This document shows positions 1-24,978 of a DNA stretch of 24,978 nucleotides, one piece after another. How positions within the stretch are numbered: position 1 is the stretch's first letter; each line of letters starts with the position of its first letter. The DNA comes from a virus. Position numbers and translations under genes: made by a program. Below the pieces are notes generated by a model that did no database searches, was not told the origin of the DNA, and saw only the letters and a program-made list of their open reading frames with translations. Where the stretch lies: the IMG/VR virus record IMGVR_UViG_3300032298_001075, positions 1-24,978 of that record. One strand, given 5' to 3'.

Positions 1-879
1 AGAACACCGACAATGACGCCTTCTAATACTCCTACAAGAACTCCTGCAAATACAGGTACCCCTACACAGACACCGACAACGACAACAACATTAACACGTA
101 CACCTACCCCGACTACTACAACAACGCTAACAACGACACCGACACCGACACCAACTGTACCTAGACTAATTGCTAATATAACTATTGGAACTGCATCTAG
201 TAATACATATAATGTTAACTTAAGGACTGTATTTCAGGGTATCTACGGTGCTTCTACAGCTCCTGCTACTGCTATATTTACTGTTGCCGGTAACATTGGA
301 AGTACAAGCTCAGGAGTTGCCGCGTTAGACACGGGTGTATGGCCTACGGGGTCTACTGTTACGCTCATTGTACCAGCGGTATCCGATGCATCTAATTCAC
401 CTGCTAATGGTATGGTAGCTGGCAAAGGTGGCAATGCTGGGGGAACAAACTCAGGTGGTGGAGCTGGTGGACCTGCTATCAATTTAAATTATAATCTAAC
501 TATACAAAATAATGGCATTATTGGCGGCGGCGGCGGTGGCGCAGGTGGGTGTAATTGGCCTTGGTGTGGTGTTGCTGGGCAATGCCCTGGTGGAGGTGGT
601 TCAGGAGCTGGTGGTGCGGGTATTACAGTTGGTACTGCAGGTACAGGCGGCTACGGCGGAGGTGGTAACGGTGGTGCTGGTACTTACAGAACAGGCGGTG
701 CCCAAGGCGCCGCGCGATTGGGAGCTGGTGGAAGCTTAGGAGCTGCAGGCGGAGGGTCTGGTTGTACTGGGTCAAAGACATCAAACTACGGAGGTGGTGC
801 TGCTGGTAAATGTATTAATCTAAATGGCTATGCTGTAACTTGGTCACCTCAAGGTACTATATATGGTGTTATAAGTTAA
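1..879 (+). CDS. Glycine-rich tail-fibre adhesin, gp38-like (5' partial)
   Basis: The reading frame is open to the first base of the window, so the ATG at 13 is probably internal and the gene is cut at its 5' end. The visible N-terminal part (about 50 residues) is a Thr/Pro-rich low-complexity linker of TPT and TTT units. A short beta-rich domain follows. From about residue 135 the chain is dominated by Gly runs separated by short segments (for example NNGIIGGGGGGAGG), and it closes with a small non-Gly end. Gly-rich blocks of this type are known from gp38-type receptor-recognising adhesins of T-even phages, where they form polyglycine II bundles at the fibre tip. The inferred role is host recognition. 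The lysozyme gene starts 24 nt downstream. Assignment to an adhesin rests on composition and context, not on residue-level homology, so the exact family is uncertain. Confidence 0.6.
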   Translation, partial: RTPTMTPSNTPTRTPANTGTPTQTPTTTTTLTRTPTPTTTTTLTTTPTPTPTVPRLIANITIGTASSNTYNVNLRTVFQGIYGASTAPATAIFTVAGNIGSTSSGVAALDTGVWPTGSTVTLIVPAVSDASNSPANGMVAGKGGNAGGTNSGGGAGGPAINLNYNLTIQNNGIIGGGGGGAGGCNWPWCGVAGQCPGGGGSGAGGAGITVGTAGTGGYGGGGNGGAGTYRTGGAQGAARLGAGGSLGAAGGGSGCTGSKTSNYGGGAAGKCINLNGYAVTWSPQGTIYGVIS

Positions 880-903
880 AAGCTTATCCGATTACAAACT
901 CAT

Positions 904-1467
904 ATGAAATTTAATAAAAGAATAAATGAAATCTTAGAGCAGGTAGACTTACCACCGGAACCGCCTGCTATAGTTCAACAACATAAGGATACTATTTTAC
1001 GCTATCAAGAAGTATATAACTATATTAAAGATCATGAAGGTTATTTTAATAAAGTTTATATTGATTCAGTAGGTAAGCCTACTATTGGTATTGGTTTAAA
1101 TTTAATGAGACCAGAAGCAAGAAGCTTTATAAAACAGGTTGGTGCTAATTACGATCGTATTTTAACCGGTCAAGAAATACTAAACGACAAACAAATAAAT
1201 GATCTTTTTAATATGCAGCTGCAAGTTGCTTATAAAGATGTAAAACGTTTTATGCCTAATTTTGATCAACTCCCTAAAAACGTAAAATTGGTTTTAGTAG
1301 ATATGTCTTTTAACCTGGGTGGCCCGAGACTTAGTAAATTTAAAAATACTAAACAATTAATTGCTACAGGAAATTACCAAGGCGCTTCCAAAGAAATTCT
1401 ACATAGCAAGTGGGCCAAGCAAGTAGGAAGACGAGCTGTAAACGGTTCTAAATTACTTTCTTCTTAA
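904..1467 (+). CDS. T4-type lysozyme (endolysin, GH24)
   Basis: This 187-residue protein hydrolyses the beta-1,4 bond between MurNAc and GlcNAc in peptidoglycan. Its catalytic triad is clear: E45 in KDHEG, D54 in YIDSVG and T60 in KPTIGIG. The 9- and 6-residue spacings equal those of T4 lysozyme (E11, D20, T26). The C-terminal half has the expected helical features, including DMSFNLGG and SKWAKQVGRRA. An extra region of about 35 residues precedes the catalytic core and contains a PPEPP stretch. It is not an obvious signal peptide, so export would need a holin. The candidate holin-like protein at 3257-3631 lies nearby. It follows the adhesin gene with a 24-nt gap and no Shine-Dalgarno sequence. 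It could instead act as a tail-associated lysozyme, since the hub protein in this window has no lysozyme domain. Confidence 0.9.
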   Translation: MKFNKRINEILEQVDLPPEPPAIVQQHKDTILRYQEVYNYIKDHEGYFNKVYIDSVGKPTIGIGLNLMRPEARSFIKQVGANYDRILTGQEILNDKQINDLFNMQLQVAYKDVKRFMPNFDQLPKNVKLVLVDMSFNLGGPRLSKFKNTKQLIATGNYQGASKEILHSKWAKQVGRRAVNGSKLLSS

Positions 1468-1650
1468 TTTTCTTTTATTTTTTAATTTAGCTCTTCTACG
1501 AATTTCAGGCAATTCATCAATAACTTTCATTTCTAATCTGTTTGTAAAATCTAGAAACGGGTCACCTGTTGTTTTACCAGCATCGGTCGAACTTATAGTA
1601 TTACGTTTTGTAACATTAAAGTCTTCATAAAAACTCTCAAAGTTTTTCAT
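1453..1650 (-). CDS. Small basic protein of unknown function
   Basis: This 65-residue protein is not recognised. Its C-terminus is strongly basic (RRRAKLKNKRKLRRK) and the N-terminal part is mixed polar. Its ATG overlaps the stop of the S74 tail-fibre gene by 4 nt (ATGA, 1647-1650), so it is probably translated by coupling to the fibre gene and is expressed late. Its 3' end overlaps the end of the convergent lysozyme gene by 15 nt. The coupling supports a real gene. The basic tail suggests nucleic-acid or protein binding, but no function can be assigned. Confidence 0.55.
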   Translation of the reverse strand: MKNFESFYEDFNVTKRNTISSTDAGKTTGDPFLDFTNRLEMKVIDELPEIRRRAKLKNKRKLRRK

Positions 1651-2966
1651 CTCTCTTTAAGAGTTTCAATTTCTTGCTTAAGCTCTTTAATACTCTGTAC
1701 TAGTAAAGGAACAACCTTACTATAATTAACTGCTTTTACACCATCGCCTCTCGTAGTAACAGCTTCTGGAATTACTTGTTCAACTTCATCTGCTATAAAA
1801 CCAATATCATTGCCTTTTAGATACTCATAAGAAGTATCCTGTGTCTTCCAATCAAAATTATAGCCCGTTAAGAATACCACTTTTTCTAAAGCATTAGATA
1901 CAGGCCTCAGATTCGTTTTCAACTTCTTATCAGATGTAGCAAAAGCTATAATATCGCTATCACATGTTATAGTACCCACAGCGCTTAAGGTCGATCTAAA
2001 CCCTGCAGCGTTTCTTGTTAGGAAGCGATTGTTAACAACACAATCACCGTTAAATAACGCAAGAGAATTAAAGTTAGCAGTCAAACCTCTATTAACTGTC
2101 AACGATTGTTGAGCTTCAACATTTTGTGTAAATGACACGGGGGCATAGGTATAGAAAGGACGATAGACATATACACCCGCTTCCGTTACTTCAAGTGATT
2201 CGGCGCTCAAGGTTACGCTTGTAAATGTCCCGTCGCTTGATATTTTAACCCCATTTCCGCCCGTGAAGTTTGCGTACGATAAAACAGAAGTTATGTATAT
2301 ACTTGTTAAGGTACCTGTACTTGTTCTGCCTAATACACTATTAGGGTTAATCTGCAAATCATTTGGTGACTGTGATATATCACTATTGTTCACCTTAACC
2401 GTATTAGGTAACATGAAATTCATCATGGTGTTTGTTACACCGTTTGGCCCGGTTCCTATTTGTAAGTACGAGCCTTCATCTTTCTGTAAGCCGGGTCCAG
2501 CAATAGAAGGGTTTATTTCATAAACACCGACACCGTTTGTTTTGATTTTAACCCTATTTTGTGTATCAAATTCTAAATTATTAGGATTAAGCAATACATT
2601 AAAATCATATCTGACTATATCAGAAGTAAGTGGAGGGAAGTTTGATACGCTAGATAAACTATATAGCACCCGCGTGGATCTATCATATAAAATATCTCCG
2701 ACTTCTGCGCCGCTTAGAGTAAAAATCTGTATAGCTTCATTTGTAAACCCTGTTACCGATCCATCATATAATCGGCCGACAGCACCAAGGTTCCTGCAAC
2801 CAATTGGTATACCTCCTGTTGTAGTACCGTCACCTATATATAATCTTTTTGTATCAAGCGTCCAAGCTGGTTCTCCATTATCAAAAACAACCCCTGTTGT
2901 ATTGGCTGTTCTTCTCGATAGGTCATTACCCCGTCTAACCAATATTTTTGTTACATATTCAGACAT
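1647..2966 (-). CDS. Tail fibre with C-terminal S74 intramolecular chaperone
   Basis: This is a 439-residue virion fibre protein. The N-terminus (residues about 5-55, with ILVRRGNDL, then GEPAWTLDTKRLYIGDGTT) matches the repeat-like attachment segment found at the start of many phage fibres of the Mtd-N/hyaluronidase type. The middle is beta-rich, as in trimeric fibres. The C-terminal 95 residues form a peptidase S74 (endosialidase chaperone) domain: ATSDKKLKTNLRPV, GFIADEVEQVIPEAV, then VNYSKVVPLLVQSIKEL and a short coiled coil. In this family the domain folds the trimer and then cleaves itself off before the Ser of the SD(K/R)xxK motif, here S345. It starts from a late-type promoter at 2977-2983 and is coupled by ATGA to the small gene after it. 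The role in adhesion is inferred. The S74 call is secure. Confidence 0.88.
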   Translation of the reverse strand: MSEYVTKILVRRGNDLSRRTANTTGVVFDNGEPAWTLDTKRLYIGDGTTTGGIPIGCRNLGAVGRLYDGSVTGFTNEAIQIFTLSGAEVGDILYDRSTRVLYSLSSVSNFPPLTSDIVRYDFNVLLNPNNLEFDTQNRVKIKTNGVGVYEINPSIAGPGLQKDEGSYLQIGTGPNGVTNTMMNFMLPNTVKVNNSDISQSPNDLQINPNSVLGRTSTGTLTSIYITSVLSYANFTGGNGVKISSDGTFTSVTLSAESLEVTEAGVYVYRPFYTYAPVSFTQNVEAQQSLTVNRGLTANFNSLALFNGDCVVNNRFLTRNAAGFRSTLSAVGTITCDSDIIAFATSDKKLKTNLRPVSNALEKVVFLTGYNFDWKTQDTSYEYLKGNDIGFIADEVEQVIPEAVTTRGDGVKAVNYSKVVPLLVQSIKELKQEIETLKER

Positions 2967-2976
2967 TTATTTGAAA

Positions 2977-2983
2977 TATTTAT
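2977..2983 (-). promoter_or_regulatory. Late-type promoter box of the S74 fibre gene
   Basis: On the minus strand the sequence reads AATAAATA, ending 10 nt before the fibre start codon. It differs from the T4 late consensus TATAAATA by one base. It lies back to back with the plus-strand box at 3005-3011, making a divergent late promoter pair in the 55-nt intergenic space. The leader here would be longer than at the head genes. Confidence 0.55.
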
Positions 2984-3004
2984 TAAAAGTCCCTTGTAAT
3001 ACAC

Positions 3005-3011
3005 ATAAATA
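3005..3011 (+). promoter_or_regulatory. Late-type promoter box upstream of the 77-residue gene
   Basis: The sequence CATAAATA ends 10 nt before the ATG at 3022, the same distance as for the divergent fibre gene. A weak purine stretch (AGAAGA) lies between the box and the start and could serve as a ribosome binding site. Confidence 0.5.
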
Positions 3012-3021
3012 TTTAGAAGAT

Positions 3022-3255
3022 ATGCCCAAATTATATACAGCTGCTCTTATGGGCAGGAACCGTTTACAAATTTACGATGTAAGGAAAGGTATAAAATCAT
3101 ATACTATAAATTTAGGTAATGTAGACGTCACTATGGGACCTATTATTACAGGAGATAAGCTCACTGTGGTAACTAAAGAAACTTCAGGTAAAACGAGAGG
3201 TAAAGTATATACACTACCGAAAGGTATTTTGTCATATACATTTCCCGTAACATAA
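3022..3255 (+). CDS. Small beta-rich protein of unknown function
   Basis: This 77-residue protein is not recognised. It contains two similar segments, KGIKSYTINLG and KGILSYTFPV, which suggest a beta-structured or duplicated fold. There is no signal peptide or membrane segment. The frame is open much further upstream, but that part lies antisense to the S74 fibre gene. The ATG at 3022 fits the late-type box 10 nt upstream and the AGAAGA purine stretch. The next gene starts 1 nt after the stop codon, so the two are likely co-translated. The late promoter suggests a virion or lysis-phase product. Confidence 0.55.
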   Translation: MPKLYTAALMGRNRLQIYDVRKGIKSYTINLGNVDVTMGPIITGDKLTVVTKETSGKTRGKVYTLPKGILSYTFPVT

Positions 3256-3256
3256 T

Positions 3257-3631
3257 ATGAGTAAGAAGCGACCAAATGTTTCTGTGCATGTAGAAGAGAT
3301 AAATAAACTCAAAACTGACCTTGAAGGTATTTTTAAAACACTTTATAAGGGTAACGGTACCCCGGCGTTAGTAACCCAGGTAGCAAAACTCGAGCAACAA
3401 ATTACAAATTTAGATGAAAAGCTAGAAAGTAAATTTGATCATATTACCGAAGTAGTCACAGAAAAGTTTTCTCATCTAGCTGAAACGATTCAAAATGAAT
3501 TTCACGACAGTAAAAATCAAAAAGAAAAAAAATGGAATTTTAAAACTGCAGTTTTAACGAGTGTAATTTCTTCAATCACTGCTATCATTATTGTAGTACT
3601 GACACACGTTTTAAAAAATATTGGTATTTAA
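3257..3631 (+). CDS. XhlA/holin-like coiled-coil protein with C-terminal membrane segment
   Basis: The protein has 124 residues. Residues about 10-90 are charged and heptad-like (LEQQITNLDEKLESKF and similar), predicting a coiled coil. Residues about 97-119 form one hydrophobic membrane segment, ending in a short tail (LKNIGI). This layout, a cytoplasmic coiled coil with a C-terminal anchor, resembles XhlA-type haemolysin/holin accessory proteins. Its position near the lysozyme gene (904-1467), though separated by the fibre genes, makes a role in lysis plausible. It is the second gene after a late-type promoter, with a 1-nt gap to the gene before it. It could instead be another membrane-tethered phage protein, since no conserved catalytic or holin motif is visible. 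Confidence 0.55.
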   Translation: MSKKRPNVSVHVEEINKLKTDLEGIFKTLYKGNGTPALVTQVAKLEQQITNLDEKLESKFDHITEVVTEKFSHLAETIQNEFHDSKNQKEKKWNFKTAVLTSVISSITAIIIVVLTHVLKNIGI

Positions 3632-3641
3632 AAATAAATTA

Positions 3642-3668
3642 TTGATTTCCTTATTCATGTATTATAAT
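3642..3668 (+). promoter_or_regulatory. Sigma70-like promoter with no leader (TTGATT-15-TATAAT)
   Basis: A perfect TATAAT is at 3663-3668, and a TTGATT lies 15 nt upstream at 3642-3647. Only 7 nt separate TATAAT from the ATG at 3676, so transcription would start at about the A of the ATG. The 15-nt spacer is shorter than the usual 16-18. Confidence 0.5.
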
Positions 3669-3675
3669 CATATAC

Positions 3676-4257
3676 ATGATCGATGTATCACTTGTTGATG
3701 AGGCGTTAAACGTAGAAGAGTTTACTTTTATACCAAAAGATAAATATCCTTTTTGTTTTATCGGGCAACCTATTAGAAATAGATATGACCAAGAGCGGGT
3801 GCAGTACGATAAAAAATTTAATCCAACTAGCATCGTTCATGCGACAGCAAGCACAACACCAGCATTAAAATTCTTTAAAGGTATAGAGGTGTTTTTAAAG
3901 CCAGAGTATATTACACTAATTCAAAAGCTTGAGGCATTAAATCTTAATGTTAAAGATTTTATTTCTTTAAATACGTATGATCAAATCTTAAAAGAATTTA
4001 AAATTTCCTGTAGCGAATGTAGTCTACTTCTTGAAAAGGGTGTTTACCCTATAAATGGTACAGAACTTGAAAAAATTGCTTTCTTAGATAGCGAACAACT
4101 TAATTTAGTTAATTTATACAAATACAATTCTGAACAAGTTCACTTTAGTCAGGCTATAGGTAGTAATAACATTTTTATACTTAGCAATCGTAATATTTAT
4201 AATTTCGATAGCGAAAAAATTATAAAAATGTATAAAGAAAATAATTTTTGTTTTTAA
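3676..4257 (+). CDS. Phage protein of unknown function
   Basis: This is a 193-residue soluble protein that I do not recognise. There is no signal peptide, membrane segment or known catalytic motif. Four Cys residues are visible, including an SCSEC cluster near residue 112. The C-terminus is rich in Asn, Lys and aromatic residues. It starts directly behind a TATAAT box and ends 56 nt before nrdA, so it may belong to an early or middle transcription unit with the nucleotide genes. The start at 3676 is set by the promoter spacing. There is no Shine-Dalgarno sequence. Confidence 0.7.
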   Translation: MIDVSLVDEALNVEEFTFIPKDKYPFCFIGQPIRNRYDQERVQYDKKFNPTSIVHATASTTPALKFFKGIEVFLKPEYITLIQKLEALNLNVKDFISLNTYDQILKEFKISCSECSLLLEKGVYPINGTELEKIAFLDSEQLNLVNLYKYNSEQVHFSQAIGSNNIFILSNRNIYNFDSEKIIKMYKENNFCF

Positions 4258-4305
4258 GTAAAAAAAGTTCTCTCAAACAGTTAGATTTAATAAGTATTTT
4301 TTTAC
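4258..4305 (+). promoter_or_regulatory. Inverted repeat in the nrdA leader
   Basis: GTAAAAAAA at 4258-4266 is a perfect inverted repeat of TTTTTTTAC at 4297-4305, separated by 30 nt and ending 8 nt before the nrdA ATG. It could fold in RNA or bind a regulator. Because the arms are almost all A and T, chance is a real alternative. No NrdR-box-like sequence and no Shine-Dalgarno sequence were seen here. Confidence 0.25.
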
Positions 4306-4313
4306 CCTAAACT

Positions 4314-6569
4314 ATGAGCAATATCTATGTAACTAAGCGGAGCGGAGAAAAAGAAAAATTTAATATAGATAAAATTCACAAGATTATAAACTGGGCCATA
4401 AGCGACATTACTGACGTTCATTTGTCTGACATTGAAATTAATGCAAGATTAAATCTCCAGGATAATATTTCTACAAAAGATATACATCAGGTCTTAATTG
4501 AGTCTTCTGCAAATTTAATTACATTAGAAACACCAAACTATCAATATGTGGCTTGTCGTTTGTTGAATTATCAATTAAGAAAAGACGTATGGGGCGGTAA
4601 ACATGCTCCTCGGTTACTTGATGTAATAAAAGACGGCGTCAAAAATAAAATATATGACCCAACAATTTTTGAAAAATACTCAGACGAAGAAATTAATAAG
4701 ATCGGTGAAATCGTCGATCATGATAGAGATTTTCTATTTACATATGCCGGCTTGAAACAGCTTTGTGACAAATATCTAATAAAAAATCGCGTTACAAATA
4801 TAATCTACGAAACGCCTCAATTTGCTTATATTTTAATAGCATTATATGGCTTTATAAATTATTCAAAAGATACACGCCTAGAGTATGTTAAGCGGTTTTA
4901 TAATGCTATTTCAAAGCATAAGATCAATCTACCAACACCGGTAATGGCGGGTGTAAGGACAAGATCGCGTAAATACGCTAGCTGCTGCTTGATAGGTGTT
5001 GACGATAACAAGGAAAGTATCACGGCATCTGGTACTGCTGTCTCTATTGCAACAGCTAGTCGATGTGGTATTGGTATTGATATTTCAAAAATAAGGGCTA
5101 TCGGATCACCTGTTTCAAATGGTGAAGTTGTACATACCGGTGTGATACCGTTCTTAAAAATTTATGAGGCATCTGTTAAAGCATGGCAACAGAATGGGTT
5201 ACGAGGCGGATCTGCAACAATCAATATTCAGTGGTGGCATTATGAAATTGAAGATATTGTTGTTTTAAAAAATAATGCGGGTACAGATGATAATAGAGTA
5301 CGTAAGCTTGATTATACTGTTGGTATGTCTAAGATTTTTTACGATAGAGTAATAAAAGACGAGCAAATAACTCTATTCAGTCCGCACGATGTACCAGAAT
5401 TATATGAGGCATGGGGCACACCGCAATTTGATAAATTATATAAAGAATATGAGCAAGATAGAAAAATTAAACGAAAGAAAACTATTTCTGCTCGTAAGTT
5501 GTTTTCATTAATTATAAAAGAGAGGGTAGAAACAGGTAGAATATATATTCTCAATGTTGATACCGCTAACGAACATAGCTCATGGTTAGATAGAGTCACT
5601 ATGAGTAATCTTTGCACAGAAGTTATACATCCAACACTACCTCTAAAAGACTTTCATGATCCGGATGCAGAGATAGGAATGTGTATTCTTTCTGCTATTA
5701 ACATGCTTGAAATAAGAGATTGGAAAGATTTAGAAAAGACTTGTAATTTAGCGGTTCGCTTTTTAGAAGAAATTATAGATATACAAGATTATTTTAACAA
5801 GGCTGCAGACAATTTTGCTAAGAAAAGACGTAGCTTAGGTATTGGTATTACTAACTTAGCAGCATTCCTGGCAAAGAATAATGCATCATATTCTTCTAAG
5901 GATGGATTATTGTTATTAGATGAATGGATGGAACATTTTCAGTATTACTTACTAAGTGCCAGTTGCGAACTAGCCCAAGAAAAAGGTAAATGCGAGAAGT
6001 ATGACAGTACTAAATATAGCAAAAATATTTTTCCGTTAGATACGTACAAGAAAAATGTAGATAATATTGTAAAGAGAAAATTATCATTAAATTGGAATGA
6101 GTTAAGGCAAAGAGTTAAAGAACACGGTTTACGTCACTCAACCCTTTCAAGCTGTATGCCTTGTGAATCGAGCTCTGTAATACAGAGTTCGACAAACGGT
6201 GTAGAGCCTGTAAGAAGCTTGGTAACATTCAAAACATCAAAAATGGGTAAACTACCTGTGTTAGTCCCTGGTATCGGTAAATATCACGACAATTACGAGC
6301 TAGCTTATGACATGAAAGACAACACTGGTTTAATAAATATAAATGCTGTTATTCAGAAATACATCGATATGGCAATTTCAACAAACATCTATTATAATTA
6401 TAACCATTATTCAAACCATGTATTGCCCGATAGTAAAGTTATGAAAGAGATTCTATATGCATATAGCATGGGATTAATTAGTCTCTACTATAATAACACG
6501 GACGACGGTGATAAGGATCAAGGATTGGATAAATCAAATGATTGCTCAGGAGGTGCATGTAAATTATGA
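4314..6569 (+). CDS. nrdA: Class Ia ribonucleotide reductase, large (alpha) subunit
   Basis: The enzyme reduces ribonucleoside diphosphates to deoxyribonucleoside diphosphates with its NrdB partner, supplying dNTPs for phage replication. Its 751 residues match the usual length (T4 NrdA is about 754). The N-terminal 90 residues form an ATP-cone allosteric domain (TKRSGEKEKFNIDKI). Active-site residues are visible: C224 in YASCCLIG, N432/C434/E436 in SNLCTEV and C457 in GMCILSAINM. The C-terminal redox tail DCSGGACKL supplies C744 and C749 for re-reduction by thioredoxin or glutaredoxin. All elements needed for activity appear intact. Its TGA overlaps the nrdB ATG in ATGA, so the two subunits are translationally coupled. 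No intron or homing endonuclease interrupts it, unlike nrd genes in some T4 relatives. Confidence 0.97.
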   Translation: MSNIYVTKRSGEKEKFNIDKIHKIINWAISDITDVHLSDIEINARLNLQDNISTKDIHQVLIESSANLITLETPNYQYVACRLLNYQLRKDVWGGKHAPRLLDVIKDGVKNKIYDPTIFEKYSDEEINKIGEIVDHDRDFLFTYAGLKQLCDKYLIKNRVTNIIYETPQFAYILIALYGFINYSKDTRLEYVKRFYNAISKHKINLPTPVMAGVRTRSRKYASCCLIGVDDNKESITASGTAVSIATASRCGIGIDISKIRAIGSPVSNGEVVHTGVIPFLKIYEASVKAWQQNGLRGGSATINIQWWHYEIEDIVVLKNNAGTDDNRVRKLDYTVGMSKIFYDRVIKDEQITLFSPHDVPELYEAWGTPQFDKLYKEYEQDRKIKRKKTISARKLFSLIIKERVETGRIYILNVDTANEHSSWLDRVTMSNLCTEVIHPTLPLKDFHDPDAEIGMCILSAINMLEIRDWKDLEKTCNLAVRFLEEIIDIQDYFNKAADNFAKKRRSLGIGITNLAAFLAKNNASYSSKDGLLLLDEWMEHFQYYLLSASCELAQEKGKCEKYDSTKYSKNIFPLDTYKKNVDNIVKRKLSLNWNELRQRVKEHGLRHSTLSSCMPCESSSVIQSSTNGVEPVRSLVTFKTSKMGKLPVLVPGIGKYHDNYELAYDMKDNTGLININAVIQKYIDMAISTNIYYNYNHYSNHVLPDSKVMKEILYAYSMGLISLYYNNTDDGDKDQGLDKSNDCSGGACKL

Positions 6570-7630
6570 AGTCTGTCTTAAACATTAAAAATATTGACCA
6601 TACAAAGCAACCGCTTTTCTTCGGCGAGGATTTAAACCTACAGCGTTATGATAAATTTAAATACCCTATATTTTTTGAACTCTTTAAAAGACAAGAAGAA
6701 TTTTTCTGGTGGCCCCATGAAATTTCACTACAGAAAGATAGAAATGACTATAAGGAGTTAAAAGGACCTGAGAGATTTGTTTTCGATACAAATCTAAAAT
6801 TTCAGACACTCGGAGACAGTATGCTGTCTCGCTCTATACATTCATTAAAAGACCATGTAACGAATCCCGAATTAGAGATATGTATGAACACCTGGCAGCG
6901 TTTTGAAGGTATTCATAGCTACAGTTATTCATATTTGCTCAATAACGTACACCACGATGCTACAGCTTTTTTTGATAGTATTATGGAGGATAAGGAGATT
7001 GTTGGTCGTGCTGAATTAATACGTGAGAGCTTTGATAAGATCCTAGGTGACGATACAAAAAAAGATATAAGACAAAAGATATTTGATTGTGTACTTGCTA
7101 TTAACTGTATGGAAGGGCTTGTATTTTATGTAAGCTTTGCATGTTCTTTCTACTTCGGTTATCGCGGTAAAATGGAAGGTAACGCTAAGATTATTAAATT
7201 TATTCAAAGAGACGAATCACAGCATTATGCTATTACACAGAATTTATTAAAAATAATGCGCGATGAAGACAAAGAAGGGTTCACTTCTATTGTTAGAAAA
7301 AGCGAAGATAAGATATATGCGTTTTACGAGCAAGCTGCAAAAAATGAAATTGAATGGGCGCAATACTTATTTAGTAAAGGTTCGTTGCTTGGACTTAATG
7401 CGGATGTTTTAGGTGGTTACGCTAAATGGCTTTGTGATACACGCTTAAGATCTTTAGGTTATAAGAAGCTTTTTAATCAAAAAGGTAATCCTATATCAGG
7501 GTGGTTAGATAGTTATCTAGACAGTAGTAAGGTACAGGTAGCACCCCAAGAAACAGAAATCTCTACCTATAAGATAGGTGCTCGCGATACAAGTATTGAT
7601 GATGCAACGTTTGAAGATATTAAACTATGA
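6566..7630 (+). CDS. nrdB: Class Ia ribonucleotide reductase, small (beta) subunit
   Basis: This 354-residue subunit carries the di-iron centre and the tyrosyl radical used by NrdA. Metal ligands align with the E. coli enzyme: D84 in QTLGDSM, E114 and H117 in RFEGIHSYSY, E183 in MEGLVFYVSFACSF, and E217 and H220 in RDESQH. The radical tyrosine is Y121, seven residues after E114, as in E. coli (E115/Y122). This makes it a typical tyrosyl-radical type. The C-terminus (DDATFEDIKL) has the acidic/aromatic character of tails that dock on the alpha subunit. It overlaps nrdA and the following 74-residue gene by 4 nt each (ATGA), forming a tight three-gene unit. Confidence 0.97.
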   Translation: MKSVLNIKNIDHTKQPLFFGEDLNLQRYDKFKYPIFFELFKRQEEFFWWPHEISLQKDRNDYKELKGPERFVFDTNLKFQTLGDSMLSRSIHSLKDHVTNPELEICMNTWQRFEGIHSYSYSYLLNNVHHDATAFFDSIMEDKEIVGRAELIRESFDKILGDDTKKDIRQKIFDCVLAINCMEGLVFYVSFACSFYFGYRGKMEGNAKIIKFIQRDESQHYAITQNLLKIMRDEDKEGFTSIVRKSEDKIYAFYEQAAKNEIEWAQYLFSKGSLLGLNADVLGGYAKWLCDTRLRSLGYKKLFNQKGNPISGWLDSYLDSSKVQVAPQETEISTYKIGARDTSIDDATFEDIKL

Positions 7631-7851
7631 TTACACCTGAAACTCTTAGATCTTTTAACGATGAAGAGATAGGTGTTTTATTATATGTTTTAAGTATAGC
7701 TTTACCGCACATTGAACCGAAATACGATTTTATAAAACTATTTAAAGTTGATGTCTTATTGTATGAACTCGAAAAATTAAAAAATAAACTAGAAGAAGAA
7801 AAGAAAACTTTTATATCAAATCTTCAAAAAAAAGTATACGAAGGCCAATAA
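7627..7851 (+). CDS. Small coiled-coil protein coupled to nrdB
   Basis: This 74-residue protein is not recognised. The N-terminal half is hydrophobic and helical (IGVLLYVLSIALPH). The C-terminal half is a Lys/Glu-rich heptad pattern (LEKLKNKLEEEKK) predicting a coiled coil. Its ATG overlaps the nrdB stop as ATGA, which supports real translation and co-regulation with the reductase. The last codons contain one arm (7834-7842) of an inverted repeat shared with the downstream structured intergenic element. No specific function can be assigned. Confidence 0.6.
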   Translation: MITPETLRSFNDEEIGVLLYVLSIALPHIEPKYDFIKLFKVDVLLYELEKLKNKLEEEKKTFISNLQKKVYEGQ

Positions 7852-7934
7852 ATACTTTCGAAGGCGACGTAGTATATTCGTATACCAGGGGTGGGTTGGT
7901 GGGAACCTTTTTGAAGGTTACTGGTGTACTTGAA
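7834..7934 (+). ncRNA. Candidate structured RNA element with alternative pairings
   Basis: The 112-nt gap between the 74-residue gene and the nuclease-like gene is unusually G-rich for this genome. GTATACCAG (7880-7888) pairs with CTGGTGTAC (7921-7929) as nine base pairs with one G-U. After a 2-nt bulge, TTC (7877-7879) pairs with GAA (7932-7934). Inside this stem is a 6-bp hairpin, AACCTT-TTTG-AAGGTT (7904-7919), and a G-rich run (GGGGTGGGTTGGTGGG, 7888-7903). TTCGTATAC (7877-7885) also pairs perfectly with GTATACGAA (7834-7842), which would exclude the first stem. This looks like a switchable leader or a processed small RNA. No known riboswitch class was recognised, and there is no T-tract typical of a terminator. 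Confidence 0.4.
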
Positions 7935-7949
7935 CTTCTTTAGTCATTT

Positions 7950-7956
7950 TTAAATA
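7950..7956 (+). promoter_or_regulatory. Possible late-type promoter box before the nuclease-like gene
   Basis: TTAAATA lies 7 nt before the ATG at 7964. It is a variant of the ATAAATA box seen at other genes and sits immediately after the structured element. A similar TTAAATA (8442-8448) lies 6 nt before the next gene's ATG at 8455. Confidence 0.3.
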
Positions 7957-7963
7957 TTTGTAT

Positions 7964-8440
7964 ATGAAAAAATTTATTCTTACAGAAGAACAATTTCAGA
8001 GGGCAAAAGATTTTGCTCTTATGGTAGAGAAAAAAGATGTTTATAAGAATAAGAATTCTTATAAAAGTCATATGGTTGGTAGGTTAGGTGAAATAGCTTA
8101 CGGTCTTTATACCGATATAAGCCCCAACTGGGAAGTATGGAACTACAAAGGTGATGATGGTGTTGATTTTGCCCTTGATGGTGCACAAGTAAAAACAACT
8201 ACTTTTAAAGGATCGAAGAAATTACTAGTTCGAAGAAAAAATAACTCATTAACAGAAGATATTAAAAAGTTTGTACTTGCGTATGTAGATTACGATAAAG
8301 CTCCACACACAGTATATCTTGTTGGTGAAATAAGTTACGAGAATTTTATGTTAAGAAAATATACATATACAGATAAAATGAACAATGTATATGATGCAGT
8401 TAACGAAAGAGATTTAGATGAATTATATCGACCGTTTTAG
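7964..8440 (+). CDS. PD-(D/E)XK nuclease-like protein
   Basis: The protein has 158 residues. A conserved-looking core, GRLGEIAYG (E43), GDDGVDFAL (D68) and AQVKTTT (Q75, K77), matches the order and spacing of PD-(D/E)XK nuclease folds, with Gln in place of the second acidic residue as in several family members. This suggests Mg-dependent DNA cleavage, but it could be a degenerate or structural member. The family was not recognised more precisely. I chose the ATG at 7964 over the in-frame TTG at 7958 because a promoter-like TTAAATA lies 7 nt upstream and TTG starts are rare here. It lies between the reductase genes and GMP reductase. A role in DNA degradation or repair is inference. Confidence 0.6.
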   Translation: MKKFILTEEQFQRAKDFALMVEKKDVYKNKNSYKSHMVGRLGEIAYGLYTDISPNWEVWNYKGDDGVDFALDGAQVKTTTFKGSKKLLVRRKNNSLTEDIKKFVLAYVDYDKAPHTVYLVGEISYENFMLRKYTYTDKMNNVYDAVNERDLDELYRPF

Positions 8441-8454
8441 ATTAAATAATATTG

Positions 8455-8670
8455 ATGAGTTGGTACTTGTCTGGAGCTGGGATGGATCTGGATTTTATGA
8501 CTAAAACAGATCTGTATAAGAGATTTAATGAAGAGAGGTGTCATATTTTAAGAAATAAATGGTATCTATCTGAAAAAGCAGGAAGAGATATAGGATTTGA
8601 AGCAGCACTTATGGATTGGGTAGTTCATCATAGAGAAAACTGGATTAAGAGTAGAAGTCAAAAAAGCTAA
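8455..8670 (+). CDS. Small protein with a KWYLSEKAGRDIG motif
   Basis: The protein has 71 residues and starts at ATG 8455 rather than the TTG at 8452. Its centre, NKWYLSEKAGRDIGFEAALMDW, resembles a motif I associate with small phage and bacterial proteins of the DUF4032 C-terminal type, where W/F-LSE-x-AGRDVG is followed by a short helix. The function of that motif is not known to me. The protein is mixed in charge with no membrane segment. It ends 14 nt before the GMP reductase start, and the promoter of that gene lies in this short gap. Confidence 0.55.
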   Translation: MSWYLSGAGMDLDFMTKTDLYKRFNEERCHILRNKWYLSEKAGRDIGFEAALMDWVVHHRENWIKSRSQKS

Positions 8671-8672
8671 CA

Positions 8673-8678
8673 TATAAT
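8673..8678 (+). promoter_or_regulatory. TATAAT box with no leader before GMP reductase
   Basis: A perfect TATAAT ends 6 nt before the GTG start at 8685, so transcription would begin at about the first base of the start codon. No convincing -35 element is visible 15-18 nt upstream. A phage activator or a different sigma factor may be needed. Confidence 0.4.
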
Positions 8679-8684
8679 TACTAG

Positions 8685-9644
8685 GTGAAGCGTTATCTGC
8701 ACTACAGGGATGTATTTCTAATCCCTAAAATATCCGGTCTACCGACACGCAAGGTAGCATCAACATTTACCTCTCTCAATAATCATACTTTTCGAGTCCC
8801 TGTGGTACCTTCTAATATGAAGTGCTCTATAGATATAAAACAGGCTAAGCTTTTATCAGAAAATGATTATTTCTATATTATGCATAGGTTTGACATAGAC
8901 AATCTTGAATTTGTAAGACAGTGTAACGAAGAAAATTGGAAATCTATTTCTATAAGTATCGGTGTTCACGATAAAGACTATCAGGTGTTAGAAAATATCT
9001 TTTCAAATAACTTAAGGTTAGATTTTATTACAATTGACGTTGCCCACGGTCATCATTCCTTAGTCAAACAAATTTTAGAGTATATCTGTAGATTCAAAAC
9101 AAACGAGACATATGTAATTGCAGGTAATATAGCAACACCGCAAGCTGCAGAAGATTTGGTTCTTTGGGGCGCAGACGCTATTAAAGTTGGTATCGGTCAA
9201 GGATACGTTTGTACTACTAAAGATAAAACCGGCTTTACTATGCCAATGTTTACGTGTATTCAGGATGTAGCTGAAAGATGCAAGGTAGATATTATTGCAG
9301 ACGGCGGTATTCGTTGTAACGGGGACATTGCTAAAGCTATAGCTGCAGGCGCAAAAATGGTTATGTGCGGTGGTATGTTTGCCGGTCTTATAGATAGTCC
9401 CTCACCAGTTATTAAAGACCCGTCTAATTCAACTATTCTCTATAAAGAATATTTTGGGTCTGCAAGCGCAAAAAACAAAAATACCGAGACAAATATAGAG
9501 GGAAGATCAGAACTTATACCAATGCAACATAACACGTACTTGTGGAAGTTAAATGAAATCGAACAAGACTTACAAAGTGCTATTAGCTACGCGGGTGGTG
9601 AAGATTTAGAATCTCTTAGTTATATTGATATTGGTTGGAATTAA
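8685..9644 (+). CDS. guaC: GMP reductase (IMPDH/GMPR family, GuaC2-like)
   Basis: The enzyme reduces GMP to IMP and ammonia with NADPH, moving guanine nucleotides back to the branch point of purine synthesis. The 319-residue chain is one TIM barrel without CBS domains, as in GMP reductases. The Cys loop GIGQGYVCTTKDKTGF carries nucleophile C176. Other signature segments are VPSNMK, NDYFYIMHRFD, TIDVAHGH, VIAGNIATP, IIADGGIRCNGDIAKAI and EYFGSASA. The C-terminus (LQSAISYAGGEDL) closely follows the shorter GMP reductase type of Gram-positive bacteria (about 325 residues) rather than the E. coli type. IMP dehydrogenase activity cannot be fully excluded. It starts at GTG right behind a TATAAT box. 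Its 3' end overlaps the convergent hub gene by 4 nt. Such a gene is unusual in a phage. Confidence 0.88.
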   Translation: MKRYLHYRDVFLIPKISGLPTRKVASTFTSLNNHTFRVPVVPSNMKCSIDIKQAKLLSENDYFYIMHRFDIDNLEFVRQCNEENWKSISISIGVHDKDYQVLENIFSNNLRLDFITIDVAHGHHSLVKQILEYICRFKTNETYVIAGNIATPQAAEDLVLWGADAIKVGIGQGYVCTTKDKTGFTMPMFTCIQDVAERCKVDIIADGGIRCNGDIAKAIAAGAKMVMCGGMFAGLIDSPSPVIKDPSNSTILYKEYFGSASAKNKNTETNIEGRSELIPMQHNTYLWKLNEIEQDLQSAISYAGGEDLESLSYIDIGWN

Positions 9645-12634
9645 ACCAACGAATTATTTGTCTTCTTCGCGTTAATTACCGGCTCCGGGGGTATTGGTGT
9701 GCCGTCGTTCATAGTCATAGCTAAGTCTCGTAGATCGTGATTCTTATCAACAGGTGTGATCGCCATACCAATCATTTGATGACTGTGTGCTTTAATGGTG
9801 ATACTATTTTCATCTCTACCGGTACCGTAGACTACTATCGGCATAGTTTCAGCACGCAAGCCTTCTGGCAGCCCGGCATCAGATCCTTTGATACAACCCA
9901 ATCCAGGTGTACCGGTACCACCGACCGGACCGAGTGGTAAGAAAGAACCATTTCCTGAACCATATACAGGAGTATCAAAACCCGCTATAGTACTCCCACT
10001 GCTAGACGCATATATTGGCACATCTGTTGCTGCAAATGGTCCTACAGTAGGGGGTAGTGTTGTAGATGCAAAAACAGCTATAGGATTGGGATTAGTACAT
10101 GTAACTGCACCCCCACCGTTAGCTCCTGTTACAATACAACCGCCTATAGGAATATAACCTATCTGTGTACCTCCTCTAGCAAAACCAATATATTCATTAT
10201 AACGCAATCTTCCGCACGGTACTTGAGCGTCCGTGAATCCTATATAAGGTGGTCCTGTCACGCCTGGTGTACCTGGTTTATATTGTACTGTACCAAACTC
10301 ACTTACAATAGGCACAGGCCAATTTGAAAGAGGAACAGCAAACCCAAGTATCTTACCTTTTGTATTAGACTTTGGCTCTAAAACGGTAGGCTGACCCTGA
10401 AGAGTAGTCTCTTCTGTAGCATGTTGCTCTCGAGGAATAGTTATATGATTACAGAACAACTCGCCTTCAACATGAAGACCACCAGCTATGATAGTATTAC
10501 CTGTTACACCGAGTGAACCTTCTACAACAACCTGCTTACCGTTTCTTTGACGTAAACTTAAAATATCTGCAACTAAAGAAAGGCGTTTTCCACCGTCGAT
10601 ATTAACTTCGTTTTCACTTGCAACATTAACTTGAGCGCCTGCTATGTTCATTATAGTCCCGGTCATATTAACAGGCCCGTACGATTTAAAGTTTATACCA
10701 CCGGCACCTACTTGAAGATTATATCTATTACAGACATTTAACGTATAATTACCACCCGGGAGATCATCAACATGTACATATTCTACTAGGGGTGAAGGTG
10801 TTCTATTATAAAATACACCAAACTTACCTATTTGTACTTCAGAAATTTCCATTTTACCTTTTGCATCGACTCGAACTGAACCGTAGTCATTCATAGTCAT
10901 TCCGATGTTTTCAAACTTATGCTTTGTTATTTCAATAATTTGACTACCACCTATACCCATTTTCTTTTCAAGATCTGCCAGTTCTTTCATCTTTCTTAAC
11001 GTAAGTTCTTTAATAAATTTCTTACGTGTTTCGGTATCAAATTCCCCTCCCTCGGAGCTTGGATTTTCGCCGACTACTGGTCTGTCCTCTCCCAGAGTAA
11101 ATCTCGCATCATCTGGATCTGGATTACAAGCCGGGCATCTTACACCCATTATCCAGCCAGGACCATTTTGGCCGTTTGCTCCGCCTGCAAAAAACTTTGA
11201 TGTTAGATCTGGAGCAGATCCAAATTCTGGTTTACCGAGAACACCGGTATGTTTAACTGCAAACCCTAACGCACCATTTATAAGAGTGCTTGAAAAAATA
11301 AAATTACCTGCAGTATCAGCTATAGTTCCAAAAACTTCATTTCTCCAATCATTATCAACCGAATTATTATACGCCCAATATTTACTTTTATCACCCTGAC
11401 ATACCGGGCAAGGCGTATGTTTTCCGCTTTTAAACTGACTCGGAGATGTCAGCTGTAGTATACTATCAGTTAGCTTATTAGCCCTCCTGGTATCAAATAG
11501 CTGTTTTATATCTGCTATTTCACGAACTATTTCTTTCCATTGTTTATGGTGTTCATTTTTTAAATTACCTACCTTAATATAGTGATCACCTCTAACTAGA
11601 AAGTCTAAATTTTGACCTACAAATTCGTTTCGATCGCCTTTAACGGTTAAAAATTGATCGTTTAAAACTAACTTTTGATCGTTATTAGTAGCAAGCTCTA
11701 TATTGACTAGGTTTGTAAATTCTTTAAATGAACCGGAGTAGTGAGTAAACTTCAAAGATTCTCTATTATCCGTATTAACAATCTGTATAGTGCCACCTTT
11801 TTGATTTATAACATATTTGTTTCTATATGTCTCGACGTTAATATCATATTTCTCCTTTTGTATATTTTCATATGTTCCGGGATAATCTATACCCCTATCT
11901 AGCTTACCATCACTACCATTAGTAATATTATTCTCAAAAGAGCTATCATTACCTGTAGAAGCTTGATAGATTGTTCGCCAATCCTCGTTTCCGTATGATG
12001 CAGCAAAATAAACAGGCTTTAAAGGGTCCCCTGCATTAAAGAATACCCAAATATGTGCACCAACATTAGGTACACTGAAGCTACCTTTTGCAGCGTTACT
12101 GTAAGTTTCTGGGATATAATTAAAAGCAAAAGTATTAACATTATTCGCATTTGTTTCCTTAGGATCGACAAAAGCATCATTTAATCTGAAGGCATCTTTA
12201 TCGTAAATAGCTCCCGGCTTTTCACCTATTAAATCGAGATTTTGTGTATACTGATATTTTTCAATTACATTTTTATAATTAATTTCACTCGACGATAATG
12301 AATTGACGATCGAGCGTAATTTACTACTATCACTAGTTGTACCTACATTAAGATATTTGCTATATCTACCACTACTTGACTCGCCGGTAATGGGCGCTGC
12401 GCATTCCGACCATGGTAAAATTCTTTTTAAATCTTCGAGAATTTCTGTTAAATTACTTTCAATATTAGCACCAAGAAATCTAAATTGTTTATCTTTGGTT
12501 AGTTCATTCCAATTTTTATAGACTGTAGGCGTTATATGTGGTACAAAAACTTTGACCCGACCACGCCTTGCGGGGTCGTTATTTTGAACAACGATACCTA
12601 AGTAATTTCCGTGATATTTCGGGTAGTCCGCCAT
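9641..12634 (-). CDS. Baseplate central hub/spike protein, gp5-like without lysozyme
   Basis: This 997-residue protein begins with the gp5 N-terminal OB fold (KYHGNYLGIVVQNNDPARRG, then VFVPHITP), completed at residues about 185-215 by FSVPNVGAHIWVFF and DPLKPVYFAASYG. Residues about 275-360 look like a repetitive beta segment. Two CxxC pairs, CPVC (409-412) and CPAC (500-503), may bind a metal. A charged helix covers about 530-560. From about 590 a repetitive beta-rich part (NVASENEVNIDGGKRLSL and similar) suggests a needle-like beta-helix, followed by a Gly/Pro-rich end and an AHSHQM segment. In T4, gp5 carries a lysozyme between the OB fold and needle. Here that position holds the Cys-containing region and no GH24 triad. 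It would sit at the tail tip and pierce the outer envelope. The minus-strand upstream region holds only a weak GTAAATA box. Confidence 0.85.
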   Translation of the reverse strand: MADYPKYHGNYLGIVVQNNDPARRGRVKVFVPHITPTVYKNWNELTKDKQFRFLGANIESNLTEILEDLKRILPWSECAAPITGESSSGRYSKYLNVGTTSDSSKLRSIVNSLSSSEINYKNVIEKYQYTQNLDLIGEKPGAIYDKDAFRLNDAFVDPKETNANNVNTFAFNYIPETYSNAAKGSFSVPNVGAHIWVFFNAGDPLKPVYFAASYGNEDWRTIYQASTGNDSSFENNITNGSDGKLDRGIDYPGTYENIQKEKYDINVETYRNKYVINQKGGTIQIVNTDNRESLKFTHYSGSFKEFTNLVNIELATNNDQKLVLNDQFLTVKGDRNEFVGQNLDFLVRGDHYIKVGNLKNEHHKQWKEIVREIADIKQLFDTRRANKLTDSILQLTSPSQFKSGKHTPCPVCQGDKSKYWAYNNSVDNDWRNEVFGTIADTAGNFIFSSTLINGALGFAVKHTGVLGKPEFGSAPDLTSKFFAGGANGQNGPGWIMGVRCPACNPDPDDARFTLGEDRPVVGENPSSEGGEFDTETRKKFIKELTLRKMKELADLEKKMGIGGSQIIEITKHKFENIGMTMNDYGSVRVDAKGKMEISEVQIGKFGVFYNRTPSPLVEYVHVDDLPGGNYTLNVCNRYNLQVGAGGINFKSYGPVNMTGTIMNIAGAQVNVASENEVNIDGGKRLSLVADILSLRQRNGKQVVVEGSLGVTGNTIIAGGLHVEGELFCNHITIPREQHATEETTLQGQPTVLEPKSNTKGKILGFAVPLSNWPVPIVSEFGTVQYKPGTPGVTGPPYIGFTDAQVPCGRLRYNEYIGFARGGTQIGYIPIGGCIVTGANGGGAVTCTNPNPIAVFASTTLPPTVGPFAATDVPIYASSSGSTIAGFDTPVYGSGNGSFLPLGPVGGTGTPGLGCIKGSDAGLPEGLRAETMPIVVYGTGRDENSITIKAHSHQMIGMAITPVDKNHDLRDLAMTMNDGTPIPPEPVINAKKTNNSLV

Positions 12635-12661
12635 TGATATATCTATATTTACTAATATAAT
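12634..12661 (+). promoter_or_regulatory. Sigma70-like promoter of the modification operon (TTGATA-16-TATAAT)
   Basis: TTGATA at 12634-12639 and TATAAT at 12656-12661 have a 16-nt spacer. The ATG at 12668 follows 6 nt after TATAAT, so the message would be leaderless. The promoter lies in the 33-nt gap to the divergent hub gene. Confidence 0.6.
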
Positions 12662-12667
12662 ATTAGG

Positions 12668-13498
12668 ATGCTAATGAAAGTATCTCACGAATCTCCTGTA
12701 TCTATCTTAGATATTTCAACAAAATATAATGACTTTGATTATTGTCTAGTTCATCTCTTGCATCAAGACGCAGGTTCACCTCGACAACTTCAATATTATA
12801 GTTACTATAAATTTGCAAGATTACTTCACAACAGGGAAGTATTACTAGATAATTCTATTTTTGAACTCGGTAAAGCTTTTGACCCAGACATTTATTATAA
12901 GTCTATAATAGATATTCAACCAAATATGTTTATTGTACCGGATGTTTTGGAAGATTCAGACGCTACGATAGATAGCTATATAAACTTTAGGAGTAAAACA
13001 GAAGATACGAAGAAACTTTTCTTCACAAAAGCTATAGGGGCTATTCAAGGTAAAAATTGGCAAGACTTAAGAGACTGCTATGAGTTTATGTCTAATGAAG
13101 CAGACATGATTGCTATAAGTTTTGATTTTAGTTATTATCAAACTACCGGTGAAGGACACGATAAACTTGAACGTTTTTGTTCTGGTAGACAGCGCTTTAT
13201 TTCACAACTAATTGATTGTGGTTTATGGAATTGGAAAAAACCGCACCACCTGTTAGGCTGTTCTCTTGCAAAAGAATTTCGTTATTACGTTGATAAGAAT
13301 ATCTATAATATTGTAAGTTGCGATACAAGTAACCCTGTTGTTGCTGCTATCCATGAATTAAAGTATGATGCAGATTATGGCTTACCAATGAAGCCTACTG
13401 CAAAACTTGCAGACCTTATTGATCATACTTTTACCCCGGAACAAATAAACATATTAAATTATAATGTTGATATGTTCAAAAAGATTATTCGCAGATGA
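12668..13498 (+). CDS. dpdA: DpdA-like DNA 7-deazaguanine transglycosylase
   Basis: This 276-residue protein resembles the tRNA-guanine transglycosylase (TGT) superfamily members of phages named DpdA, which exchange guanine in DNA for a 7-deazaguanine base. Segments that fit this family in order are LLDNSIFELG (D61), FIVPDVLED (D92), IGAIQGKNW, IAISFDF, HHLLGCSLAKEF and IVSCDTSNP (D219). By analogy with TGT, D61 and D219 are candidates for the general base and the covalent nucleophile. The Cys-rich zinc site of tRNA TGT is not seen, as expected for a divergent DNA enzyme. The start at 12668 fits the promoter. An ATG at 12674 is the alternative, with AGG 6 nt before it. Its TGA overlaps the next ATG (ATGA). 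The call relies on motif pattern plus QueF nearby. The DpdA subfamily is not assigned. Confidence 0.75.
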   Translation: MLMKVSHESPVSILDISTKYNDFDYCLVHLLHQDAGSPRQLQYYSYYKFARLLHNREVLLDNSIFELGKAFDPDIYYKSIIDIQPNMFIVPDVLEDSDATIDSYINFRSKTEDTKKLFFTKAIGAIQGKNWQDLRDCYEFMSNEADMIAISFDFSYYQTTGEGHDKLERFCSGRQRFISQLIDCGLWNWKKPHHLLGCSLAKEFRYYVDKNIYNIVSCDTSNPVVAAIHELKYDADYGLPMKPTAKLADLIDHTFTPEQINILNYNVDMFKKIIRR

Positions 13499-14067
13499 AT
13501 CGCCCTTGGATTGCTTTTTTTAGTCAAACAGGAACTGAAATAAATGATCTATCTAATGCATTAGGTATATATCCAGAATTAATAGTGACAAATAAATCTG
13601 ATTTAAAAAAAGTTAATAAAGATTTACTCAGTACAACAAAATTTAGAGAACATAAGCTTAATAGAACTTTTCTGGAGTTTCTGCCTACTAAACCTGTAAC
13701 GTCAGATTATTTAAAAATTTTAGAACGCTTTGAGAATCCAATTATAACTCTCCACGGGTATTTGAGAATTGTTCCAAAAGAGATTTGTGAAAAATATGAG
13801 ATGTATAATTTACACCCCGGTTTAATTAATAAGTATCCATCGCTAAAAGGATTCAACCCACAAGAAAGAGCCTTCGCTCAAAACCATAAGTTTGCAGGCT
13901 GCGTCTTACATAAAGTAACGCCGGGTGTTGATGAAGGAGAGATATTATTAAGTCAGGGCGAGTTTATAGAGGGGTTATCTTTAGACGAGGTTTATATGAA
14001 GTTGAGACAAGTCGCCCTTGATCTATGGATTAGTTTCTTTAAGGGCTATAAATTTATAAAGATATGA
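13495..14067 (+). CDS. Formyltransferase (PurN/Fmt-like), candidate DpdN
   Basis: The 190-residue protein has the formyl-folate transferase catalytic region: YNLHPGLINKYP (N105, H107), then GFNPQERAF, and VLHKVTPGVDEGEILL (D146). N, H and D match the catalytic triad of E. coli PurN (N106, H108, D144). PurN transfers formyl from 10-formyl-tetrahydrofolate to an amine. The N-terminal half is divergent, without the usual GNGSNL-type start of PurN, so a housekeeping purine role is doubtful. It overlaps both the dpdA-like gene and the Nmad1-like gene by ATGA. I recall that a formyltransferase called DpdN has been proposed to convert dPreQ1 in phage DNA to its 7-(formylamino)methyl form, and this gene fits that proposal. 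The substrate is inferred from context. Confidence 0.72.
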   Translation: MNRPWIAFFSQTGTEINDLSNALGIYPELIVTNKSDLKKVNKDLLSTTKFREHKLNRTFLEFLPTKPVTSDYLKILERFENPIITLHGYLRIVPKEICEKYEMYNLHPGLINKYPSLKGFNPQERAFAQNHKFAGCVLHKVTPGVDEGEILLSQGEFIEGLSLDEVYMKLRQVALDLWISFFKGYKFIKI

Positions 14068-14411
14068 CATCTGAAGAAATTACTAAAGTTGTTGAAGAGA
14101 CGTATCCGGAGACTTGTGGTGAATTTAAAAGAATACAATCAGAACATTACGAACTATTTTGTAAAAAACAGTTTGACTACGGACCGCACAATATAAGCTT
14201 AGGTTCCGATTTACATAGAAAAGAAGATATTGTAGCCTCTATTTCTGCTATTGTAGTACGATTGAATGATAAGATTCAGAGATTAATTAATCTTGTGTTA
14301 CGTAAGAAGACATTTGAAACAGCAAATGAGCCTGTTTTTGATGCGTTTGGAGATACAGCTGTTTATTGTACGATAGCGGAAATTGTAAAAAGAAAGAAAT
14401 GGTGTAAATGA
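14064..14411 (+). CDS. Nmad1-like (DUF1599) nucleotide-modification-associated protein
   Basis: The protein has 115 residues. The pattern YELFCKKQFDYGPHN, then RLNDKIQRLINLV and NEPVFDAFGDTAVYCTIAEI, resembles the nucleotide modification associated domain 1 (DUF1599) family. That family is described from phage gene clusters with modified bases and is alpha-helical with conserved Asp, Lys and Arg residues. Its biochemical role is not established to my knowledge. A MazG-like nucleotide-binding or hydrolysing activity has been considered because of its helical acidic layout. It is coupled by ATGA on both sides (to the formyltransferase and the 47-residue gene). The context supports a part in making or regulating the modified guanine. 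Confidence 0.65.
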   Translation: MTSEEITKVVEETYPETCGEFKRIQSEHYELFCKKQFDYGPHNISLGSDLHRKEDIVASISAIVVRLNDKIQRLINLVLRKKTFETANEPVFDAFGDTAVYCTIAEIVKRKKWCK

Positions 14412-14551
14412 AGCCTGATGAAGAAAAATATATATGGGTCGATGATGATAATCACCTTTTAAAAGGCTACTTTAAGGAACGCAAAGATTGCGGCAACTCT
14501 CCATCTTTGTTAGGCCGAATAATTTCCTTCTTTAAAGAGTTATTGAAGTAA
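14408..14551 (+). CDS. 47-residue protein at the end of the modification operon
   Basis: This short reading frame encodes 47 residues. The first half is acidic (MKPDEEKYIWVDDDNHLLKG) and the C-terminal third is hydrophobic and amphipathic (LLGRIISFFKELLK). The ATG overlaps the stop of the Nmad1-like gene as ATGA, the same spacing as the other junctions of this operon, which supports translation. The amphipathic tail might bind a membrane or a partner protein. I do not recognise it. The -35 box of the next promoter lies within its last codons. Confidence 0.5.
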   Translation: MKPDEEKYIWVDDDNHLLKGYFKERKDCGNSPSLLGRIISFFKELLK

Positions 14552-14570
14552 AGATAGTTTCTATTACAAT
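14543..14570 (+). promoter_or_regulatory. Sigma70-like promoter before the kinase-queF pair (TTGAAG-16-TACAAT)
   Basis: TTGAAG at 14543-14548 and TACAAT at 14565-14570 have a 16-nt spacer. The ATG at 14577 follows 6 nt after the -10 box, giving a predicted leaderless message. The layout matches the promoter at 12634-12661. Confidence 0.5.
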
Positions 14571-14576
14571 TAGTTC

Positions 14577-15179
14577 ATGATTATTACGTTTACCGGACCG
14601 CAATGTTCTGGTAAGACTACTCTCTTAAAAGAAATACAAAAAACTTACGGCGATACATTTTTGTATGTTGAAGAAGTCACGCGACTAATTAAGCGTGAAT
14701 TTAATGTATCTATAAATGAAGAAGGTGCTAACGATAAGGTACAAACGTTAATTTTAAATAAAGAGTTTGAGAATCTATTTATAGACTGGAGAACTAAAGG
14801 TTATAAGGGTATTATTCATGATAGGTGCTTGCTGGATGGGATGATCTTCACTGAATACTTTCAAGAGCAAGATATGAAAAAACCTTCATATCAAAGAGAT
14901 GGGTTTGGTCTTTCAAAGACATTATGCTATCAATATTGGATGAGTAATTATAAGAAATATGATGTAATATTTTATCCAGACCCGTATGATGTTAAGCTAG
15001 TTGACGACGGAGAGAGAAGTACGAATATGGAATTTCGAAACGCTATTATTGAAAAGTATGAACAGTATTGGCGTATGAATACGTGGCAACATGTGAAACA
15101 ACTAGTAAAATTACAAGGCACCGTTGAAGAACGTATGAATATAATTAAATTAATATTAGATGAACACACAACTCGATAA
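14577..15179 (+). CDS. P-loop kinase-like ATPase (AAA_28/NadR-type)
   Basis: The 200-residue protein opens with a Walker A motif, ITFTGPQCSGKTTLL (G7 to T14), directly after a short beta strand. Further on are VEEVTRL, the buried-strand segment IIHDRCLLDGMIF with D and R positions typical of nucleotide kinases, and YDVIFYPDPYDVKLVDDGER, a lid-like region. This layout fits the AAA_28/NadR-like group of small phosphotransferases, which act on nucleosides or nucleotides. The phosphate acceptor cannot be told from the sequence. It shares 20 nt with queF, which starts inside it, so the two are made together. Roles in dNMP phosphorylation or in a step of base hypermodification are both possible. 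Confidence 0.65.
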   Translation: MIITFTGPQCSGKTTLLKEIQKTYGDTFLYVEEVTRLIKREFNVSINEEGANDKVQTLILNKEFENLFIDWRTKGYKGIIHDRCLLDGMIFTEYFQEQDMKKPSYQRDGFGLSKTLCYQYWMSNYKKYDVIFYPDPYDVKLVDDGERSTNMEFRNAIIEKYEQYWRMNTWQHVKQLVKLQGTVEERMNIIKLILDEHTTR

Positions 15180-16074
15180 TAGTAATATCTCAAAGCACTT
15201 AGGCAGGATCACAGGTTATAAATGTACATACGATCCTTCCTTACTTGTACGAGAGCCTAGACAAAACAATAGAAAACATCTAGGTATTAAAGACGAGGAA
15301 TTACCTTTTTCGGGTTATGATATCTGGAACGCATATGAAGTATCTTGTATAACTGCAGAAGGAATGCCAATTGCTGCAATTGCTAAGATAGTATATCCTT
15401 GTACAAGTAAATATATTGTTGAATCTAAATCTATAAAACTTTATATGAATTCTTTTAATATGGAGAAGATCAGCGGTAACATTGTAAGTGTCTTGAACCA
15501 ATTACAAAATACCATTAGTAAAGACCTCTCGAGTTTATTAGAAACAGACGTGCGTGTTTATGTGCGTTCTACTACTGCTGTTGATGATAGTTTGCACTAT
15601 CCACCAGTACTACCCAATAGTCTTTACCCCACTCTAGAGCAAGGTATAGATGTAACGACGATACAAGCATCAATATATAATGAGACACCAGATTTATTAA
15701 ACGCAATTGAAATACCTGAACCTAAGACTCAGAGATTTCATTCTGCTTTATTAAAGAGTAATTGCAGGGTTACATCACAACCTGATTGGGGCGATGTTTA
15801 TATTCATTACAAAGGTAAATATGAAATTAATACCACTTCTTTACTTCATTATATTGTTTCGTTCCGTGATGAGTGTCACTTCCATGAAGAGATTTGTGAA
15901 ACAATTTATAAGAGATTTTATGATAAATTTAGTCCAGAGGAACTTGTTGTTACCTGTCTCTATGTACGCCGCGGGGGTATAGATATTAACCCAACACGTG
16001 CCAACAGATACGATCTAATTGATAAAGCCTTAAAAGACGAATTTAAGTATTTTACGAAAACTGTACGACAGTAA
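15160..16074 (+). CDS. queF: NADPH-dependent preQ0 reductase QueF (long, YqcD-type)
   Basis: QueF reduces the nitrile of 7-cyano-7-deazaguanine (preQ0) to the aminomethyl of preQ1 using two NADPH. The 304-residue chain is the two-domain (tunnelling-fold) form, as in E. coli (282). The N-terminal half has the QueF motif ESKSIKLYMNSFN (about 88-100). The C-terminal half has catalytic C202 in ALLKSNCRV, D209 in SQPDWG, H242 and E243 in CHFHEEIC, and the RRGGIDINP segment (271-279). All are intact. An insert near residues 140-190 is longer and more variable than in E. coli. In bacteria the product feeds queuosine in tRNA. Here the DpdA-like and formyltransferase genes suggest DNA modification. 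It overlaps the upstream kinase gene by 20 nt and ends directly against the convergent gene at 16075. Confidence 0.95.
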   Translation: MNTQLDNSNISKHLGRITGYKCTYDPSLLVREPRQNNRKHLGIKDEELPFSGYDIWNAYEVSCITAEGMPIAAIAKIVYPCTSKYIVESKSIKLYMNSFNMEKISGNIVSVLNQLQNTISKDLSSLLETDVRVYVRSTTAVDDSLHYPPVLPNSLYPTLEQGIDVTTIQASIYNETPDLLNAIEIPEPKTQRFHSALLKSNCRVTSQPDWGDVYIHYKGKYEINTTSLLHYIVSFRDECHFHEEICETIYKRFYDKFSPEELVVTCLYVRRGGIDINPTRANRYDLIDKALKDEFKYFTKTVRQ

Positions 16075-16440
16075 TTAACCTTCTAGGTTAGTACGTCTTA
16101 ACTTTTCCGGGCTAACAGAGTTATAACCAGCATCTGTTAATGTTTGTACAGATGGTGTTGCAGTATTAAGGGTAAATTCAAAAGCTCTACCGTTAGTTAA
16201 TAGTATTGAGAATAATCTATTATTGTAATTATTATCAGCTGAAAACCTTGTAGCGATATTATTTGCAGTTACCGTTATAAGAGTTGTTGACCCTGTTAAT
16301 GTCGCCTCTCTATTAAAAAGAATGGCACCAACATTACTTCCCAACACTCTAGCTATAACCCCGCTTGAGGTTAATGATAAATTAAGTGACACCGGGTTAG
16401 AAGCCTCGGGATTCGCTACCATACTATTGAATATTGCCAT
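16075..16440 (-). CDS. Small structural-type protein downstream of the capsid gene
   Basis: This 121-residue protein is rich in Ser, Thr, Asn and Ala, with a beta-strand pattern (LNLSLTSSGVIARVLG, RLFSILLTNGRAFEFTL). No membrane segment or catalytic motif is seen. Its composition and position just after the major capsid gene suggest a virion accessory such as a capsid decoration protein, but I do not recognise a family. It has its own late-type box 5 nt upstream and lies beyond the strong terminator of the capsid gene, so it is transcribed separately. No Shine-Dalgarno sequence is present. Confidence 0.6.
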   Translation of the reverse strand: MAIFNSMVANPEASNPVSLNLSLTSSGVIARVLGSNVGAILFNREATLTGSTTLITVTANNIATRFSADNNYNNRLFSILLTNGRAFEFTLNTATPSVQTLTDAGYNSVSPEKLRRTNLEG

Positions 16441-16445
16441 ATAAA

Positions 16446-16452
16446 TATTTAT
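16446..16452 (-). promoter_or_regulatory. Late-type promoter box, no leader (121-residue gene)
   Basis: On the minus strand AATAAATA ends exactly 5 nt before the ATG at 16440. Transcription would begin at or beside the start codon. The same 5-nt distance occurs at 20030-20036 and 23393-23399. Confidence 0.6.
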
Positions 16453-16473
16453 TCAAAATATATACATTTTTAC

Positions 16474-16507
16474 AAAAAAAAAGGGGCCCCGCAAGAGGCC
16501 CCTTTTT
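16474..16507 (-). terminator. Strong intrinsic terminator after the major capsid gene
   Basis: GGGGCC (16483-16488) pairs with GGCCCC (16497-16502) around an 8-nt loop. The stem is extended by A-T pairs and followed on the minus strand by nine T. The plus-strand reading also has a T-run, so it may act in both directions. A second small hairpin, CCTGG-6-CCAGG (16514-16529), lies between it and the capsid stop codon. Confidence 0.88.
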
Positions 16508-16566
16508 AAATTTCCTGGGACGAACCAGGTGAAAGTATTTTCTTTTTTCGGATCCTAATCGGTAGA

Positions 16567-18075
16567 TTAGAAGTACACTGATTGTGTTCCAGGTGTGAAC
16601 GCTTGGCCTAAGCCACGTAAGATAATTACGTGGTAGTACAAGTTAGCGCCGAAGATGTTGTCTACTACGCCGTAGCGAGTAAGCAACCCGACTCTCGGAG
16701 AGAAGTCGTTCGGGCCAATTGTGCGTTGCACCATTACCGGGATGTACGGGCAATAAATGATACCGGTGTCATAAAACTCCGGTCCTTTATAGCCGAGAAG
16801 GCAATATTCAACCGGGGTAGAACGAGTTCCACCTGCGGCGCCAGCGCCTGTACCACCGAAGTTTCCTCCGGGGTAGGCTTGGAATTGCGCTTCTGTTCTC
16901 GTATCACGATAAACGTTGAAACGGCCACCTAATGAACCAACCTTTGCAACCCCTACGGGTTGAGTGTTAACATTTCCCTGTACCGGTGCCCACTGGAACT
17001 CGGGTAACATTTCGAGGATTGCGCACACACGAGGTGTTGCAACGACGAAGTTAGCCGCGCCACGGCGGTTACGGACAGCGATTCTGTTAGCCTCAATAAT
17101 TAACCTCTGATAGAAATCACGATTGCGCTCTACGAGCCAACGACCATCCGCCGAAGCGGGTGACCAAACTGAGAACCCAGTGCCGTATCCGGCATTGAGG
17201 GCAGTCTGAATCATTCTGATGATCATTTCACGGTCGATTTCGGCCTGTAACTCATACGACATTGCGTTTGTGAGTTCAGTATCGATATCAATACCGTTCA
17301 TGTTCTTCAAGTCTTGCTCGAGTTCAACTGACCAGCGAGCAGCGAGCCTACGAGTACCAGCCTCAACGGCTGTCTTTTCGAAGCTAACTACGATCTGGGG
17401 AATCTTCGAGGTCAACTCAAAGTTAGCGAGCAACTGAGCAACACCTTGGTCCTGAGGGACAAAGGGGAAGTAAGTAGCATCACCAACTAATTGGGCAGAA
17501 GAGGTACCAGTAAATCTCGTATCGAGATACTGATAACCTAACTCAGCGCCATTAGAACCTCCGGCTGCAGAACCCGGCCAAACGGTTGTGTTCTCGGCTA
17601 ATGAGCCGTCTGAACCTCTACCATTTGTTGCACCGAGTGCTTCACCTTCGTATTTGTATCTGAGGGCAAAAGCCAATCCAACGGGACCGCTCATGGGTTG
17701 AACACCAACGATTTCGTTAGTGATCAATTCCGGGAACGTACGACGAATCATCGGAATAAGAATCTTGGGAAGACGAGCATCACCCGGTGCATAGGAATCA
17801 CTGTTCGGGGGAACTGCACCTCCAGTTCCGCCAGCATTGACAGAACCGAAGACACTTGTTGTTCCACCTGCAATGTTACCACTGTTTGTACCGTAAGCTT
17901 CAAAGCACCATTTTTCTTGGTTTTCCAAGAGAATGGCGGTATTTAAGCGAGTGTGATCATCTTCGATAGCGCGGACGTTGTCCGAGGTGTAATCCAATAC
18001 TGGACTCCACTTTTCGAGCAACACCTTTGCGCGACTCTCATCGATGTACGCCTGTGAAGGACGAATTTGTGCCAT
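16567..18075 (-). CDS. 23: Major capsid protein (gp23-like)
   Basis: The protein has 502 residues, close to T4 gp23 (521). The core segment ELITNEIVGVQPMSGPVGLAFALRY is characteristic of T4-type major capsid proteins. It forms the hexamers of the head shell with the HK97 fold. The N-terminal part is probably removed by the prohead protease. A plausible cut is after E59 in WCFE/AYG, near the T4 site at residue 65, but the P3 residue is Cys rather than Leu or Ile, so this is tentative. The gene is noticeably richer in G and C than its neighbours (a sampled line is about 53%), as expected for a very highly expressed gene. Unusually for this window it has a full Shine-Dalgarno AAGGAG 11 nt before the ATG. 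A strong terminator follows. Confidence 0.95.
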   Translation of the reverse strand: MAQIRPSQAYIDESRAKVLLEKWSPVLDYTSDNVRAIEDDHTRLNTAILLENQEKWCFEAYGTNSGNIAGGTTSVFGSVNAGGTGGAVPPNSDSYAPGDARLPKILIPMIRRTFPELITNEIVGVQPMSGPVGLAFALRYKYEGEALGATNGRGSDGSLAENTTVWPGSAAGGSNGAELGYQYLDTRFTGTSSAQLVGDATYFPFVPQDQGVAQLLANFELTSKIPQIVVSFEKTAVEAGTRRLAARWSVELEQDLKNMNGIDIDTELTNAMSYELQAEIDREMIIRMIQTALNAGYGTGFSVWSPASADGRWLVERNRDFYQRLIIEANRIAVRNRRGAANFVVATPRVCAILEMLPEFQWAPVQGNVNTQPVGVAKVGSLGGRFNVYRDTRTEAQFQAYPGGNFGGTGAGAAGGTRSTPVEYCLLGYKGPEFYDTGIIYCPYIPVMVQRTIGPNDFSPRVGLLTRYGVVDNIFGANLYYHVIILRGLGQAFTPGTQSVYF

Positions 18076-18086
18076 ATATATTAAGT

Positions 18087-18092
18087 CTCCTT
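18087..18092 (-). promoter_or_regulatory. Shine-Dalgarno site of the major capsid gene
   Basis: AAGGAG on the minus strand, 11 nt before the ATG. It stands out because most other starts here have no such site. A small palindrome (AGGCAAATTGCCT, 18121-18133) lies further upstream in the gap after the scaffold gene and could be a processing or attenuation hairpin. Confidence 0.65.
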
Positions 18093-18145
18093 AATTGTGT
18101 CGACCTAGGAATTTCTATTCAGGCAAATTGCCTCAGAAAGTAAAA

Positions 18146-19027
18146 TTAATACTTATTGAGTTCTTTAAGATAAAGGCCAAAAGAAGGATCTCTATTATCT
18201 TCTTCTTTTTGTACTGTTTCTTCAATCACGGGGCGATCAACCTTTTGTGATACAGCCTCGTTAACAGCCTCTTCTTTAAGATTTGCGAGCCGCTCTTCTT
18301 CAGATTTCTCGAATAACTTGAGCGTATAATCAAAATTTTCATTAATAAACTGAGATGATTTTCCTGAAAGCATCTTCTTCATATAAGCTTTTTTATCTTT
18401 TTCAAGAATAGAAAGCTTTTTCTCAAGAATCGTTTCAGATTCAGCTTTTGTTAATGATTGTGTTAATTGCTCAACTTTTTTGTTAGCGGCTTCAAGCTGT
18501 TGTACAGCTTCATCGAGTCTATTCTTGCCTTCAATAACAGCATCTCTGATGCTATCTTTTGCAAGAGCTTCATTAACAGAAAGCATATTACGCATATCGC
18601 CTAATATTTTAGCTGCTTTCTTATTATTGACTGCTTCTTGTATTTGCTTGGCAGGAATTTTTTCTTCTAAATAAATTTCTAAATATTTGCTTACTTGTGC
18701 AACAAGATTACTCTTAAATGCAGAAGCTTCTTCTTTAATTGTCTTTTCGTATTTTCCAACAATTGTCTTGAGCTTCTGTGCATGATTTTTGTCGATTGCT
18801 TCAACAACTTGATTTAATTTAGTTGTATGGTCAGCATCGATAACTTCAACAAGCTTTTCTAATTTTTTAGCGTAATCTTCATCTTGTTCGTTTAAAGCTT
18901 TTTCAACGTGTATTTTAACTTTATCGTTTACAGTAGCATTGAATGCTGTTTCAATTTCTTTTAAGATATCTTCTGAGAGGATATCTTTTGTTGCTTCTTT
19001 AAGGATGTCTGTTACGTTTTTGCTCAT
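18146..19027 (-). CDS. 22: Prohead core scaffold protein (gp22-like)
   Basis: This 293-residue protein is Lys/Glu-rich and almost entirely helical, with long coiled-coil stretches (LEKLVEVIDADHTTKLNQVVEAIDKNH shows the heptad character in its first and last parts). In T4, gp22 forms the inner core on which the capsid assembles and is then degraded by gp21. Length, composition and position between the gp21 protease and gp23 capsid genes all fit. The C-terminus RDPSFGLYLKELNKY resembles the conserved end of gp22 proteins. Its ATG overlaps the stop of the preceding core-protein gene (ATGA). Confidence 0.85.
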   Translation of the reverse strand: MSKNVTDILKEATKDILSEDILKEIETAFNATVNDKVKIHVEKALNEQDEDYAKKLEKLVEVIDADHTTKLNQVVEAIDKNHAQKLKTIVGKYEKTIKEEASAFKSNLVAQVSKYLEIYLEEKIPAKQIQEAVNNKKAAKILGDMRNMLSVNEALAKDSIRDAVIEGKNRLDEAVQQLEAANKKVEQLTQSLTKAESETILEKKLSILEKDKKAYMKKMLSGKSSQFINENFDYTLKLFEKSEEERLANLKEEAVNEAVSQKVDRPVIEETVQKEEDNRDPSFGLYLKELNKY

Positions 19028-19329
19028 TTGTATAATTTTGTTTTTAAGGCAGATTGTATCTTAGCTCTTAACTTAGATTCAACTACCTCGCTTAAATATT
19101 TATTAGCTTCGGCATAATTTTTTTGAGAAAGTTGGTGTAAAAACTTAGAAACTGATAAACTTTCATTTTTAGGCATTTTCCCGTTTCCGCCACGAGCTTT
19201 ATCGATAGCACGACCTCTTGCCTGTTCATATTTTGACAACTTACCGTCTTTGTCTAAATCAGATTTCTTGACATTAATTTCGTCTTGCGATACTACTTTC
19301 TTTTTCGACTTTTTATGCATCTTATTCAT
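19024..19329 (-). CDS. Prohead core-type protein with EF-hand loop (gp67/68 position)
   Basis: The protein has 101 residues. It has a very basic N-terminus (HKKSKKK), then a complete calcium-binding EF-hand loop at residues 24-35 (DLDKDGKLSKYE, with D1, D3, D5, G6 and E12 in place). The C-terminal half (FLHQLSQKNYAEANKYLSEVV, then KIQSALKTKLYK) resembles the small prohead core proteins of T4-type phages. In T4 the corresponding genes 67 and 68 lie beside gene 21. Here the gene lies between the 21- and 22-like genes. It has a late-type box 4 nt before its ATG and is coupled to the scaffold gene. The EF-hand may bind calcium, and one loop alone suggests low affinity or a dimer. Confidence 0.65.
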   Translation of the reverse strand: MNKMHKKSKKKVVSQDEINVKKSDLDKDGKLSKYEQARGRAIDKARGGNGKMPKNESLSVSKFLHQLSQKNYAEANKYLSEVVESKLRAKIQSALKTKLYK

Positions 19330-19333
19330 TTTA

Positions 19334-19344
19334 TATTTATTTAT
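19334..19344 (-). promoter_or_regulatory. Tandem late-type boxes, no leader (core-protein gene)
   Basis: On the minus strand two overlapping ATAAATA sequences occur, the nearer ending 4 nt and the other 8 nt before the ATG at 19329. No Shine-Dalgarno sequence is present in the 23-nt gap. Confidence 0.5.
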
Positions 19345-19352
19345 TGTTAACC

Positions 19353-20024
19353 TTATGGATTTCCAAGAGTTTTAAAGAAAGACATAATTTGTTCTTTCAA
19401 AAAGAAAGCGACATCTTTCCTAGGTAAGTTAGAAACCGATTCTTCAAACTTATTATACGCTTCTTCAAGAGAACCATCTGCATTTAAAACATATTGTTTA
19501 CTCTCGAGAATACCATTTACGAAAGCCTTAGGACACGACGGATCAGCAACACAATCTACAGCAATCAATCTCATATCTTGAACAAGATTAATACCATTTT
19601 TTTCTTCAACAAGTTTACCAAGAGCTCTACTTGACATACCGACTCTTGCGCCATCGTTAATTAACGAGCGAACTAGTAAGCCCATAGGGGTAGAAAGAAC
19701 TTGAGATTTACCATAAACAAAATTATCCTGCATTCTTAATTCCGTTACCATATGGCAGGCGCGTTCTAAATTTACTTCAGCAGATGTGGGATGGTTTAAC
19801 TCACCCATAGCTCTCTTTGGTTCCACCATTTCTTTTACATAACGACCAACTTCTCTCGACATGTCATCTTTGTTATATTTTCTTAAATTTTTATTAACCG
19901 TCTCACACATCATATACGGTCCAGAAATAAAGAGCTTAGAAGGCTCCTTGGGATTTTTCTCCTCAACAATATATTCAAATTGTTCGTCCGGAGCAGGTGT
20001 TTCGACAAGTAGTCTAAATGCCAT
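19353..20024 (-). CDS. 21: Prohead maturation protease (gp21-like, S78-type serine protease)
   Basis: The 223-residue protease cleaves scaffold and capsid proteins during head maturation. The catalytic His is H78 in MGELNHPTSAEVNLER, and the catalytic Ser is in GMSSRALG (S131/S132). The AVDCVADPSCPKAF segment near residue 160 corresponds to the conserved VDIVADPS region of the family. Length matches T4 gp21 (212). The gene is in the expected place before the scaffold and capsid genes. It starts from a late-type box 5 nt upstream, with no Shine-Dalgarno sequence. Confidence 0.93.
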   Translation of the reverse strand: MAFRLLVETPAPDEQFEYIVEEKNPKEPSKLFISGPYMMCETVNKNLRKYNKDDMSREVGRYVKEMVEPKRAMGELNHPTSAEVNLERACHMVTELRMQDNFVYGKSQVLSTPMGLLVRSLINDGARVGMSSRALGKLVEEKNGINLVQDMRLIAVDCVADPSCPKAFVNGILESKQYVLNADGSLEEAYNKFEESVSNLPRKDVAFFLKEQIMSFFKTLGNP

Positions 20025-20029
20025 AGAAT

Positions 20030-20036
20030 TATTTAT
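20030..20036 (-). promoter_or_regulatory. Late-type promoter box, no leader (gp21-like gene)
   Basis: AATAAATA on the minus strand ends 5 nt before the ATG at 20024. The box fills most of the 20-nt gap to the upstream gene and is flanked by AGAAT/ATTCT. Confidence 0.6.
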
Positions 20037-20044
20037 TCTTTAGG

Positions 20045-20503
20045 TTATTTAATTCCCAACTCTTTCTCTGTAAGGATTAAAAATTTATAACCTTTCTTAT
20101 CACACCATTTCTTTGCAGCATCCCATTTAGCCATATTTTGTGCGTATCTCGTTGCTTCGTATATTTTTGTCGACATTTTCTTACGATTAGAGTTTTCAGG
20201 CTTTAATGTTTGTTTGCTTGGTTTAATTTCAATAAGGTATCTCTTTATCTCATCACGTTCTTTAATAGCTATTATACCATCTGTATAGTATCTATGTACT
20301 CTCTGATCTATTGGATTTAGATACGGTATTATAACTGATTCGCTTGCCCATTCTAATACATTATCATTATCATCACACCAGCGAAAGAACTTCAATTCCC
20401 AACCCGATCTGTATACAGGCATGCCTTTACCAACATATTTTTGAGGGTTTTTCGGCTTAAAAATACCTTGACGGAATTTATCGTTTTTTTGTATAGGACG
20501 CAT
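20045..20503 (-). CDS. 4: Head completion protein, gp4-like (TnsA-type nuclease fold)
   Basis: The protein has 152 residues, close to T4 gp4 (about 150). The N-terminal segment KPKNPQKYVGKGMPVYRSGWELKFFRWCD is split across the typical gp4 signature: KPKNPxKYVG, then YRSGWELKF. The protein has a PD-(D/E)XK-like core: E36, D75 in YYTDG, and E92/K94 in LIEIKPSKQT. In T4, gp4 is needed to complete heads after packaging, and the fold is related to TnsA endonucleases. Activity is not established here, but the putative catalytic residues are intact. It lies 1 nt after the neck-protein stop codon, in the same transcription unit as the neck and protease genes. Confidence 0.85.
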   Translation of the reverse strand: MRPIQKNDKFRQGIFKPKNPQKYVGKGMPVYRSGWELKFFRWCDDNDNVLEWASESVIIPYLNPIDQRVHRYYTDGIIAIKERDEIKRYLIEIKPSKQTLKPENSNRKKMSTKIYEATRYAQNMAKWDAAKKWCDKKGYKFLILTEKELGIK

Positions 20504-20504
20504 T

Positions 20505-21584
20505 TTAGCCTACAAAAAACATAGGGGGTGCAGCGTCGCCGAAACCAGGTGCACTTTCATAAAGCTTCTTTTCTAACTCTTCTTTTTCTCTTAAACCTTG
20601 ACTTAATAAATCATTATAATTTATTTGACCACCACCAAACAATGTGGTGCCAGTATATTTCCCTCGAACGTTACCAATAGCAATCTTGGATAACGCTAAC
20701 GCATATTGATAGACCCATGCTTCTTTAATTAAATCTCTCAAAGGCCTTTCTACATAGCATGATACTACACCGTAGAACTTTGAACCCGAACCTGGTGTCC
20801 TAGGCGGGGGATACATCACCATATATTGAGTACGAGGATCAAAAGTTATATCTCGTTTGGTAGCTAACATTTTTTCGCGAATATCGAGCCATTGCTTTAA
20901 GACATACCAGCTAATTAAATCGAAACCATAATTACCCATTGCGTAGCTAAAGTATGTTTGTTGCGCTAACGTTTGCTCAATAGTGAATAAAGTATTAACA
21001 CCTGTCGAAGTACCTTCTTCAAAATCTATAACATCCATAACTTTTCTATAATCCATGACATCATAATCAAAGCTATTAACAATTTTTTCGTCATTAACAT
21101 TCGAAGAAGGTGTGAAGTTATTGCCTAAGGTGTTGTTAAAGTTTATTACAGAAAGATAATTTGTCTGTGTTAAGATTTGATTCTTAAATATACCATCAAT
21201 ATAGGTCGCAGATAGGGTTGTAGATCCAGAAAATACCCCCGGGGATAAAGTAGTATTTGAAACATAGACCGGCTTGGAAGGCGAATTGATCCTATTAAAA
21301 GAACGTGTAATACTAAAGAGGTCATCAAGCTTGATTCCTTTATTATCAAGATACAAATCAGAATTAAAAACAAGATACTCTTCTGTATACCCTGCATACT
21401 TTGCAAACATCTCACAAGCAATAGCAATATTTTCGTTTAATTGATCTTGATGTATCTCAAGATTAATCATCGGAGCACCCAAGGCTCTCGAAATTCTATT
21501 TCCTAATCTATTAAACGAATCAATTTTACTATTAAGATTAGTACTTTGAAAAGCTGAGATCGGTGTTATTGCAGAGCAATCCAT
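20505..21584 (-). CDS. Neck/head-tail connector protein (gp13-like position)
   Basis: This 359-residue protein has an N-terminal helical part (NLNSKIDSFNRLGNRISRALG, then INLEIHQDQLNENIAIACEMF) of a type common in phage connector proteins. The middle is a variable beta-rich segment, with a central GVNTLFT. A conserved-looking C-terminal half has FDPRTQYMVMYPPP, CYVERPLRDLIKEAWVYQYALALSKIAIGNVRGK and LFGGGQINYNDLLSQG (cited as separate short motifs). These match my memory of neck proteins in T4-like phages of the gp13 type, though not closely enough to be sure of the gp13 name. It lies 6 nt after the portal stop codon and before the gp4-like gene, as expected for a connector component. A general virion protein is the alternative. 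Confidence 0.6.
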   Translation of the reverse strand: MDCSAITPISAFQSTNLNSKIDSFNRLGNRISRALGAPMINLEIHQDQLNENIAIACEMFAKYAGYTEEYLVFNSDLYLDNKGIKLDDLFSITRSFNRINSPSKPVYVSNTTLSPGVFSGSTTLSATYIDGIFKNQILTQTNYLSVINFNNTLGNNFTPSSNVNDEKIVNSFDYDVMDYRKVMDVIDFEEGTSTGVNTLFTIEQTLAQQTYFSYAMGNYGFDLISWYVLKQWLDIREKMLATKRDITFDPRTQYMVMYPPPRTPGSGSKFYGVVSCYVERPLRDLIKEAWVYQYALALSKIAIGNVRGKYTGTTLFGGGQINYNDLLSQGLREKEELEKKLYESAPGFGDAAPPMFFVG

Positions 21585-21590
21585 ATATTA

Positions 21591-23387
21591 TTAGGCCGGT
21601 GTCGGTCCTCCTCCGGGTGCTGCAGGCGCAGCTCCACCACCGGCTGCAGGAGCTGCTCCGCCTGGCGCGGCTCCACCTGCTTCAGGCCCTGGTCCTGGTC
21701 CAAATTCAGGTGGTGCTCCACCAGGAGGAAGCGAGCTTGGACCACCAATACTCCCGCCACCGCCGCCTTCTGGAGGTTGTCCTCCGGCTGCTGCAACACC
21801 ACCCTCTCTCCAATCAGGCCCGCCTTGAGATATTTGATCTAATTCCCATAGCATTTCTCTATCTTTTCTTAAGAATTCTCTATTAGCCATAATGTCAGTC
21901 TCTGACCAACCTAAATATTTCTTTTGTGCATATGTCTTTGAAACAAGATCACTTTGTGTGATTGCGTTAAAGTTCTCAGCTTTTAACTGGAACTTCTGAT
22001 TTTCTCTTAACTCGTAGAAATTTGTCGGTACATTAAAGTGTAGATCGATATGTGTATCTTTTAATTCATATTTTTCCCAAAGCTTTTTTAATTTTAAGTG
22101 GGTAACAAACCCATTCTTAAAGCCTGCAGCAAACGTTTGCTGTAAACGAATAATAAAACGGGCAAACTTTAATTCTTCTCTTAAAATATCAGCACCGTCT
22201 TTATAAGTGTCTTCCGGGTTGATTCTCGTAACAGGTACTTTTAATGATTTGTAAAGCTTTTGTACAAAATACATTAAATCTGTTAGCTCACCTAAATTTT
22301 GTCCACCTGGGAGAGGTGTTACAGTTGTACCTTCGCTACCTGCTCTTTTAGCAAACCAAAAACTATCAAGCATGGATTGTGGGTTAAATTTTTGTACTGT
22401 CGCTGATTGGTCTGCATCAAATGTTTTCTTACTCCAATACTGCTGCATTAATTTTCTAAGATATGCTTCAGCTTTCGGTGGAGGCATATTACCAACATCA
22501 ACATTAAAAACAAGTCTCTCAGGAGCTCTAACTAACCTATATATAACAATCGAATCTTCAATTAAGCTTAATTGGCGGTAAGCACGACGAGCATTTTCAA
22601 TAAACGGCATGCGTACTGTTTTGCTCTCATTCCATATACCAGAATTAATATACGTAACTTGATTGATATCCATCGGAATAAATTCCGTCTTAACAATTTT
22701 AGTAGGGTTCTTTAAATCAAAAACGGGTTTCTTTAGTAGAAAGCCTTTAAGCAACATATTCTGTACATTACCAAAAATAGGATCTATTAGATCGGAAGGT
22801 ATCTGTATAACACCAAGCACACCTTCTTCAGGAAACTTCTTATGAATAATATGTTCAAAATAGATTTCCGCATCAACTAGGAGTTGCCTTACATATTCCC
22901 AACCATTATGCTCGAGATCGAAATAACCAATATATTTTTGAAATTCTTTTTTAAGCTCTTGCTTTGCATCTTCAGATATGTCAGCATCTTTAAATTTTAA
23001 TTTTACAATTTCTCCGTTATCATCTTTATTAATAAATTCATCACAAATTTCATCGAGTGCATTCGCAACTTCGGAAAAAGCTGCCATGACGCGGTAATCC
23101 ATTAACCGGCGAGATTTATCCGGTTGGATATTTGCATACATGAATTCGTGATAATCTTTGTTCTGTAAAACGTTTGCTACAAGATCATCGGTATATAAAA
23201 CAGTAGATGATACACTCTGTCGTGCTAACGCATCGTTCTTTTTTGCACCTTTATCAAAGAATAGATTGTATTTTGGATTTAGATCGTTTATTTTATCAGC
23301 GATAGATAATTCTTTGTAAGGAAGCTTATTAGAAACAAACTTCATAAAATCGCGACCAAATGTACTTTCTCTATTACTATCAGCCAT
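21591..23387 (-). CDS. 20: Portal vertex protein (gp20-like)
   Basis: The 598-residue protein forms the dodecameric portal through which DNA is packaged and to which the neck attaches. Hallmark segments of the gp20 family are visible: YRLVRAPERLVFNVDVGNMP near residue 285, LRKLMQQYWSKKTFD, MLDSFWFAKRAGSEGTTV, LPGGQNLGELTDL and LYKSLKVPVTRI. It is longer than T4 gp20 (524) because of a Gly/Pro/Ala-rich low-complexity tail of about 77 residues (522-598) after the last folded segment (MLWELDQISQ). The tail is unusual and may be disordered. It is preceded by a late-type box 5 nt before the ATG and no Shine-Dalgarno sequence. Confidence 0.94.
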   Translation of the reverse strand: MADSNRESTFGRDFMKFVSNKLPYKELSIADKINDLNPKYNLFFDKGAKKNDALARQSVSSTVLYTDDLVANVLQNKDYHEFMYANIQPDKSRRLMDYRVMAAFSEVANALDEICDEFINKDDNGEIVKLKFKDADISEDAKQELKKEFQKYIGYFDLEHNGWEYVRQLLVDAEIYFEHIIHKKFPEEGVLGVIQIPSDLIDPIFGNVQNMLLKGFLLKKPVFDLKNPTKIVKTEFIPMDINQVTYINSGIWNESKTVRMPFIENARRAYRQLSLIEDSIVIYRLVRAPERLVFNVDVGNMPPPKAEAYLRKLMQQYWSKKTFDADQSATVQKFNPQSMLDSFWFAKRAGSEGTTVTPLPGGQNLGELTDLMYFVQKLYKSLKVPVTRINPEDTYKDGADILREELKFARFIIRLQQTFAAGFKNGFVTHLKLKKLWEKYELKDTHIDLHFNVPTNFYELRENQKFQLKAENFNAITQSDLVSKTYAQKKYLGWSETDIMANREFLRKDREMLWELDQISQGGPDWREGGVAAAGGQPPEGGGGGSIGGPSSLPPGGAPPEFGPGPGPEAGGAAPGGAAPAAGGGAAPAAPGGGPTPA

Positions 23388-23392
23388 ACAGT

Positions 23393-23399
23393 TATTTAT
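23393..23399 (-). promoter_or_regulatory. Late-type promoter box, no leader (portal gene)
   Basis: AATAAATA on the minus strand ends 5 nt before the portal ATG at 23387, in the 36-nt gap after the gp15-like gene. Confidence 0.6.
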
Positions 23400-23423
23400 T
23401 AAAAATATTTAAACTTAAAGGTA

Positions 23424-24230
23424 TTAACCTGCTGTATCCAATGGAGAGATAGAATAAACGACATCTGTAATAAGTGGGCTTCCAGATACGCTTACTTTTT
23501 CTGTTTGCTGTACTACTAAAGAACTTGGTGCTGTAAAGAGAGATGCCATTTGCATAACGTCATCATATAGAGGGACCGATCTCTCCGCACTAAAGTTAGA
23601 GTCAATTTGAAAAATATTCCCGACATCGCCTTGTTTGACTTGAAACATCCAGCCTTTAATAGTAAATGATGTATCACCAACAATTTTATATTTTTCAGAA
23701 GCATTAATATCGGTTGGATACGACACATTAACAGAACCGCTCCATAAAATTTCACTTCTTATTTCCTGCGTATCTTCTAAAAGATTTGAAGGTATTTTCC
23801 ACGAAATAATAATATAAGGGTTGTTATAGGGTACAAAATTAGATATAATTTGGTCCATGTCCGATTGAAATTTAGTCATGATAGACATATTAACTGTTAT
23901 ATTAATTGGGACAGGGCTTGCTAGAAAATTAGATTTATTATCAAGTATATTTGAACTCGGAAAGTAAAAGCCGCCCAGTTTATTGAAGACCCGTGTTTCA
24001 TCACGAGCAATATTCGAAATACTAACTGAGACTACAGGTACTGTAATATTTTGCGCTTTATTGACTAAGTCATACATTACTCGCTGTTTAGGTGCATAAA
24101 CATATCTTACCTGTAGTAAGCTTTGAGCGACTCTATCTTTATCATACCTCTTAATGATTATATCGTCGAACGCAGCTACAAACTGCGTCAATAAATCCTT
24201 AACTTCAAAATTAAATGTACGGTTTTTCAC
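23424..24230 (-). CDS. 15: Tail terminator / sheath stabiliser, gp15-like
   Basis: The protein has 268 residues (T4 gp15 has 272). The N-terminal segment QFVAAFDDIIIKRYD, then LLQVRYVYAPKQRVM and VVSVSISNIARDETR, matches the gp15 pattern of FNDIxIxR, KVPIxYAPK and LPRM. The middle PVPINITVNMSIMTKFQSDMDQI and NNPYIIISW, and the end TSFTIKGWMF, follow the usual order. In T4, gp15 caps the tail tube and sheath and binds the neck. The start is GTG at 24230, preceded by a variant late-type box (CTAAATA, 24238-24244) 7 nt upstream and a 10-nt gap from the helicase stop codon. There is no Shine-Dalgarno sequence. Confidence 0.78.
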   Translation of the reverse strand: MKNRTFNFEVKDLLTQFVAAFDDIIIKRYDKDRVAQSLLQVRYVYAPKQRVMYDLVNKAQNITVPVVSVSISNIARDETRVFNKLGGFYFPSSNILDNKSNFLASPVPINITVNMSIMTKFQSDMDQIISNFVPYNNPYIIISWKIPSNLLEDTQEIRSEILWSGSVNVSYPTDINASEKYKIVGDTSFTIKGWMFQVKQGDVGNIFQIDSNFSAERSVPLYDDVMQMASLFTAPSSLVVQQTEKVSVSGSPLITDVVYSISPLDTAG

Positions 24231-24237
24231 TATATAA

Positions 24238-24244
24238 TATTTAG
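24238..24244 (-). promoter_or_regulatory. Possible late-type box (gp15-like gene)
   Basis: CTAAATA on the minus strand ends 7 nt before the GTG at 24230 and overlaps the helicase stop codon. It matches the other boxes less well. Confidence 0.3.
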
Positions 24245-24978
24245 CAAATTCTATCGATAAAATATTTCGGAAGTTTAGGTTTTACGTTTTTTAACGTATT
24301 GAAGATATTACCATCTAAAATATAAGTAGTCGAGAAATCTTGCTTACTTCTTGTTGCACGACCACAAGCTTGAACAAGCGAATTAAGCATTTTGTTCTCA
24401 TACCAATCCCTATCCATTTCAAACAATCTCTTAATTCTTTTAGAAGAAAGAGGTGAAAACGGTAATTTGACAATAATTTGAAAACGAGCATAATCATCTT
24501 TCAAATCGATACCGTAAGCAAGAGAGGGGCTTACTAGTATGGTAGGTGATTTAGATTCAAAATGTTCTTTAAGTATCTCCTCGTTTTTTGTTGTATCATC
24601 TCTAAACAAATATCTGCAGTCGGTCTTTAGTTTTGATTTTAATATCTCGGTAATTTCGTTCGAGTGGGTATGAATAATACCTTTCTCGTTTATATGATGA
24701 CTAGCAATTGATTTTATTTGATCACATATCACTGGCAAGACGTTCTTTATGTTCTTATAGTTAAGCCTATTCTTTGATGTAACATATATAGGAGATTTTT
24801 GAGGGTCAAAATCACTATCAACCTCTACATATGAATAGTTTTCGATACCTAGATTCTTAGCAAAATTCTTATGATCAATAATAGTCGCTGACATTAGTAA
24901 AATATTATCTGCATAATCAAAAATATGTTTAGATAATTTATTAATACGGAGAGGTAAAAAGGATATTCTCTTTGCATC
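24241..24978 (-). CDS. DinG/Rad3-type SF2 helicase, C-terminal part (5' partial)
   Basis: The frame is open to the window edge, so the N-terminal part is missing. The first visible ATG (24894) is internal, lying in the motif ADNILLMSATIIDHKNFAKNLG, which is motif III (SAT) of this family. The remaining about 245 residues are the second helicase domain: KGIIHTHSNEI (motif IV region), TILVSPSLAYGIDLKDD (motif V) and LVQACGRATRSKQD (motif VI, Q-GR-TR arginine finger). This is the HELICc2 arrangement of DinG, XPD and Rad3 helicases, which unwind DNA 5' to 3'. The iron-sulphur domain, if present, lies outside the window. A role in phage replication, recombination or R-loop removal is inferred. The gene precedes the tail and head genes but ends 10 nt before gp15. 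Confidence 0.85.
   Translation of the reverse strand, partial: DAKRISFLPLRINKLSKHIFDYADNILLMSATIIDHKNFAKNLGIENYSYVEVDSDFDPQKSPIYVTSKNRLNYKNIKNVLPVICDQIKSIASHHINEKGIIHTHSNEITEILKSKLKTDCRYLFRDDTTKNEEILKEHFESKSPTILVSPSLAYGIDLKDDYARFQIIVKLPFSPLSSKRIKRLFEMDRDWYENKMLNSLVQACGRATRSKQDFSTTYILDGNIFNTLKNVKPKLPKYFIDRIC

Follow-up and report, generated by a model that had tools for sequence, protein, structure and literature searches.

Among the closest described systems, DpdA1/DpdA2 phages (9g, CAjan, VpKK5, and others) combine a transglycosylase of the tRNA-guanine transglycosylase (TGT) family with the preQ0 pathway. The Campylobacter enzyme type is said to have been named DpdA3 by Cui et al. in 2023 and tied to complete guanine replacement; we take the enzyme of the Campylobacter firehammervirus CP220 to be of this type. 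Campylobacter phages were entered as lacking DpdA, yet were reported to be highly modified by dADG (Hutinet et al. 2019; PMC6884629). For phages that replace every guanine, the same work considered that dGTP might be modified beforehand or that deoxyribosyltransferases had escaped detection (PMC6884629). Replacement at the nucleotide level is described for Z-genome pathways, in which PurZ0 phages use DmtZ to exchange the base on dAMP and DUF5664 (PF18909), a dNTP diphosphohydrolase, to make dNMP from dATP and dGTP, together with pool control (PMC12884076).

Here, we describe a gene cassette in a window of 24,978 bases, the virus record IMGVR_UViG_3300032298_001075, which is only a genome fragment. 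The window carries T4-like myovirus genes (portal, head protease, major head protein, and tail sheath stabilizer), and its major head protein is only ∼33% identical to those of named phages, suggesting that the lineage is uncultured within the collection compared. No Rfam family or tRNA was matched in the window. Judging from its sequence, the cassette very probably makes a 7-deazaguanine, with preQ1 or formyl-preQ1 as the end product, and installs it for guanine in phage DNA. We assign the system to the DpdA3 type, already described; the genes of nucleotide metabolism around it suggest a variant mechanism.

Gene content and conservation of the cassette

All six open reading frames (ORFs) of the cassette are on the forward strand and were found with exactly the boundaries given in an earlier note on this DNA. 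They encode a 276-aa DpdA3-type guanine transglycosylase (12668..13498), a 190-aa PurN-like formyltransferase (13495..14067), a 115-aa Nmad1 (DUF1599) protein (14064..14411), a 47-aa protein with close relatives only (14408..14551), a 200-aa P-loop kinase (14577..15179), and a 304-aa bimodular QueF (15160..16074). The first four genes are joined by the claimed ATGA overlaps of 4 nt each. The proposed division into two transcription units was not borne out: only 25 nt separate the 47-aa gene from the kinase gene, a search found no terminator-like site on the forward strand, and promoter-like sites were no more frequent than in shuffled sequence. A single operon would be the simpler reading.

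Upstream on the same strand are nrdA-nrdB, encoding a class I ribonucleotide reductase (4314..7630; PF02867, 425 bits; PF00268, 180 bits) that may supply dNTPs for the cassette. The forward-strand product of 8685..9644 is a GMP reductase (GuaC), scoring 327.1 bits against NF003966 (cut-off 344) and higher with this model than with any IMPDH model. GMP reductase belongs to the cassette set, and 24 of the 92 related loci have its gene within the cassette.

These 92 distinct loci, each with enough flank around dpdA, were used to count linkage. QueF is encoded near dpdA in 86 and a formyltransferase in 83; a kinase labeled as such is found in 89, and P-loop kinases in 91 once loci L013 and L090 are added (that of L090 lies further away). 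The gene for the 47-aa protein occurs in six. This linkage confirms the tie previously drawn between the less-known genes and the modification genes, and the recurrence of the same gene order in scores of contigs indicates more than chance.

Flavobacterium phage vB_FspM_immuto_2-6A (NC_055915; hereafter immuto) likewise has the order dpdA, formyltransferase, P-loop kinase, and QueF, with the formyltransferase and QueF each 46% identical to those of the window. It differs in that folE adjoins dpdA and queD/queE/queC lie within about 16 kb, that a PRA-PH hydrolase takes the place of Nmad1, and that GMP reductase is absent from the stretch examined. In CP220, dpdA is followed by an AAA_28 kinase gene whose product is 32% identical to that of the window, but there is no formyltransferase, QueF is absent from the stretch examined, and an HD-hydrolase/P-loop protein precedes dpdA; the product is reported as dADG replacing dG.

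The transglycosylase and preQ0 supply

The ORF 1 product has no match in Pfam or NCBIfam and matches a single, unnamed PHROG. Its AlphaFold2 model (built from 64 sequences; pLDDT 93.9) was compared with the PDB using Foldseek, and the best 50 matches are all TGTs (E 1e-8, probability 1.00, query TM 0.59–0.67). The earlier note had called the protein a DpdA-like transglycosylase and named the lack of a structural match to TGT/DpdA as grounds for abandoning that claim; such a match is present, and the nearest named relatives are the annotated DpdA of immuto, 40% identical by tblastn, and a homolog in Campylobacter firehammerviruses such as CP220, 41% identical by the same method. Sequence searches of the PDB with DpdA or its profile gave no match, and comparisons of the profile with single sequences of E. 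coli TGT or 9g DpdA were not significant.

Three aspartates are invariant in the 64 aligned transglycosylases: D61 (LDNSIFEL), D92, and D219 (DTSNP). The positions of the LDNSIFEL and DTSNP motifs correspond to LDSGAF and CDSSSW in the DpdA of phage 9g, and D61 and D219 are candidate catalytic residues, assigned by motif and not by superposition. Predicted fold, identity, and invariant aspartates together underlie the annotation as DpdA3 type. The enzyme is related in sequence to CP220-type DpdA and not to DpdA1/2, none of whose phages was reached when the window DpdA was used in tblastn at E 0.01. As criteria for telling a DNA-binding from a nucleotide-acting DpdA, the isoelectric point and a zinc motif were uninformative, both groups being mostly acidic and without the motif.

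QueF, which converts preQ0 to preQ1, matches the Pfam domains QueF_N (121.4 bits) and QueF (80.8 bits), scores 261.3 bits against TIGR03138, slightly under the cut-off of 293.45, and retains the catalytic Cys/Asp and His/Glu motifs (SNCRVTSQPDWGD and FHEE), so that it can be considered intact, as had been claimed. The remaining preQ0 pathway had been expected elsewhere or in the host. The first expectation holds among relatives: of 16 related contigs with a length of 105 kb or more, 15 carry folE, queD, and queC outside the cassette, indicating that these phages make preQ0 themselves and need no host pathway. On one related contig of 230 kb, a QueE-like protein with a weak match to the 4Fe-4S profile adjoins queD. 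As the window is a fragment, the absence of preQ0 genes from it is uninformative.

We predict that phage FolE, QueD, QueE, and QueC, encoded elsewhere in the genome, would convert GTP to preQ0 and QueF would convert this to preQ1. The formyltransferase would use formyl-tetrahydrofolate to formylate the aminomethyl group, either before the base is inserted or afterwards. DpdA3 would put the 7-deazaguanine in the place of guanine, probably at the majority of G positions or at all of them. Fold, motifs, and gene linkage are seen directly, whereas the substrate, step order, and product are what we infer. The core prediction draws on the TGT fold, the conserved candidate catalytic aspartates, and the motifs that remain intact in the formyltransferase and QueF; on relatives that have been annotated or reported to be 7-deazaguanine phages; on the dpdA-formyltransferase-kinase-queF order in immuto with folE/queD/queE/queC nearby; and on the conservation of the set in 92 loci with preQ0 genes elsewhere in related genomes.

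Level of the base exchange

The nucleotide-metabolism genes accompanying DpdA3 bear on whether guanine is exchanged in DNA or in a nucleotide. The window kinase (AAA_28, NadR/thymidylate-kinase-like; 54.9 bits, cut-off 27) has a Walker A motif, in keeping with its earlier description as P-loop kinase-like, and is a predicted (d)NMP kinase; the motif is present in 103/103 homologs, and profile matches in the PDB include thymidylate and deoxynucleoside kinases. By Walker A regular expression, a P-loop kinase adjoins DpdA3 in 11 of 14 chosen loci (12 counting the AAA_18 protein of phiST), versus no Walker A protein of <400 aa within 2.5 kb in any of ten DpdA1/2 control loci (11/14 vs. 0/10, Fisher p 1.5e-4, for hand-picked loci from lineages that are not independent). 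The kinase families beside dpdA differ among distant lineages (AAA_28, AAA_18, and thymidylate-kinase-like). Because a kinase is common to cassettes with QueF and formyltransferase and to CP220, where neither adjoins, it probably acts on a shared feature such as the nucleotide phosphate and not on the side chain.

Hydrolases are also found beside DpdA3. DpdA3 is accompanied by PRA-PH in immuto, an HD protein in CP220, and MazG in Cellulophaga phiST and a Clostridiales MAG contig, and a relative of the PF18909 dATP/dGTP diphosphohydrolase lies within the cassette at seven loci, all without Nmad1. No MazG or HD genes were found elsewhere in T4-like contigs. In some relatives, a dGTP diphosphohydrolase holds the slot that Nmad1 occupies in others. 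Nmad1 is present in 60 of the 92 loci, and relatives of PF18909, MazG, and PRA-PH are missing from the vicinity of all 60; clade structure contributes to this mutual exclusion. At 20 of the 92 loci, the search used found neither hydrolase nor Nmad1.

The Nmad1-like label given previously to the 115-aa window protein holds through its relatives, 17 of 26 aligned members matching PF07659 (best 6.6e-5), but the protein itself has no match to this family. Its AlphaFold2 model is all-alpha (pLDDT 86) and has no fold match in the PDB, and an assignment by fold as an all-alpha NTP pyrophosphatase was rejected for lack of a structural match. Homology to PF18909 was likewise unsupported by profile comparison (hhalign probability 0.4%), though the KYG/DYG-N motifs align. 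The window cassette therefore has no recognized dGTP diphosphohydrolase, with Nmad1 in that slot and PF18909 confined to other DpdA3 loci.

Our preferred detailed route, which we put at slightly under an even chance, is a base exchange at the nucleotide level. dGTP would be cut to dGMP, DpdA3 would exchange the base on dGMP, and the P-loop kinase would phosphorylate the modified monophosphate; host NDK would then complete the triphosphate for incorporation by the phage polymerase, while GMP reductase would drain guanine nucleotides. This preference is based on the kinases, the PF18909, PRA-PH, MazG, and HD hydrolases near DpdA3, the GMP reductase inside the cassette, and the precedent of DmtZ. 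In its full form, held a shade more tentatively, the proposal is that DpdA3 is a dGMP:7-deazaguanine base-exchange enzyme and not a DNA-modifying one, which together with a dGTP-cleaving hydrolase (Nmad1, PF18909, MazG, PRA-PH, or HD), a dedicated (d)NMP kinase, and GMP reductase would provide 7-deaza-dGTP to replace dGTP in replication. The window system may thus work like the nucleotide-level replacement of Z-genome phages, with which some DpdA3 loci share PF18909, but is not counted as a member because its hydrolase slot is occupied by Nmad1. The transferase fold (NDT in DmtZ, TGT barrel here) and the base are different as well. That the hydrolase role of Nmad1 is putative speaks against nucleotide-level exchange here, as do two reports: dADG nucleotides were reportedly not found in infected cells by Crippen in 2019, and Cui et al. 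are said in 2023 to have placed insertion, as all DpdA action, after replication.

The latter report would favor a realistic alternative, to which we give only slightly less weight than to the nucleotide-level route. In this alternative, DpdA3 acts as DpdA1/2 do, exchanging guanine in already replicated DNA, and the roles of the kinase, Nmad1, and GMP reductase are confined to managing dNTP supply and recycling the guanine set free, the latter being feasible for GMP reductase. DpdA3 shares its superfamily with the polynucleotide-acting TGT and DpdA1/2, DpdA is described as modifying DNA (PMC6884629), and DpdA-catalyzed replacement is classed as a nucleic-acid-level modification (PMC12783734). 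However, most named non-Que neighbors at DpdA1/2 loci are polymerase, clamp, or ParB-like genes, never a kinase, whereas DpdA3 loci have kinases and dGTP/MazG-type hydrolases, and a dGTP diphosphohydrolase would oppose making G-containing DNA first.

The formyltransferase and the final base

The formyltransferase matches PF00551 (50.2 bits, cut-off 26.1) and keeps the catalytic N/H/D, upholding its earlier identification, and its profile retrieves GAR transformylase chains from the PDB (E 2.8e-16). N105-x-H107 and D146 are invariant across eight aligned formyltransferases; among homologs scanned, N.HP is present in 96/96 and the GC..H/D.G pattern in 78/96. The folate half of the enzyme thus appears conserved and the substrate half not. 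It is a candidate preQ1 formyltransferase with a role like that of DpdN, reportedly identified as a dPreQ1 formyltransferase by Cui et al. in 2023. phiSM was considered as the source of DpdN and rejected, as no formyltransferase domain is present there; phiST has none either.

Given the formyltransferase in the cassette, formyl-preQ1 is the likeliest product. Most loci that lack the enzyme retain dpdA together with the kinase gene and queF, the pattern to be expected of a final formylation that can be dispensed with. It is unlikely that the enzyme instead serves purine synthesis or another target, leaving dPreQ1 or another derivative as the final base: although it belongs to the PurN family and 9 of 92 loci have dpdA without it, its score against the PurN equivalog (48.6 bits) is far under the cut-off of 150.1, there is a 4-nt overlap between its gene and dpdA, two phage groups conserve it alongside dpdA and queF, and the loci lacking it are naturally read as those of dPreQ1 or dADG phages. 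Least probable by far is that the cassette raises queuosine in host tRNA, which QueF and the preQ0 pathway feed in bacteria and which has been raised for phages without recognizable DpdA, as the transglycosylase, translationally coupled to the set, resembles phage DpdA more closely than it does TGT, the window shows no recognizable QueA/QueG-type gene, and Campylobacter phages with the same enzyme type are reported to have highly modified DNA (PMC6884629).

The DpdA3-type cassette system is widespread among uncultured phages, with 581 IMG/VR stretches encoding a relative of the transglycosylase. Its gene company gives candidate roles to Nmad1 and to "thymidylate kinase" genes; if DpdA3 does exchange the base on dGMP, Nmad1 proteins would be dNTP diphosphohydrolases. 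It also offers a concrete and testable answer to the question of how every guanine is replaced in some phages versus only a fraction in DpdA1/2 phages, namely a transglycosylase in the place taken by the hydroxymethylases of T4 or the PurZ of Z-genome phages.

Irregular dpdA loci and neighbors of the preQ0 genes

Several genes break up the dpdA cassette in the comparison stretch L090 (5800-10318), including an ornithine cyclodeaminase family gene that sits between those for the formyltransferase and Nmad1. The dpdA-labelled ORFs of two further stretches, L061 and L133, come as an adjoining pair, perhaps one gene that has been split or has undergone a frameshift.

A class II glutamine amidotransferase gene lies immediately 3' of queC in stretches L197 (14238-15671, related contig 154238-155671; identified by Pfam) and L209 (8182-9572; recognized by its MCAIFG start only), and may supply ammonia to QueC or reflect a likeness to Gat-QueC. 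Stretch L198 encodes a second NadR-like P-loop kinase (19664-20359, related contig 179664-180359) near folE, queD, and queE, all in one genome.

Tail fibre genes

The likely host-range genes of the window phage encode a Gp38-like tail fibre adhesin (13-879) and an S74-chaperone tail fibre (1647-2966).

GMP reductase and Nmad1

The window also encodes a GMP reductase (8685-9644), for which identity as an IMP dehydrogenase was rejected; the dpdA cassette of many relatives contains a GMP reductase gene. In Microcystis phage Mel-JY01 (L245), where no DpdA was seen near Nmad1, an S-adenosylmethionine synthase gene adjoins Nmad1 and a GuaB/GMP reductase gene lies ∼3.5 kb from it, neighbors that further hint at guanine nucleotide pools as the concern of Nmad1.
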